Shown here: piece by piece, positions 1 through 56,979 of the stretch
Position numbering within the stretch: position 1 is the stretch's first letter
How the letters are laid out: every line of letters begins with the position of its first letter
Origin: Verrucomicrobiota bacterium
Lineage (GTDB): Bacteria > Verrucomicrobiota > Verrucomicrobiia > Limisphaerales > Fontisphaeraceae
DNA length: 56,979 nucleotides
Reading direction: 5' to 3'
NCBI GenBank assembly: GCA_037139415.1
Contig: JBAXGN010000018.1
Coordinates: 1-56,979 of the forward strand
Position numbers and translations under genes: made by a program
Notes under the pieces: generated by a model
The model's input: the letters and a program-made list of their open reading frames with translations, nothing else
What the model was told of the DNA's origin: nothing
The model's database searches: none

Positions 1-107
1 GACTGAGGAAACATGGACCGCAAGGTTGCGTGCGCCTCAGTCCTACTCGACCGCGTGAGCAACTGAATTGCGGCCACCGCCCGCAGGTAGGTAACGGCCG
101 CAGTTGC
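1..107. other. Structured stretch with two stem-loops at the window edge
   Basis: Two consecutive inverted repeats are visible. GACTGAGG (1-8) pairs with CCTCAGTC (35-42) and encloses CGCAA/TTGCG (19-23 and 26-30). GCAACT plus GCGGCC (59-64 and 70-75) pairs with GGCCGC plus AGTTGC (96-107), with a 5-nt bulge. No convincing ORF covers the stretch. It could be the 3' part of a structured RNA that begins outside the window, or a palindromic repeat. It did not match my memory of RNase P RNA, tmRNA, SRP RNA or a tRNA. Strand and identity are unknown. Confidence 0.35.
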
Positions 108-218
108 TGCTCGCACTTCAATAATGGTGACCGACTGGCACGGACGCTGGCTCGGATTCCGGAAAAACAAAAAACCTTAACCAAATAAAGAAATTCGATT
201 ATGCAAAAAATAGAAAAC

Positions 219-551
219 ATGAAACTGCAAGTGCAAGCTCGCGGAATGCGTAACAATGGCGGTCTGGACTTGCTCATTGAGCAAAGCTTGAACGCGCTCC
301 ATCGGTTGATTCCCATCTCCACGGCGCGCGTGGTATTGGAACAACAGCGCGACACCTCGCCGGGTTATCGTGTCTTCGCGCACCTCGCCGTGCCGGGGCC
401 CGACGTCCATGCGGTGGCCAGTGACCATACGCTGCTGGCAGCGTGGCGCAAGCTGGCCGAAAACCTCACTCACCAGTTCCAACTGCGAACGGCCCGGCAA
501 CAACTCCGGCTAAAAGATCGGGGGCTCTGTCGTAAGAAGGCCGGCCAATAA
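219..551 (+). CDS. Short ribosome hibernation / sigma-54 modulation (HPF/RaiA-like) protein
   Basis: The 110-residue product has the size and beta-alpha-beta-beta-beta-alpha layout of short HPF/YfiA proteins: an initial strand (KLQVQARG), a helix containing ALHRL, three strands with VRV-type alternation, and a C-terminal helix (LLAAWRKLAENLTHQF). Such factors bind the 30S decoding centre in stationary phase and either form 100S dimers or silence 70S ribosomes. The long-form dimerisation domain is absent. I start at the ATG at 219, which fits the usual family N-terminus; an in-frame ATG at 201 would add six residues. No operon partner is evident. Family assignment rests on fold pattern and length. 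Confidence 0.65.
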   Translation: MKLQVQARGMRNNGGLDLLIEQSLNALHRLIPISTARVVLEQQRDTSPGYRVFAHLAVPGPDVHAVASDHTLLAAWRKLAENLTHQFQLRTARQQLRLKDRGLCRKKAGQ

Positions 552-723
552 TTCCAATGAGCTTTCAAGCTGAGGCTAAGGCGCACAGGATTTTGGGCGG
601 CTGGCGAGACGCGAGCGAGGCGCATACCCGCAGCGGTCTGTAACGAGCGAGCAACGAAGCCAGCAGCTCAAAAGACCAGCGAATTAGTCTCATCTTGATA
701 GCGATTTGGAATAAGATCAATAC

Positions 724-975
724 ATGAAAACGAAATTCATCCTGAAATCGCTGGCGGATTTGCCGGCGAACACCCTGGCGCTGGCCGCGTCTGTCCCGCT
801 GCGGGCCATCGAACTGACGAAACAAGTCTTGACCCCGCCCGTGCGGGCCACGCGCCGGCAAATTCGCGCGGCACGCCAGCGCTCCGTCAAATTCATCAAG
901 GACTTATCCGCCCGGGCCAACGCCCCGTTGAAACTAACCCAGAGTCGCATGGCGGGTGGTCGCATGGTGGATTGA
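724..975 (+). CDS. Small basic protein of unknown function upstream of the ExoD-like gene
   Basis: An 83-residue, strongly basic ORF whose stop codon lies immediately before the ATG at 976, so it could be translationally coupled to the ExoD-like gene. It is Ala/Arg-rich with a helix-prone middle, and has no signal peptide or known motif that I recognise. A longer opposite-strand frame also exists here. I favour this strand because the spacing to the next gene is exact. No strong ribosome binding site is visible. Confidence 0.4.
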   Translation: MKTKFILKSLADLPANTLALAASVPLRAIELTKQVLTPPVRATRRQIRAARQRSVKFIKDLSARANAPLKLTQSRMAGGRMVD

Positions 976-1707
976 ATGATTGAATCTGGCAATCCTGACG
1001 GCCTCAAAATCATGCCACTCATCCACCCTGAACCGTTACCGACGCCCGTCATCCCGGCGTTGCTAGCGCCCCTGCCGGCGGCGCTTACGGTGCCGTCCCG
1101 TTTTTCCCAGGATCTCCGGGATTTGGCGCAGCGCTTCGCCGACCGACCGGTGCGACTCTCCGAAATCCTCTCAGCCACGCAAGACCGGGGCTTCAACCTT
1201 TTGCTGCTGCTCATTGGGTTGCCGTTTCTTACGCCCATCCCGCTGCCGGGTCTTTCGACACCGTTCGGTTTAATGGTTTTGGCCATTGGCGCACGGCTGG
1301 CCTTGGGGCAACAGCCTTGGTTGCCGGAAAAACTCTTGCAGCGGGAATTGCCTGCCCGGTTTATCGCGCGGCTGCTGGCGACGGCCAGTCGGGTGGTGCG
1401 TTGGCTGGAATTCCTGCTCCGCCCGCGTTTGGATTTTTTGCATGGGCAGTGGATCTACCGGCGCATCGCCGGCACCCTTATCATGCTGTCGGGGTTATTC
1501 TTGCTGTTACCCCTTCCGATTCCACTGACCAACAGTTTCCCCGCGCTTACGGTGGTTCTGCTGGCCGCCGGGGCGATGGAGCGGGATGGGTTGTTCTTTT
1601 TGGCCGGCTGCGCCATGTTCACCGCGACCCTCGCCTATTTCGGGCTGCTCGCCTTTGGCGGTGTGCATCTCCTCGACAATCTATGGCGGACGATTTTCGG
1701 ATTATGA
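976..1707 (+). CDS. ExoD-family exopolysaccharide synthesis membrane protein
   Basis: The 243-residue product matches the ExoD family: a cytoplasmic N-terminal segment (DLAQRFADRPVRLSEIL), then hydrophobic segments rich in paired prolines (LPFLTPIPLPGLSTPFG near residue 80, and LLLPLPIPLTNSFPA near 180), and a last membrane span near 200-220. ExoD affects exopolysaccharide production and alkali tolerance in rhizobia; its biochemical role is unknown. An alternative ATG at 1012 removes 12 poorly conserved residues and may be the true start. The gene directly abuts a small upstream ORF. Confidence 0.8.
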   Translation: MIESGNPDGLKIMPLIHPEPLPTPVIPALLAPLPAALTVPSRFSQDLRDLAQRFADRPVRLSEILSATQDRGFNLLLLLIGLPFLTPIPLPGLSTPFGLMVLAIGARLALGQQPWLPEKLLQRELPARFIARLLATASRVVRWLEFLLRPRLDFLHGQWIYRRIAGTLIMLSGLFLLLPLPIPLTNSFPALTVVLLAAGAMERDGLFFLAGCAMFTATLAYFGLLAFGGVHLLDNLWRTIFGL

Positions 1708-1778
1708 AATCAAAACTCCCCGATTCTTCTCGCTCCGCGCCAGAAGCACAACCGTGATGGTGTCGATCCACTCGACGG

Positions 1779-1795
1779 GCAGGGCTGCATCAAGC
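1779..1795 (+). repeat. 17-nt fragment of the ~100-bp dispersed repeat
   Basis: This stretch is identical to the end of the long repeat found at 1905-2005 (inverted) and 51697-51798. A 17-nt exact match in a short gap is unlikely by chance, so it is probably a truncated third copy just downstream of the ExoD-like gene. Confidence 0.5.
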
Positions 1796-1904
1796 TCGGT
1801 TTGGTTCAAGCTGGAAGCGGCTGTTCAGGTGTTCCCATGGCAGCGGGATTACTCGAAATAAAGTGAAGCGATTAAGCCGATTCCCTCAGCCGGATGATGA
1901 AAAT

Positions 1905-2005
1905 CCTCTCCCCGAGGGAGAGGAAAGAGGTGAGGGGGTACGGAACCACAGGCCCTCTCACCGCGTATTATTCGTAACGCACCAACGCGCTTGATGCAGC
2001 CCTGC
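1905..2005 (-). repeat. ~100-bp dispersed repeat, copy 1
   Basis: On the minus strand this is nearly identical to 51697-51798. It consists of a unique-looking part (GCAGGGCTGCATCAAGCG, then GTTGGTGCGTTACGAATAA) and a palindromic tail, CCTCTCCC/GGGAGAGG, preceded by CCCCTCACCTCTTT. It overlaps the 3' end of the membrane gene at 1968-4178 and supplies that gene's last codons and stop. It is REP- or MITE-like; no coding function is apparent. Confidence 0.85.
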
Positions 2006-4178
2006 TCACCGGGCCGGCCAGCAGAGCCACGAGCGCATAGCACCCGGCTGCGGCCAGCGCGACGGCCAGGGTGCTGACGAATGCGGCCAGTAGGACGGCC
2101 GCGCCACCGCCAACGACGGCACCGAGGCCGTCAACGGCATAGAGCGCCGCGCGATCCTGCCCGTCCGCGCCGCCCGCCTGTTGCAGGAGCGCCGGAAAGC
2201 ACGGCCCGACCACTAACCCCAGCGGTAGGACCAGCAGCGCGACCCACAAGTGCGCCAGCGCCGGGGGCGTCGCGATGGCTAGGGGTGCCGTCGGGCCCAC
2301 GAGCCCCAACCCTAGTAGCGCGACCACCGCGCACAGCGCAGCTCCCCGCAGAACCGCGCCCGAACTCCACGGCAGCCGCAGGGCGAGCAACGCGCCGAGC
2401 GCCGACGCGGCGAGCAACCCACCCACGGTCCACGCGACCGCGAGCGGCGGGAATCCGAGCAGGAACTGCGCGTCGGCGAGCAGGGCTGCCTGGGCCAGCA
2501 TCAGCCCGGCGCCAAGCAACATGGCCAGCAGCAGGCTGCGGCGCGCCAGCGGCTGGCTTCGGCGGTGTGGCCGGACGAACAGGCGCCAGATCGCCAGCAA
2601 CGCGCCCAGCGCCAGCACGGCGTAGAGGGCAACCAAAATCGGATGGGGCTCGTAGAAAAACGGCCGTGCGTCCGTCGGCACGCCGAAAGCCCCCGGCCGC
2701 GGCTCCGCCGTCCGCAGCCGGGCGCCCACCGCCGCGGCGCTGGCGGCGAGGGCGGCGCGCTCGCCGGCTGTGAACGGGACGGCGCGCGCGAGCAGAAGCT
2801 GGGAGAACGGATTGCGCTCCTGATCCGGCAGCGCCAGGACCACCAGGTGCTCCGCCACGGATGCCGCGGCCACGCCGCGGGCCACCAACGCCGAGGTCAG
2901 CGTGGCGATCGTGCGATCGGCGATCTCCGGCGTGTTCTGCACCACCGCCAGCGTGCCGCCCGGAGACAGATGTTCGAAGTAGCCCAGCACCGCCTCGCGC
3001 GTCATCACCCAGTTCTGGACGCCCGCGAGCGAGTGCAGGACCGCCGGGTCGGTCTGCATCAGCGACAATTGCACCAGATCCCATTGCGCGGTGCTGGCGC
3101 GCAGGAAGCGGCGGGCCTCGTCGGCGTGCACGCGCACCTCCGGACGGTCGTAAACCCGGCCGCAGAACGCGCCCAGTTCGCGCACAAACGAAAGCATCGC
3201 GGCGTTGACCTCCACCGCGTCAATCTCGGACGCGCCCCCTTGCAGCGCCATCGCCACATCGTAGCCGCCGCCCGCGCCCAGCACCAGCACCCGCGCCCGA
3301 TGCAGCGCCCCAAACGGCAGGCGCTTCAGGCGCGCCAGTGTGTTGGCCTCCGCATCAGGGAACTCCGGTGCGCGCCCATCCCAGCGCACGACGCGCGCCA
3401 CGTACATGCGATCGGTGTAGAGGTAGCGCACCCACCGCTCGTCAGTCTGCACGAGGTCCGTGCGCGCGTAGCTATCCGTGCGCGTGCGCACCACCTGGCC
3501 GTGCCGCGCGAGGGTCTGCTCGACCAGGTGCGAGCGAGCGCCGGGCGTGGCCAGCGGGTCTAGGCACAGGAGCCCCCCTGGCGTAGCGAGCTGCGCGGGC
3601 AGCAGAACCACCAGCGGCGCGAGCAGCCAGAGCGGCCGGCGGTTCCGCGCCGCTGGCAGGAGCGCCAGCGCCGCCGGCACGAGCAACGCCAGCGCCAGGA
3701 ATGCCGCAGCGACATCTCCAAACGTCGTGAGTAGCCATGGCCCGAGGAAAGCCCCGCTGGCCCCGCCAAGCGCCTCCAACGCGAACACCGTCGAGGGTGC
3801 CGGCGACAGGCGATAGGCCCCGGCGGCGAAGGCCCCGGCGAGGAAGAACGGCCCGGCGAACGCACCAGCCAGAAAGAGGAACGGCGCGTTCACGGCGCAG
3901 ACCATGGCGACCACGCCCGAGAATGCGCCCAGCGCCGTGAGCCAGAGCAACAGTTGCCCGGACACCGGCCGCACCGCCGCCCACCGATGCAGGAAGGCGG
4001 CCCCCAGCCCCAACACCGCCAGACAGCCCGCGAGCAGCAGCGCGGTCAGGTGGGTGAAGAAGAACGCCGAGGTGATCCGCGTGAGCACCACCTCGAAGGC
4101 CAGCAAGGAGGCCGCGCTGCACAGCACGGCCAAGCCAAGGGCACGCTGAGTCACTGGTGGCACTTCTGGGAATTTCAT
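1968..4178 (-). CDS. Polytopic membrane protein with spermidine-synthase-like SAM-binding domain
   Basis: About 735 residues. The N-terminal third has roughly seven hydrophobic spans, the middle holds a soluble Rossmann methyltransferase-like domain, and the C-terminus has another group of spans. The central domain has the nucleotide loop VLVLGAGGGYD, then an acidic strand end (IDAVEVN) and VHADEARRFL, as in polyamine aminopropyltransferases fused to membrane segments. The aminopropyl-transfer activity of such fusions is usually unproven. GC is strikingly high, near 70% by eye, unlike the gene at 5.6 kb, which suggests transfer or strong compositional bias. The last dozen codons, including the stop, lie in a dispersed repeat, so the native C-terminus may have been replaced. 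I start at the ATG at 4178; one at 4214 is possible. Confidence 0.8.
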   Translation of the reverse strand: MKFPEVPPVTQRALGLAVLCSAASLLAFEVVLTRITSAFFFTHLTALLLAGCLAVLGLGAAFLHRWAAVRPVSGQLLLWLTALGAFSGVVAMVCAVNAPFLFLAGAFAGPFFLAGAFAAGAYRLSPAPSTVFALEALGGASGAFLGPWLLTTFGDVAAAFLALALLVPAALALLPAARNRRPLWLLAPLVVLLPAQLATPGGLLCLDPLATPGARSHLVEQTLARHGQVVRTRTDSYARTDLVQTDERWVRYLYTDRMYVARVVRWDGRAPEFPDAEANTLARLKRLPFGALHRARVLVLGAGGGYDVAMALQGGASEIDAVEVNAAMLSFVRELGAFCGRVYDRPEVRVHADEARRFLRASTAQWDLVQLSLMQTDPAVLHSLAGVQNWVMTREAVLGYFEHLSPGGTLAVVQNTPEIADRTIATLTSALVARGVAAASVAEHLVVLALPDQERNPFSQLLLARAVPFTAGERAALAASAAAVGARLRTAEPRPGAFGVPTDARPFFYEPHPILVALYAVLALGALLAIWRLFVRPHRRSQPLARRSLLLAMLLGAGLMLAQAALLADAQFLLGFPPLAVAWTVGGLLAASALGALLALRLPWSSGAVLRGAALCAVVALLGLGLVGPTAPLAIATPPALAHLWVALLVLPLGLVVGPCFPALLQQAGGADGQDRAALYAVDGLGAVVGGGAAVLLAAFVSTLAVALAAAGCYALVALLAGPVSRAASSALVRYE

Positions 4179-4244
4179 GGAGTGCGGACCGTCCAAATTA
4201 AAAGTTAGCCCCATTTGTTTTTGGTGTGATCGATGCAGTCGCTT

Positions 4245-5222
4245 TCATAAAGCCCCCATCTTGGGTGGCGCCTCTGGCGCTCGCGGCCACTGCTCCGGGC
4301 CGGGCGCCCAATGGCCAGGACCAAGGAAGTCGCCCATGAGGTCGCCTAGACTTAAGTCAAACACCCGCCAGCAAGCCTCTTCACCCGCATCGCTAAAATG
4401 CGCAACGTTGACGAACACAGCCATTTGCATTTCTGAAGGATGGAGATCCTCCTGAATCTTGCGCAGCAACACTTGGGCCAGGTGGTAGCTTAATTCCTGG
4501 GCTTTGGGCTCGTCGTAAGTCGTCCCTGACCAGAATTGCTGGATGTTTTTTTCGTTCCAGCAAGCCCGGTGGCGGTCGAGCAACTCGGCGTTGAGTTTGA
4601 AGGGGCGGTTCTCCATCGCCATGGCCAGCGCCTCATTGAGCCAGACCGGCAAACAGAGGTGAGATACCATCGAGTGGGCCAATTCATGGCGTAGGATCGC
4701 CTGATACGGTGTCCGGGGCCTTTCGACAAAGGCCAGGTGGTCATAACCGCCGCTGGCGATGAAAATCCCGCCCGAGAGGGCATGCTCCCCGTCTTTGTAA
4801 AAGTGGCTGATGTACTGGTAATAGTCCTGCTCGCCGGCAAACATGAAGATCACGCACTTGCCGTAGCCCCAACTCTTTGCAATGCCTTTGAGGCGATTCA
4901 GGATGTCTTTCCGGGCCGACTCGCAGAAGTGGCACATCGCTTCAACTTTTTCCTCCGACTCCGGACTCAGTAAAATGGAATTGTCAGTTTGGTGCAAATA
5001 GAACTCGCCTTTGGCTTTTTCAACCACCAACTCCACCCAATGCAGCGCCGCTTCCGTGAACCACTCATCCCATTCCTCCCGTGGAAACCGGCTCTCGACC
5101 TGTTCGGCAATCGCTTTCCAATCTGGATGACAGAACCCATCCGTCTCTGGGAAAAGCCGGGCAATGCTGTCGAGAAACTCGCTCACCTGATAGGAATTTG
5201 CTTTATGGCACCCTGGATGCAT
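4245..5222 (-). CDS. HExxH metallopeptidase-like protein (gluzincin pattern)
   Basis: The 325-residue product carries HELAH at residues 179-183 and NEALA at 196-200, the zinc-binding and third-ligand arrangement of gluzincin 'peptidase MA-like' domains. Residues 128-165 (GEQDYYQYI... GGIFIASGG) resemble the beta-hairpin edge before the active helix in that group. There is no signal peptide, so it is probably cytoplasmic or starts elsewhere. The substrate is unknown. The region upstream holds a copy of the promoter/leader cassette, whose 36-codon leader ORF (5183-5293) overlaps this start by 40 nt in another frame, which hints at translational coupling. Confidence 0.7.
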   Translation of the reverse strand: MHPGCHKANSYQVSEFLDSIARLFPETDGFCHPDWKAIAEQVESRFPREEWDEWFTEAALHWVELVVEKAKGEFYLHQTDNSILLSPESEEKVEAMCHFCESARKDILNRLKGIAKSWGYGKCVIFMFAGEQDYYQYISHFYKDGEHALSGGIFIASGGYDHLAFVERPRTPYQAILRHELAHSMVSHLCLPVWLNEALAMAMENRPFKLNAELLDRHRACWNEKNIQQFWSGTTYDEPKAQELSYHLAQVLLRKIQEDLHPSEMQMAVFVNVAHFSDAGEEACWRVFDLSLGDLMGDFLGPGHWAPGPEQWPRAPEAPPKMGAL

Positions 5223-5224
5223 AC

Positions 5225-5329
5225 GCTTGTCGCGTTGCGATAAGAGAGCATTACTTCTGGCTCGCCATCATATATTATGCAGCGTGTGCGCATGAGTGGG
5301 AGTTTTACGCCAATGTAGATACGGGGCAA
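5225..5329 (-). promoter_or_regulatory. Promoter/leader cassette, copy A (HExxH peptidase gene)
   Basis: Minus strand: -35 TTGCCC (5329-5324), 16-nt spacer, -10-like TAAAAC (5307-5302), then an ATG 8 nt later (5293-5291) opening a 36-codon ORF that ends at 5183. The conserved box lies at 5256-5225 and contains AATGCTCTC and TCGC-AAC-GCGA. The box arms differ from the usual CCGC/GCGG, but the change keeps them complementary. Aligned by eye with copies B to G. Confidence 0.6.
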
Positions 5330-5504
5330 GCGTGAATTTTGAGCGGGGAGAAAGGCAACTGGTGGGTGCCGAGGGGACAGATGGGACGCATGTGGAAAAG
5401 AGGAAGATTCGCGCGGGTTCGCGTGAGCAGCGGGCAGTTGTTATAGTCTGAACGGCCCCTTTTCCCTTTCGTTTTTTCAAGCGAAAAATTCCGTTGTCTC
5501 AATC

Positions 5505-5542
5505 TTGACTGAAACATCTTAGTGAAGTATACTCCTACGATG
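5505..5542 (+). promoter_or_regulatory. Near-consensus sigma-70 promoter with leaderless ATG
   Basis: TTGACT (5505-5510), a 17-nt spacer and TATACT (5528-5533) form the best match to the housekeeping promoter consensus in the window. An ATG follows only 6 nt later (5540) and is in frame with the Calx-beta protein. Any start upstream of 5540 would precede the transcript. The spacing equals that seen in the cassette promoters. Confidence 0.75.
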
Positions 5543-5635
5543 AGCACTGAACAAAGGCGTGGCTTAGGCGGTTGCATCGCGTCTGGTAAGGAAAAGGTAT
5601 TTTCGCGTGTCAACGTCCATACAATGGTGTTTCCA

Positions 5636-7387
5636 ATGAACCGTGAGAACCGATTAAGGCCGGTTTTCTGGATGGTATTAGTGCTCTTGAGCTCTCTTGG
5701 TCAGGGCAAGGCCGCTACCGCAAGTTGGGTTAAACCATCGCATCACTATCTGGCCTATGGCACTAATACTACCATCAAACTTGTGGCTTGGGTGGGAGCA
5801 ACATATGGAGCAACGGTCACGGATGTTTCCTTTTACAAGGCATCCCAATTATTAGGCAGTGGACGTCCAATCACACAGGATGATCCAGAATCCATTTTTA
5901 TCTATAACTATGCGACCACGAATTTATCGAATATGTACATTTATTCGGTGAGCAACCTGCCGCTCGGGCGGGTAAATTTTACTTGCCAAGTAACCGATTC
6001 TTATGGAGCACAAGTGATGAGTCCTAACCGCACTATTGACATCACCAGCAACGCACCACCTTACGTCGTAAGCGCCTTTGGGGTGGTCACCCGCGCTTCC
6101 GAAGACGGTGATTCCGGGATGGTGATTTTATGGCGGGACCGGGTGACGGACGAACCCCTGGTGGTTTATCCATATCAATGGATCGGTGGAAACGCTGCAG
6201 TCAGTGGTGTGAATTTTGTCCCGTTACCGGAAAGCGTGATTATTCCAGCCGGGAGTGATCGAGTCCAAATGCCAATTATTCCATTGGATGACAATGCCTG
6301 GGAGCCGATAAAATATGTAGCAGTCAATATCGCTATCCCCTCCAATTGCCCTGGTGTTTCCGCCTGTTATGGAGTGGATAGCCAATCCTCTTCGAGCATT
6401 CGTATTTACAATAATGATCCCACCGTGCCACCGCAAAGCACGGTGGATTTACCCACAAACAATGCCTGGTTTAATACCAACCAGATAATCGCAATCAGAG
6501 GGCGTGCATGGGATGAGGATGATCGGGTTAGCGCTTATCGGCTCATGGTCAATGGCACCCTGGGCTCAACCATCAACAATACGAACCTGCTTGTCAGCAC
6601 GGCGAACAACATCGTGACCAATGAATTTCAGATTACGTGGAGCAACGCTGTTTCGGGCCAATACATGATCCAAGTGCGGGTGGAGGACACGCGTTCTGGT
6701 TATGGTACGTCTGCACCCGTATATGTGAACATCGGCTCTTATACCAATCCGCCAGCCATCCAAAATACCAATTTACCGCTGGTGTGCATTCGTGCGGTGG
6801 ATGCGTTTGCGTGCAAAGGAACCAATCGCGCCATTGTCACCTGCGGTTTTGTGGGAACCAACTGGCAATATTATATCGTAAATGGTACGAATACCGCGGC
6901 GTTCATGATCAGTCGGTCAGAAGGCGATTTGGCGGCTGAGCTACCTGTGGTTCTCAATATCAGCGGCACCGCCAGTAATGGCGTGGATTATGAGTGGTTA
7001 ACAAATCAGATCGTTATTCCGGCGGAACAAAATTCCGTGAGAATAACTGTCCGGCCGATGAACGACGGGGTAAGCGCGCCTACGGAAACGGTGATCCTCC
7101 AACTGCAAACCAATTCCAGTACCTCATATCGTTTAGGCAATCCAAGTCTGGCAGTGGCAACTATTGCCGATAATGACCAAATTTGCCGATCAAGCCGTTT
7201 GCCCGAAGGTTATTTTAACCTCCAACTGTCCCAAACCAATTTTACCGATGTCCGGATTGAGGCCAGCGATGACCTGATTAAGTGGACCATTCTCGGTACC
7301 AACGGTCCAGATGTTGGAGTGCATCACGTGGATATCGACACACTTAAAAAAGCACGACGGTTTTACCGGGTCATCCGGATAAATTAA
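5636..7387 (+). CDS. Secreted Calx-beta domain protein
   Basis: The chosen start (5636) gives 583 residues with a signal peptide (WMVLVLLSSLGQGKA). An in-frame ATG at 5540, 6 nt after a strong -10 box, would add 32 residues and may be the leaderless start. Two Calx-beta-like repeats are visible. The first contains ASEDGDSGMV and VNFVPLPESVIIPAGSD; the second contains SRSEGD and SNGVDYEWL, then IVIPAEQNSVRI. Between them sits an Ig/cadherin-like segment. The C-terminus (VRIEASDDLIKW ... ARRFYRVIRIN) is the short module common at the end of verrucomicrobial secreted proteins. Probably a surface or extracellular adhesion-type protein; the ligand is unknown. It is transcribed away from the peptidase gene. 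Confidence 0.75.
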   Translation: MNRENRLRPVFWMVLVLLSSLGQGKAATASWVKPSHHYLAYGTNTTIKLVAWVGATYGATVTDVSFYKASQLLGSGRPITQDDPESIFIYNYATTNLSNMYIYSVSNLPLGRVNFTCQVTDSYGAQVMSPNRTIDITSNAPPYVVSAFGVVTRASEDGDSGMVILWRDRVTDEPLVVYPYQWIGGNAAVSGVNFVPLPESVIIPAGSDRVQMPIIPLDDNAWEPIKYVAVNIAIPSNCPGVSACYGVDSQSSSSIRIYNNDPTVPPQSTVDLPTNNAWFNTNQIIAIRGRAWDEDDRVSAYRLMVNGTLGSTINNTNLLVSTANNIVTNEFQITWSNAVSGQYMIQVRVEDTRSGYGTSAPVYVNIGSYTNPPAIQNTNLPLVCIRAVDAFACKGTNRAIVTCGFVGTNWQYYIVNGTNTAAFMISRSEGDLAAELPVVLNISGTASNGVDYEWLTNQIVIPAEQNSVRITVRPMNDGVSAPTETVILQLQTNSSTSYRLGNPSLAVATIADNDQICRSSRLPEGYFNLQLSQTNFTDVRIEASDDLIKWTILGTNGPDVGVHHVDIDTLKKARRFYRVIRIN

Positions 7388-7489
7388 TTGTAAAATACCT
7401 CCTATATGTTCCATGGCTTGATGAAATTTTTGGGTACCACTCTGGGAATGAATGCACTGACAGGAAAAGGGGTCAGACCCGAATGGCGC

Positions 7490-7825
7490 TTAGATAAGGC
7501 CTAAAACTTTCTTGCTTAGGCGTTTACGGCGAGGCGGGTTGGGGATGGTTTGGAACAGCACCTGGCGTGACACGCGTTGCATCTCCTTGAGGATTGCTTG
7601 GACCTCCCGCCAGTTGGCGATAGCGGTTTGCAGCCAGGCGTATTGGGCTTGCGACAAGGCCACACTCACCGTCTTGGCCCGCACCTTGCGGGTCCATTGG
7701 TAATGCGGGCCGCCCGCGCCCGGCCCCCGGTCCTGCGCGTAGCCTTCACTGATCCATCCCACGTCGCCCAACCGCGTCCGCAACCGGGCATACTTCCGTT
7801 CCAGGTCCGCCACTGTTTGTTTCAT
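7490..7825 (-). CDS. IS-associated small helical protein of unknown function
   Basis: The 111-residue product is basic and helical, with a central segment YQWTRKVRAKTVSVALS and a helix ending VQAILKEM. I recall such a short 'WTRKV...KTV' protein (DUF6788-like) as common near mobile elements in PVC bacteria, but the assignment is tentative. It lies within the IS terminal repeats, is divergent from the transposase, and shares a 53-nt intergenic region with it. Its TAA stop is formed by the left inverted repeat. It could regulate transposition or simply be a passenger. Confidence 0.65.
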   Translation of the reverse strand: MKQTVADLERKYARLRTRLGDVGWISEGYAQDRGPGAGGPHYQWTRKVRAKTVSVALSQAQYAWLQTAIANWREVQAILKEMQRVSRQVLFQTIPNPPRRKRLSKKVLGLI

Positions 7826-7878
7826 GCCAATAAGTCTAGCAGGCCTGTCAATAAGGCGGTATATATACCGCTTTATTT

Positions 7879-9333
7879 ATGACGACGCCTTTTTTTCCGC
7901 AGTTCCGCCCGCGCCTGGCCGCCTGCCGCCGCCAGGCCGTCCAAACCGTCCGCCGCGCCTCCCTGCCCGAATTGGAGCGCTATCTGGCCGATATCCTGCC
8001 CGCCCATCTCCTGTCCCAGCAGGACGAGGGGGACCACAGCCGCGCGCGCGTGTTCACCCTGGCCCTCACCCTGCAATGTTTTCTCTGCCAGGTGCTTAAG
8101 CCTAAGACGCCCTGCCGCGAGATCGTGCGTTTGGTGCAGGCACTCTTCCGCCTGCTGGGCCGCGGTCCCGTGGACGATAGTACCAGCGCCTATTGCCAGG
8201 CCCGCCGCCGCCTGCCCCGCGAGACGTTGGAACGCTGCCTAGCGGCCAGCGCCCAAACCGCCGATCGCCGGGTGGGCAAGGGCGGGGAACTGCAGGGCCG
8301 CCCGGTCAAGGTGGTGGATGGCTCCTCCACCCAACTGGCGGACACGCCGGCCAACCAGAAGGCGTATCCCCAACCCCGCACCCAGAAATCCGGCTGCGGT
8401 TTTCCCGTGCTCAAGTTCCTGGTCCTCTATTCGCTGGCCAGCGGGGCGGTGCTGGCGGTGGTCCTGGCCAGCCTGTACAATCATGATTTGCGCCTGCTGC
8501 GCCAGTTGTACGACGAGCTGCGCGCGGGGGACATCCTGTTGGGCGACCGGGCGTATGGGGATTACATCACGCTGGCGTCACTGCCGGAGCGCGGCGTGGA
8601 CGTCGTGGCCCGCATCCACCAGGGCCGGAAGGTGGATTTTCGCAAAGCCCGGCGGCTGGGTAAAAACGACGGGCTCTTTACCTGGCGCAAAGGCCTTCAG
8701 CAGTCCAATATTTTGGACGCCAAGCAGTGGCAGGACTTGCCGGCGCAAATCACGGTGCGGGTGATTCGCTTCACGGCCACGATCCGGGGCCGGCGTTGTC
8801 GGCGGATTACCTTGGTGACGACCCTGTTGGACCCCGTGCGTTATTCCGCCGCAGCGTTGATCGCCCTGTATGCCCGGCGCTGGCGGCTGGAATTATGCCT
8901 GCGCGACCTGAAGACCACCATGGGGATGGAACAGTTGCGCTGCCAGACGCCAGCCATGGTGGAAAAAGAACTATTGGCCTATCTGCTCGCGTACAATTTG
9001 GTGCGTTGCCTCATGGCCGAAGCGGTGGCCGCGCATCAGGGGGAGTTGGAGCGGGTGAGCTTCAAAGGCACTGTGGATGCCCTGCGCCGTTACGGTGCCG
9101 CGATGGCCCAGGCACGCTCCCAAAAGATGCGGGCCGCACTCTGGGCGGATTTACTCCTCAATTTGGTGCGCGACCAGTTGCCGGATCGGCCACACCGCCA
9201 AGAGCCGCGCGCCGTCAAACGGCGCCCCAAACCCTATCCCTTATTAACCCGCCCACGCCATCAATACAAAGAAGGGTTGCACCGCAACCGCTACTGGAAA
9301 AACAAACCCCGTAATTTCAAGCGCCTAAACTAA
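7879..9333 (+). CDS. IS4-family DDE transposase
   Basis: The 484-residue product has the IS4 catalytic layout: first Asp at 147 (VVDGSS), second Asp at 223 (LLGDRAYGDY), and Glu at 338 in the signature Y331-x2-R334-x3-E338-x6-K345. The C-terminus is basic. It cuts and pastes the element as a dimer. No frameshift or stop interrupts it, and inverted repeats flank it closely, so the element may be active. GC is higher than in the gene just upstream (5.6-7.4 kb). Confidence 0.93.
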   Translation: MTTPFFPQFRPRLAACRRQAVQTVRRASLPELERYLADILPAHLLSQQDEGDHSRARVFTLALTLQCFLCQVLKPKTPCREIVRLVQALFRLLGRGPVDDSTSAYCQARRRLPRETLERCLAASAQTADRRVGKGGELQGRPVKVVDGSSTQLADTPANQKAYPQPRTQKSGCGFPVLKFLVLYSLASGAVLAVVLASLYNHDLRLLRQLYDELRAGDILLGDRAYGDYITLASLPERGVDVVARIHQGRKVDFRKARRLGKNDGLFTWRKGLQQSNILDAKQWQDLPAQITVRVIRFTATIRGRRCRRITLVTTLLDPVRYSAAALIALYARRWRLELCLRDLKTTMGMEQLRCQTPAMVEKELLAYLLAYNLVRCLMAEAVAAHQGELERVSFKGTVDALRRYGAAMAQARSQKMRAALWADLLLNLVRDQLPDRPHRQEPRAVKRRPKPYPLLTRPRHQYKEGLHRNRYWKNKPRNFKRLN

Positions 9334-9418
9334 GCGCCATTCGGGTCAGACCCGTTTTCTGCGCCAAGTGAAACACGGAGCGTGCCGGAAAGTAAACTCT
9401 CAACAATAATAACCGGTC

Positions 9419-9504
9419 TTGACTGCCCCATCCGCCGGATTAATGTGCTTGGATATGAGCGCGATTCAAAAAGCAATGTTCTCTAACCGCATCGCGGCAA
9501 GTCC
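9419..9504 (+). promoter_or_regulatory. Promoter/leader cassette, copy B (clan-A glycosidase gene)
   Basis: -35 TTGACT (9419-9424), 16-nt spacer ending in CCGGAT, -10 TAATGT (9441-9446), and ATG at 9455, 8 nt later. The box at 9471-9504 contains AAGCAATGTTCTCTAACC and CCGC-ATC-GCGG. The ATG opens a leader frame reading MFSNRIAAS across the box and ending at 9604, before the glycosidase start at 9639. The alignment to copy D runs about 90 nt. Confidence 0.7.
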
Positions 9505-9638
9505 AGCGATAGAAGGTCTGCATGGCTCAAACAAGCAAATCTATCAGCGATCAGTGATACAACGGGGCGGGGCGGGACTGAGTGGACTGGGCAGAATTTG
9601 GTGAGGTAGATATTTTTGATTTGGAGAAGCTCTTACGC

Positions 9639-11930
9639 ATGTCAATTTTCAAACGATCCATCGGCGTCGTTTCACTTCTAATCGCGGCGCATCTATTTGC
9701 AACGCTTGGTTTCGCGGAGCCTGCCGGCCTGGTGATCGCCGCAGGCGCTGACTGGAAGGCGCTTCCCGACGCCGATCTCGCTGTGAAAGAGGGGACCGCG
9801 CTGGATTTTTCGGCATGGCTTGACCACGCTCCGGCGGGAAGCCGCGGGCGGATCATCGCGCGGCCCGATGGGACGCTGGCTTTTGCCAGCCAGCCGGATC
9901 GCCCGGTGCGCTTCTTCGGCGTCTCGGGCTTCCCCACCAAGGACCCGGAGGAAATCGAAGCCCTGGCCGACACGATCGCGCGGCAGGGTTATAACCTGGT
10001 ACGCCTGCATTTCCTGGATCAGTTCGCGGCGGACCAGAAGGCGTATTGGGGGAAGAAACTTTCCAAGGAAGCGCAGGCCGATTTCGACCGCCGCATGGAG
10101 GCGGGGGAACCTTTTCTGAATGCCAAGAACCTGGACATCATTGACCGTTTTGTGGCGGCACTGAAAAAGCGCGGCGTTTACCTGTATCTCGACGCGATGA
10201 CCTCTTGGACCGGCTGCTACCCCGCGAACTGCTGGTATCCGGAGAACGGGGTGCCGAGCATGAAACCGCGCCTTTATTATGATCCCGTCGCGCGCCGCCA
10301 CTGGCACAATGCGGTCAAGGCGCTGTTCACGCGCGTCAACCCCTACACCAAGACCCGGTTCGTTGACGATCCACAGGTGGTGGCGATACTCGGCGTGAAC
10401 GAGACCAGCACCGGCTTGGAAAGCTACAAATCGGATTGGGGCGGCGTGCCGGATGCGTTGTTGCCGCTGTGGCGGGCCTTCCTTGCCAAGCGCTTCGCCG
10501 ACGTTGCCGCATACCGGAAGGCCTGGGTTCTTTCGGATCCGAAAGTTGACAGCATCGGCAAGGCGCCCTTCTTCTCGAAAAACGACGTGTGGCACAGCGC
10601 GCGGGGGCGGATCGTGGCCGAGTTCATCAACCAGATGGAGGAGGAGAGCGCCGGGTGGATGGAGCAGGAGCTGCGGTCCTTCGGCTATCAAGGCTTGTTC
10701 ACGCAATACGACTGGCTGTACGCCCTGCGCCTGTATCTGCCGCGCTCGCGCGCCGGCTTGGTTTCCATGCATGGCTATTTCGCCCACCCCGAGGGTGCCT
10801 TCGGCCCCAAAGGCAAAACGTCTCCGAACAGCTCCCTGGCCGACGCTCTGAACTGGTGGCGGGGGATCGCCTCCGCGCGCATCGCCGGGCAACCTTTTGG
10901 GGTGATGGAGTACGGCCATGTGTATTGGAACCGTTACCGCTACGAGGAGGGCTTGTCGGTCGGCGCCTATGGCAGCTTTCAAAATATGTCCATCCTGACC
11001 GCCCATGCCTGGCCGGTCGCATTGAAGCCGTCGCAGGCAGGGCCGTTCCGGGTAGGTCTCGATCCGGTGGCGCGCGCCAGCCAGGTGGTCGCGGGCCTCG
11101 CCTTCATGGGCGGAGCGGTGGCGGCGGCTCCGCACCGGGTTGATATTCCGGTGAGCCGCGATCTGGCCCTGAAGCATTCTGAGCGGGGCATCAGCGGCGA
11201 CCAGACGAGGATCGGCCTGCTGACCGGCCTGGCGGTCGCGGTGGAAGGGCGGGTGCCGTCCGTTCCCGCGACGTTGCAGGTGCCGCTCGGAGATGGAACC
11301 AAGTCGCTTGATTCCGCCTTTCACTCGACGCTTGTGGACAGCGAAAGCGGCACGTTCGCCGGAGCGGTCGCCCAGTTGCGCGCCAAAGGCATCCTGCCGC
11401 AAGGCAACCGCACGGATGCGGCAAAGAAAATCTATGAAAGCGAGACGGGCGAAATCCTGCTCGACGCGCCTGGCAAGCGGCTGACCGTGAACGCTCCGGC
11501 GCTGGCGGGAATCTGTGCGGAGACGTTTGCCGGCGTGCCGCAGGCGGGCAAGCTGACGGTCGCGGCGGCATCGGTTCCCGCTTCGATCACGATGGCCGCA
11601 CGGGACGGAAAGACGCTGGAACTGTCGCACCGCCTGCTGCTGGTGGTGTCCACCGATGCGCGCAACAGCGGCGAGAGCTACGAGGATGACAGCGGCGTGG
11701 TGCTGCGCCAGGTCGGCAAGCCGCCGGTATTGCTGCGCACGGGCCGCTTCACGATTGATCTCGCCCGCGCCCCGAATGCCCCTGCGCTGCGCGCCTGGGC
11801 GCTGGCGATGAACGGCCAGCGGCGCGACGCGCTGCCGGTGGCCTCCATCCCCGGCGGCATCCGTCTGAAGATTGACACCGCCGCCTGGTCCTGCGGCCCG
11901 TCGCCGTTCATTGAATTGGCGGAAAAGTAA
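9639..11930 (+). CDS. Secreted clan GH-A-like glycoside hydrolase
   Basis: The 763-residue product starts at 9639, 10 nt after GGAGAAG, and has a signal peptide (VVSLLIAAHLFATLGFA). A TIM-barrel glycosidase pattern is visible: YNLVRLHFLDQF at strand 2-3, GVNETST with N254-E255 as the likely acid/base, and FGVMEYGHVYW with E424 as the likely nucleophile. The order and spacing match clan GH-A (GH5/GH42-like). The last 300 residues look like beta-sandwich domains. It is probably periplasmic or extracellular and acts on a plant or algal glycan; the exact substrate cannot be told. A cassette-type promoter lies 135-220 nt upstream. Confidence 0.7.
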   Translation: MSIFKRSIGVVSLLIAAHLFATLGFAEPAGLVIAAGADWKALPDADLAVKEGTALDFSAWLDHAPAGSRGRIIARPDGTLAFASQPDRPVRFFGVSGFPTKDPEEIEALADTIARQGYNLVRLHFLDQFAADQKAYWGKKLSKEAQADFDRRMEAGEPFLNAKNLDIIDRFVAALKKRGVYLYLDAMTSWTGCYPANCWYPENGVPSMKPRLYYDPVARRHWHNAVKALFTRVNPYTKTRFVDDPQVVAILGVNETSTGLESYKSDWGGVPDALLPLWRAFLAKRFADVAAYRKAWVLSDPKVDSIGKAPFFSKNDVWHSARGRIVAEFINQMEEESAGWMEQELRSFGYQGLFTQYDWLYALRLYLPRSRAGLVSMHGYFAHPEGAFGPKGKTSPNSSLADALNWWRGIASARIAGQPFGVMEYGHVYWNRYRYEEGLSVGAYGSFQNMSILTAHAWPVALKPSQAGPFRVGLDPVARASQVVAGLAFMGGAVAAAPHRVDIPVSRDLALKHSERGISGDQTRIGLLTGLAVAVEGRVPSVPATLQVPLGDGTKSLDSAFHSTLVDSESGTFAGAVAQLRAKGILPQGNRTDAAKKIYESETGEILLDAPGKRLTVNAPALAGICAETFAGVPQAGKLTVAAASVPASITMAARDGKTLELSHRLLLVVSTDARNSGESYEDDSGVVLRQVGKPPVLLRTGRFTIDLARAPNAPALRAWALAMNGQRRDALPVASIPGGIRLKIDTAAWSCGPSPFIELAEK

Positions 11931-11938
11931 GCTCCTGT

Positions 11939-12190
11939 TCAGAAAGAAAAAGAAACGGGGGCAATTTCATGTTTCCCCATTAACCAGTCCATCCAAACCC
12001 AAGTCGGACGATGCCCCGGGGCTACCAAGTACCAGGGAAAGCTGCTCCAAGGATACGCATAAGACAATAGGCATGGACCCGGAAATCCTGACGATCCACC
12101 TCGTCGTGGAAAAATGCCTTCCCGCCGTTCTCCACGCGACATCACTTGGCAGATGGCACCGGGATATTCAACGCGCAATTGCCGTGGCAT
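11939..12190 (-). pseudogene. Decayed REP-associated tyrosine transposase (Y1/RAYT)
   Basis: The start is a textbook RAYT N-terminus (MPRQLRVEYPGAI, then SRGERREGIF). After that the frame shifts: the shifted frame reads HDEVDRQDF and then RVHAYCLM, the usual next motifs, with the sequence between them missing. The original frame resumes with AYPWSSFPWYL and RPTWVWMDWLMGKHEI, the C-terminal motifs. The HUH catalytic histidines and the tyrosine helix fall in the deleted part. About 250 nt remain of a gene normally near 700-900 nt. Such enzymes mobilise REP repeats, which fits the repeats elsewhere in the window. Confidence 0.8.
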
Positions 12191-12248
12191 GGCGGCGAGC
12201 CACACAATTTTCGCTAAACAGCCGAGGCATTGTTATGATGCCCCCTTT

Positions 12249-12318
12249 TTTGGCAAAAAAGATTATCTGGCCAACAATGAAAATGCGAAATTAGAAATTT
12301 GAAGTCAGGAGTTCGAGT
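12249..12318 (+). repeat. Dispersed repeat R, copy a
   Basis: It contains TTGGCAAAAAAGATTATCTGG, then GAAAATG, ATTAGAAATTTGAAG and TCAGGAGTT. Related copies are at 16388-16444 (inverted), 39241-39420 and 42293-42420, with shorter ones at 36775-36830 and 44190-44250. It is intergenic and AT-rich, with no ORF conserved between copies. Confidence 0.7.
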
Positions 12319-12506
12319 TTGAACCATTTTCCTAATGTCATCTAATTGTAACATCGTTAATATTGCTATCGTCGCAGCGTTACGGTAATAACTGGTCTTA
12401 ATGAAGCGGTGCCATGTAACAATCATAACTGGGCGAATCAGAACTACTCGGGGTGCGGGGTTGCGGGCATTGTTCCTTATCAAAATTCAAGCATTGGAAG
12501 GATCTC

Positions 12507-14543
12507 ATGAAAAAACAACAACCACTGAACTTACCTAACTTTATTAAAGGCCTCGTGCTTGCGACGGTCATCCTATCAGGATGCCGAGTCCAGGCCATTC
12601 CAGGCCTGCAACTCGCGGTCCAAGGCACCAACGTGCTGCTTGCGTGGCCGAGCGTTGAAGGACAAACCTACATTGTTCAGTATCGGCGCACACTGGGCAC
12701 CAATACCCCCTGGCAAACGCTGACCAACGGCTTCCCGGCGGCCACGGAAACTAACTGGACTTCCTGGTTGCATTTGGGGGTAGTGGAATATCCCACGAAT
12801 GCCGCTAGCAGTGGCACCAATGGTGGTAGTGGTGGACCGCCTCCCTTGAATGCCATGACGCTTCAATCGGCGGGCGTAGCGGCAAAACCGGTTTATGAGG
12901 ATGTTACCGTCGTAAAAGACGGGCAAACAGTGACTCGCAGTCGCTTGGTGCCCTTGCCGCCCCCGCTACCACCGGTGTTGAATGCGGCAACTATGCGAAA
13001 CACCCTCCGCACCGCCGCCCTGAATCGCCTCCAAGGCGGGCCAAGACCAATGGGACAGGAAAACAGCGGGGAGAGTTCCGATTCTACCAACCGTTACGCG
13101 GGGTTTTATCAGGTCGTGCAGAACGGCGTGCAACTGTTTGGCATTCAGGACAGCGGCGTCTTGTCAAACGTAACTGAATTCAAAATCGAAGCAGCAACTC
13201 CAGATGGAAGCGACGGAAGGTTGGTCAATATCACTTTTTCTGCTGATGGCCTTCCTCTACCCGCAGTCGCCGATCTTGCCGCGCCATTTGCCTGGCCCCT
13301 AAAATTCACTTTAGACACCGGACGCCTGCTTAACGGGCCCCATTTGATTCAGGCTCAGGCGACATGGAATTCGGGGGGCATGGGAAGCGGAGTGAACCCA
13401 TTTTTCTCGGCGTCTAGTGAACCGATTTCAGTGACTGTTTCTAATGAAATTTCCTATCCAAATTGGATGGATGGTTTTGGGCAAGATAACACCGGTTCTG
13501 GCGCCTGCGCCTTCGTGGCGATGTCCGCCACACCGCAGGTGAACTGGCAACTGGACGTTTACAACAGCCAGCAACAATATATCGGTAGCGTATCAGGTCA
13601 GACTTCGGACGGGTCCGTTGAATTTGACTGGAATCTGGTTGGACCTGGCGGCATCACGAATACCGATTCTCAATATGCGTCAGTGCTGACCACCACCGAC
13701 CCGAACACCAGCGCGACCATTGCCCAGAAGCTTCTTCCCATCAAACTACTGCATTTGGATAATTGGACCCAGCAAGGCGGCTGGGTGGCAGCACGGTTAG
13801 ACATGTTTCCGGCCAACATGACGGGCTACGACACATGGGTTAATTCTACTGACACGATTGCCATGATGGCCGAAGCAATGACCACTCAAAATGAAGTTCT
13901 TCCCGTGCCACCGGCTCGGCAACCCGGACAACTCCTCGCCCTTAGCTGTTTGGGCACCAATTACGGCCAACGTGCGAGCGATTGGCAGCTATTGAAGAAC
14001 AGTTTGACCAATCCTTGTGTCCGTAACCTATATCTATATGCCCATGGCTGTCCGGACGCAATGGGGGACAACAAAGACGACGTATTGGAGAGCAGTGAAG
14101 TAGAAACCTTTCTCCATCAGAGTGTCCGGACAAATGCGCATAATTTTAGGTTCGTATTTATGGATGGTTGCAAATCAGACGGCACTTTCTGGCCTAAAGC
14201 TTTTGGCATACCGACCTCCACCATCACCAACATATTGTACTTCACTAAGAATAAAATCCGTCCGTGCGCGTTTGTGGGATGGGGCGCGGATCTTAACCTC
14301 GGTACCGGAACGCTCAATTCTCTAGGTGATATCACTTCCGGCACGATCCGCGACGGTTTCAGTTATTTCCGTTCGCAGTTTGTCAATAGCTGGACCGGGG
14401 CAATTGGTATCCGGTCGCCAATGCCACTATCGGCAGCTCTGCAGTTTGCAAAAGACAATTCTCTTGACGCCGTACAAGAGCCGTTTGTGGTTCGCGGGTA
14501 CACCGGTCTAAACTGGAATGAATACAACGATGTATTCTGGTAA
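12507..14543 (+). CDS. Lipoprotein with clan-CD-peptidase-like His/Cys pair
   Basis: The 678-residue product starts at 12507, 6 nt after GGAAGGA. The N-terminus ends in a lipobox (VILSGC), so it is probably lipid-anchored. Residues about 30-80 resemble the short IVQYRRT...W module of verrucomicrobial secreted proteins. The C-terminal part has a hydrophobic strand followed by H513-G (NLYLYAHGC) and, 42 residues later, a second strand ending at C555 (FRFVFMDGCKS). This is the order, context and spacing of the catalytic dyad in clan CD (CHAT, caspase-like) peptidases. No known family was recognised, and activity is inferred only from these motifs. It precedes a PepSY-like gene by 39 nt, probably in one operon. 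Confidence 0.55.
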   Translation: MKKQQPLNLPNFIKGLVLATVILSGCRVQAIPGLQLAVQGTNVLLAWPSVEGQTYIVQYRRTLGTNTPWQTLTNGFPAATETNWTSWLHLGVVEYPTNAASSGTNGGSGGPPPLNAMTLQSAGVAAKPVYEDVTVVKDGQTVTRSRLVPLPPPLPPVLNAATMRNTLRTAALNRLQGGPRPMGQENSGESSDSTNRYAGFYQVVQNGVQLFGIQDSGVLSNVTEFKIEAATPDGSDGRLVNITFSADGLPLPAVADLAAPFAWPLKFTLDTGRLLNGPHLIQAQATWNSGGMGSGVNPFFSASSEPISVTVSNEISYPNWMDGFGQDNTGSGACAFVAMSATPQVNWQLDVYNSQQQYIGSVSGQTSDGSVEFDWNLVGPGGITNTDSQYASVLTTTDPNTSATIAQKLLPIKLLHLDNWTQQGGWVAARLDMFPANMTGYDTWVNSTDTIAMMAEAMTTQNEVLPVPPARQPGQLLALSCLGTNYGQRASDWQLLKNSLTNPCVRNLYLYAHGCPDAMGDNKDDVLESSEVETFLHQSVRTNAHNFRFVFMDGCKSDGTFWPKAFGIPTSTITNILYFTKNKIRPCAFVGWGADLNLGTGTLNSLGDITSGTIRDGFSYFRSQFVNSWTGAIGIRSPMPLSAALQFAKDNSLDAVQEPFVVRGYTGLNWNEYNDVFW

Positions 14544-14550
14544 AATTGAA

Positions 14551-14573
14551 TGACCGCAAGGTCTTGAATTTTT
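14551..14573 (+). terminator. Weak hairpin followed by T-run
   Basis: GACC-GCAA-GGTC (14551-14562) is followed by TTGAATTTTTT. The stem is only 4 bp but has a stable tetraloop and extra AT pairs outside. It may attenuate rather than end transcription between the lipoprotein gene and the next gene. Confidence 0.35.
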
Positions 14574-14582
14574 TATGATGTT

Positions 14583-15887
14583 ATGATGACTCTTGATTTG
14601 CTTCAGGTAACACTACAATATAGCAACGCGTTGTTCTTGGCGGTGATGCCGCAGTTTTCCGATTATACCAAGGCGCTTGACTTGCCGGTCTCTCACCCCA
14701 TTACGCCGGCCGAAATCCGCCGGTTTTCGGTGGATCAAACGGCACCCATGCAATGCGATTTAGAACTGACCAACGGAATGGTCTTTTGGTATGCCCATGG
14801 TCACGTGTACCTCTTTGATGACAAACCTCATAACTACCGTAACAACCAGTATTCGCCCACCTTTCCCGAGAGTTTTATCGGGCCACTAAAGATGACCAAA
14901 GACGAGGCGGTTCAGCTAGCGCGTAAAAATGTCTCGGCCTTGGGGTATTCTGTCAAGCAAAGCCTCATGGACCTGGAGCCAGAAGTAATTTTGCCCCCCA
15001 CCGATGGCACCAACACCATTCCGCATTACCTTTTCAAATGGCCAAGCCTTTCGCCATGGGGCACTGTGGAAATGGAAATTGACGCGGAACGCAAAACGAT
15101 GGTGCATCTCAGTCTGCTGTCGGAAGTCTTTGACCGGGAACCGCCTAAAATCTCCGTCACGCCAAAATGGCGGCATCCCCGGTCGGAGATCAATCCGGCC
15201 TATGTGCAGGCCCTGATGTCCTTTGTGTTGCCGCAAGTTTCCGCGTTTGCCGAAAAACTTGAACTGCCCGTGAAAGTGCCGATCACCACCAACGATGTAC
15301 TGGAGTATGAATGTAAGCCGGGGGAGTTTTTGACCCTGCGCCTCACCAACGATTATTTTTTCAATTTTGGCTCCTATGGCTATGTGGAGGGCTTTTTTAC
15401 CCGGAAAACCTATTTCATTCGCGGGTTTGGGCACACCGATCTGCGCTTCAGGCGGCGTGGTGCCACAGTGGATGATTATGTCGGGGAATGGCGGATGAAC
15501 GATGAGGAGATGGTGGCGATGGCGCGGAATGCGGTGCACAAGCTGGGCCGAACACCGGCGGATTTCTTTGCTGACATACCACCCTACCGTGTCACCAAGC
15601 CGGTGGAAATGGGAAAATACGTGATACCCCGATCTTACATCGAGTGGATCAAGTGCCCGCCCAGGAATAATTTGGCTATCGCAGAACTTAAAGTGGAGAT
15701 TGACGCCGACAAGCGGTGCCTGCGGTCTTTTTGTTGGTTTAACGGCACAATGCCGCGTGAGTGGCCAAAGATTGAGGTTGCGCCTTATTTAAAAACCAAC
15801 AAGCCGTTCATGCCGCAAAGCCTTCAAGAATTCCGCAAGTCCGAGAAGTCATCGCTTGTGAGGCCGGACGTTCCGCCGCAGCCATAG
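14583..15887 (+). CDS. Protein with duplicated PepSY-like segments, partner of the lipoprotein gene
   Basis: The 434-residue product is built as two halves. Each has a segment resembling a PepSY alpha-beta unit: MTKDEAVQLARKNVSALGY near residue 100 and MNDEEMVAMARNAVHKLGR near 300. Each is followed by strands ending in VEMEID or LKVEIDAD. PepSY domains often inhibit or chaperone secreted peptidases. The gene lies 39 nt after a lipoprotein with a peptidase-like His/Cys pair, so an inhibitor role is conceivable but unproven. No signal peptide is seen at this start, and upstream ATGs run into a stop, so export is unclear. Confidence 0.55.
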   Translation: MMTLDLLQVTLQYSNALFLAVMPQFSDYTKALDLPVSHPITPAEIRRFSVDQTAPMQCDLELTNGMVFWYAHGHVYLFDDKPHNYRNNQYSPTFPESFIGPLKMTKDEAVQLARKNVSALGYSVKQSLMDLEPEVILPPTDGTNTIPHYLFKWPSLSPWGTVEMEIDAERKTMVHLSLLSEVFDREPPKISVTPKWRHPRSEINPAYVQALMSFVLPQVSAFAEKLELPVKVPITTNDVLEYECKPGEFLTLRLTNDYFFNFGSYGYVEGFFTRKTYFIRGFGHTDLRFRRRGATVDDYVGEWRMNDEEMVAMARNAVHKLGRTPADFFADIPPYRVTKPVEMGKYVIPRSYIEWIKCPPRNNLAIAELKVEIDADKRCLRSFCWFNGTMPREWPKIEVAPYLKTNKPFMPQSLQEFRKSEKSSLVRPDVPPQP

Positions 15888-16012
15888 CTGCTCTTAAGGA
15901 TTCTTGACTGAAAAGGTGAAAACGAGTTTGGTCGCAGGGTTACGGTAGAGCAAAAAATGGGTCAACCTAAATAAAAGAAACAGTTTAGCTGGTAGCGCCA
16001 GGGTGAGGGGAG

Positions 16013-16044
16013 GCCCGGCGCTGCTCAACAGCGGAGCGGCGGGC
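16013..16044. repeat. GC-rich hairpin, REP-like
   Basis: GCCCG (16013-16017) pairs with CGGGC (16040-16044), and CGCTG (16019-16023) pairs with CAGCG (16029-16033). No T-run follows, so it is more likely a palindromic repeat than an intrinsic terminator. It sits in the 650-nt gap between the PepSY-like gene and the ABC permease; apart from repeat copy R-b and a promoter I see nothing else there. Confidence 0.4.
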
Positions 16045-16387
16045 GGGGTTTGGCGTTAAAGTCTCTGCGGTAGAGGGTGGCCTGGCCGGCGGCGTGGGTT
16101 TGGTGGATAAATCCAGGAAGAATTGGTGAAAAAGGATTCATTCATTAAAGGTTCATTATCAACCAGCAAAATTCTTCCGCGATCAAAAGTTTTCTTTTTT
16201 GACTCACTCCGCGCTTGAACTGGCTCATTCGTTTCTCGCTCCTGGTTCCAACGATCAACCGTCTTGTCCGGTCATTCATTCAGAATCTGGTGTCGCTCCC
16301 TCCCCCGCCAATCCTGTCCTTTTTTCTGATTACTGGTTACTGTTCACTGATGACTTATCCATGCTGTCCATCCCGTTCATCCTGTCT

Positions 16388-16444
16388 TCTTCAAGTTCCT
16401 GTTTTCCTGTTCTAATTTTTCTGCCAGATAATATTTCTGCCATG
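16388..16444 (-). repeat. Dispersed repeat R, copy b (inverted)
   Basis: On the minus strand it reads CATGGCAGAAATATTATCTGG, then CAGAAAAATTAGAAC and GGAACTTGAAG, matching copies a, c and d. It ends just before the permease promoter region. Confidence 0.65.
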
Positions 16445-16471
16445 TTCCCTCATTATGAACCAACTCCCCGG

Positions 16472-16510
16472 TTGACTTCCCCGCCGCCCCCGTTACGCTC
16501 ATCTTGCGTG
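16472..16510 (+). promoter_or_regulatory. Putative promoter of the ABC permease gene
   Basis: TTGACT (16472-16477), a 16-nt spacer and TACGCT (16494-16499), followed 8 nt later by GTG (16508). The GTG opens a 17-codon ORF that overlaps the permease start in another frame. The geometry equals that of the cassette promoters, but the conserved box is absent. Confidence 0.4.
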
Positions 16511-16535
16511 GCCGACGAATGCAAATTTTCGGAAT

Positions 16536-18224
16536 GTGTGGACCTTTTCGCCTATTGTTGAACGCGAGCTGCGGATTCATGCCCGCCGTGCCCGCACGTA
16601 TTGGGCGCGCCTTCCGTTGCCGCTGACTCTCACGTTGATTTTCACCCTGATCCTCCTTAACGCCAGTGATCGCATTCCGCCGACCGAGATGGGCAAGGCC
16701 ATGTTCCAGGTGGCGGTCTGGTTTGCCTTGGCTTACTGCGTGCTCAGCGGCCTCCGCAGCACGGGCGATTGCATCAGCAGCGAAAAGCGGGAGGGCACGC
16801 TGGGGTTTCTGTTTCTGACGGATCTCAAAGGGCACGACATCATCCTGGGCAAACTGATTCCCAACTCCATCATTCATGTCACGGGTTTGGTCAGCCTCAT
16901 GCCGGTGCTGGTCATCCCCCTCCTGCTGGGCGGGGTGAGCGTGACGCTGGTGGCCAAGGTGGGAATCACCCTGATGGCCGCCATGTTTTTGTCGCTTACC
17001 GTGGGCATGCTCTGCTCCACGGTGGGGCGGCAGGAGCAATTCACGGTGGGGTCGGCGTTGGGAATCATGATCCTGCTGGTCGGCGTATTCCCGTTCGTGG
17101 CCGCCATCCTGGAGGAAAATTCTGAGCGATATGAGTCGCTGGTGACGCTGCTACGCGTGTTCAGCCCGGGCTACGCCTGCTGGTTGGCCTCGATCAGCGC
17201 CGGCAAGCATGCGGATCTCTGGCCGTGGTCGCTGGGCGGCATGCTGGCCTTGGGATCTCTGGCGCTGGTGCTGGCCAGCCTGCTGGTGGGCCGCCTCTGG
17301 CAGGAAAAAGTGCCCTCGACGCTGGGGTTCCGCCTGCGCACGCGCTTGGGCTGGATCCTGTATGGCCGGTCGGATACGCGGCGCGCTTTCCGTCGCCAGT
17401 GGCTCGAAGTCAATCCGATCGCCTGGCTGGCCTTGCGCAACCGGCTCCGGCTCTGGGTGGGCTGGCTGATCCTGGCCGGGAGCCTGGCGTTCTGGATATT
17501 TCTGCGCCTTGGCATCGGTACGAAGATGTTCGCGGGCCCGACTTCGGAAGTCATTCTGTTCCTCCTTCTGGGACTCATCAAAATGGCGATGGCTTCGGAG
17601 TCCGGGGTGGTGTTCAGCCGGGACATCCGCAACGGCGCTATGGAATTGGTGCTGACCACCCGGCTGAGTGTGCCGGAGGTTTTGGCCGGCCAATGCCGGG
17701 CGCTCCGAAAAATGTTCCAGGGACTCCTGGCGGGCCTCGCCGCGTTTACGCTGGGCCTGCTGATCGTGGCGCTGGTGGTTTCCTCCGAAACCTCCGGCCC
17801 TGACAAATTGGATCGCGCTTGGTACCTGCTCATCGCGATTCCGATACTGCTGGCCGACTTGTACACGCTGGCGTGGGTGGGCATGTGGATGGGCGTCGCG
17901 TCGAAAAATCCCCGCAACGCGGCCTCGGAAGCCTTCTTCCGGGTTTTACTGCTTCCTCATTTGGCGCTGGGTGCCGTATCCGCCTCGGTTGGGATGTCGA
18001 ATCTGCTGCTCCATACCCACATCGAATTGGGTTTTGAGGTGTTCCTGGCGTTGTATGTCATTCTGAGCCTGCTGGTGGATTATTATTGGTATCGGCACGC
18101 CCAGGACTGCCTTGTGCGCGAGTTCCGGCAATATGCCTATCAGCGATACGAACCGGATCGCCCGCTCAGTTTCTGGGGCCGGATTGGCCGGACGTTGGGC
18201 ACGGCCTGGGCCAAACGCGGGTGA
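16536..18224 (+). CDS. ABC-2-type transporter permease
   Basis: The 562-residue polytopic protein has about twelve hydrophobic spans in two groups (residues 25-240 and 300-530). The motif RSTGDCISSEKREGTLGFLFLTDL near residues 72-92 is the conserved cytoplasmic segment of ABC-2 permeases of the gliding/NosY type, repeated as SGVVFSRDIRNGAMELVLTTRL near 350. It would partner with an ATPase that is not encoded nearby. The only start in frame near the N-terminus is GTG at 16536. A deleted copy of its 5' end lies at 21573-21762. Confidence 0.82.
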   Translation: MWTFSPIVERELRIHARRARTYWARLPLPLTLTLIFTLILLNASDRIPPTEMGKAMFQVAVWFALAYCVLSGLRSTGDCISSEKREGTLGFLFLTDLKGHDIILGKLIPNSIIHVTGLVSLMPVLVIPLLLGGVSVTLVAKVGITLMAAMFLSLTVGMLCSTVGRQEQFTVGSALGIMILLVGVFPFVAAILEENSERYESLVTLLRVFSPGYACWLASISAGKHADLWPWSLGGMLALGSLALVLASLLVGRLWQEKVPSTLGFRLRTRLGWILYGRSDTRRAFRRQWLEVNPIAWLALRNRLRLWVGWLILAGSLAFWIFLRLGIGTKMFAGPTSEVILFLLLGLIKMAMASESGVVFSRDIRNGAMELVLTTRLSVPEVLAGQCRALRKMFQGLLAGLAAFTLGLLIVALVVSSETSGPDKLDRAWYLLIAIPILLADLYTLAWVGMWMGVASKNPRNAASEAFFRVLLLPHLALGAVSASVGMSNLLLHTHIELGFEVFLALYVILSLLVDYYWYRHAQDCLVREFRQYAYQRYEPDRPLSFWGRIGRTLGTAWAKRG

Positions 18225-18225
18225 G

Positions 18226-18239
18226 CTGATTCGAATCAG
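18226..18239. repeat. Perfect 14-bp palindrome
   Basis: CTGATTCGAATCAG directly follows the permease stop. It is a perfect palindrome without a loop, so it fits a dimeric protein-binding site better than a terminator. No second copy was seen. Confidence 0.35.
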
Positions 18240-18270
18240 GCTGGTGGAATTGAGATTTCCAAGTTAAAGC

Positions 18271-18317
18271 TTGACCGTTCAACAACCGGAAATTAGGTTG
18301 CCTGCCATTGAAATATG
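18271..18317 (+). promoter_or_regulatory. Promoter of the D-2-hydroxyacid dehydrogenase gene (copy L1)
   Basis: TTGACC (18271-18276), 17-nt spacer, TAGGTT (18294-18299), and the gene's ATG at 18315, 15 nt downstream. About 50 nt including the ATG recur at 23250-23299 with one difference, and weaker similarity extends to about 18254. Confidence 0.65.
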
Positions 18318-19367
18318 AGCCGATTCAAAGTTATCTCGCTTCCCCATGCTTATCCTTCCACGGTGAATGAACGCCGCGTTGTCACTGCGGCAGGCGGAGA
18401 ATACCTGGATGGCGACGGCATGCCGCTGGAAGAAGTTTTTAGACTCTGCGAAAATGCGGACGCTATTCTAGTCCGCTGGCACAAAATCGGGCCAGAGTTG
18501 ATCCGCCGTTTCCGCTGCTGCAAGATCATTGTCCGTTACGGTGTGGGCTACGATAACGTGGACCAATCTGCTGCCACGGAAGCGGGTATCATGGTGGGCC
18601 ACGCGCCTTCCTATTGCCTGGATGAAGTGGCAACCCATGCACTCGCGCTGTTGCTGGCCTGCGTACGCAACGTGATTCCCATCCAACGCCGGCTCACGCA
18701 GGGCGGATGGGCTCCGAACCCGCCGGAAAAAAGCTACCGGATGGTCGGGCGCACAATGGGTTTGGTGGGCTTCGGGAACATTGGCCAGACGGTGGCGCGC
18801 AAGCTGGGCGGCTGGCGCATGCGGCTGCTGGCGACGGACCCTTTTGTGGAGCGAGAGACGGCGGCGGCGCTAGGCGTTGAACTGGTGGATCTGCGCACGC
18901 TCTGCCGCGAATCGGATTTTATTTCCCTCCACGCGCCACTTTTGCCGGAGACACGGCACTTGGTCAGCCATCGCGAGTTCGAGCTGATGAAGCCGGGCGT
19001 CATCATCGTTAACACAGCGCGTGGTCCAGTGCTTGACGCGGAGGCGCTGCTGGTGGCGCTGAATACCGGGCGCGTAGCCTCCGCGGGGCTGGACGTGTTT
19101 GAGTTGGAGCCGTTGGATCTTAACTCACCGTTGCGATCACACCCACGCGTCGTCATTTCTGACCACACGGCCTGGTATTCGGAGGAATCAGTCGCTGAAC
19201 TGCAAACGACCGTGGCGGAAGAAGCCGTGCGCGTCTGCACCGGCGGGCTGCCGGTGTCACTCGCCAATCCGGAAGTGCTGCACCGTCTGGGGCGAAACGC
19301 TGAGTGGACGCTCAGCTACGCCGCGCGTTGGCAGCTAAAGCGATTGGAGCAGAAACGAATCGGTTAG
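18315..19367 (+). CDS. D-isomer 2-hydroxyacid dehydrogenase, CtBP-like
   Basis: The 350-residue product has the two-domain 2-hydroxyacid dehydrogenase fold. The NAD loop is MGLVGFGNIGQTVARKLGG. Catalytic residues are Arg in VNTARGPVLD, Glu in DVFELEPL, and His in ISDHTAWYSEESV; this last motif is typical of the C-terminal-binding-protein branch. It would reduce a 2-keto acid with NADH in the cytoplasm; the substrate is unknown. The length is normal. The ATG lies very close to the -10 box, giving a 5' UTR of about 8 nt or less. Confidence 0.88.
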   Translation: MSRFKVISLPHAYPSTVNERRVVTAAGGEYLDGDGMPLEEVFRLCENADAILVRWHKIGPELIRRFRCCKIIVRYGVGYDNVDQSAATEAGIMVGHAPSYCLDEVATHALALLLACVRNVIPIQRRLTQGGWAPNPPEKSYRMVGRTMGLVGFGNIGQTVARKLGGWRMRLLATDPFVERETAAALGVELVDLRTLCRESDFISLHAPLLPETRHLVSHREFELMKPGVIIVNTARGPVLDAEALLVALNTGRVASAGLDVFELEPLDLNSPLRSHPRVVISDHTAWYSEESVAELQTTVAEEAVRVCTGGLPVSLANPEVLHRLGRNAEWTLSYAARWQLKRLEQKRIG

Positions 19368-19496
19368 CTATATTGATTCCCTCAACAAGTTGATCAAAAG
19401 CTAGTCAGGGGATGTTTTGCGTTTCCGGCATCGGTAACTCACCCGTAAACGGAAAAAGCCGCCAATGCAGGGCCGAAAAATGTCAAAGAAACAGGG

Positions 19497-19579
19497 TTGA
19501 CGACTCCAAGAGCGGGATTAATGTTCGCACCATGGATGCAAGCCAAAATACAATGCTCCTTAACCGAATCGCGGCGAGT
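19497..19579 (+). promoter_or_regulatory. Promoter/leader cassette, copy C (TPR-like secreted protein gene)
   Basis: -35 TTGACG (19497-19502), 16-nt spacer ending CGGGAT, -10 TAATGT (19519-19524), ATG at 19532 after 7 nt. The box at 19549-19579 contains CAATGCTCCTTAACCG and ATCGCGGCGAGT. The leader frame reads MLLNRIAAS and stops shortly after. This region (19368-19652) holds no other gene. Confidence 0.7.
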
Positions 19580-19652
19580 TGGTTAGGTTAGGTGAGGGCC
19601 GAAAATAGCAGACAGCAAATCCAACATCAAAATAGACAATCAAAACAAAACC

Positions 19653-21296
19653 ATGAAAACCATTATTCGATTCAGCACCGGAATGTTCGCGCTGGCAGGT
19701 GTTTTGTCGGCAGCGCTTGCGCAGGAAACGAACGAGCACCCGCTGGGTGGCTTGACCCCAGGTGCTTCGTCCGCAAAAACATCGCAGCCCGTGTTCGATA
19801 CTTGGGAAATCACCGGACGAACCTTCGCTAACCTAAACGAGCTTACGGGCTACGCGAAGGATGGCGGCTTCGTGGTGGTCGGAAGGTTCGGAGATTTCCA
19901 CGCGCCAGCCAAAGTGGTCGGCATACGGACTGGCACAAACTCCATCAGTTACCGGCGCAAGAATGGCAGCGCAGGCAAATATCCCGGCTTTGACGGCTTT
20001 GAACTCAAGACGGTGACCCTTGAAGACCCGGCAGGAAATGAAACCATCGTCGTGTTGCGTTCGCACGAAAAGGTTGTTCCGGACGCGGTCACACTTTCCA
20101 AGCCAGTTTTATCGAATCCGTTGTCGCCCACTGCGCTGGTTCTGACGACCAATGATCCCGCACCGGACAAGGTCACCAAACCGGAGCTGATTGTTGCGTC
20201 TGTTTCGCCAGACAAACTTCCGGTCGAAGACGCCTGGCGGCTCGTGGAGGCAGGTCGCAAACTTTCTGCCGCCGACTTTTCTGCCGGTGAGTTAAAGCTT
20301 CAAAAAGACCCGACCGACCTCGCGACTCGGCTGCAGCTTTTGGGGCACGAGGGGCATGGTCATCCAATGTCGCCGGCGGGAGTCAAACTCTTACTGGGAG
20401 TAATTGAGAACAATCCGCGCAGCCGCATCGCCGGTCCAATTTGCATTGTCATTTCCGCTTTTGACCAACAAACCTTCACGCGGGCAATCGGACTCTGGCA
20501 GGATTTTATCACAGCCAACCCCGCTGACGTGCGCATCCTCGGCAACGCGGCCATGTGGATGGAGCAATTCGCCATGGTTCAGCCGGAATTTAAAGGCAAG
20601 AGCAAAGCCCTGTATGAAAAAGTCCGCGCCCTCGAACCGAACAACCCGGACTGGGCGGAACATATGGGGCGCGCCTGGCTGGGGGAGGCCACCATTCTGA
20701 ATGCTCCTGAACAAACGGATCAGCGGATTGCCGCCGCCAAGCAGTGCATTCAACAATTTGAAGCCGCCGAGCGGCTGCGTCACCAATCCAGCCGGGACGC
20801 ATACCGCATGCAGAGTGGCGAGAGTTATCTTGAAATCTTGGCCCGGGCTTCCCTGCTGGCGGGCGAAACCAATCAGGCAAAAGCCTACGCCACCCAACTC
20901 CTTAAAACCGTTGATGCAAAGACGGACACATGGAACTACGGCAACCTGATCCACGGTTACAATTCGTTCCTCGGCTTGATCGCCGTCCACGAGGGTAAAC
21001 CCGACGAAGCTGCAAAGTATCTGCTCGCCGCCGGCAAGACTCCCGGCTCACCGCAGTTGAATTCATTCGGACCGGATTTCATGCTCGCCAAAGAGTTGCT
21101 GCGCCTCGGTCAAAAGGATGTGGTGCTGCAATATCTGGATTCGGTCGGAAACTTTTGGGGTAACACCAACAAGAACGCAGGTGAAAAAAACGCCAATACT
21201 ATCCGCGTCAATCTAAACAACTTGCACACGTTGGAATCATACCGGCAGGCAATCCGAGATGGAAAATTTCCCGCTGATCCGAAGTGGTCGCGGTAA
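19653..21296 (+). CDS. Secreted TPR-like protein of unknown function
   Basis: The 547-residue product has a signal peptide (MFALAGVLSAALA, cleavage near QE). Residues 50-125 form a beta-rich domain; from about 190 onward the chain is helical with TPR-like pairs, for example WAEHMGRAWLGEAT, SLLAGETNQAKAYATQLL and GKPDEAAKYLLAAGKTPG. It probably works as an extracytoplasmic protein-interaction scaffold. It is monocistronic, driven by cassette promoter C, and followed about 150 nt downstream by a dispersed repeat also found after the beta-helix gene. I do not recognise a named family. Confidence 0.65.
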   Translation: MKTIIRFSTGMFALAGVLSAALAQETNEHPLGGLTPGASSAKTSQPVFDTWEITGRTFANLNELTGYAKDGGFVVVGRFGDFHAPAKVVGIRTGTNSISYRRKNGSAGKYPGFDGFELKTVTLEDPAGNETIVVLRSHEKVVPDAVTLSKPVLSNPLSPTALVLTTNDPAPDKVTKPELIVASVSPDKLPVEDAWRLVEAGRKLSAADFSAGELKLQKDPTDLATRLQLLGHEGHGHPMSPAGVKLLLGVIENNPRSRIAGPICIVISAFDQQTFTRAIGLWQDFITANPADVRILGNAAMWMEQFAMVQPEFKGKSKALYEKVRALEPNNPDWAEHMGRAWLGEATILNAPEQTDQRIAAAKQCIQQFEAAERLRHQSSRDAYRMQSGESYLEILARASLLAGETNQAKAYATQLLKTVDAKTDTWNYGNLIHGYNSFLGLIAVHEGKPDEAAKYLLAAGKTPGSPQLNSFGPDFMLAKELLRLGQKDVVLQYLDSVGNFWGNTNKNAGEKNANTIRVNLNNLHTLESYRQAIRDGKFPADPKWSR

Positions 21297-21450
21297 AATT
21301 TGCTCCATGAAAGAACTTCTCTTTAACCGTGAGGCCAGCATTGATTAGTGACTGTGACGGGTGGCGTTCGAGATAACGTATCTCCCCTTTCGGAACGCGA
21401 AAAGGGGTTATTAGAACAACGGCATATTTCCATTTAATCCTTTCCTTTTC

Positions 21451-21502
21451 TTTATTGCGGTCGCGTCGTGGTGCTTTTCCAACTGCCCATGTGCAGCCGG
21501 GC
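21451..21502 (+). repeat. Dispersed repeat Q, copy 1
   Basis: TTTATTGCGGTCGCG, then TGGTGCTTTTCCAACTGCCC and GTGCAGCCGGG, closely matches 47467-47516. Both copies lie 85-155 nt downstream of a gene that also has a promoter/leader cassette upstream. No ORF or U-tract hairpin is obvious. Confidence 0.65.
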
Positions 21503-21572
21503 TGCAATGGCTCCCATTACGTGCCATCACTTTCCGGCACCCGTAGGGTCTCCATCCGCCGTATCGGTCTGG

Positions 21573-21762
21573 CTTCCATGTTTCCCCGTTACGGAACCAA
21601 CTCTCCCGTTGCCGCTGACCCTCCCGTTGTTTTTTACCCTGATCCTCCTTACCACCAGTGATCGCATTCCGCCGGCCGAGATGGGCAAAGCCATGTTCCA
21701 GGTGGCGGTCTGGTTTGCCCTGGCTTACTGCGTGTTCAGCGGCCTTCGTAGCACGGGGCCAA
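21573..21762 (+). pseudogene. Deleted duplicate of the ABC permease 5' region
   Basis: The first part (21573-21605) matches the permease promoter region (about 16441-16475). The rest (to 21762) matches permease codons encoding LPLPLTL, then SDRIPPxEMGKAMFQVAVW and ALAYCVxSGLRSTG (about 16617-16776). The intervening ~145 nt, including the start codon, are gone; both edges carry a GTTG-type microhomology. Homology stops after RSTG. No product is expected. Confidence 0.85.
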
Positions 21763-21816
21763 GGGAGATGGCGTACGCGAGCCGCCGGAATGCCCGTGAT
21801 GCGGTTACCGGGTTGG

Positions 21817-22899
21817 TTACGGTCGTCCCGGCTTGCATAACCGGTATAGGCGCATCGGGTAGTTGGTTTCGCCAGCCAGCCTGAAAGTAATTCCGCCAGT
21901 GGCCCCTGCGGTTACAGTCCCAATCGTTTGCCAATTAGTCGTGGCCAAGTCGGCATTGGCTTGGATCAGGTATGACGTATTGTTATTGCCAATGCCAGTC
22001 AACAGGAAAACTCCGTTCGAGAGTCCTGCCGTAGTGATGTCGAGCAACTCGACAGCCGTCACATGCAACAACGGCCCGTTGCCGCGTCCGTTTTCGCGCG
22101 AACCAAAAAGGTAACTTATTTTCTCGTCGTCCGCGTATAACCGGAACGTGACGGCACCACCGCCGATCACGTTCGCCACCAGGTTGCTGGTAAGCGGCAA
22201 CGGCCAGGCGACTGCCACGTTGTCTCCCGGTGGCCAATATATGTTGGTGCAGAGCGGTTCGTGCGCCGTTGCAAGCAGCTCCGGCAGCGAACCAAATGCC
22301 ACACCGTTGGTCGTCGGCGATTTGGTTTTACCTGTCCCTTCCACCCAACTGTTGTTGGACAACCATTCGATGACAAAGTAACCCACACCGATCCAATTGA
22401 ATGTGGCGTCGTTCGGCTGTTCTCCACTCATGCCATAATTGCTGTTAAGTTCCAGGGAAATTCCAGTAACAGACCAACGGTTGGACCCGTAAGTCATGTT
22501 AAATAGGGCCACTGCATTCGACAGGTTGAACTCGACAACGCTTTGGAATTCACCCTTCAGCGACGATCCTGACGCAATAGCGAGGGTGCCAGCGGCGCCA
22601 AAATTCCGGCCGGTGAGATCGGCGCCGGTCGGATTGTTGGTGGAACCCGTGGCGAGAAAGGCGTCAGCGCTGGCGGTGCCGGTGAAAATAGTTTGGGCCT
22701 CGGCTGGGGAGAAGAGCCACAGGACCGGAATCAGGAAGGTCGTCGTCCATAATGTCCGGCCCAGGAAGCGCGCGCGCGGCCGCCAAAACCAAGCAAAAAA
22801 AACACTTTGGATATGATCAAAAACCGGGGAAATCTGCGTGTAGAGCCGGGATGCCAGTAACCATCCAATTCCTGATGGAAAACTGGTTTTGGTAGCCAT
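21817..22899 (-). CDS. Secreted DNRLRE-like protein with verrucomicrobial C-terminal module
   Basis: The start at 22899 follows a strong AGGAGG by 4-5 nt and gives 360 residues. An export signal is seen near residues 48-70 (LWTTTFLIPVLWLFSPAEA), after an unusually long arginine-containing N-region. The mature part begins with a disaggregatase/DNRLRE-like segment (GRNFGAAGTLAIASGSSLKGEF, then SVVEFNLS). The C-terminus (YLIQANADLATTNWQ ... MRLYRLCKPG) is the short module seen on other secreted proteins here. It is probably a surface-exposed, possibly glycan-binding protein. It reads convergently towards the permease fragment. An in-frame leader ATG at 22965 belongs to cassette D. Confidence 0.65.
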   Translation of the reverse strand: MATKTSFPSGIGWLLASRLYTQISPVFDHIQSVFFAWFWRPRARFLGRTLWTTTFLIPVLWLFSPAEAQTIFTGTASADAFLATGSTNNPTGADLTGRNFGAAGTLAIASGSSLKGEFQSVVEFNLSNAVALFNMTYGSNRWSVTGISLELNSNYGMSGEQPNDATFNWIGVGYFVIEWLSNNSWVEGTGKTKSPTTNGVAFGSLPELLATAHEPLCTNIYWPPGDNVAVAWPLPLTSNLVANVIGGGAVTFRLYADDEKISYLFGSRENGRGNGPLLHVTAVELLDITTAGLSNGVFLLTGIGNNNTSYLIQANADLATTNWQTIGTVTAGATGGITFRLAGETNYPMRLYRLCKPGRP

Positions 22900-22915
22900 T
22901 GCACCTCCTCCTACC

Positions 22916-23002
22916 GGACTGGCCGCGATGCGGTTCGGGAAAATTGCTTCTCGACGTGCGATCATACTCGAGCAGACTAAATCCGGCGCAGGGAGCGGTC
23001 AA
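22916..23002 (-). promoter_or_regulatory. Promoter/leader cassette, copy D (DNRLRE-like gene)
   Basis: Minus strand: -35 TTGACC (23002-22997), 17-nt spacer with CCGGAT, -10 TAGTCT (22979-22974), ATG at 22965 after 8 nt. The box at 22949-22916 contains AAGCAATTTTCCCGAACC and CCGC-ATC-GCGG, and runs straight into the AGGAGG of the downstream gene. The leader frame (FPNRIAASP) is in frame with the gene here. Confidence 0.72.
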
Positions 23003-23136
23003 GACCGGGATTCGGAATCAAACCATAACCTTATCTGATTCTCATCATGTCTTTTACTGACTCGCTCCCAACGGTTGCTTTCGCAGCCATCCGTGCCGGT
23101 GGGGCTGGGAACTCCTGATTTGCATACCATGGTGAA

Positions 23137-23220
23137 ATTGAAGGGAATTTAGCGCTTCAGGTCAGGTAGAGGCCGAACAAAGCAGAGACTGAATGATACT
23201 ATGGTTTGATAGTCAAATAG
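23137..23220 (+). repeat. Dispersed repeat S, copy 1
   Basis: TTGAAGGGAATTTAGCGCTTC, then GGTCAGGTAGAGGCCGAAC and, after a variable gap, GGTTTGATAGTCAAATA. A second copy lies at 41457-41530 and a degenerate one at about 19575-19612. Each lies within about 40 nt of a promoter of the TTGAC/TAnnnT family. Confidence 0.65.
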
Positions 23221-23252
23221 AGGCCACGAGTTTTTGATTACCAGGTTAGCGC

Positions 23253-23299
23253 TTGACCGTTCAACAACCGGAAATTAGGTTGCCTGTCATTGAAATATG
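23253..23299 (+). promoter_or_regulatory. Orphan duplicate promoter (copy L2), antisense to the tannase gene
   Basis: TTGACC (23253-23258), 17-nt spacer, TAGGTT (23276-23281), ATG at 23297. It is nearly identical to the dehydrogenase promoter at 18271, but only a 27-codon ORF follows, running into the 3' end of the convergent tannase-like gene. If active it would give an antisense transcript. Confidence 0.55.
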
Positions 23300-23357
23300 A
23301 ATAGGGCCTTATTTAGGGCGTTGTTAATGAATGATCCCCAAGCGATGGGTTATCGGT

Positions 23358-24911
23358 TCATTCAGCGGCGGATGGCCTGAAGCGTTCCGTGATGCGCTCG
23401 ACACCTCCACGCGGTCCGGCCACGGGCTTAAAACCGGTTTCAGGTGACCAGCCGGTTTTCGACGGATACGGGTAGAGCGGCATGTCCAACTCGGTCTTTC
23501 CGTTAATGACACGCTGTGCCTGGATCATATCCGGAACGACACCCTTTTCACGCCAGTTGATCACCAGGCCAAGCATACTCGGCAGCTTGTTGATTCCGGG
23601 ACCGGGTCCGTGGCTCATTCCGGGAATAATGTAGAATCTGAAAAACGCCTTGGCTTTTTCCACGGAACCGAAATGCTCGGCAACCCGTTCATAGTAGTCG
23701 AGCGTGGCGTGGTAGGGCACGCAGGAGTCAGCGGAACCGGACACCATAATCAGCTTGCCGCCGCGTTTTTCGAAGCGGCTCAGGTCGGGATTCTCGGCGT
23801 TCAGATATGGCCCCAGCGCGGTGGTATAGGTGTCCATGTCCTTTCCAAAATCTAGTTCCATAAGGTCTTTGTTCGCCCCGAAAACCCACTTGAAGAGATA
23901 GAGATGGCCGCGCGCGATATTGAAGGAACTGCCAAACGGAATGCCGCAGAATATGCGTTCGCCAGTGATGGCGTGTCGCGGTCCATCAAACAGTTTCCGG
24001 AGGGCTTCGGCGTGTGCTTCCGAGAGCGTGGCATCCTTCTGCCTTGCAAGCTGGATGACCGCCTCGATGTCGTTTGTGCCGCAACGCGGATCCGAAACGA
24101 GTTTGCCGTCCGTCTGCGGCGTTTCGCGGGTGGCCATATATTCGTTTCCGGCGCGGAGGATGTTGTTTTGCTGGCTCTCGGTGAAGGGGCAGCGGTGGAA
24201 TATCTGCTCATTCCACAGGAAGTAGGCATGCAGCGGAGTACGGCAGTGGGCGGGAATGTTCGCGACAATGCCATCGTAGTCCTCGGGATACCGCTGCGCT
24301 TCCTGCAGCGCCTGCTGACCGCCGGTCGAGCCGCCGTTAAAGTACGAGTATTCGGGGTCTCGGCCATAGTACGCCCGCACAACCTGCTTCGCGCAGACCG
24401 TCATGAGGTGCGTGGCACGAAACCCGAAATCCTTCCAGACCTCCGGATTTTCGATGCCGGAATCGGCGTTCGGCGCCGTCCCCATATCGGTCGTTGCGAC
24501 GGCATAGCCGGCGTGGCACATTCCGGCCAAACTGGCGGGATTGATGCTGCCCGCCGCACCGCCGTTGCCAAGACCAACCAAGCGCCCGTTCCAAGTCTCG
24601 GCATTCGGCAGCCAGATCTCCACATGGATATTGGATTTCCTGGCCGGGTTGAGGACGATCTTCACCATGGTCCGCGGCGGAAGGTTGCTCAACGACCGTC
24701 CATTGGGTATCGCCATGATCGGAGCGTCACTGTGCTCCACGAGCGCGAGTTTCCCTTGCTCGATCTTCAGTGCCCTAAGATTCGTCAGCCCATCCTGTTT
24801 CTCCAGACCGTCGGCGAACGCGGTCGTCATCATCCCCCCCAAAGCCAATAGGCACGCGCCGAGGAGCGCATTCAGGCCTGGCCTCACAAAGTAAGTTTTT
24901 TTGACTGGCAT
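23358..24911 (-). CDS. Tannase / feruloyl esterase family protein
   Basis: The 517-residue product (start 24911) has a signal peptide (LLGACLLALGGMMTTAFA). The serine hydrolase triad of the tannase family is visible: S195 in YFNGGSTGGQQAL, D395 in VSGSADSCVP and H434 in PGMSHGPGP. The cysteine pair near 173 and 397 is in the place of the disulfide that links Ser and His regions in this family. It would hydrolyse aryl esters such as feruloyl or galloyl groups on plant polymers. The ATG is the one predicted by the nearby leaderless-type promoter. An upstream ATG at 24965 lies before that promoter and is unlikely. Confidence 0.87.
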   Translation of the reverse strand: MPVKKTYFVRPGLNALLGACLLALGGMMTTAFADGLEKQDGLTNLRALKIEQGKLALVEHSDAPIMAIPNGRSLSNLPPRTMVKIVLNPARKSNIHVEIWLPNAETWNGRLVGLGNGGAAGSINPASLAGMCHAGYAVATTDMGTAPNADSGIENPEVWKDFGFRATHLMTVCAKQVVRAYYGRDPEYSYFNGGSTGGQQALQEAQRYPEDYDGIVANIPAHCRTPLHAYFLWNEQIFHRCPFTESQQNNILRAGNEYMATRETPQTDGKLVSDPRCGTNDIEAVIQLARQKDATLSEAHAEALRKLFDGPRHAITGERIFCGIPFGSSFNIARGHLYLFKWVFGANKDLMELDFGKDMDTYTTALGPYLNAENPDLSRFEKRGGKLIMVSGSADSCVPYHATLDYYERVAEHFGSVEKAKAFFRFYIIPGMSHGPGPGINKLPSMLGLVINWREKGVVPDMIQAQRVINGKTELDMPLYPYPSKTGWSPETGFKPVAGPRGGVERITERFRPSAAE

Positions 24912-24946
24912 GAGTTTCAGTTTGTCCCGTTTATCCGCCGCGTCAA
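24909..24946 (-). promoter_or_regulatory. Putative leaderless promoter of the tannase-like gene
   Basis: Minus strand: CGCTTGACG with -35 TTGACG (24946-24941), 17 nt, a poor -10 (AAACTG) and the gene's ATG 6 nt later (24911). The sequence before the ATG (ACTCATG) resembles other members. The weak -10 lowers confidence. Confidence 0.35.
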
Positions 24947-24998
24947 GCGCATTACCAACTGCCACGCAGAATGAGCATGGCCAACGCCAAAAGTAATT

Positions 24999-25047
24999 TC
25001 ACTTATCGCGTGTCACTTATCGCGTTGCGGTGAGATATAGTCCTCAC
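24999..25047. other. Short direct repeat and hairpin between two minus-strand genes
   Basis: TCACTTATCGCGT occurs twice (24999-25011 and 25013-25025), followed by GTGAG/CTCAC (25030-25034 and 25043-25047). It could be an operator or a remnant of the cassette box, since CGC-AAC-GCG is also present on the minus strand. Confidence 0.3.
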
Positions 25048-25083
25048 TACCGTGGTTACTCAATCTGCGCGCTGACTTTGTGT

Positions 25084-26994
25084 TTATTTCCTCTCCGACG
25101 GCAACGGTGAACAAACCATGCCCATCGGTGCCAATTCCTGGCCCATCGGCGAACGCCAGGATTTGCCGCCGAAATTGACGGTGACGGTCACGCCGTTGGC
25201 GAAGGTGGTGCGCTGGACATCGCGATCCGGGGTCAGGAATTCATGATTCGTCATTTCTGAATAGCCAGTGGCGCGGGCAATGGGGCAGGTGTCCCGGTAA
25301 CTGCGCGCAAAGCGCTCCTTGTTCTTCTGCCAGAAATCGCGGTCGAACATGAACATCGGACCGGAGCCACACAGGGCATTGAAACGGTCGCGTTTATCCC
25401 AGATGGCCGGCAGTTTATTATTGTAATCGCCCTAATACCACTGCGACACAACGCAATCGTGAAAGACCAGTTCCCACAGCGGGAGACGATAGCGATGACC
25501 CACCTGGAATTTGGCCACCCGGTCGGGGACTTCGTCCACAATGCGCGCCGTGTTTCGCCCGGAGTCAGGAATGCGGTATTGGCTGAGGCTCATCATGCCC
25601 TCGAGGTAATGCAGATAAGGAACCGCAGCTTCAGTGCCGTTTTCGCAGCCAGTGACTTGTTTCATTTCGCGCGAGACGACGTCCAACAATTCCATGCGAT
25701 GCTGCCGGCACTCGGAACGCGTCTGGGGGTGCGCCGATGAATAGCACTCGCGCAAGGCGGAAGCCGTGGTGGTGTCGATGAATCGGCAGCGGAAAGGGCG
25801 TTTCTTAAGATCCTCCAGGATGCGCTGGCGGGCATAGGGGGGCGCGACTGCGTCGCACAGGACCGCGCATGGGTACAACGTGCCGTCCTTGCCTTTGACC
25901 TGCCAACCCTTGATCCAGTCTCCACTTGCGCCGATGACAATGTCCTTCGGCCAGGCTTGCTGAACCCAATCGCCATGCCGGTAGCCACCCAGTTTATTGG
26001 TAATGAGGCTCGGATCCATTAAGTCCTGGTAGATGTCGTAGCGGCTGGTAAGCACGCCGGGAATTTCGTTGAGGGCGCGGATGGTTTCGGCCTGGCCGCC
26101 GGCACTCCAAAGGATGCGCTCAATGCCCAGGGCTTGCATCTCCTTCACCAGGCTGACGGCGCTGGAATCTCTCGCCCAGACGTTCACCGCGCCCACCAAC
26201 AGGTCCACGTTGGGATTCTCCTGGCGTTTTTCAGCCAGGGTTTTCACGAGACCCCGCTGTTGGGCGTACGCACGGTAGCGTTTGCAAATCGCCACGTGTC
26301 CCCCTTGATCGAAGAAGACGTAGCGGATCTTGCGATCATAACCGAAATGCTTCTTCTGTGGTTCCCAAGCCGGAGCCACGCAGAGGTTGCCGTCCAGCCG
26401 TTCCAGCCGGATTCGGGCATCATTGGGCGTTTCCAGAATTCCCATGTACCCGCGCTGGCCGTCACTCGCGCCAAAGAACCCCATGCAGATGCCGAAGCTG
26501 CTATAAGCGCTGAGCGCGGTGGTCGGGATGCTGGCATCCTCGACCGGATACGAGATGCCCTCGTTCATCGGGATGACGAGGTAGCTGCCGCGCTCGGTGA
26601 CGAAGGGTTGGGGAAACGTCAGGTTCCCGGGCATTTCCGCTTGGGCGTCCGCCGCCAACTCGATCAATACTTCCGGCGACTCTGCGGGGATACTCAGGCC
26701 CACATGATAACCGAGGCCGCTGGGGACATGCAGCCACGAGGTCTCGATGGCGTTGGCACCACTGTCGGCTGCGCGCGCGCTCAGGAGGCGGTTATCTGCG
26801 GTTAACACCTTCTGGCTCCATTGTTGGTGGTTGCGTTGGTCCTGCACCGTTATCCGGCCATCGGCACCGTTGAGCGAAACTTGGATCAGCCGATTATGCA
26901 GGGAGACGCTGGCCGGGACTCCAGCCGAAACCTGACTCAGCGCGAGACCAAGGAGCACTGATACTGATAGCAGAAAATTGTTTTTTTTAACCAT
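25084..26994 (-). pseudogene. GH101/GH129-like glycosidase gene interrupted by an in-frame amber codon
   Basis: The frame opens at 26994 (MVKKNNFLLSVSVLLGLALS, a signal peptide) and runs 520 codons to TAG at 25432-25434. It then continues in the same frame for 115 codons to 25084. The downstream part (GDYNNKLPAIWDKRDRFNAL, PMFMFDRDFW, FLTPDRDVQRTTF, VNFGG) is the usual C-terminal continuation of this family, so the TAG replaces one internal residue, most likely Trp (WY-W-GDYNNK in relatives, from memory). The barrel holds FIDTTTAS and ENGTEAAVPY, candidate catalytic Asp and Glu. Either the gene is recently inactivated, the stop is read through, or the base is a sequencing error. Confidence 0.75.
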
Positions 26995-27010
26995 CGCCCG
27001 CCCGCCTTCC

Positions 27011-27096
27011 GGATTGGTCGCGAAGCGGTTAGGGAGCATTGGTTTTTGGCTGTCAAACATGCCAAAAACACTAAATCCTGCTTCTGGAGTCATCAA
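27011..27096 (-). promoter_or_regulatory. Promoter/leader cassette, copy E (GH101/129-like gene)
   Basis: Minus strand: -35 TTGATG (27096-27091), 17-nt spacer with AGGAT, -10 TAGTGT (27073-27068), ATG at 27060 after 7 nt. The box at 27044-27011 contains CAATGCTCCCTAACCG and CGC-TTC-GCG. The leader frame (MLPNRFATNPEGG) is in frame with the downstream gene. Confidence 0.72.
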
Positions 27097-27406
27097 GCCA
27101 AAATTAGGTTGGAGACGGTGGGCTTGCAGGTGGAAGGTTGCCAATTGAAATTTAACCCAGAGCAACTCATTCTCCGTTTGATATTAAACGTGGATTCCTT
27201 TTCCAGGCCGCCATGCCGCGCAAATCAAGAGTCCAGTTCCGGGTGTCAGCGACGCCGTGGGGCTCGGCGGGAGACCATTTATCCAGACGCTGTGGATCAG
27301 CACAATTCTTTGGGAACGATTCAAAAGGAGGCATCATGAAAAACAGGAAAAACTGATTCTGCTGAACAACCCTACCGGCGGGGAGATTTCCCATTTTCCT
27401 CTAGTT

Positions 27407-28783
27407 TCACTTCCTCTGCCCCTTGACCTGCCTGTTGATGGATTGTCCCCACTCCATCGGCAGTTGCTTGGCGCCAGGACGGACGGGCATAACCTCGGGG
27501 AGTTGCTTGCCCGCTTTAAACATCTGCACCGCCTGCTGGGTCAGCCAGAGATAGTGGTCCGCCCCCATGTTCTCGGTCGGAATATACTTGCTCTTCACGA
27601 GCGCGGGGGTGTTATCCGTACTCTTCATGATCGCGGTGGACTCGTTGAATTCGTCGAACATCCCGATAAAGACGATACGGCAGCCCGCTTTCACGACCCG
27701 CTCCCAAAGCCCCCAATAACAATGACCCTTGCGCCGCGGTATGGCGCCGAAAGGTCCATCCAGCCCCTCGCCCGTTCGCATGGCGTTATACCAGCTAAAG
27801 CCGGGATACACCGTGGGCGCGTACTCCTGGTGCTTGGATTTACAATAGGCCAGGTCCTTGGCCAGGCGCTCGCCGAAGGTCTCCCCATAGACACCCAAAA
27901 AATCGTTGTCGGTCGTGGCGTACCGTCCGCCATTCCAAGGCGAGAAGATGTCCGCCAGCGCGAAAATCTCGGTCAGCTCCTTGGCGGACGAGCAGTCGTA
28001 TTTTCGTTCCGCGAAATAGCAGGGAACTCCGAGCATGATCGCGCAATTCCCGTATTCCGGGTCGTGCTTCAGGAACTCGATGAATTTCTTCACCTCATAC
28101 CGATGCGGGCCACTCCCCTTTTTGCCCCCGTGGCCGATTCCCCAAAGGCACACCAGCGGCTTTCCTTGGTAATAGAGGTAATGCGTTTTTTGGCCTCCCG
28201 TCATCTGGTAATCGTCCACGAGGCGCTTAAAGTCGCGGATCAGGACCTCGGCGTGATCCTCGTCCTGGCTGTAATTGGAAAGATCGTACATGAGCATGAA
28301 GGCCCGGCCTTCTTTCTTCGTGGATTCAAGACAGTTCTTGAGGACTTTAAGGGCATCGCCATCCCGATGGTCATTCTTCTTTAGCATCCAGTAAAAGCGT
28401 TGAAAGGCCATGGCGTCGATACCGTATTCCCGCATCCACCGGCAATGCAAATCCGTCGTGGAAGCGTCGAGCGAACTAAACACCGTGGCGGGGCTGCCGT
28501 CCAAAAGCTTGAACGGACAAGTGTATTTGCGCTCGTATTCCGTCATGTCCGGCCACTGGTCCACGGCCATGTGTTCGTCATCAATTTGGGAGGATTTGCC
28601 CCACTGCTGCCAGGGGGCTTTGGTCCCGTCTTTGCCGTCGCCTCGAAACCAGCCCTGATACCCCGCCATTACGAGCTTTTCGCAGTTATCCCACCGCGAC
28701 TCCTTCGCGTGTTTGGACGCCGCGGAAGCCGCCGGAATCAGCCCAACACACAAAGCCAATCCAAGCAGCAATTTCAAATTCAT
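27407..28783 (-). CDS. Secreted GH71/GH99-like protein
   Basis: The 458-residue product starts at 28783, behind AGGGGAAAC, with a signal peptide (LLLGLALCVGLIPAASA). Motifs typical of GH71/99-like proteins are present: VMAGYQGWFRGDG near the N-terminus, VDQWPDMTEYERKY, ATVFSSLDAS, WMREYGIDAMAFQRFYW and a late FIGMFDEFNESTA carrying acidic candidates for catalysis. Related enzymes are retaining endo-mannosidases or alpha-1,3-glucanases, but many members are uncharacterised. It is the last gene of a minus-strand run that begins with a polysaccharide lyase. Confidence 0.75.
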   Translation of the reverse strand: MNLKLLLGLALCVGLIPAASAASKHAKESRWDNCEKLVMAGYQGWFRGDGKDGTKAPWQQWGKSSQIDDEHMAVDQWPDMTEYERKYTCPFKLLDGSPATVFSSLDASTTDLHCRWMREYGIDAMAFQRFYWMLKKNDHRDGDALKVLKNCLESTKKEGRAFMLMYDLSNYSQDEDHAEVLIRDFKRLVDDYQMTGGQKTHYLYYQGKPLVCLWGIGHGGKKGSGPHRYEVKKFIEFLKHDPEYGNCAIMLGVPCYFAERKYDCSSAKELTEIFALADIFSPWNGGRYATTDNDFLGVYGETFGERLAKDLAYCKSKHQEYAPTVYPGFSWYNAMRTGEGLDGPFGAIPRRKGHCYWGLWERVVKAGCRIVFIGMFDEFNESTAIMKSTDNTPALVKSKYIPTENMGADHYLWLTQQAVQMFKAGKQLPEVMPVRPGAKQLPMEWGQSINRQVKGQRK

Positions 28784-28883
28784 GTTCGTTTCCCCTGAAT
28801 CTGTCCCGAGTCTTGGGTGAAACTCGGTCTGCCGCCCTTGTGCAGCGGCACCTCGTTTAAGGATCAGGCCGTCCCGGTCAAAT

Positions 28884-30383
28884 TTAGTTCTGTTCATGTG
28901 TGCGCCATTCTGCCTGGCGGTTCCAGACTTTCAGATCGCGGAATCGCATGCGCGTTCGGTACATCAGTCGCAGGCCGATGCGCCCGGAGTTGAAGACTGG
29001 TCCGGTTGACATGGTGGGGCTGTCCGTGGCTTCCATGACCCATCGCCCATCGAGCGCGCAGCGCAGCTTGGCCCCCTCCTGAACGAAGAGCAGCGTGTGC
29101 CAACAGTTCGTGGCGATGGGGGGCAGGGCGGCGGTCCCGAGCCCCCAATTCCAGGGGTTCTTAATCAGCACCTGGCTGCCAACGTCCGCGCGCACGTCGC
29201 CGGTGCGGCGGAAGAACTCCCAATGATAGTTGCGCACGCGGTCGCCAATAATGGTAGTCATGGCGCCGGTGGTTCGGGGCGGATGGTCATTAATGAAGTC
29301 TTCACGCTGCATCCCGGACGCCTGGAGAACTAACAAGGCCAGGCCGAAATTGCGTTCCGGCCGGAATTCGAACTGCACCGCCAGGTCGCCTTCATAGGAA
29401 CGCGGACTCCATAGATACATCCGGCTCTCGAGACCGATTTGCTCGGGCGTTTCCAGGAGCAGGCCCTCGGGCGTGATGCGCCGTTCTTTCATCTCATAAC
29501 CGGGTTCCAGGCACCCTTGCTGCACCCAGCCGGTCAGGTCCGCGGTATTGGTGAACGACCAGGCGGACTCGAGTCTCCAATCGGTCCCGGGCTTCCATTT
29601 GGCGCGCGGCTTGGGCTGGATGGTAAACAGCCGCTGCAGCTCCTTGGTGACTTCCGCCGCGGGTTGTGGACGGGCGGCGGCGAACGAGCCGGCTATGTCG
29701 CGACCGGTCAACTCTTGGTCGTAAATTTGGAAGCCGGAAAACGCCATCGCCGTAGTGCCGAGGAACAGTTTAGGATTGGGCGTCTGCATTTGGAACGGGT
29801 AATCAACGGTCCCGGCGAGGATGCCATTCACATACAACCGCATACGCTGGGCGTCCCGGTTCCAGGTGAGCGCCATTTGGTACCACTGCCCCTGGCTCAG
29901 CGGCAGGTGCTCGATGAGAACCTGTGGGGTGAGTTCGAAATCCCATTTCGCGCGACCAGCCACGAACTTGGCTATCACCGTCGGATACCAGGCCGAACGC
30001 CAATACCAGCCGAAAATGCTCTGATTGCGGTCGTTGATGGGAAGCGCATCGGCGACCAGGGCGTATTCCTGGGCATTGGTGTCTTTGGACACAAAGCACT
30101 GCTTCACGGTCGCCACCGTCAGGGTTTCGAGCGGGGCCACCCAGAGAACCATGCTTCCGCTGGGCTGCTGGTGGGCGGTGGTGGTGAGTTCCAACACCGT
30201 TTTCAGGCTGGTGGGATGGTATCCCGTGCGGCCATTCAGCCGCAGGAACCGATACGGCCCCGTCTGTGCGAGCGAGGCGCCTTGGACGGCGAACGAGCCG
30301 TCGAGGGGGAGAACAACCACCGGCGACACGGCGCGCGCCGAGTTCAGCGTTATCAGGAGAAACGAAACGATGAAAAATCGCAT
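28884..30383 (-). CDS. Secreted LamG plus DUF1961-like two-domain protein
   Basis: The 499-residue product has a signal peptide (FIVSFLLITLNSARA). Residues about 25-240 form a concanavalin-A-like LamG fold (GQWYQMALTWNRDAQRMRLYVNGILAGTVDY, broken by loops). Residues 270-495 form a second jelly roll resembling DUF1961/YesU (EDFINDHPPRTTGAM, YHWEFFRRTGDVR, FRDLKVWNRQ), a group tied to pectin or uronate use. It probably binds or trims a polysaccharide outside the cell. The ATG lies 4 nt after the stop of the heparinase gene, so the two are co-translated. Confidence 0.75.
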   Translation of the reverse strand: MRFFIVSFLLITLNSARAVSPVVVLPLDGSFAVQGASLAQTGPYRFLRLNGRTGYHPTSLKTVLELTTTAHQQPSGSMVLWVAPLETLTVATVKQCFVSKDTNAQEYALVADALPINDRNQSIFGWYWRSAWYPTVIAKFVAGRAKWDFELTPQVLIEHLPLSQGQWYQMALTWNRDAQRMRLYVNGILAGTVDYPFQMQTPNPKLFLGTTAMAFSGFQIYDQELTGRDIAGSFAAARPQPAAEVTKELQRLFTIQPKPRAKWKPGTDWRLESAWSFTNTADLTGWVQQGCLEPGYEMKERRITPEGLLLETPEQIGLESRMYLWSPRSYEGDLAVQFEFRPERNFGLALLVLQASGMQREDFINDHPPRTTGAMTTIIGDRVRNYHWEFFRRTGDVRADVGSQVLIKNPWNWGLGTAALPPIATNCWHTLLFVQEGAKLRCALDGRWVMEATDSPTMSTGPVFNSGRIGLRLMYRTRMRFRDLKVWNRQAEWRTHEQN

Positions 30384-30387
30384 ACGA

Positions 30388-32409
30388 TTATTCCTTCCAA
30401 TTCAGAACCGCACAGCGGGCGCCGGCCCGGATTAGCCATTGGTCGCCTTGTTGTTCCACTTGAATGGGAATCGGCTCGTTCCCCGTGCCGCACCAAGAGA
30501 GGGCAACGGCATGACGCCAGATGGCCGTCTCCTTTTCAAACCGCAGGCCATAAAGCGAAACCGGTTTGCCCTCACGGTTTTTGGCGGGCAGATCCCCGTC
30601 GCTGATGGCCACGCCGGCGGGCGTGAGCGGCTGGATGCGCAGCACGGCCTTGCTGCCGCGCGCGAGGTAGGCGCCGTCTGGATTCCGCGCCGCCTTGTTC
30701 CGCGGGTGCAGCCGCAGCTCGAGCTTATGTGCGGCGGAGAGTTGGATGTCATCCGCGACGATGAGGACGTCCGGCTTGAGGAAAAGCAGGTGGCGGACGT
30801 ACCGGCGCAGCCCCATGGTGGCAGGGTACGCTTGCGTCGCGTCCCCGACAATTTCATCGAACTCGGGAGCCGATTTCGCCCGCAGAACTGACGGCTGGAG
30901 TTTGAGCTTCATCTGCGGATTCCCGTCGAACCACATGCCCCCCTCGCCCACCTGGCCTTTGCCGTCAACCAAGAGCGTGTTGTGCTGGTCCGTCATCTTC
31001 CACATATAGCCGTCGTCGCGCAGCAGCCATTCGCCATTCGCGAAGAGGACGAAATGGTTGGCGTCCGGATGCGCGTGGCCGCTGCCGACGCCGGTATCGA
31101 ATGCGCGGGTGGCACTATGGCCAATGGCCGGACCGCACCGGAACACGAGCAGCGAATCACCGCCGGACCAGCCGGTGCGGGCGGAGACGATCTCCATGTC
31201 GGTGAAGTGGTGCAGCGTGGGGAGACCGGCGGGGGGCTGCTCGGGGAGGGCCGGGTCGTACCAGAGCAGGTTAAGCCAACTGGCGGTCGGAGTGACAAAC
31301 CCGGCGCGGTCCAACTCGCCGGCCAGCCACTGCGCGCGGCCATCGCGATTCATGACTGCCAGGCGGCGCAACGAATAATCCGGCCCGTAGCCTGGCGGGT
31401 TGGAGAAGTCGCCCATGTCCACGCAGGTCTGCTCCCTCGCCCAGGAGTTTCTGGGGAGCGCCAGGTAAAGCCGGTAGCGGGCGGTGTGACGCCACCAGTC
31501 GCTGGAAGGGTGCTCGCCGAGGAGATCGCCCGCCATGTTCCAGTATTTCAGCATGTACTCGACGGCATAGCCCCAATAAGAGATTCCCTCCTGGTTGGCG
31601 CCGTCCGGTCCGAGAGCTTGCTCGGTGCGGTGGAACTTGGCCAGGGCGCGGGCGAGCCAGGGGACGGCCGTGGCTTCAAAGCCTTCCTCATCGAAGACGG
31701 CGAAGGCCGCGGCGGAAAGCCCCGTGATGTTGACCCACAAGTGATTCTGCAGAATATGGTCGCGCCAGCTCTGCGTCGAGGTGGCGCGGTACATGACGGC
31801 GCCGCGTTCCTGGAGCGCGCGGCGAATCGTTTGAAGGGTGCCGGCATCCAGGTCACGATAGAGCCAGTCATAGACGAGCGCCAAGCCGAACAACTGGTGG
31901 CCGGCCCCCAGGTCGGAACCTTCCGCTTTGCCCACGCCCCAGTGCGGATAGCCGCACGAGGCGAGCGACCAATCCTTGGCGGCTTGCAAATAGCGCGCCT
32001 CGCCGGTGAGCCGGTAGGCGAGGGCGAAAAAGGGCAGGTTGCTGCCGACATCACGCTGCCAGAGTTCATAAGGATCGTCAAAGCGGCCCGAGGCGCTGGC
32101 ATGGTAGGCGGGCGGGCGGGTGGCGGCCAACGCGTCCGCGCGGTTCTGCACGGCCAGCCAGGCCCCGGCCTGCGGGCCTTGAATGGCGCGCTTCAGCGCC
32201 GCGATTTTGGCGTCAGTGAGGAAAATGCGGGGATGGACGCCGCGCGTGGCGCGCAGGGTGCGCAAAGCCTTTTCGGGCAGGGTGTCATCCGGGGGCGCAG
32301 CCGCCGGGGCGAGCAGCGCCGCCGAGACCAGCAGCGACCCGAGGCAACGGCTGAGCAACCGGATTGGCCGTCGGTTGCCCTTGGCACTGTGTTGGTAGAG
32401 CGTTTTCAT
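30388..32409 (-). CDS. Heparinase II/III family polysaccharide lyase
   Basis: The 673-residue product starts at 32409, 4 nt after the previous stop, and has a signal peptide (LGSLLVSAALLAPAAA). The N-terminal half is an (alpha/alpha) toroid: WQRDVGSNLPFFALAYRLTG, LVYDWLYRD, QNHLWVNITGLSAAA and EGISYWGYAVEY. NH and WGY residues there are the usual substrate-cleft ones. The C-terminal half is the beta-sandwich domain (GVGSGHAHPDANHFVLFANGEWLL) with the conserved HxHxDxN element. It cleaves uronate-containing chains by beta-elimination (heparin, alginate or related). Confidence 0.88.
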   Translation of the reverse strand: MKTLYQHSAKGNRRPIRLLSRCLGSLLVSAALLAPAAAPPDDTLPEKALRTLRATRGVHPRIFLTDAKIAALKRAIQGPQAGAWLAVQNRADALAATRPPAYHASASGRFDDPYELWQRDVGSNLPFFALAYRLTGEARYLQAAKDWSLASCGYPHWGVGKAEGSDLGAGHQLFGLALVYDWLYRDLDAGTLQTIRRALQERGAVMYRATSTQSWRDHILQNHLWVNITGLSAAAFAVFDEEGFEATAVPWLARALAKFHRTEQALGPDGANQEGISYWGYAVEYMLKYWNMAGDLLGEHPSSDWWRHTARYRLYLALPRNSWAREQTCVDMGDFSNPPGYGPDYSLRRLAVMNRDGRAQWLAGELDRAGFVTPTASWLNLLWYDPALPEQPPAGLPTLHHFTDMEIVSARTGWSGGDSLLVFRCGPAIGHSATRAFDTGVGSGHAHPDANHFVLFANGEWLLRDDGYMWKMTDQHNTLLVDGKGQVGEGGMWFDGNPQMKLKLQPSVLRAKSAPEFDEIVGDATQAYPATMGLRRYVRHLLFLKPDVLIVADDIQLSAAHKLELRLHPRNKAARNPDGAYLARGSKAVLRIQPLTPAGVAISDGDLPAKNREGKPVSLYGLRFEKETAIWRHAVALSWCGTGNEPIPIQVEQQGDQWLIRAGARCAVLNWKE

Positions 32410-32413
32410 GAAT

Positions 32414-33232
32414 TCAGCGGGGCTCGAGTTCTGGACCGCCAAATTTGATATCGTAATAATGAACGGCGATGGTTTCGGGAGCCGGATCGCGATAAATGCC
32501 GAATTTCCAATAAGGTCCGGTGTTACTGACATAGCCGACTGGACCCTTGTAATTGGCGATTTCTTTACCATCTCGCCACACCTGAAGGTGCCCGGCCTTC
32601 TGGCTGTACTTGATGCGATAAACCAAGCGGTAAATCCGACCGCGCTCGAACGCGGGATCGACATAAATTGCCTTGGAGCCGGGATTGTGTTTCAGCGGCT
32701 TTTCCGAAGCGGTGCGCACGGTGATGCGGAATTGATCGCCCGCGTTGAGCTCTTGGCCCACCGGGGGAGAGGCTGACTGGTCACCCGGATCATTAGATGC
32801 CTTAAGCTGGCCGATGACGAGCCATCGGCTCGAAACTTTGGGGCCTGGCTCCACCATCAAACCAAATGAAAACCAGATGTCTTCTTCCAACGGAAACTTA
32901 TGGTTGGAATTGGAAATTTCATTGCGCTCGGCGGCATGAGAACGTTGTTTGTCCCATTGCGCGATGTCGCCTTGACGCAGCTCAAAACGAAGATCGCCAG
33001 GTTTCGGGTTAGTGATGGCCCAATCCCCATCGCCGTTGTCGGTACTCCAGTAGTAACCGCCAATGAAACATTTGGCGTTTCTGCCTTTGCCTGTGCAGGT
33101 GTTTTCCTTTTGGGCCGCGTCCGCCCGCACCTGGTTAGCTGACTGAGGCAGAGCCAAGGGAGGTCCGGCGGCGGGCAACGCCGTCAACGGCGCGAGCAGC
33201 AGGGCGGTGAGGAGTGTGAGGGTACGTTTCAT
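32414..33232 (-). CDS. Heparin-lyase-I-like polysaccharide lyase (PF14099 type)
   Basis: The 272-residue product starts at 33232, with signal peptide TLLTALLLAPLTALPAAG. The beta-jelly-roll pattern of PL13/PL20-type lyases is visible: DLRFELRQGDIAQWDKQRSH, then AERNEIS, FSFGLMVE, SRWLVIGQLKAS, LVYRIKYS and a closing TIAVHYYDIKFGG. These enzymes split glucuronan, heparin or similar acidic glycans. It is the first gene of the tight series lyase, heparinase, LamG/DUF1961, GH71/99, with 4-nt gaps at the first two junctions. No cassette promoter was found upstream. Confidence 0.78.
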   Translation of the reverse strand: MKRTLTLLTALLLAPLTALPAAGPPLALPQSANQVRADAAQKENTCTGKGRNAKCFIGGYYWSTDNGDGDWAITNPKPGDLRFELRQGDIAQWDKQRSHAAERNEISNSNHKFPLEEDIWFSFGLMVEPGPKVSSRWLVIGQLKASNDPGDQSASPPVGQELNAGDQFRITVRTASEKPLKHNPGSKAIYVDPAFERGRIYRLVYRIKYSQKAGHLQVWRDGKEIANYKGPVGYVSNTGPYWKFGIYRDPAPETIAVHYYDIKFGGPELEPR

Positions 33233-33257
33233 GGTGGTTCGATCCAAAATTGATAAG

Positions 33258-33300
33258 CAATTATTTTCGGAACGCCAGCGCCAACCCCGACTGAGCGCGG
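33258..33300 (-). repeat. Hairpin downstream of the CBM32-like gene
   Basis: On the minus strand CCGCCCCG and CGGGG with a partial TGGCG arm form a stem, and nearly the same sequence recurs at about 33873-33898 after the FAD oxidoreductase gene. The two copies bracket the CBM32-like gene. They may act as weak terminators or be a repeat; no T-run follows. Confidence 0.4.
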
Positions 33301-33305
33301 GGCGG

Positions 33306-33827
33306 TTATGGTTTGGGTTGCTCTTGCCCACCCACAATCTCCGTCTCCACAATATTCACCCAGTGCGGAAACTTCTGGCTGGTGTTCCCAAACCCCTTGA
33401 TCCGCACATACCGCGCCGTCCCCGCCGCCTTGAACGTCTCAAACCCCTTATCCTTCCCGCTGCTCTGGCCCGAAAACACCGTGGTCCACTTCTGCCCGTC
33501 CTCCGAAAGCTCAAGGTCAAACCGATACGAGCGGCTCTCGCCCGAGAAAAACATGATCCGCACCGCCCCGACCGCCTTCGCGCTGCCCAGGTCATACTGA
33601 ATCCACGCCCCCGCCTTCGCATCCTTGACTTCCGCGCGCCAGCTCGACGCCGGCGTGAGCACCCCGTCAATCGTCTTCTCCGCCGGAAAATCCCCAACCC
33701 CGCCCGCCGCCTTGCTCTCCGCCGCACTCGCCGTCACCCCCGCCACCTTGATCGTCGTCGGCTCCGCCGCCGTCACCACGCACGCCATCGCGCACACCAC
33801 CACCGTCATTATTCGTTGCATGTTCAT
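33306..33827 (-). CDS. Small secreted F5/8-type-C (CBM32-like) protein
   Basis: The 173-residue product starts at 33827 behind AAAG, with signal peptide MTVVVCAMACVVTAA. A single discoidin-like domain fills the rest: GDFPAEKTIDGVLTPASSWRAE, AWIQYDLGSAKAVGAVRIMF, YRFDLELSEDGQKWTTV, ARYVRIKGFGN and WVNIVETEI (written in pieces). Such domains bind sugars on polysaccharides. The 5' side carries five GTT units (plus strand) just upstream of the start. A matching hairpin lies on each side of the gene, which looks like a self-contained unit. Confidence 0.78.
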   Translation of the reverse strand: MNMQRIMTVVVCAMACVVTAAEPTTIKVAGVTASAAESKAAGGVGDFPAEKTIDGVLTPASSWRAEVKDAKAGAWIQYDLGSAKAVGAVRIMFFSGESRSYRFDLELSEDGQKWTTVFSGQSSGKDKGFETFKAAGTARYVRIKGFGNTSQKFPHWVNIVETEIVGGQEQPKP

Positions 33828-33928
33828 CTTTGCTGCTTTGTTTGTTAGTTGTTGTTGTTGTTTTGGATTCCCGCCACCCCCGATTTGACGCGGGGCGGTT
33901 AGGCTGGGCTTGCCATTGCCGCCGCCCG

Positions 33929-35284
33929 TCACCTTAATACTTTCTGAATTTGCTCGATCGGTGCCTCGCGTGGCTGGCATTGAGTTTTGGCCGCCACACC
34001 GGCTGCCGCGCCTGCGGCGGCCCCAACGGCCATGGCGATACACTGAACCCGGTAGGAAGCGTGCGCCTCATGGCTTCCGCTAATGCAGCGGCCCGCCAGC
34101 AGCAGACCGTCCACTTCGCGCGGCACCAGGCAGCCGTAGGGGATGTCGTAAGGCTTGACCTTGGCCGCGAACCGCTCCGCCTGGCCGCTGCCCGACGGGT
34201 TGTGAATGTCGATCACAAAACTTGCGTCGCGCACCACCGCCTCAGGCCATTTGCGTCCCTTGATCAAATCTTCCCTAACCAGGTAACTCACCCCGAGAAA
34301 CCGCCGGGTCTCGCGAATGCCGACTACCGCTGGCATCGCTGAGAGGTAAGCCCGCTCGTGGCCGGGCGCGTGTTTCTTGAGAAACTCCAGCACCTGGAAG
34401 GCCTGTTTGCGCGCGGCCAGCTCGGCGCGAGTCAGATCTTCCACCTTGGTCCCATCAATGCCATTGACCTGCGTGGCATTGATCACGCGTTCGTTCGGAT
34501 AACAGGAGGCATAAACGCGAATGACACCAATGGCCTCCGGCAATTCTCCGGTCTGCTGCCCCTTGCGCACGACGTCGTGCCACGTTCCTTCCGGAACGGA
34601 AACCTTCATGGCCGCTTCTTCACTGCCGCACAACAAACCTTCGGCAGTATTCACTCCGCCAATGCGGTACTGGATCGTCGCCGGCTGCAGAAGTCCATCA
34701 CCCGGCCGACCCTGTTCAAAGGCCGCCCCGGCGGCAAAGGCCACATCGCCATCGCCGGTGGCATCTACCGTGACGCCGGCCTCGATGCGCAGACTTCCTT
34801 GTTTGCAGATCGCGCGCACGCCGCTCACCCGGTTGCCTTGCTGCAAAGTTTCCGTGGCCCAAGTGTGCAGCAGCACTTTCCCGCCCGCCTCAAGCACCAG
34901 GTCGGCATATTCCAGGTCCATTCGCTCCATCTGCGCGGCACGCCCGCCCAGGCGCTGAAGCACTTCACGGACGAACGCACTGTTCGAGGCGCCCATTAGC
35001 GGGCTCACACCCGCCTGCACACCCATGCCCCCCATGCGGCCGTAGCGTTCAACCAGCAACACCTTCGCGCCTTGGCGCGCCGCCATCGTGGCCGCCGCCA
35101 TGCCGGAGGGGCCGCCGCCACAAACCAAAACATCGGCGCGAAAAACAGTTTCTTTTAAACGTTGGAATGGTTTGGCCTGCCCAAGGCCAGTCGGCGTCGA
35201 CGCTTCCGCCCCCCAGCCGAGCGAACCCGCCGCCATAACCCCGCCCGCCCCGACAAAGTGCCTACGAGTGATGCCATTTTTCAT
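33929..35284 (-). CDS. Tat-exported FAD-dependent oxidoreductase
   Basis: The 451-residue product has a twin-arginine signal (ITRRHFVGAGGVMAAGSLG). Next come an FAD dinucleotide loop (VLVCGGGPSGMAAATMAARQG), a second conserved segment VDATGDGDVAFAAGA, and the C-terminal FAD loop LLLAGRCISGSHEAHASYR, which together match the FAD-dependent oxidoreductase family PF12831. In planctomycetes and verrucomicrobia such genes often accompany sugar or sulfatase clusters and may oxidise sugars outside the cytoplasm, complementing the 3-keto-disaccharide-type hydrolase just upstream. Confidence 0.85.
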   Translation of the reverse strand: MKNGITRRHFVGAGGVMAAGSLGWGAEASTPTGLGQAKPFQRLKETVFRADVLVCGGGPSGMAAATMAARQGAKVLLVERYGRMGGMGVQAGVSPLMGASNSAFVREVLQRLGGRAAQMERMDLEYADLVLEAGGKVLLHTWATETLQQGNRVSGVRAICKQGSLRIEAGVTVDATGDGDVAFAAGAAFEQGRPGDGLLQPATIQYRIGGVNTAEGLLCGSEEAAMKVSVPEGTWHDVVRKGQQTGELPEAIGVIRVYASCYPNERVINATQVNGIDGTKVEDLTRAELAARKQAFQVLEFLKKHAPGHERAYLSAMPAVVGIRETRRFLGVSYLVREDLIKGRKWPEAVVRDASFVIDIHNPSGSGQAERFAAKVKPYDIPYGCLVPREVDGLLLAGRCISGSHEAHASYRVQCIAMAVGAAAGAAAGVAAKTQCQPREAPIEQIQKVLR

Positions 35285-35344
35285 AAACTACTTATAAGAT
35301 ATTACTTTCTGGTTAGCCTTGATGATTTCGAGTGATGTCAGCCG

Positions 35345-36280
35345 TTAAATGATTCGCACCTGGATGTTGCGCCAGCGGCAAACCGCGCCTTCGGCCCAGC
35401 GGTTATGCCCCATGCTGTCATTATCATGGACTTCAAAGCCAATGCGGCCCGCCGGTCCAAGCAGACGCTTCACCAACGCCGGACTAAAGCCCGGCGCCGT
35501 GATGGTTGTGGTGTCGAGTTCACAGATCTTGGCTCCGTTGATCCACGTGGTGATGGTGGGCACCTCGCCGACACAGCGCACTCGGAATTGGTTCCAGTCG
35601 TTAACCCGCCACGCTTTCGAGAAGTCGGAAAAAGGGGCAGCGAATTGCATCTTAGGACAGGGGAACTTTGATTCGCTCCCGCCCTCGCGCAAATTCCCGA
35701 CGCGAAATCCTGGCAGTTCATCTCCGGTTACCGAGAAGGGGGCCGCGCGAAAGGACCCCAGCTTGTTTCCAAAAACACCCCCAATCGCACCGTTCGGACG
35801 GTGGTCAACGTTGATTTGGAAACCCACGTTGCCGAGTTCATGGGCGCGGAGCATTATCCCCGTGTCCGCCGGCCAGTCGGGACGCGCTTCCAGTTCCAGT
35901 TCAAAGTCACCAAAAGTATCGTCCGTAAGCAAGTAGGCGCCCAGGCCGGACCCGGGTGGCTGTTGGCCGCCAACGATCGCTCCGTCCACCACCTCCCAAT
36001 GTCCGCGATGATCCAGCACGCGCTGGCGCTTGGGGTCCGCGCCATACCAGGCATGCAGGCGTTCGCGCAGCTCGCCGGAAGGTATCTTTTCCGCGTCAAT
36101 CGCTGGCGGAAACCCCAAACGCGGCACGGCGTGCCAACCTTTCAACGTCCGACCGTCGAAGATTGGACGGAAAGCCGTCCCGGTGGGAGAATCTGCCGGA
36201 CGACCAATATGCGGAAGCAGAACAGCGCCACCGCAAAATGCAGAAATTCTCAAAAAATGACGACGAGGAAGGTAATACAT
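35345..36280 (-). CDS. DUF1080 (3-keto-disaccharide hydrolase) family protein, Tat signal
   Basis: The 311-residue product starts at 36280 with a Tat-like N-terminus (LPRRHFLRISAFCGGAVLL). The DUF1080 jelly roll is evident: FRPIFDGRTLKGWHAV, GHWEVVDGAIVGGQ, FGDFELELEARP, TGIMLRAHE, WNQFRVRCVG and GRIGFEVHDND. Members hydrolyse 3-keto-glycosides or bind glycans. It lies upstream of and co-directional with the FAD oxidoreductase, which could make the keto sugar. A poor copy of the leader box (AACCG preceded by CATGTTGTCC) lies at about 36375-36394, upstream of the start. Confidence 0.85.
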   Translation of the reverse strand: MYYLPRRHFLRISAFCGGAVLLPHIGRPADSPTGTAFRPIFDGRTLKGWHAVPRLGFPPAIDAEKIPSGELRERLHAWYGADPKRQRVLDHRGHWEVVDGAIVGGQQPPGSGLGAYLLTDDTFGDFELELEARPDWPADTGIMLRAHELGNVGFQINVDHRPNGAIGGVFGNKLGSFRAAPFSVTGDELPGFRVGNLREGGSESKFPCPKMQFAAPFSDFSKAWRVNDWNQFRVRCVGEVPTITTWINGAKICELDTTTITAPGFSPALVKRLLGPAGRIGFEVHDNDSMGHNRWAEGAVCRWRNIQVRII

Positions 36281-36922
36281 AATCACGCGAGAGGAGCGAA
36301 CCGTGGTTTTGTTCAAGTTTCCGCAAACGCCATGGCCGCCTTCGTGCGTGGCAAGGCGCGCAAATAAGATGAGCCGGTTCGGACAACATGCCTTGAGGCT
36401 CCCAAAAACCAACTGCTCGCGCAAGGTCTAAAATGTCTTCGAGGTGGCGCGCGCGGCTCCATTTCGACCAGCCACGCCACGCGAAGGTCCACGTCCGAAC
36501 AGCCCGCCTATCACCGTCAATCACGAAGCAGACGAGCGAATGAGACAACGACAAGTCTTGCCGCTTTACACCCGCATCCCTGTCTGGCACATGGCGCAGG
36601 CGGCAAAGCCCTTGCCGTGGATTTGGGTGGCGACCTTAATGCTGACGGCCATCAACTCCGCCGAGACGACTTTCAATGGCCTGGTCTGTGGTGGCATCTA
36701 TACGTTCAAAAATCCGGAACAAATGGGGAAGATTGACAACCAGAAGTGTGACTTCGACCATCATACTAAAAACGCGAACGCTGAAAGCCAGCAGTTAGGA
36801 GCAAGGAGTTGGAATGGACAAAAATGAACTGCATGGTTTGCGTGACACCTAACATTTGCCGATGCCTTGAAAAACCTTGGGTGTTGGTTCTTTTTGTCAA
36901 AAGGTGGAACCAAGGTGCTTCC
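36281..36922. other. 640-nt stretch without a convincing gene; repeat R fragment
   Basis: Several overlapping frames exist on both strands but none shows a family or a good start. A short minus-strand frame ends with GKGFAACAMCQTGM, loosely like a haem-binding or Zn CxxC end, but no domain surrounds it. At 36775-36830 the sequence GAACGCTGAAAGCCAG and GGAGCAAGGAGTTGGAATG matches the end of repeat R copy c (39380-39420). Confidence 0.4.
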
Positions 36923-37135
36923 TTAAGGCCTGCTGCTAAACGATGGGCCGGCTCCGATTTTGTCCGTTGCGTCGTTCGCGGCCTTTTCAATGCCGCTTAT
37001 TTGAACTGGTTTAGCGGTTATGTTTTCTAGCTGCTTGGTTGCTTCCAATAGTTGCTCGGTTATGGTTATTAGTTGTCCGGTTATGGCTTTTGTCTGCGTT
37101 TCATCATTCATAGCTAAATAATGTTTTTTGGTCAC
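36923..37135 (-). CDS. Small helical protein after the coiled-coil lipoprotein gene
   Basis: Up to 70 residues from a GTG whose first bases overlap the stop of the preceding lipoprotein gene (GTGA). An ATG at 37111 would give 62 residues. Heptad-like helix (GQLITITEQLLEATKQLENIT) dominates. No family recognised. The overlap suggests translation coupled to the lipoprotein. Confidence 0.45.
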   Translation of the reverse strand: MTKKHYLAMNDETQTKAITGQLITITEQLLEATKQLENITAKPVQISGIEKAANDATDKIGAGPSFSSRP

Positions 37136-37428
37136 TTCTTTTCCGCATCCAGCTTGGCTTTTTCCAGTGCCGCTTTGGCATCGGCTTTCTTTTTATCCGC
37201 GTCCAATTGCGCTTGGGCCGCGAGCTTTTTGGCTTCGATCTTGGCCTTATCAACCGTGGCCTCCGCCTCCGCCGCTGTTTTGGCGTCCGCTGCCGCGGCG
37301 TTCACCGCGTCCTTTTTATTATCAATCGCCCTTTTGGTGATTTCTGTTTTTTCATCTTGGACCGACTTCTGTTGGTTGCAGCCCACGAAGGCAAATGCGG
37401 CAAATGCCACGAGTACTAGTGTTTTCAT
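37132..37428 (-). CDS. Small alanine/lysine-rich coiled-coil lipoprotein
   Basis: The 98-residue product has a lipoprotein signal with lipobox (FAFVGC). The mature part is one long charged helix of KA/EA/DA repeats (KKDAVNAAAADAKTAAEAEA and so on). It resembles small outer-membrane-attached helical lipoproteins of the Lpp/YajI sort in style, not by homology. It probably spans or spaces the periplasm, or responds to envelope stress. Transcription runs away from the PRC-barrel gene. Confidence 0.65.
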   Translation of the reverse strand: MKTLVLVAFAAFAFVGCNQQKSVQDEKTEITKRAIDNKKDAVNAAAADAKTAAEAEATVDKAKIEAKKLAAQAQLDADKKKADAKAALEKAKLDAEKK

Positions 37429-37491
37429 AATTATTATTGTTTTAAATATTTATTTTCGGATCAACAATACGCCTTTGGCTGGTCCTCGGCT

Positions 37492-37617
37492 ATGGGGTGT
37501 AACCCTACCCGCACAGTCTCGAAAATCGGTGAATACATTTATCCAAAACCAACCAGGGTTGAATTCATGGTCGTCGGCAAGGTGTTCCCCATCATTTATG
37601 GTAGGGTTTCACCCCAT
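37492..37617. repeat. Foldback element with 18-bp inverted repeat
   Basis: ATGGGGTGTAACCCTACC (37492-37509) pairs with GGTAGGGTTTCACCCCAT (37600-37617) with one mismatch. About 90 nt lie between. Each arm is itself partly palindromic (GGGTnnAACCC type). Intergenic, upstream of the PRC-barrel gene; MITE- or REP-like. Confidence 0.6.
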
Positions 37618-37752
37618 GGCGAAGGCACCTTGGCTGGCGCAAGTTAGGAGGGTTGGCATTTGGGTTGATCGCGGTGAAGCAATGTCTCCAGCGCGCCTTC
37701 AACCAGACACCAACACGAAATACAAAAAAAACGCAAAGAACGAAAGACAATT

Positions 37753-38511
37753 ATGTTAAATAAAGTAAAAACCTTAAAGGGTTACAAATTGGACAGCTTG
37801 GACGGGGAAATTGGGAAGGTCAAAGAATTCTACTTTGACGACCAGCACTGGACCATTCGCTATCTGGTTGCGGACACGGGACACTGGCTCACTGGCAGAA
37901 AAGTACTAATTTCCCCGTATGCATTGAACAGTGTGATTAAGAGCGAAAAGCATCTATCCGTTAACCTGACCAAAAAACAGATTGAGAACAGTCCTTCTTT
38001 AGCGAGTCACAAGCCCGTCTCCCAGCAATTCGAGGATGACTACTACGGCTATTATGGTTGGCCGTCGTATTGGAGCGGGGCATCCGTGTGGGGCGATTAT
38101 CCTTACATTGAACGTGACCAAACCAAGTGGGGCACACATACCAAAGCTGCGAAGTCCTGGGATCGCCATCTCCGCAGCACGCATGAGGTGACGGGTTACC
38201 ATCTCGAAACGCTGGACGGCGAGCTTGGCCACATCGAGGATTTTGTCATTGATGACGCGTCTTGGGCGATTCGGTATCTGATCGTCAAAACACAAAACTG
38301 GTGGCCAGGGAAAAGCGTTTTGGTTTCACCGCAATGGATCGAGCGCGTGAGTTGGAGCGAAAAGAAAGTCTTCATTTCTCTTTCGCGAGAGACCATCAAG
38401 ACGTCCCCGGAATATACCGAGGAGTCGCTGCTCACGCGGGATTATGAAATTGGACTGCATGGGCATTACAGCCGCAAAGGATACTGGATTGATGAACGGG
38501 TGGCCGCGTAA
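37753..38511 (+). CDS. Tandem PRC-barrel protein
   Basis: The 252-residue product consists of two PRC-barrel domains. Repeat 1 (residues 8-70): YKLDSLDGEIGKVKEFYFDD, then HWTIRYLVADTG and VLISPYAL. Repeat 2 (145-215): YHLETLDGELGHIEDFVIDD, then SWAIRYLIVKT and VLVSPQWIERVSW. A Tyr/Gly-rich linker joins them. Such photoreaction-centre-type barrels act as adaptor domains in RNA processing or stress response; here the function is unknown. It is followed 120 nt later by an orphan CheB gene. Confidence 0.85.
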   Translation: MLNKVKTLKGYKLDSLDGEIGKVKEFYFDDQHWTIRYLVADTGHWLTGRKVLISPYALNSVIKSEKHLSVNLTKKQIENSPSLASHKPVSQQFEDDYYGYYGWPSYWSGASVWGDYPYIERDQTKWGTHTKAAKSWDRHLRSTHEVTGYHLETLDGELGHIEDFVIDDASWAIRYLIVKTQNWWPGKSVLVSPQWIERVSWSEKKVFISLSRETIKTSPEYTEESLLTRDYEIGLHGHYSRKGYWIDERVAA

Positions 38512-38631
38512 TCCCGACGCAGGGAATCCCGATCCTGGGCTTCAAGTGAATGCGATTATCCGGGCGCATCCTTGAAGCCCGGCTAGCATGGGTTGACGCC
38601 AAGACGCAAGCTCGTACCAGTGTGATCACCT

Positions 38632-39219
38632 ATGAAAACTAAAAGTAATATTAGAGACTTTCCGGTCGTTTGCGTGGGCGGTTCGGCTGGTGGCCTCGAT
38701 GCCTATATCCGGTTATTGCGACATCTGCCGGCTGATATGGGGGTTGCGATTGTCATCGTGAATCACCTGCGAACCGTTGACACCCAACTCCACGAGATTC
38801 TACCGCGCTACTCAGCGATGCCGGTTGAACTGATCACGGAAAGATTGCTCATTGAGCCCAACCATGTATTTATTATCCCGGCGCAGCGTGATTTGCACGT
38901 GCTTGATGGGGAGTTCCGGCTAATGCCGATTTCAAAGCCCAGGGGATGGCCGGACGTGATTACGGTTTTCCTGCGCTCCCTAACGCAACACTGGGATGGT
39001 AAACTGATTGCGGTTATTGTCTCTGGTTATGATGGAGATGGGGCCGCCGCGCTCTGCGGCATCAAAGACGTGGGGGGCATTACCATTGCCCAGCAGCTCG
39101 ACACCGCCGGGCAGCCAGATATGCCGAAGAGTGCCATCGCAAGTGGGTGCATTGATTTTATTCTTTCGCCTGAGGATATAGCGAAAAAGCTGGTGCAAAT
39201 TGCGGCCGCAGTTGCATAA
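38632..39219 (+). CDS. Stand-alone CheB-type methylesterase domain protein
   Basis: The 195-residue product is a CheB catalytic domain alone, without the receiver domain. The triad is visible: S18 in CVGGSAGGLDA, H45 in VIVNHLRT and D136 in VSGYDGDGAAAL. CheB removes methyl or amide groups from chemoreceptor glutamates. No che genes lie nearby, and small orphan CheB proteins are common in stress loci next to PRC-barrel genes. The usual QH before the catalytic His is NH here. Confidence 0.85.
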   Translation: MKTKSNIRDFPVVCVGGSAGGLDAYIRLLRHLPADMGVAIVIVNHLRTVDTQLHEILPRYSAMPVELITERLLIEPNHVFIIPAQRDLHVLDGEFRLMPISKPRGWPDVITVFLRSLTQHWDGKLIAVIVSGYDGDGAAALCGIKDVGGITIAQQLDTAGQPDMPKSAIASGCIDFILSPEDIAKKLVQIAAAVA

Positions 39220-39240
39220 ACGGAATTCAGAATGACGGAG

Positions 39241-39420
39241 AAAAATGATTTTTCAGGAAAATACGCCAGCAGAAAAATGGGGGGCCGGACATGGCAAAAA
39301 GATTGACTGGCAGAAAAATTAAACTGAAGAAATTGGAAGCTTGAAGTCAGGAGGTGGAATGAGCATGGAATTCAAACCGCGAAAGCTGAAAGCCAGGAGT
39401 TGGGAGCAAGGAGTTGGAAT
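39241..39420 (+). repeat. Dispersed repeat R, copy c (long form)
   Basis: It begins AAAAATGATTTTTCAGG, passes GGCCGGACATGGCAAAAAG and CTGGCAGAAAAATTAA, and ends GAAGTCAGGAGGTGGAATG plus a second similar unit to 39420. Copy d at 42293-42420 shares the full order. It lies between convergent cheB-like and uxuA-like genes. Confidence 0.75.
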
Positions 39421-39429
39421 GTACTATCC

Positions 39430-40500
39430 TCATTTCTCCCCAACCTCCTGCAGCACTGCCCGCATAAAACCGAGCGCATAGGCCATCCCGCAATGCCACG
39501 GAGCGGCGCAACTCATCTGCGGTGCATGATCCGGAATCAGCACGCCGTCAAACCCGTTTTGTTTCAAGATGCGGATCACGCGTCTCATATCCACGTCCCC
39601 TTCGTCAATAAACGCTTCTTTATAGGTCGGCACTTTGCCGCGCACGTTGCGAAGGTGGACATAGCCCAGTTTGCCTTGTCGGCTATAAGTGTCCACCGTT
39701 TGATAAATATCCCCCTCACTCATTTCCGCCAGCGTCCCAACGCAAAACTCCAGCTTATTGCGTGGGCTGGGCTTCAAATCAAGCAACCGTTGATACAGGT
39801 GAGGCTGATAGACCAGGCGTGGTTGTCCACGGACCGTGGGCATGGGCGGATCATCCGGGTGTGCGGCCAGAGTCACACCGGCTTCTTCTGCCACCGGGAT
39901 GACTGCGTCCAAGAAAACTTGGAGCCGTTGCCAAAGCTGTTCTGGCGTCGTTACTGGAACTGCACCAGCACTTGCTTCGCGATCATAAACCATGTTCCAG
40001 ACCATGCCGTTGGGTAGCGGTTTATCGAATGCCCCATCCATGCCCACCGCTTCCGCTTCCCCGCGCGCAAAATTTCCCTTGATGCGTCCGGCGACTCCGG
40101 CAATGGAAAAGTTGTAACCGAAAATGGGGATGCCCGCCTGGCCGACATTTCGGATGATGGTTTTGACGTTTTCCAAGTGCCGCGCTTTTTTCGGCCCGTC
40201 CAGCAAGACATCGTGCCAATGCGCGGGGTCAAAGTTTTCGATGGCCTCCAGTTCCAAACCGTGGGTGTTAATTTCCCTCTTAAGCGCGGTCATTTCTTCC
40301 GCCGTCCACAGTGTTTCCGGATCACCCGCGAGTCCCCATCCGGCATCATCACCCACCGGTTGATCGCCGGGTTTATTGCTGCGAGAAGAGCGGAAGTAAT
40401 CTACCAGGTGTACGATCAAATGGGTGCAGCCGCACTGCCTGGCAAACCGATAGTGTTCCGAGTTCAGTTGATGACGGTAAAGGCCCAGTCCAAGTTTCAT
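39430..40500 (-). CDS. uxuA: Mannonate dehydratase
   Basis: The 356-residue product matches UxuA: start MKLGLGLYRHQL, then IENFDPAHWHDVLLDGP, IFGYNFSIAGVAGR, VTLAAHPDDPP, KLEFCVGTLAEM, GYVHLRNVRG, FIDEGDVDM and LIPDHAPQM. The His, Cys and Asp residues in these motifs bind the Mn/Fe ion. It converts D-mannonate to 2-keto-3-deoxy-D-gluconate in the cytoplasm, the step linking glucuronate or alginate monomers to central metabolism. It follows the SDR gene by 19 nt, so the two form an operon controlled by cassette G. Confidence 0.92.
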   Translation of the reverse strand: MKLGLGLYRHQLNSEHYRFARQCGCTHLIVHLVDYFRSSRSNKPGDQPVGDDAGWGLAGDPETLWTAEEMTALKREINTHGLELEAIENFDPAHWHDVLLDGPKKARHLENVKTIIRNVGQAGIPIFGYNFSIAGVAGRIKGNFARGEAEAVGMDGAFDKPLPNGMVWNMVYDREASAGAVPVTTPEQLWQRLQVFLDAVIPVAEEAGVTLAAHPDDPPMPTVRGQPRLVYQPHLYQRLLDLKPSPRNKLEFCVGTLAEMSEGDIYQTVDTYSRQGKLGYVHLRNVRGKVPTYKEAFIDEGDVDMRRVIRILKQNGFDGVLIPDHAPQMSCAAPWHCGMAYALGFMRAVLQEVGEK

Positions 40501-40519
40501 AAGTTCCTTTCAGCTATGA

Positions 40520-41332
40520 TTAAAAACCGATACTGATCCCGCCGTCCACTGGTAAAACGACTCCGGTGACAAATTTTGCCGCCGAGGAGCACAGATAAAC
40601 TGCCGCCATTCCCACATCGTTTGGTTCACCCAGGCGCGCCATGGGCGTACGGGCCACGATTTTGCGTTTACGTTCTGGATCGCCCGCCAGGGCCTTGTGT
40701 GACATATCGGTTTCAATCCAGCCAGGGGCGATGCCATTGACACGCACGCCCAATGGGGAAAACTCGGTTGCCAGGGTGCGCACCATCCCCAGGTAAGCGC
40801 TCTTGGCGGCGCTGTACGCCACCACTTGCGGAATACCAAACAGGGAGGCCATCGAGGCAATGAACAAAATTGAGCCATGCTTGCGTTTGATCATGCCCGG
40901 AGCCGCTGCCCGGGTAATCGCATGCGCCCCCAACACGTGGGTGTTCAACACTGCAAGGAACTCATCTTCGGTGGTTTCCAACGCCGGCTTTTTAAGATGA
41001 ACACCAGCATTGTTGATCAGGATACTGATTTCACCGTAACGCTCCGTAATCTTGCGAACCAGTTCCGGAGCCTCGCGATGTTTGGTGACATCGTGAGAAA
41101 TGTAACCCGCATTGGCGCCGATTTCATGCGTGGCAGTTTTTAATAAATCTTCCCGCCTGCCAGCCAGAATCACCCGTGCGCCTGCCATGGCCAGGCAATG
41201 GGCCATGGCCAGGCCCAGACCGGAACCGCCACCGGTGATCAGCGCGAGTTCGCCGTCCAGACGAAATCCGCAAGGCCAGTGGGATAACCCGCCAGGGGCG
41301 CTCGTAATGGGATTTGAGATGTTTTGTCGCAT
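40520..41332 (-). CDS. SDR-family oxidoreductase, probable fructuronate/mannonate dehydrogenase
   Basis: The 270-residue classical SDR has cofactor loop [17 protein letters not shown] in [10 protein letters not shown], catalytic Ser in IASMASLFG, YxxxK as YSAAK, and the PVDGG end typical of gluconate-5-dehydrogenase or KduD-like enzymes. Paired with uxuA, the likely reaction is reduction of D-fructuronate to D-mannonate, a job done by SDRs instead of UxuB in several bacteria. The specific substrate is inferred from the operon only. Its promoter is cassette copy G. Confidence 0.85.
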
Positions 41333-41342
41333 GGGATGCTTT

Positions 41343-41449
41343 CACTGGTCGCGTTGCGGAAAAGGAGCAATGCGTGTGCCTCGTCTTAAGATTTGTTCAT
41401 GTCGTGTACCCATGAATGGAAACTTAACCTCCGTGGTGATGCGGTTCAA
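41343..41449 (-). promoter_or_regulatory. Promoter/leader cassette, copy G (SDR-uxuA operon)
   Basis: Minus strand: -35 TTGAAC (41449-41444), 17-nt spacer, -10 TAAGTT (41426-41421), ATG at 41413 after 7 nt. The box at 41373-41343 contains GCATTGCTCC and CGC-AAC-GCG. The leader ORF is 23 codons and ends in the box, out of frame with the SDR gene, and the distance from -10 to box is about 25 nt longer than in copies B-F. Confidence 0.6.
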
Positions 41450-41456
41450 GCGGGAA

Positions 41457-41530
41457 TTTTGAAGGGAATTAAGCGCTTCGGGTCAGGTAGCGGCCGAACG
41501 ATATGCGATGGTTGATAATCAAATATGGGT
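41457..41530 (+). repeat. Dispersed repeat S, copy 2
   Basis: TTGAAGGGAATTAAGCGCTTC, GGTCAGGTAGCGGCCGAAC and GGTTGATAATCAAATA match copy 1 at 23137-23220, with an internal deletion of about 14 nt. It lies directly upstream of cassette G. Confidence 0.65.
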
Positions 41531-41585
41531 GTTGAGGGAGAAGGATGGGATTGGGTTTCATGGGGAGTGATGTGGCAGGTAAAAA

Positions 41586-41745
41586 ACTACACCAAAACTA
41601 CACCAAAATTACACCATTTGCGGTAACATTATGGTGTAGTTTGATTGGCTAGATGTGGGATAAGTTCTTGCAGATTAGGCAGTTGAATCGGTGATTGCAA
41701 ATTCACCGCCGGGGTTGCCGGGAGGGGGGTGGTGTAGTTTTGCAT
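41586..41745. repeat. Cluster of ACTACACCA motifs
   Basis: ACTACACCA or a one-base variant occurs three times in direct orientation (41588-41617) and twice inverted (about 41630-41640 and 41731-41741), all within 160 nt. Part of it overlaps the end of a doubtful minus-strand ORF that would read YTTP and QTTP. It could be an operator or iteron cluster, or a repeat remnant. Confidence 0.4.
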
Positions 41746-41997
41746 CGGAAACGGATCCACCAGGGCACCCAGCAAATTCGGGCCAAAGGCGAACTTATGG
41801 GAAAACAGTTGGCGATCCAGATTTATGAACCGGGTGAGCGCCCGAAAGTATTGGACGACCAGCAACGGCTTTGGGGGCGAGGTGATCCGTTTCGGGACGA
41901 CATGCCGGATGGCGCGGATGATGACCGGCTTGATGCGTTTGGGCCGGATGATGCGGCAGATGAATTTGTGAGGCCACATAGGAATTTCAGATTTCAA
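41629..41997 (-). CDS. Doubtful ORF, possibly part of a decayed gene
   Basis: A 122-codon frame rich in Pro, Arg and Gln with segments KPVIIRAIRHVVPKRITSPP and LFSHKFAFGPNLLGALVDP. No family is recognised, and a 111-codon frame runs opposite. It lies downstream of a truncated HTH gene start on the same strand, so it may be the tail of that gene separated by indels. Confidence 0.25.
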   Translation of the reverse strand: MKSEIPMWPHKFICRIIRPKRIKPVIIRAIRHVVPKRITSPPKPLLVVQYFRALTRFINLDRQLFSHKFAFGPNLLGALVDPFPMQNYTTPLPATPAVNLQSPIQLPNLQELIPHLANQTTP

Positions 41998-42117
41998 ATT
42001 TCAGAGACTGACAGGGACGCCCGCGAATGACGCGAATCGGCGCGAATGGGGAGCGAAGAACATGGCATAAAAATGGCAGGTAAAAAATGATGGAAGGGTT
42101 AGACGGACCATTGGTGG

Positions 42118-42202
42118 AGGTCAGTTCGGTAGCAATCCGGTTGTAGCTCCAGCCTTGGGCGCGGAGTTGGACGAAACGGTCTCGGGTATCCTGATCTTTC
42201 AT
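42118..42202 (-). pseudogene. N-terminal remnant of a small HTH protein
   Basis: The frame starts with KDQDTRDRFVQLRAQGWSY and NRIATEL, the opening of a resolvase-type helix-turn-helix protein found in verrucomicrobia and planctomycetes, then loses similarity before the second HTH helix. What follows to 41987 is low-complexity sequence. Only the first ~28 codons survive. Confidence 0.55.
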
Positions 42203-42254
42203 AGTATTCTATCGTTATAATTTTTATTGTTTCGGGGAACAGTGTAGCATGGGG

Positions 42255-42277
42255 GGTAGGACAAATACGGTCCTACC
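42255..42277. other. 8-bp stem-loop next to A-rich sequence
   Basis: GGTAGGAC (42255-42262) pairs with GTCCTACC (42270-42277), loop of 7, followed by A-rich DNA. It does not form a standard terminator on either strand. It lies between the HTH relic and repeat R copy d. Confidence 0.4.
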
Positions 42278-42292
42278 CTCAAAAAAGTAAAA

Positions 42293-42420
42293 AAAATATT
42301 TCAGGGGAAAAAGGCCGGTAAAATGGGGGCGGAACATGGCAAAACGATTAACTGGCAAAAAAATAAGACCGAAGAAAATAGAAGTTTGGAGTCAGGAGTT
42401 TATTGTTCGATTCGAGTCAT
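42293..42420 (+). repeat. Dispersed repeat R, copy d (long form)
   Basis: It shares with copy c, in the same order, AATATTTCAGG, a GGCCGG segment, GGAACATGGCAAAACGATTA, CTGGCAAAAAAATAAG and GTTTGGAGTCAGGAGTTT. It ends shortly before the 3' end of the AlbA/HATPase gene. Confidence 0.75.
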
Positions 42421-42467
42421 TGTTATGAATGCCCCGTTTTCCGTTTCAAGACCCTGGTAGGGTGCGA

Positions 42468-43838
42468 TCACCGCGCTTTTGCCGCTCTTGCCAATCGGAA
42501 CACCTTGCGCGGGTCGCGCGGCCCACTGGCTACTGCGACAATCAGCCCCAACTGCGCCAATTTCGCGAGCCGGTCGCGTGTGGCGCGTGGGGTGAGGCCG
42601 ATGTGGGCTGCAATGGCGCTGGGCGATGCCTCAGCCTGGTTCTGGAGCAGCGCGAGAACTTGCGCGTTCAAGTCGTCCGTGCCCGGTTCTGCTTGGTGCT
42701 CGCGCAGGAAGGTCACACGAAAACCGCTGCCCAGTTCCATGAACTGCGGTTCCGGCAACCCCGCTTCACGACACACGGCCGTCATCCGCTGAATCCCGCT
42801 GCCCCATTGCTCAATCAGGTGCAGTTCGTGAAATACCCGGCCCAAAACGCGATTGCGAAGCTTGGAGACGCCCTGGCGGATGTCTTCGATGGTCAACCCC
42901 GGTGGCAAGCCGCCTGGATTGTCCACCTCGATGCGGTCGTCAAAGATCGCGACGCGAAGAGGCGTCCCTCTCTGCCCATAGTCCGCATGAACCACCGCGT
43001 TAATGATCGCCTCGCGCAACGCCAACAGCGGAAAGTCCCACGCCTCTGTACTGCGCGTCTGCTCCACACGAAGTGCCCGCCGTATGTTCCGTCTCACGAA
43101 CTGAAGCGCATCCTCAATCGCTTGAACCGGTTGGCCTGTGATATCTTGAGAGTCGAGAATCGTCTGTTTGTCTCGCCCGGCAAAGCTGCCTGCCCGGATG
43201 AAGGCATCAGGGAAATGCTTGAGTCGGTCGAGCCCGAAAAGCAGCATCCCGCCCACCGTCGGCACTTCGTGCCCCTGATGCAGCGTCACCAATTGCAGGC
43301 TGCGTAACTCGCTCTTCCGCAGCCGGCGAACCTTGGCAAAACACTCGGCAGCAGCTCGGAAGTCAAGGGCTTCCGTGTTCAAGCCGGGAAGCGGTTCCTC
43401 ATCAAAGGAACGTCCCTGGACGACTCGCCGAAGTTCATCCACTTGGGCAGGGTCGGCCGCGCGGTTGGTCGAACCCACCCGCACATACACCCCGCCTGGA
43501 AATCCTTGCGCCTTGATGTAGTAAGGGCGTTGCTGGCTGGGGAACACCCGCACCGCGAGCACATACGTCTTTCGCCACGGGATGATTTGCAGTTCGGGTG
43601 CCAACCGCGGCTCAACGCGGTCCCAAATCATGCTGGCCAGTTGCTCCTCCGTCTTGGTGGGGTGGGCGACACCTCTCACCCGCCGCGACCCATCCTCAAC
43701 TCCAAGAAGGAGAGTTCCTCCGGCCCCATTGGCAAACGCCACGATCGTCCGAATGACCTTGTCCGGTGAGGACAGGTCCCGCTTAAATTCAAGCGTCTTG
43801 CCTTCGGCTTGAGCCAGCATTTCGTTTAGCGAAATCAC
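42468..43838 (-). CDS. AlbA_2 / HATPase_c_4 winged-helix regulator
   Basis: About 456 residues from GTG 43838; an ATG at 43820 gives 450. Domain order: AlbA_2/Schlafen-type domain (EGKTLEFKRDLS, VAFANGAGGTLLLGVED, GVYVRVGSTNR), then a GHKL-like segment (LREAIINAVVHADYGQRG, VDNPGGLPPGLTIED, GSGIQRM), and a C-terminal winged helix (SAIAAHIGLTPRATRDRLAKL). Such proteins are often annotated as transcriptional regulators; biochemical roles are poorly known. It stands alone, next to relics of a toxin-antitoxin module. Confidence 0.85.
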   Translation of the reverse strand: MISLNEMLAQAEGKTLEFKRDLSSPDKVIRTIVAFANGAGGTLLLGVEDGSRRVRGVAHPTKTEEQLASMIWDRVEPRLAPELQIIPWRKTYVLAVRVFPSQQRPYYIKAQGFPGGVYVRVGSTNRAADPAQVDELRRVVQGRSFDEEPLPGLNTEALDFRAAAECFAKVRRLRKSELRSLQLVTLHQGHEVPTVGGMLLFGLDRLKHFPDAFIRAGSFAGRDKQTILDSQDITGQPVQAIEDALQFVRRNIRRALRVEQTRSTEAWDFPLLALREAIINAVVHADYGQRGTPLRVAIFDDRIEVDNPGGLPPGLTIEDIRQGVSKLRNRVLGRVFHELHLIEQWGSGIQRMTAVCREAGLPEPQFMELGSGFRVTFLREHQAEPGTDDLNAQVLALLQNQAEASPSAIAAHIGLTPRATRDRLAKLAQLGLIVAVASGPRDPRKVFRLARAAKAR

Positions 43839-43903
43839 ACTAGGAAACCTACAAGGAAGCCAACCATGTGTCAATGCTTCCGTGTTTACTGGATATAGGT
43901 AAA

Positions 43904-44140
43904 ACCTCCAGCACCCCGCGCTGTCTTTGTCGGAAGCTCACGCCGCGCTTGGTTACTATTTTGACCACCAAGCCACAGTGGATGCCGAAATTGCCATGGA
44001 ATTGGAAACCGCCGAAAAGTCCGCTCAGGCATCGCCAATTCCCTTTGCCCTCAGACTTCGTCAACTTCGTCAACGCTGATGCCCGTTACGTACGCGATCT
44101 GGAACTGATCGCCCAAGCCACTGAGCAGAGGGAATGGTAA
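43904..44140 (+). pseudogene. Relics of a DUF433/DUF5615 toxin-antitoxin module
   Basis: One frame (43904-44079) reads LSLSEAHAALGYYFDHQ, then VDAEIAMELETAEK, the C-terminal half of a DUF433 antitoxin; its N-terminal half is missing and a stop precedes it. A second frame directly after (to 44140) reads VRDLELIAQATEQREW, the usual end of a DUF5615 PIN-like toxin. The toxin body between them is gone. The two pieces keep the expected gene order, which supports a collapsed module. Confidence 0.6.
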
Positions 44141-44189
44141 AGCATGGTGTTCCGGATCCCACTCTAATTGTTTGCGCGGGGATTTTGAT

Positions 44190-44250
44190 GAAGAAAATGG
44201 AAGTTTAGAGTCAGGAGTTTTCCGCTCGATTTGAGTTATTGGCCCATTTT
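44190..44250 (+). repeat. Dispersed repeat R, copy e (short form)
   Basis: GATGAAGAAAATGGAAGTTT and AGAGTCAGGAGTTTT, followed by a TCGATTTGAGTTATTG segment also seen after copy d (TCGATTCGAGTCATTG). It separates the TA relic from cassette F. Confidence 0.6.
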
Positions 44251-44277
44251 TCGAAGCGGAAAAATTGCATTTCGCGC

Positions 44278-44360
44278 TTGCCCGCCACCGAGAAAACGGA
44301 TAAGTTTGATTCATGCTTGCGACCGAAAAGCAATGCTCCCTAACCGCCTCGCGCCGAGTA
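44278..44360 (+). promoter_or_regulatory. Promoter/leader cassette, copy F (beta-helix protein gene)
   Basis: -35 TTGCCC (44278-44283), 17-nt spacer ending in ACGGA, -10 TAAGTT (44301-44306), ATG at 44313 after 6 nt. The box at 44328-44360 contains AAGCAATGCTCCCTAACC and CGC-CTC-GCG. One base is missing between ATG and box relative to copy B, so the leader frame differs. Confidence 0.7.
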
Positions 44361-44405
44361 GCGGGGGGCGATAGCGTCGAGAAAAGCAATTTCTTATCAG
44401 TTTTG

Positions 44406-47378
44406 ATGCACTGGGCTGCTATCGGTGCCATGATTGTTGCTATGCTGGCCTTGGTGGCCCGAGCCGGCGCGACGATACTGGTTTCCAATGCCTTCAACAG
44501 CGCCAGTTGTCCGGCAGGGTGGGCAACCGAAGGGGTAGCGACGAACGCCAGCGGCAATCCTCCCGCCATCACATTTGTCAATTCAAGCGCAAACCCGACC
44601 CCTCCGCTCTACGACGGCAGCTATTTTGTGAAATTCAACTCATTTGACTGTAAAGCGGGGAGCCAAGCCCGGCTGAAGCAAACTGCCAGTTTCTCAACCG
44701 TCGGGTATGCTTCAGTGATCAACGATTTTGCATGGTTCCAAGATGCCACTTCCACTTATTCCGGATCCTCCTACACCAATGAAGGAGTTACCGTTCAGTG
44801 GTCAACCAATGGAATCTTCTGGACCAACGGGAATTCCTTCCAGCGGATTTACAGCGTTAGCGGTTGGCGGCGAATGCAGTATTATTTGCCGTCAGCGGCG
44901 CTTAACCAGCCGGCGGTTTACATCGCCTTCCTGTTCAATTCGCAATATGGCAATAACTGCTATCTTGATGATGTGCAGGTAATCGGCGTGACGCCGGCCA
45001 CAAACTCAATTTCAGGTACTGTTACCAATGGCAGCGGCGGTCTTGCCGGAGTGATCGTCACCTCGTCCCCCTCAGGTAGCGCAGCTACCACGGATACCAA
45101 CGGTAACTACTCGATAACGAATCTGGCGTCTGGCACGTACTCAATCACGCCATTCACTATCAACTACACCTTCTCGCCAACCTCCTATGGAAGCATCACC
45201 GTTGGCACTACTAACGCCACCGGCAAGAATTTCGCAGCCACGCCAATTTACTCGATTTCAGGCACCGTCACCAATGGCAGCGGCGGTCTTGCCGGAGTGA
45301 TGGTAACCTCGTCGCCCTCGGGTAGCGCAGCCACCACGGACGCCAGCGGCAACTACACAATTACGAATTTGGTGGCTGGCACCTACACGATAACCCCATC
45401 CAAGGCTAGCTACACTTTCACTCCAGCTAACCTCTCAAACATCACCGTCGGTCCTAGCACTACCAGCAAGAATTTCAGTGGTTGGAGACCGTCTTATGTG
45501 CTCTATGTTTGGACCAACAGTCCCAGCTCGACTCCACCGTACACAAATTGGGCCACCGCCGCGCAGACCATACAAGCCGCAGTGAACTACGCGCAAGCCG
45601 GTGACATCGTGTTGGTAACCAATGGTAGCTACAACTCCGGTGGCAAAGTAGTGTATGGAGCCATTTTCAACCGCGTAGCTATCGATAAAGCCATCACTGT
45701 ACAGAGCGTGGGTAATGGCGCGACATCGATTGTGGGATCGGGGGCCGGTGGCGGCACCAATAATGGAGATGGAGCCATCCGCTGCGTTTATGTGAGTGCC
45801 AATGCGATCCTGAGCGGATTCACCCTGATCAATGGGCATACGCTAACCAATGGTGATTCTCTAACAGAACAATGCGGCGGCGGGGTATGGTGTGAAGTTG
45901 GAGGGATTGTAACCAACTGCACCTTGACCGGCAATTCGGCAAGATATTATGGTGGCGGTTCGTGTGGTGGCACGCTGAACAACTGCTCGTTGACCGGCAA
46001 TTCGGCCTCCTTGTATGGCGGCGGCTCGTATTCTGGCACGCTGAACAACTGCTTCTTACTCGGCAATTCAGCATACATTGGCGGTGGCTCATATGCAGAC
46101 ACGCTGAATAACTGCACCTTGACCGGTAATTCGGCCCGTGGGGATGGCGGTGGCGCGTTCAGTTGCCAGTTGTTTAACTGTATCTTGAGCTCAAATTCAG
46201 CCGACAAAACCAATGGCGCTGGAGGCGGTGCTTATAATTGCACGTTGAATAACTGCACGGTGACCCGGAATTCGGCCAATATGGGTGGCGGTTCATATGG
46301 CGGCACGCTGAACAACTGCACCTTGAGCAACAATTTAGTTACCGGTTATAGTGGCAGTTCGTATGGTGGCGGCTCGTGTGATGGCACGCTGAACAACTGC
46401 ACACTGACCGGCAATTCGGCAAATACTGGCAGTTCGTATGCTGCTCTTGGTGGCGGCTCATATGGTTGCACGCTGAACAACTGCACACTGACTGGCAATT
46501 ACGCCAGTTGGGGTGGCGGCTCCTATTATGGCATGCTGACCAACTGCACCTTGACCGGCAATTCGGCCTCTATCGGCGGTGGCTCTCATTATGACACGCT
46601 GAACAACTGCATTGTGTATTACAACACTGCGCTGGGTAGTTCTAATTTCTACAGCTCAACCTTTAGTTATTCCTGCACGACCCCCTTGCCATCAGGGGCA
46701 GGCAATATCATCAGCGAACCGATGTTTGTGAACCGTCTTGCCGGCAATCTGCGTCTGCTGGTCGGCTCACCATGCATTGACGCGGGAAATGACGCGGTTG
46801 TGCAGCCGGGGTGGCTGGACGTGGACGGCAACCCGCGCATTGCTTACGCCCGTGTCGATATGGGGGCGTATGAGTTTGTCGATACCGCCCTTCCAGCGTT
46901 TACCGGACTGACCTGGGTAACGAATCAGGTGTCCCGGGAGGGCAGCCTGGGCGTGTCCGTCCTCCTCACGCCCAACTACAATCTGCCGTCGTTCCAGTGG
47001 TATTTGAACGGCTCCACGCTTCTGCCTGACCAGACGTCGCCCACCCTGGTGTTGAACTCCGTGAAGCTGGGCGACGCGGGCGTCTACTCACTGGTGGTTT
47101 CCAACCGCAACGGTTCGGTGACCGGCACGGTATTGACGCTGATCGTGACTTATCAGATCGCCAACCTGGGTTGGACTCCGGCGAACTCGAATTTCAGCCT
47201 GAGCCTGCCAACCGAGCTGGGCCGGGCCTATTGGCTGGAGGCGCGGGACGGCTTGGTGGGCGGCCTCTGGCAGGTGATCGCCGGCCTGACCAACCGTGAG
47301 GGGTTGAACTGCTTGATGGACACGAATGCCCTGGGTACCAGACGCTTCTACCGCATCGGCAGCTCCCTGTGGCCTTGA
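44406..47378 (+). CDS. Large secreted beta-helix protein with carboxypeptidase-regulatory repeats
   Basis: From ATG 44406 the product has 990 residues and a signal peptide (IGAMIVAMLALVARAGA); an upstream in-frame ATG at 44313 is the cassette F start. Order: an N-terminal jelly-roll domain (to about 200), two CarboxypepD_reg-like repeats (ISGTVTNGSGGLAGV twice), a right-handed parallel beta-helix with about ten NNCTLTGNSA...GGGSY coils, an Ig-like domain (LPSFQWYLNGSTLLPDQ) and a terminal module ending ARRFYRIGS-like. It resembles polymorphic outer-membrane or pectate-lyase-like proteins. No catalytic residues were recognised, so adhesion is as likely as enzymatic function. Confidence 0.8.
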   Translation: MHWAAIGAMIVAMLALVARAGATILVSNAFNSASCPAGWATEGVATNASGNPPAITFVNSSANPTPPLYDGSYFVKFNSFDCKAGSQARLKQTASFSTVGYASVINDFAWFQDATSTYSGSSYTNEGVTVQWSTNGIFWTNGNSFQRIYSVSGWRRMQYYLPSAALNQPAVYIAFLFNSQYGNNCYLDDVQVIGVTPATNSISGTVTNGSGGLAGVIVTSSPSGSAATTDTNGNYSITNLASGTYSITPFTINYTFSPTSYGSITVGTTNATGKNFAATPIYSISGTVTNGSGGLAGVMVTSSPSGSAATTDASGNYTITNLVAGTYTITPSKASYTFTPANLSNITVGPSTTSKNFSGWRPSYVLYVWTNSPSSTPPYTNWATAAQTIQAAVNYAQAGDIVLVTNGSYNSGGKVVYGAIFNRVAIDKAITVQSVGNGATSIVGSGAGGGTNNGDGAIRCVYVSANAILSGFTLINGHTLTNGDSLTEQCGGGVWCEVGGIVTNCTLTGNSARYYGGGSCGGTLNNCSLTGNSASLYGGGSYSGTLNNCFLLGNSAYIGGGSYADTLNNCTLTGNSARGDGGGAFSCQLFNCILSSNSADKTNGAGGGAYNCTLNNCTVTRNSANMGGGSYGGTLNNCTLSNNLVTGYSGSSYGGGSCDGTLNNCTLTGNSANTGSSYAALGGGSYGCTLNNCTLTGNYASWGGGSYYGMLTNCTLTGNSASIGGGSHYDTLNNCIVYYNTALGSSNFYSSTFSYSCTTPLPSGAGNIISEPMFVNRLAGNLRLLVGSPCIDAGNDAVVQPGWLDVDGNPRIAYARVDMGAYEFVDTALPAFTGLTWVTNQVSREGSLGVSVLLTPNYNLPSFQWYLNGSTLLPDQTSPTLVLNSVKLGDAGVYSLVVSNRNGSVTGTVLTLIVTYQIANLGWTPANSNFSLSLPTELGRAYWLEARDGLVGGLWQVIAGLTNREGLNCLMDTNALGTRRFYRIGSSLWP
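45005..45480 (+). repeat. Two tandem ~240-nt coding repeats
   Basis: The segment from ISGTVTNGSGG to the GKNFAA or SKNFSG end occurs twice in a row at high nucleotide identity. Each unit codes for one CarboxypepD_reg-like domain. Likely a recent in-gene duplication. Confidence 0.75.
45900..46620 (+). repeat. Beta-helix coil repeats, about ten units of 63-90 nt
   Basis: CTGAACAACTGC followed by a TTGACCGGCAATTCGGC-type sequence recurs along the coding region, separated by variable GGTGGCGG stretches. Nucleotide similarity is high enough to allow slippage or unequal exchange, so the number of coils may vary between strains. Confidence 0.8.
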
Positions 47379-47466
47379 AGCAACGAGGCAGAACAAGCGT
47401 CGCGTTTTTAGAAAATGGGTCATTCATTATTGGCTTAATTTGCATCTGATGTTCCCTTTTGTTTGC

Positions 47467-47516
47467 TTTGTTGCAATCGCGGCGTGGCGCTTTTCCAACT
47501 GCCAGGTGCAACCGGG
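47467..47516 (+). repeat. Dispersed repeat Q, copy 2
   Basis: TTTGTTGCAATCGCGGCG, TGGCGCTTTTCCAACTGCC and GGTGCAACCGGG match 21451-21502. It lies 88 nt after the beta-helix gene and before the convergent VIT/vWA gene. Confidence 0.65.
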
Positions 47517-47585
47517 TCGGAATGGCTTTGATCGTCAACGCGTGTCCCGCCGCAACAGACCCTTTTTCCAGAAACTGGGGGGGAT

Positions 47586-50500
47586 TCAAAACTCAATTTC
47601 GCCGACCAGGACGGTTTCCTGTTTTTCGGTCAGGCGCAACGTCAGGCTTTTGCGCTGTTCGTTTGGTCGTCCGAAGTGCGTGATGACCGTGGCTTGTACG
47701 GTCACGGGGCCCATCAGGCGCGCCGCGCTCGATCCGTAGTAGTTGGCCTCGATCTTGTACATGCCATGCATAGCCTTGCGCAGGCAGTACTCCTCCGGGC
47801 CATACCCTTGGGTGAAATCGCGGCTGACGATGCCGCCGATGGTGGAGAGGTTGTGGTTGTACATGGCTTTCTCGCCGGAAGGTTCGGTGACGTGTAAGTC
47901 TATATCGGTCATGTCCGCATCCCAGGTCATACAGATGCGAACGTCAAGATCGAGCAGTTTTTGCAGGCGTTCATCCACCGGGAATTTCGCCGGATCATTG
48001 GGGAATTTGCGGATGAACTCCGCCCAATATGCGTTCAGTTCCATCAGCGCGATGACTTCAATTTCATCGAAGCGATCCCACTTGTTCATGACCACCTTGG
48101 CCAGCAATTCCATGGCGCGCGTGTAGTCCGCGCGGTTGGCGTTCGCCTGCCCGCGCCGGGCCAGCACCAGCGCCAGGTCGCGGAAGGATTGCGGTTCTTC
48201 GGGGCGCAGTTTCAACACTTCTTCAAACAAACCCGCTGCCAGGTCCAGTTGGCCGAGTTGCTCCAGCCGGTGCGCCAGCACGCGCAGCAGGGCCGCGTTT
48301 TCCAATTCCAGCTCGGCGATGTTTGAGAGTACTTGCAGGGCCAGGTCTGCCTCCTTCTGTTTGCGCAGGTATTCCGCGCAATCCAGATAGAAAGCAGGGG
48401 AGGCACTGAACTTTTTGCGCTGGGCGAGATATACGGTCAGCCGTTGGCCGGCGTCCGCCTGTTTGAGTGCTTCCAAATAGGGGGTCTTGGGATCCCATTC
48501 CTTGATCAGAATTCCCGGCTGCGGGTTGTTGACTTCTTCCAAGCGGTCTTCTTTGGCCTTCGCCCCCGGATGAGGATCGGACGCCAGCGCCATGCTAGTG
48601 CGAGCGGGTCTGGGTGCGGCCGCCGGGGCAGGGGACATGGGGGCGTCTGCGGCGCTAACGGACTCCTCCACCATCCGGGCTGAATTAAATCTCCTTTGGG
48701 CCATCGGAGCGCCATCGGGAGTTGGGTGTGGGGCGTCCGCGCTAAATCCGCCCATGGCACGGGCACCGCCCGGTAAACCAGTACGCAAAGTCTCAGGTTG
48801 TCCGTATTTGAAGTTCTCCGGGTACTTGAACTCCTTGTTCCACCAGGCGACACGGGTGTTCCACAGCGCGAGGATGTGGTCAATTTTCTGGGATTCCTGT
48901 TGTCTGGCTTGGGTGAAACGCTGTTCCATCAGGTTGGCGTATTCCGCACGCAGTGCCGGCAGCGAGGCGGGCGGCATGACTTTGTGTTCCACGTATTGGT
49001 CCAGCCGTTCCAAAACCAGCAGCGAGGTGCCGGGGGTTACCAACCCGTATTGTTTGCCCAGATCGGTGATTTCCGTTTCGTTCTTTTTCTGGAAGATCAG
49101 CAGGTCAGCCAGTTTCTTTTGCGCCCAGAATCGGCGGAGCAGCTCGCCTGGCACGGCGTCGGCGCGGGATATGGAGGCTTCGGTTTTCAACAATGTTTTC
49201 CCGCCTGCACCATATTGAACGGCCAGCCGCGTTTGCTGCGCCGTCAGTTTGCCGGCCACAGCAAAGCGTCCCTGAAGCGGGCGGACGATTTTCGGGTAAA
49301 GATCGGCACCTTCAGCCTGATCAGTGGAAGCGTTTAGGAATGAAAATGGTTGTTTGGCCATGGCTGCCAGCACCTGCTCGTCATTGAATCGGCGCAGGTT
49401 GAAGGCGCTGCCGCCGGATTGCATGGCCAGGTATTCCAGGAAGGCGTAATCCGCCGTGGTATCAGCGGTCAATATATACAGCGGGTGGTCCAGGGGCGGT
49501 GGTTCGCGTCGGCCAAAATTTCCCAGGCCATCGGTGAACAACAGGTACAGATCACTATCCGGCACTGGCGTTAGCGCCCCCAATTGGGTTCCGCCGTCGT
49601 AGTCCACGCGTGCCAGCATTTCCAGCAACTCACTGGCGTCTCCGTTTTTAATGGTGAGCGTCCGTGGCGCTGAGGCCGCATTGCGGATCAGAAGCAAATT
49701 TAGCTTCAGCTTCGCCTTGGTGAATTGGCCGAAGTACGTTTTTAACCAAGCCAGTTCGCGCTGATGATCGGAAGCGCCCCGCGAGCCGGAGGCATCCCAA
49801 AACAGGGTGACGACTTTGGGTGTGGCTGGCGGCGCGAGGTTCGCCCGAGGGTCGGACGGCCAATCTGCGACGTAAAAATAATAATTGCCATCGCTGCTTT
49901 GCTCGACCCAGGCCCGTTGTTTGGCAGTTTGCGGCAATTGAATCGCCAAATCTTCGACGAGCGCGGTATCTTGCTTGGTGACCTCCGCCACAAAACTGTC
50001 GCGCCACTTGGAAAATTCCAGGCCCATGGCTCCGCCTTTTTGCACCACGGGAGCGGTCTCGGCTTTCACCACTTCCACGCGCAGATGGAAGTCCTCCAGC
50101 TTATCTTTGAACTGGAGCGGCAAGGTGTACCGGCTGCCGGAGGGATCGGCGAGAATTTCACTGACGTAGCTCACCCGAATGGTGCGGGTGCCGCGCGCCG
50201 GGATGGGAAATACCCGGGTCTTGAAATGGTTGCCCCGGGTCCATTCGACAAGGCCGGGGTCCACGCCTTTGCGCACCTCTTTTTCAAATACCTGGCGGGC
50301 TTTGTCCTTTTCAACCACCACGCCATCCACCATCGCGCCGTTGATATCCAGGGCGTAGCCGCTGACCGTGGCGCCTTCCGGCAACGGGAAATATAAATCG
50401 CCGGCCAACTGACGCTGCGCCGCATTGAAGAACACCATCGTCATCCGCGTTTCCGCCAGGGAACCCAGAATGCGCACCTCGACATCCACCTTGCGTACGG

Positions 50501-50645
50501 CCAGCGGCTGGGATTTATCGTCTTCCTGGGCGACCAGCGCGGGCGGGTTGTCTTGTGCCCCGGCCCAGGTTGCTGTCAGGAGCAATATAAAAAGAAGGGA
50601 ATGCCGGGATACCCGGTCGCGGAAGCTTGCCAACGTCGTTTTCAT
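47586..50645 (-). CDS. Secreted VIT / von Willebrand A / DUF2135 protein
   Basis: The 1019-residue product starts at 50645 with a signal peptide (LLFILLLTATWAGA). A VIT domain (residues 45-170: DVEVRILGSLAETRMTMVF, YFPLPEGATVSGYALDI) is followed by a vWA domain (VTLFWDASGSRG has the MIDAS DxSxS). Then comes a linker with TPR-like helices (LAQRKKFSASPAFYLDCAEYL to RDLALVLARRGQ), and a DUF2135 domain at the end (ICMTWDADMTDIDLHVTEP). VIT/vWA proteins are adhesion or complex-assembly proteins resembling inter-alpha-trypsin inhibitor heavy chains. Divergent from the CDF gene with 97 nt between starts. Confidence 0.88.
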   Translation of the reverse strand: MKTTLASFRDRVSRHSLLFILLLTATWAGAQDNPPALVAQEDDKSQPLAVRKVDVEVRILGSLAETRMTMVFFNAAQRQLAGDLYFPLPEGATVSGYALDINGAMVDGVVVEKDKARQVFEKEVRKGVDPGLVEWTRGNHFKTRVFPIPARGTRTIRVSYVSEILADPSGSRYTLPLQFKDKLEDFHLRVEVVKAETAPVVQKGGAMGLEFSKWRDSFVAEVTKQDTALVEDLAIQLPQTAKQRAWVEQSSDGNYYFYVADWPSDPRANLAPPATPKVVTLFWDASGSRGASDHQRELAWLKTYFGQFTKAKLKLNLLLIRNAASAPRTLTIKNGDASELLEMLARVDYDGGTQLGALTPVPDSDLYLLFTDGLGNFGRREPPPLDHPLYILTADTTADYAFLEYLAMQSGGSAFNLRRFNDEQVLAAMAKQPFSFLNASTDQAEGADLYPKIVRPLQGRFAVAGKLTAQQTRLAVQYGAGGKTLLKTEASISRADAVPGELLRRFWAQKKLADLLIFQKKNETEITDLGKQYGLVTPGTSLLVLERLDQYVEHKVMPPASLPALRAEYANLMEQRFTQARQQESQKIDHILALWNTRVAWWNKEFKYPENFKYGQPETLRTGLPGGARAMGGFSADAPHPTPDGAPMAQRRFNSARMVEESVSAADAPMSPAPAAAPRPARTSMALASDPHPGAKAKEDRLEEVNNPQPGILIKEWDPKTPYLEALKQADAGQRLTVYLAQRKKFSASPAFYLDCAEYLRKQKEADLALQVLSNIAELELENAALLRVLAHRLEQLGQLDLAAGLFEEVLKLRPEEPQSFRDLALVLARRGQANANRADYTRAMELLAKVVMNKWDRFDEIEVIALMELNAYWAEFIRKFPNDPAKFPVDERLQKLLDLDVRICMTWDADMTDIDLHVTEPSGEKAMYNHNLSTIGGIVSRDFTQGYGPEEYCLRKAMHGMYKIEANYYGSSAARLMGPVTVQATVITHFGRPNEQRKSLTLRLTEKQETVLVGEIEF

Positions 50646-50742
50646 ATATTCACGATAATACATGGTGGTTGGACGGCAAAGCAATGTGCTTTACTCCCAT
50701 TATTTGTTGGCAGACGGGCAGGCAACGGGTAGGTTTACGGCC

Positions 50743-51666
50743 ATGGCAAGTGGTCGAAATCAACAAAAAGAGCAAGTGGCGATGTGGTCGGTGGTGTCGA
50801 ACGCCATTCTGGTGGTATTGAAGTTCGCGGTGGGGTTGCTGATCGGGTCCGTTTCCGTGATCTCCGAAGCGGTGCATTCGGGCGTGGACCTGGTTGCCTC
50901 GGTGATCGCCTATGTGGCCGTGCGCAAATCGGCGCAGCCCGCCGATGATGACCATCCCTACGGGCATGGCAAAGTGGAGAACATCTCGGGGACGGTTGAG
51001 GCACTGTTGATATTCCTGGCGGCGATCTGGATCATCTATGAATCCGTGCAGAAATTGCGGCATCATGAACCGATGGACGCCCCGTTTTGGGGTGTCATGG
51101 TCATGCTGCTGTCGGTGGTGATGAATACGTTCGTTTCACGCTGGTTGATGAAGGTGGGGAAAGAGACGGAATCGGCGGCGCTGTTGGCGGACGCCTGGCA
51201 TTTGCGGACGGATGTTTATACCTCCATCGGCGTGATGACCGGGCTGGGGGCGATCTGGATCGGCGGCAAACTGGCGCCGGGACTTAGTTTATGGTGGCTG
51301 GATCCCGTGGCGGCGATCCTAGTGGCCTTGCTGATCTTCAAGGCCGCCTGGGATTTGACCATGCAATCCAGCCGCGATTTGCTCGATGTCAAGCTGCCTG
51401 AGGAGGAGGAAGCGCGCATTCGCGAGATCGTCGGACGTTTTGCGCCTCAAGCCAGTGGCCTGCACAAGCTGCGCACCCGCAAAGCAGGCCATGAGCGGTT
51501 CGTGGACTTTCACCTCGAGGTGGACGGACAGATGACGGTCGAGGCCTCGCACCAGTTAAATCATGAAATCGCCAAGGCGATTAACGACACCTTTTCGAGC
51601 TGTAACGTTCATATTCACATTGAACCGCGCAGGCTGAACTCCAAGCCTCCGGTACAAAATCAGTGA
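50743..51666 (+). CDS. Cation diffusion facilitator family metal exporter
   Basis: The 307-residue product starts at 50743 (alternatives upstream are less likely). Six hydrophobic spans precede a ferredoxin-like cytoplasmic domain. Metal-site motifs are HSGVD in TM2 and DAWHLRTDVYTS in TM5, plus DDDHPYGHGKVE in the TM2-TM3 loop; this fits FieF-type Zn/Fe/Mn antiporters. The cytoplasmic domain has VDFHLEVDG and CNVHIHIEP. It exports divalent metals using the proton gradient. Confidence 0.9.
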   Translation: MASGRNQQKEQVAMWSVVSNAILVVLKFAVGLLIGSVSVISEAVHSGVDLVASVIAYVAVRKSAQPADDDHPYGHGKVENISGTVEALLIFLAAIWIIYESVQKLRHHEPMDAPFWGVMVMLLSVVMNTFVSRWLMKVGKETESAALLADAWHLRTDVYTSIGVMTGLGAIWIGGKLAPGLSLWWLDPVAAILVALLIFKAAWDLTMQSSRDLLDVKLPEEEEARIREIVGRFAPQASGLHKLRTRKAGHERFVDFHLEVDGQMTVEASHQLNHEIAKAINDTFSSCNVHIHIEPRRLNSKPPVQNQ

Positions 51667-51696
51667 GCCGTGGTGCGAAGTGATCGAAGATGTTCC

Positions 51697-51798
51697 GCAG
51701 GGCTGCATCAAGCGTGTTGGTGCGTTACGAATAATACGAGATGGGCAGGGTCTGTGGTTCCGTACCCCCTCACCTCTTTCCTCTCCCTCGGGGAGAGG
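51697..51798 (+). repeat. ~100-bp dispersed repeat, copy 2
   Basis: Nearly identical, in inverted orientation, to 1905-2005. It starts GCAGGGCTGCATCAAGCG about 30 nt after the CDF gene stop and ends in the CCTCTCCC/GGGAGAGG palindrome. Confidence 0.88.
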
Positions 51799-51963
51799 GA
51801 AAGCCGCTTGCCGCGTGGTGATATTCCAAGTGTCATTCGCGCGCTCCCGCCGCTTCCGTATTCTGCGCCGGACGCCAAAGACCTGCAAACAGCCTATAAT
51901 CCGCTCTCGCAGCCGTAGAATGGACCTCCTCTCCCCAAGGGAGAGGAAAGAGGTGAGGGGGTA
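51763..51963. repeat. Pair of 36-nt inverted repeats (BIME-like)
   Basis: The palindromic tail of the dispersed repeat (51763-51798) recurs in inverted orientation at 51928-51963 with one mismatch. About 130 nt of unrelated sequence lie between them. The whole can fold into one long stem-loop. The rest of the 51667-52231 gap holds two related ~30-nt segments (CCCGCGCC...TTTGAG at about 51998-52018 and 52118-52143) and no gene. Confidence 0.85.
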
Positions 51964-52231
51964 TGAAACTCCGGGAATTACCCCACTGTCAAAATCTCCC
52001 GCGCCACAATATTTGAGCAGCCCCAAGTACACTCGCGCTCACTCCAGTGGACGGGGCAAATCCAAAGCGGTGTCGCCCGCCGCCCCCTTTTCCCCCGGCA
52101 GTTGCCACCGCAAAAAAATTTCCCGCGCCGCCACGTTTGAGACTCGTCACCTACGTTTGCGGTTGGGCTTCCCCACGCCCCCACTGGCAGGTTCATGGGT
52201 TCAAAGAGCGGAATCTGGTTTCGGGGAATTC

Positions 52232-53566
52232 TCACCATGGCTGCGGCTCGTTCATGGAGAAGAGCGCCATCATGGCGCAACCCATTGCTTCGGTCGTCAC
52301 CCAGTCGGCTGGCTTGCCGTTCTTCAGCACGCGCGGCGTCCAGTCCGGTTGCACTTCATAGAGGATACCGCCGCCGGGAGCGTAGTAGGCTTTCTCCAGG
52401 AGCACGCGCGTCATTGCGTTCACCATGGATTGGTATTTGCCGCCGGTGAGTTGATTGGCGACATGGAACGCCTGCAACAGGTGAAACTGCCGTCCGCTTT
52501 CCTTGGACTTATTGGAGAGCTTCGGCTGGCCGGGGTTTCGAAAGTCAGGGCCGTTGAACTCAACGCCCGCAAAGTAACCGCCGTCCTTGGTGTCCCATAA
52601 ACCGAGTTCGTTCACGTCCGCCGTCAACGGCGTGAGCAAATCCGTCGCGCGGTCGAGCCAGATTGGTTTCTTGGTGACGATATAAGCGTGTAGCAGCGAA
52701 AGCACATCCTGCCCCATGCCGCCCAGCCGGACATGCCCGCCATCCGCGACGTAGTGCTTGACCTTCTCGCGATAAATTTTCTGGTTTGGATTGGCGGAGC
52801 CATCGGGCAACCGCACTTCGTCCATCTGGGCAAGAAAAACGTGGTGTTCCTTGAGGTAGGCGTGATCATAGACGAATTGCACGAGCCGCTCGCCCTTGGC
52901 GGTCCATTCGGGCTGCTTAAACTCCGTGCCCGCTTGCACCATCGCGCAGCCGATTTGCAGCGCGTGGTCCACGCGATAATAGCCGTTGGTCTTCTGCGGC
53001 GGTTTTAATTTGTACACCGCGCCGATGTCGTCACGATACAGTTTGCTGACGAAGTGCTCCACCTGCCCGCGTGCGGTCGTGCGGAAAAAATCGTCACCCG
53101 ACAATTGCCAAAGGCTGATGAGTTCATCGTAAATCCAGCCGCGTTCATTCTTTGCGTCCGCGAATTCCTTTTTCACGATGGCGCTGAAACGCCTGATCTC
53201 ACCATCGAACTGTGGGTCATGCGGATGCTGGTGTTTGAAGTAAAACAAATTATGGAGGTAACGCAGGTCGGTGAGGTCGTCGTGACGCGTCTGTTCCGGC
53301 GCATCACCATCGGGTTCGCCGGAGCCATTGAGGTTCACCACCAATGGTTGTGTGCCGGTGCGCCAGTTGATCCACAAACCGCCCAAGCCATCGGTGCCTT
53401 TTGCCTGCGCATTCAAACCGTTCGTTTTGATGTTCGTGAGCATCGCCAGAATCACCGAATCGGCGGTGCGTGGCATCCCGGTTTTCGCGTCCGCAGCGGC
53501 GGTGCTAAATGCGGCGGCAACCAGCAAGCCCAACACAAGGCGGAACGGGCAGAACCTCGTTTTCAT
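52232..53566 (-). CDS. Secreted all-helical (alpha/alpha-toroid-like) protein
   Basis: The 444-residue product starts at 53566 with signal peptide VLGLLVAAAFSTAAA. Repeated helical hairpins with aromatic and acidic residues (ERGWIYDELISLWQLSG, YRVDHALQIGCAMVQAG, VRLGGMGQDVLSLLHAYI, SGRQFHLLQAFHVANQL) suggest an (alpha/alpha)6 barrel like GH76/GH88/GH105 or epimerase folds. No diagnostic catalytic pair was identified, so the enzyme class is open. It stands alone on the minus strand after the repeat block. Confidence 0.6.
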   Translation of the reverse strand: MKTRFCPFRLVLGLLVAAAFSTAAADAKTGMPRTADSVILAMLTNIKTNGLNAQAKGTDGLGGLWINWRTGTQPLVVNLNGSGEPDGDAPEQTRHDDLTDLRYLHNLFYFKHQHPHDPQFDGEIRRFSAIVKKEFADAKNERGWIYDELISLWQLSGDDFFRTTARGQVEHFVSKLYRDDIGAVYKLKPPQKTNGYYRVDHALQIGCAMVQAGTEFKQPEWTAKGERLVQFVYDHAYLKEHHVFLAQMDEVRLPDGSANPNQKIYREKVKHYVADGGHVRLGGMGQDVLSLLHAYIVTKKPIWLDRATDLLTPLTADVNELGLWDTKDGGYFAGVEFNGPDFRNPGQPKLSNKSKESGRQFHLLQAFHVANQLTGGKYQSMVNAMTRVLLEKAYYAPGGGILYEVQPDWTPRVLKNGKPADWVTTEAMGCAMMALFSMNEPQPW

Positions 53567-53854
53567 CTGGGGTACCGCCCAAAAATAAAGGATGTGCATA
53601 ACATTGGAGTAGGACGGCTTTGGTATCAGGCGGGTTACAAAATTTGGCGGTCAAAGGAATCATCGCTTTTGGATTCTCTTTGCCCAACAGCTTGAGACCG
53701 TTCATCAGGCTCAAGCGGTTAGTTTGAAGGTGGGCTCGACTGGTACGTTTTGCCATATCTGGCAATGGCCTGTTTGCGGTAGGCGGTATAAAGGTCACGC
53801 TCTTGGGGGGGTGGGAAACTTGACAAACGTTGGCAATAGTTGCACACTGCGATT

Positions 53855-54112
53855 ATGAAAATGGAAACGATCAATATTTCGTTGCCGCCGGAGATGGCGG
53901 AATACGTCCGCAATAGTACCCAACGATTTTACGGGAACCAGAGCGAATTCTTCCGCGACTTGGTCCGGCGAAAGTTCCAAGCTGAGATTGAGGCGGATGT
54001 CCAGTTTTTGGAGAAAGCCATTGAAGGGGCGCCGTCTGGGCCAAGCCAGGAGCAAATTGACATCATTATTGCCACGCAAAAGGAAGTACGCCGGGAAAAG
54101 ATCGGGCGATGA
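53855..54112 (+). CDS. RHH (CopG/ParD-like) antitoxin
   Basis: The 85-residue product begins with the ribbon-helix-helix pattern: KMETINISLPPEMAEYV is the strand and first helix, and YGNQSEFFRDLVRRK the second. The acidic C-terminal helix (ADVQFLEKAIEG) would bind the toxin. The ATG at 53855 is preferred; one at 53840 is possible. Its stop overlaps the toxin ATG by 4 nt (ATGA). The dimer is expected to bind its own promoter and repress the pair. Confidence 0.82.
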   Translation: MKMETINISLPPEMAEYVRNSTQRFYGNQSEFFRDLVRRKFQAEIEADVQFLEKAIEGAPSGPSQEQIDIIIATQKEVRREKIGR

Positions 54113-54525
54113 AGGTTGTCTTCGACACCAACGTGGTGATTAGCGCCGCTTGGCGGGGTGAAGCGTTTGTCTGCTTGGTGCGGATGGCCAGGCGGTTGGT
54201 AACACCTTATGCCAGCCAATCTGTGCTGGCCGAGTTTGACGCGACCGCCAAACGACTCGATGGACGAAAGTCTTTCAAAGACACAAAGAACCCCTGGCCA
54301 ATATTTCATTGGTACGCGGACACGGTAACGATCATTGAACCAGCAGCCCTTGGCAAACAACGAATCCGGGGCCTGAAAGAGGATATGTTCATTGCGTGCG
54401 CGCTGGCTGCCGATGCCAGACTGCTGGTTACGTATGACCGTGATTTGCTTGATCTTGAAAAACCGTTTGGCGTCCAGATAATCAAACCGGCGGATTTTTT
54501 AAGACGAACCCGAATGAACGAATAA
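54109..54525 (+). CDS. PIN-domain toxin (COG1569/PF13470-like)
   Basis: The 138-residue product starts VVFDTNVVISA with the first acidic residue at D6. Further acidic residues follow in SQSVLAEFD, GLKEDMFIACALA and VTYDRDLLDL, completing a PIN nuclease site. Length and ending are those of the 'putative toxin component, PIN family'. It would cleave RNA and be held inactive by the RHH protein encoded just upstream. Confidence 0.85.
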   Translation: MKVVFDTNVVISAAWRGEAFVCLVRMARRLVTPYASQSVLAEFDATAKRLDGRKSFKDTKNPWPIFHWYADTVTIIEPAALGKQRIRGLKEDMFIACALAADARLLVTYDRDLLDLEKPFGVQIIKPADFLRRTRMNE

Positions 54526-54549
54526 GCAGTAGAACATCCAAAACACCCT

Positions 54550-55002
54550 ATGAGAGCAGTCATTCAACGGGTAACGGAAGCCTCGGTGGTCATTGCCGGC
54601 CAGGTGCGCAGCGTCATTGGCACCGGCCTGTTGGTATTGCTGGCGGTGGAGGATGCGGATACGCCCGAGGACATCGAATGGCTGAGCAGCAAGATTGTCC
54701 GGTTGCGGATCTTTAACGACGAGCAAGGCTTGATGAACCGTTCGGTGCAGGACGTGCAGGGCAGCCTTCTCGTGGTCAGCCAGTTCACCCTGTACGCCAG
54801 CACCAAAAAAGGCACCCGCCCCTCATACAGCCGCGCCGCACGGCCGGAAATCGCGGTTCCCCTTTATGAAGCGTTCTTAAAAAAGCTGGCGGAGGATCTG
54901 GGCCGCCCGGTATTCGCCGGTGAATTCGGCGCGGATATGAAGGTGGCGCTGCTGAACGATGGGCCTGTAACCATCCTTGTGGATACGAAATCGCGGGAGT
55001 AA
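54550..55002 (+). CDS. dtd: D-aminoacyl-tRNA deacylase
   Basis: The 150-residue product has the full Dtd signature: [15 protein letters not shown] start, SQFTLYAST (catalytic Ser/Gln/Thr region), RPSYSRAA, and [16 protein letters not shown] with the GPxT active-site motif. It frees tRNAs wrongly charged with D-amino acids or glycine in the cytoplasm. Length is exactly typical. It heads a run with queA and a RibD-C reductase gene. Confidence 0.96.
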
Positions 55003-55119
55003 TCTCTCTCGGTGCTTACTGGAATGAATTGGCCGAATACAAGACAGGTTTTGCGCGGAAGGACCCGGGGTCTATGACCGGTGAATCACGCGCTTGCGGT
55101 GAATGACGGTTCAACGCTT

Positions 55120-56193
55120 ATGCAAACAGCGGATTTTGATTTTCAATTACCAGAAGCCTTAGTCGCACAACATCCGGCGATGGCCCGAGATCAATCCCGC
55201 CTCCTGGTTGTCCATCGCGCCACGGGACAATTGGAACACCGCCAGTTTCGCGATCTGTCCACCTTCCTGCGTACCGGAGATTTGCTGGTGCTGAACGATT
55301 CCAAGGTCATTCCGGCACGGCTGCGTGGCGAAAATGCGCGATCGGGCGGAGAATTCGAGTTGTTGTTGCTCGAGGAAAAGGCGGTGAACGATTGGTGGGC
55401 GATGGTGCGGCCTGGAAAACGCGCGCGGCCTGGTACTCGCATTGTGTTGCGCGATCATGCGCGGCAGGCTACCGGAGTGAGCGCGGAAGTGGTGGAAATC
55501 AACGAGGATGGCCATCGCCGATTGCGGTTCACCGGCACGCCGGATATCCGGACCAACCTGGATGCCTTGGGCGAAATTCCACTGCCCCCCTATATTCGCC
55601 GTGATCCCTATTGTGTGGTGGACGAGGACTTGCAGCGATACCAGACCGTCTATGCGCGTGATCCCGGCTCGGTGGCCGCCCCCACTGCCGGGCTGCATTT
55701 CACGGAGGCGATTCTGGCCGCGTTGCGCGCACAGGGGGTGGAAACCACCCGCGTGACGCTGCATGTGGGGCCGGGGACCTTTGCGCCGGTCAAGGCCGAC
55801 GAGGTCGAACAGCACATCATGCACGAGGAACGCTATGAAATCAGCGCGGCCACCGTACAGGCTATCACGGACGCACGCGCGCGGGGCGGACGCGTGATCG
55901 CTGTGGGTACCACCTCGTTGCGCACCTTGGAGAGCGCGGCGCAAGCAGATGGAACCATCGTGGCCGGGCCGGGCCGAACCCGCCTTTTTGTGTATCCGCC
56001 GTATCCATTCAAGGTGGCGAATGCGCTATTGACCAATTTTCATTTGCCACGCTCTTCGCTGTTGATGCTGGTGAGCGCGTTTGCCGCGCCGGGAAAGATG
56101 CAGGGACGGGAGTTGGTGCTGGGCGCGTATGCAGAAGCAGTGCGGCAAGAGTACCGCTTTTTCAGCTACGGAGATGCCATGTTGCTGATATGA
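55120..56193 (+). CDS. queA: S-adenosylmethionine:tRNA ribosyltransferase-isomerase
   Basis: The 357-residue product starts MQTADFDFQLPEALVAQHP, the standard QueA N-terminus; a GTG at 55081 would add 13 unneeded residues. Conserved parts include LLVLNDSKVIPARL, GEIPLPPYI, YARDPGSVAAPTAGLHF, LHVGPGTFAPV and FHLPRSSLLMLVSAF. It builds epoxyqueuosine on tRNA from preQ1 and SAM. The stop overlaps the next gene's ATG (ATGA). Confidence 0.96.
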   Translation: MQTADFDFQLPEALVAQHPAMARDQSRLLVVHRATGQLEHRQFRDLSTFLRTGDLLVLNDSKVIPARLRGENARSGGEFELLLLEEKAVNDWWAMVRPGKRARPGTRIVLRDHARQATGVSAEVVEINEDGHRRLRFTGTPDIRTNLDALGEIPLPPYIRRDPYCVVDEDLQRYQTVYARDPGSVAAPTAGLHFTEAILAALRAQGVETTRVTLHVGPGTFAPVKADEVEQHIMHEERYEISAATVQAITDARARGGRVIAVGTTSLRTLESAAQADGTIVAGPGRTRLFVYPPYPFKVANALLTNFHLPRSSLLMLVSAFAAPGKMQGRELVLGAYAEAVRQEYRFFSYGDAMLLI

Positions 56194-56930
56194 ATGTCAC
56201 CCGCCTGGTTGCTCGTAACCGCCGCACAACGGTTCGCCCGTTTGTCTTCGTCAATATGGCCGTTACAGCGGATGGGAAAATCGCCTCTGCGAACCGTGCC
56301 GTGTCGAGTTTTGGCAGTGCGCGCGACCAACAGCATTTGTATGAGCTTCGGGCGCAGGCGGACGCCGTGATGTGCGGTGCCCGTACGCTGAATGGTGGCG
56401 AGATTTATTTGGGCAACGGACTTGAGAAATTCCGTCGTCTGCGTTTGCGTCACGGGCTGGCGGAATATCCGCTGCGCGTCATCGTGACCGGTTCTGGCAC
56501 GATCAACCCGGAGGCCGCGATTTTTCGGAAACGGTTCTCGCCGATTCTGGTGCTTACAACGAAGTCGGCCTTGCCTGCTCGTCTCAAGCGATTGCGCATG
56601 CTAGTAGATGAAATCCGGTTTTGCGGACGCGACCGGATTGATTTCCCGGACGCGCTGGCCTGGCTGGCAGGAAAGTGGGGTGTGAAACGACTGCTTTGCG
56701 AAGGCGGAGGCGAACTGAACGACGCTTTATTCCGGGCTGATCTGGTGGATGAGTTGCATCTGACCATTTGCCCGCTCATTTTTGGCGGGCGACAGGCGCC
56801 TACCATTGCGGATGGGGAAGGGGTGGAACACCTCGCGCAAGCGGCACAATTACGGCTGAAATCCCGTCGGCGGATTGGCGACGAACTGTATTTGGTTTTT
56901 CGGCGGGCATCGCCCCGCCCGGCGGCCTAG
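56190..56930 (+). CDS. RibD C-terminal-domain reductase (DHFR-like fold)
   Basis: The 246-residue product matches RibD_C: RPFVFVNMAVTADGKIA, DAVMCGARTLNGGE, RVIVTGSG, LLCEGGGELNDALFRADLVDELHLTICP and LIFGGRQAPT (in separate motifs). It lacks the deaminase half of bifunctional RibD. It could be the reductase of riboflavin synthesis (2,5-diamino- or 5-amino-6-ribosylamino-uracil phosphate with NADPH) or a related pteridine reductase. It overlaps queA by 4 nt and is probably co-translated. Confidence 0.85.
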   Translation: MNVTRLVARNRRTTVRPFVFVNMAVTADGKIASANRAVSSFGSARDQQHLYELRAQADAVMCGARTLNGGEIYLGNGLEKFRRLRLRHGLAEYPLRVIVTGSGTINPEAAIFRKRFSPILVLTTKSALPARLKRLRMLVDEIRFCGRDRIDFPDALAWLAGKWGVKRLLCEGGGELNDALFRADLVDELHLTICPLIFGGRQAPTIADGEGVEHLAQAAQLRLKSRRRIGDELYLVFRRASPRPAA

Positions 56931-56979
56931 CCCCAGTTTACGAGTTAGCATAGTCGTTTTTCTGTAAGCTGTTTTGGTT

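What the first reader, a model, noticed from the sequence alone, without database searches (positions are those of the whole stretch)
12507..15887. Lipoprotein with clan-CD-like dyad followed by a duplicated PepSY-like protein
H513-G and C555 sit at ends of hydrophobic strands 42 residues apart, like CHAT/caspase peptidases, in a lipid-anchored protein of otherwise unknown type. The next gene has two PepSY-like units, a domain that often inhibits peptidases. This could be a new peptidase-inhibitor pair at the cell surface.
Basis: inference. Interest (0 to 1): 0.55.

Follow-up and report, generated by a model that had tools for sequence, protein, structure and literature searches.

The report
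Secreted caspase-like peptidase with PepSY partner
Two neighbouring genes appear to encode a secreted protein-cutting enzyme with a caspase-like fold and a partner protein, built of repeated inhibitor-like modules, that probably keeps it in check; in the bacterial order of this genome the two genes usually stand together.

Summary
P1 (12507-14543) ends in a predicted caspase-fold domain: H513 and C555 follow strands 505-511 and 549-553, residues 421-672 best match SAVED-CHAT (Z 12.4), and profile comparison with family C25 puts HG on HG and C on C. H and C are present in 45 of 45 loci that cover both positions. P2 (14583-15887) is an internal duplication (E 1e-17) whose best structural match is the PepSY part of YpeB. 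A P2-type gene lies within 1.5 kb downstream of 40 of those 45 loci. In samples across the phylum both profiles ring only inside the window's order. No Pfam, NCBIfam or PADLOC family claims either protein. Two details fail: the lipobox is not conserved, and P2 here has no signal peptide. Most likely: exported cysteine peptidase plus cognate inhibitor, like SpeB-Spi or staphopain-staphostatin, but of other families. Activity and inhibition are not shown; chaperone and toxin/immunity readings stay open.

The parts
12507..14543 (+). P1, 678 aa, secreted caspase-fold protein (stop codon included)
12507..12596 (+). Signal peptide, residues 1-30; likely signal peptidase I site VQA|IPG; the LSGC string is not conserved in homologs
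   Evidence: by eye; no signal-peptide program was available
12597..12791 (+). N-terminal small beta domain, residues 31-95 (FN3-like by recall); the best conserved region of P1 by mean pairwise identity
13101..13445 (+). Ig-like domain, residues 199-313
   Evidence: model strands; Ig/FN3-like structural matches; the P1-type protein of G000:C151 hits Pfam Big_7 in the corresponding part
13446..13757 (+). FlgD-Ig-like domain, residues 314-417
   Evidence: the P1-type protein of G000:C151 hits FlgD_ig at E 7.8e-6, just below its cut-off
13767..14522 (+). Caspase/CHAT-fold catalytic domain, residues 421-672
   Evidence: SAVED-CHAT 8tl0_B Z 12.4, rmsd 3.7, 178 aligned; hhalign with C25 and CHAT
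14043..14045 (+). H513 codon CAT, predicted catalytic His
   Evidence: 45 of 45 covered loci
14169..14171 (+). C555 codon TGC, predicted catalytic Cys
   Evidence: 45 of 45 covered loci
14583..15887 (+). P2, 434 aa, duplicated PepSY-like partner, no signal peptide
14592..15188 (+). P2 unit 1 (helix plus four strands, then a PepSY-like helix plus strands)
15189..15812 (+). P2 unit 2

Best explanation
P1 is an exported cysteine peptidase. A signal peptide and Ig-like modules carry a C-terminal caspase/CHAT/gingipain-type domain that uses H513 and C555. P2 is its dedicated partner: PepSY-like modules that bind the catalytic domain and hold it inactive until it has left the cell (or, in homologs whose P2 has a signal peptide, in the envelope). 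In the model P1 has no pro-domain between its Ig modules and its catalytic domain, so P2 would do in trans what a PepSY propeptide does in cis. Shown by computation: fold, conserved dyad, duplication, linkage, co-occurrence. Inferred: proteolysis, binding, inhibition, and the place where P2 acts.
For: Fold: H513 and C555 follow two strands; VIA best match SAVED-CHAT, Z 12.4 over 178 residues. hhalign with C25 52% and with CHAT 66%, against 68% for CHAT versus C25 themselves and 0.4% for the unrelated P2 profile. Dyad in 45 of 45 covered loci. P2: the YpeB C-terminal region is first in Foldseek (prob 0.97, E 5.8e-3) and in VIA (Z 11.7); Pfam PepSY hits 2 of 65 unit members, best 8.5e-6. Linkage: 40 of 45 loci have a P2 unit within 1.5 kb downstream, 34 within 300 nt of the domain end; of 196 genomes 33 have both, 4 only the catalytic domain, 12 only the unit, Fisher P 5e-23. 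Two single-sequence searches made before any profile already put hits of both genes on 17 shared contigs in 16 genomes. Distances of the two proteins correlate over 30 pairs, Mantel r 0.685, 0 of 9999 permutations as high. Precedent: SpeB-Spi (a propeptide analogue) and staphopain-staphostatin, adjacent and co-transcribed (PMC2873492, passages read).
Against: No activity data. P1's model has mean pLDDT 70.6, and Foldseek's list is filled by Ig-like and other beta-domain hits; the CHAT match comes from the second aligner only. P2 has no Foldseek match at E 0.001 or better, and against the Pfam PepSY proteins of the order hhalign gives only 7%. For YpeB the part that best inhibits SleB in vitro is the N-terminal domain, not the C-terminal PepSY part (PMC6660665, passages). 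One P2-type gene lies behind a serpin, not a peptidase; 47 of 101 unit hits have no catalytic domain within 3.5 kb upstream. P2 in the window would be cytoplasmic while P1 is exported. Both members of the window's own family that were searched lack both genes. Co-inheritance alone would also give a Mantel correlation.
Confidence: 0.6

Rival explanations
1. P1 is the peptidase but P2 is a folding or stability partner (a propeptide-like chaperone or complex partner), not an inhibitor.
For: [quoted passage not shown] A P2-type gene also follows a serpin gene, and P2-type genes without a catalytic domain upstream exist.
Against: PepSY-fold proteins have been proposed mainly as inhibitors (PMC2954215, passages); P2 often has no signal-like stretch (35 of 58) and so could not help an exported enzyme to fold outside.
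Confidence: 0.2
2. Toxin and immunity: P1 is an exported effector whose C-terminal caspase domain attacks rival cells, and P2 is the immunity protein.
For: The domain is C-terminal in open frames from about 650 to 1725 codons with differing N-termini (Ig-like, cadherin-like, beta-helix), mostly followed by the small gene (40 of 45). Caspase-like C-terminal toxins are described as Tox-Caspase with Imm36 or Imm57 (PMC3482391, passages). Genome G021 has no P2 hit; behind its three catalytic domains stand 4, 3 and 6 small membrane proteins, most next to a scrap of the P1 C-terminus, as in cassette arrays of polymorphic toxins (recalled). In some close pairs the catalytic domain is less alike than the Ig parts (L008/L010: 0.48 against 0.69 and 0.65).
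Against: No RHS, PAAR, FilH, WXG or similar delivery domain at E up to 0.01 in the 11 P1-type proteins of relatives and of G000:C151 scanned with Pfam. Over 78 homolog pairs the catalytic core has mean identity 0.42 and the whole domain 0.31, against 0.46, 0.35 and 0.27 for the three beta domains: not hypervariable. Arrays were seen in one genome only.
Confidence: 0.15
3. P1 is a structural or adhesive secreted protein whose caspase-like domain only cleaves itself or is inert, and P2 is an unrelated neighbour kept by operon structure.
For: Beta domains make up much of P1; no catalytic assay exists.
Against: H and C kept in 45 of 45 covered loci at low overall identity, and linkage in 40 of 45, are hard to explain without a function of both.
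Confidence: 0.05

Closest known systems
SpeB-Spi (Streptococcus), staphopain-staphostatin (Staphylococcus), Bfp-Bfi (Bacteroides fragilis)
   Same: Exported cysteine peptidase with a small inhibitor gene (for Bfi, a predicted one) directly adjacent and co-transcribed; Spi is a propeptide analogue; one Bfi protein has a Sec leader (PMC2873492, passages)
   Different: Those enzymes are C10 and C47 (papain-type fold, recalled); here a caspase-type fold. Staphostatins are lipocalin-like; here PepSY-like repeats.
Peptidase family C25 (gingipains)
   Same: Secreted, with Ig-like modules (recalled for gingipains); YxGHG and C at matching places; hhalign 52%, E 1.4e-4; weak Pfam hits in 7 of 35 members
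   Different: No member reaches E 0.001 with PF01364; in P1 the Ig modules precede the catalytic domain; I know of no P2-type partner of C25 (recalled, not searched).
CHAT peptidases (SAVED-CHAT, TPR-CHAT)
   Same: Best structural match of residues 421-672, Z 12.4; hhalign 66%
   Different: PF12770 is not among the families listed for the 35 members at E up to 1; the CHAT proteases named in PMC11417357 (passages) are CRISPR effectors, P1 has a signal peptide.
YpeB (PepSY) with SleB; M4 propeptides
   Same: P2 fold with tandem PepSY-like modules; partner of an exported hydrolase
   [quoted passage not shown] listing); P2 here has no signal peptide.
Tox-Caspase polymorphic toxins with Imm36/Imm57
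   Same: C-terminal caspase-like domain followed by a small partner gene (PMC3482391, passages)
   Different: Imm57 is described there as mostly alpha and Imm36 as BH3703-like; P2 is PepSY-like. No delivery domain found.

Membership tests
Clan CD (caspase/gingipain/CHAT fold) | Alpha/beta fold with catalytic His at the end of one strand and Cys at the end of the next (topology recalled) | tested here: met
   on a predicted model of moderate confidence
Clan CD (caspase/gingipain/CHAT fold) | Conserved HG and C in homologs, aligned with those of a known family | tested here: met
   H and C in 45 of 45 covered loci; HG on HG and C on C against C25 and C14; against CHAT only the C half aligned
Clan CD (caspase/gingipain/CHAT fold) | Cysteine peptidase activity | not testable with these tools
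   needs an assay
Peptidase family C25 | Match to Pfam PF01364 at a significant level | tested here: not met
   7 of 35 members at E up to 1, best 0.0088
CHAT (PF12770) and C14 (PF00656) | Match to the Pfam profile | tested here: not met
   neither is among the 8 families listed for the 35 members at E up to 1
PepSY (PF03413) | Match to the Pfam profile by P2 itself | tested here: not met
   no PepSY hit for P2 at E up to 5; 2 of 65 unit members match, best 8.5e-6
PepSY / YpeB-like fold | Helix plus antiparallel strands in tandem, structural match to a solved PepSY protein | tested here: met
   5boi first in both searches, Z 11.7 over 205 residues with rmsd 11.1, so the modules match better than their arrangement; ranks 2 and 3 are uncharacterised proteins (Z 9.4, 8.2)
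Bacterial lipoprotein | Conserved lipobox Cys as mature N-terminus | tested here: not met
   LSGC in P1; by eye none of 13 homolog N-termini has a Cys at that place
Peptidase with adjacent cognate inhibitor | Adjacent genes, conserved linkage | tested here: met
   40 of 45 loci
Peptidase with adjacent cognate inhibitor | Inhibition of the enzyme by the partner | not testable with these tools
   needs an assay
Polymorphic toxin system | Delivery domain or repeats (RHS, FilH, PAAR, WXG and others) | tested here: inconclusive
   Pfam at E up to 0.01 on 11 P1-type proteins gave Ig, cadherin-like, beta-helix (just below cut-off), TSP3 and a few weak odd hits, no delivery domain; two of the 11 had no hit at all, and Sec-exported toxins without repeats exist (PMC3482391 table)
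Polymorphic toxin system | Arrays of toxin C-terminal scraps with immunity genes | tested here: inconclusive
   array-like loci seen in one genome, G021, with membrane proteins in place of P2

The most novel reading that the evidence does not exclude
An order-wide weapon-and-armour system: caspase-fold C-terminal domains mounted on varied adhesive, Ig-bearing exported proteins, each guarded by PepSY-repeat immunity proteins whose number of repeats and compartment change, and replaced by arrays of small membrane proteins in one lineage. To my knowledge it would be the first use of PepSY modules against a caspase-fold enzyme.
Probability: 0.15. Interest if true: 0.75.

Novelty: new variant of a known kind. 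Interest (0 to 1): 0.55.

Why it matters
If true, PepSY modules, known from metallopeptidase propeptides and YpeB, also control caspase-fold enzymes, and do so in trans from a neighbouring gene. Neither protein is claimed by the curated libraries searched, the two are tied to each other in one bacterial order, and the idea can be tested with two small genes. Pairs with and without a signal peptide on P2 offer a natural comparison of where such a guard acts.

Tried and rejected
Lipoprotein reading: rejected on homolog N-termini. Anti-phage defence: no PADLOC hit for P1 or P2; the neighbours looked at (TPR protein over cut-off, ABC-2 membrane protein and GH5-like protein just below cut-off; a dehydrogenase-like gene by recall) do not suggest a defence island. 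Viral carriage: one scan of viral contigs with P1 found no relative. Sequence search of solved structures: P1 alone gave antibody chains at E 0.02 or worse, the catalytic profile a ribosomal protein at 0.17, the P2 unit profile 'CHD_buttress' at 0.0048: no use. Between-gene signals: fold z-score -1.6, 5 terminator-like sites against 5.0 expected, 7 promoter-like sites against 3.4 (sd 1.8): nothing to build on. DUF6034 and AlkB hits of P2 are far below their cut-offs. In P2's VIA list the vibriolysin propeptide (4.5), UipA (3.7) and a BLIP-like protein (4.4) stand no higher than copper amine oxidases (up to 5.1), so I do not count them. Families absent from structural lists are not counted against membership.

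Rows dropped before counts: one search covers the loci loaded for it (54 catalytic stretches); one further place, G079:C47:8706-9356, was not loaded (it has a unit 46 nt downstream). Of the 54, 9 do not cover both catalytic columns and are left out of the 45; 4 of those 9 have a unit within 1.5 kb. Of the 5 unlinked among the 45, two lie at a contig end (G121:C103, G034:C233), one is a broken copy with its P2-type gene upstream (G076:C334), one is G021:C11 and one is G040:C512, whose next ORF did not match the unit profile (E 3.5). One search, by genome-search hits and a 1 kb rule, gives 38 of 54. The unit and catalytic profiles were partly built from loci fetched for the other gene, so the single-sequence count (17 shared contigs; 54 contigs with P1 hits, 32 with P2 hits) is the cleaner one, though many of the 54 are short hits to one part of P1. 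All 45 loci were found by similarity to the family, in which the H and C motifs weigh; the signal rule is a simple hydrophobicity window and some of the 58 ORFs are fragments. Potempin/KLIKK papers were listed but not read.
Full report
What is there. The window holds two adjacent genes on the + strand. P1 runs from ATG 12507 to TAA 14543 (678 aa), P2 from ATG 14583 to 15887 (434 aa), 39 nt apart. H513 is followed by glycine, and C555 lies 42 residues on. Neither protein reaches a curated cut-off in Pfam or NCBIfam, and neither has a PADLOC hit.

P1 anatomy. A signal peptide is followed by a small beta domain, a low-confidence linker, two Ig-like domains and a C-terminal alpha/beta domain. The second P1-type protein of the same genome, G000:C151, hits Big_7 and, just below its cut-off, FlgD_ig in the corresponding region. 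In the model H513 follows strand 505-511 and C555 follows strand 549-553. Residues 421-672 match the SAVED-CHAT filament 8tl0_B at Z 12.4, rmsd 3.7, 178 residues; the other rows shown chiefly cover the Ig-like region. Foldseek alone lists Ig-like and other beta-domain matches, and the model is of moderate confidence (mean pLDDT 70.6; most blocks of the catalytic domain 75-90), so I sought independent support.

Independent support for the fold. I aligned 35 catalytic domains from the window and relatives (A6); H513, R548 and C555 are the invariant columns there. Profile comparison with C25 domains from the order gives 52% probability, E 1.4e-4, with HG on HG and C on C; with CHAT 66%, E 5.4e-5, over the C half only; with C14 15%, again HG on HG and C on C. 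CHAT against C25, two families accepted as one clan (recalled), give 68% on the same scale, and an unrelated profile 0.4%. Pfam C25 is the only family hit by several members (7 of 35, best 0.0088). P1 is thus about as far from C25 and CHAT as those are from each other: same clan, no named family.

Conservation. Of the loci loaded from the window's genome and its relatives, 45 of 45 that cover both columns have H and C; at R548 40 have R, one K, one S and three a gap. In genome G021 two further copies lack the His part altogether.

P2 anatomy. Its halves align with E 1e-17. Homologs have one, two or three such units. The model is good (mean pLDDT 85, pTM 0.78). The C-terminal region of YpeB, made of PepSY domains (PMC6660665, passages), is the first match by Foldseek (probability 0.97, E 5.8e-3; no match reaches 0.001) and by VIA (Z 11.7, 205 residues, rmsd 11.1, so single modules fit better than their arrangement). 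Two uncharacterised proteins (Z 9.4, 8.2) and YycH (7.0) follow. By sequence the link is thin: Pfam PepSY in 2 of 65 unit members, best 8.5e-6, and 7% against the ordinary PepSY proteins of the order.

Linkage. Two searches with the single window proteins put hits of both genes on 17 shared contigs in 16 genomes. With profiles, 37 of 196 relatives (the window's genome included) have the catalytic domain, 45 the P2 unit and 33 both; the two genomes of the same family have neither. Of 45 loci with the dyad, 40 have a unit within 1.5 kb downstream on the same strand, 34 within 300 nt of the domain end. In the other direction, 54 of 101 unit hits have a catalytic domain within 3.5 kb upstream and 47 do not. 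Distances in the two families correlate over 30 pairs (Mantel r 0.685, 0 of 9999 permutations); common descent of the genomes alone could give part of this. The genome of the window has a second, diverged pair at G000:C151.

Distribution. In samples drawn across the phylum the catalytic profile rings in 2 of 387 genomes and the unit profile in 2 of 377, the window's own and one other of its order each time. A pattern scan of 84,980 species genomes gave 20 loci: 14 titled Verrucomicrobia or the like (one 'subdivision 3'), one 'Limisphaerales', two 'bacterium', and three on contigs of 4.0-4.7 kb titled Bacteroidales, Bacteroidia or Bacteroidetes. The last three may be mis-binned; I could not test that.

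Where they act. Of 13 P1 homologs whose N-terminus can be read, 12 have Ala or Gly directly before the next domain and none keeps the Cys of the LSGC string, so a lipid anchor is unlikely (by eye). P2 of the window starts straight into its first unit. By a crude rule 23 of 58 P2-type ORFs have a signal-like stretch and 35 do not. Cytoplasmic control of an exported peptidase is known for staphostatin B (title in the reference list of PMC2873492), and a Bacteroides guard of the staphostatin type has a Sec leader (same paper, passage).

Mechanism. I think P2 binds the caspase-fold domain and keeps it silent until P1 has left. PepSY-fold proteins have been proposed as inhibitors of partners on the same or another protein (PMC2954215, passages). 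But for YpeB the N-terminal domain, not the PepSY part, was the most effective in vitro inhibitor (PMC6660665, passages), so a chaperone or stability role is a real rival. A P2-type gene behind a serpin gene also shows that P2-type proteins can have another neighbour.

Toxin reading. The catalytic domain is C-terminal in frames of very different length and N-terminus, and caspase-like C-terminal toxins with Imm36 or Imm57 partners are described (PMC3482391, passages). Genome G021 has no P2 hit; behind its three catalytic domains stand 4, 3 and 6 small membrane proteins (by a hydropathy window), most next to a scrap of the P1 C-terminus. Against it, no delivery domain was found in the 11 P1-type proteins scanned, and over 78 pairs the catalytic domain is not hypervariable, though in some close pairs it is less alike than the Ig parts. 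In that reading too P2 would bind and silence the domain.

Known or new. Searches of open-access full text for clan CD or CHAT with PepSY (2 papers), Verrucomicrobia with gingipain (69, 15 listed), Limisphaerales or Pedosphaera with peptidase or inhibitor (8), and caspase-hemoglobinase or PepSY (343, 12 listed) listed no paper whose title or abstract start describes such a pair. I read passages of five papers only, and most papers of subscription journals are not in that library.

Noticed in passing
L152 (G026:C70:1-4500), 1210-3266: A one-unit P2-type gene with a signal-like N-terminus lies directly behind a serpin gene (Pfam Serpin 9.6e-104) instead of a peptidase.
   Followed up: partly
L192, L193, L194 (genome G021, contigs C11, C34, C24): Arrays of 4, 3 and 6 membrane proteins of about 100-130 aa, many visibly paralogous, interspersed with repeated scraps of the P1 C-terminus, behind P1 catalytic domains; on C34 and C24 also proteins of 200-300 aa (YAFYDPPSRRMKAA type), repeated on C34, with a shared boundary repeat. 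They look like recombination cassettes.
   Followed up: partly
L133 (G000:C151:11500-16500), 1250-3912: Second P1-P2 pair in the genome of the window; its P2 has one unit and a signal-like N-terminus.
   Followed up: partly
L146 (G016:C5:500-5500), 2246-3420: An ORF that looks like a P1 gene with an internal deletion (signal peptide and first domain run into a P1-like C-terminus), still followed by a P2-type gene.
   Followed up: no
L139 (G040:C512), 1564-2298: A 245-aa ORF overlapping the end of a diverged P1-type gene; no match to the P2 profile, but possibly a very diverged partner.
   Followed up: no
window 11939-12205 (-): 88-aa ORF that resembles the start of REP-associated tyrosine transposases (recalled, not tested); an ORF starting alike precedes the serpin pair in L152 at 180-1124.
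   Followed up: no
window 7879-9333 (+): 484-aa ORF that looks like an IS4-type transposase (recalled, not tested), 3 kb upstream of P1.
   Followed up: no
window 9582-11930 (+): 782-aa protein with a weak glycoside hydrolase family 5 match just below the Pfam cut-off (E 1.5e-4).
   Followed up: no
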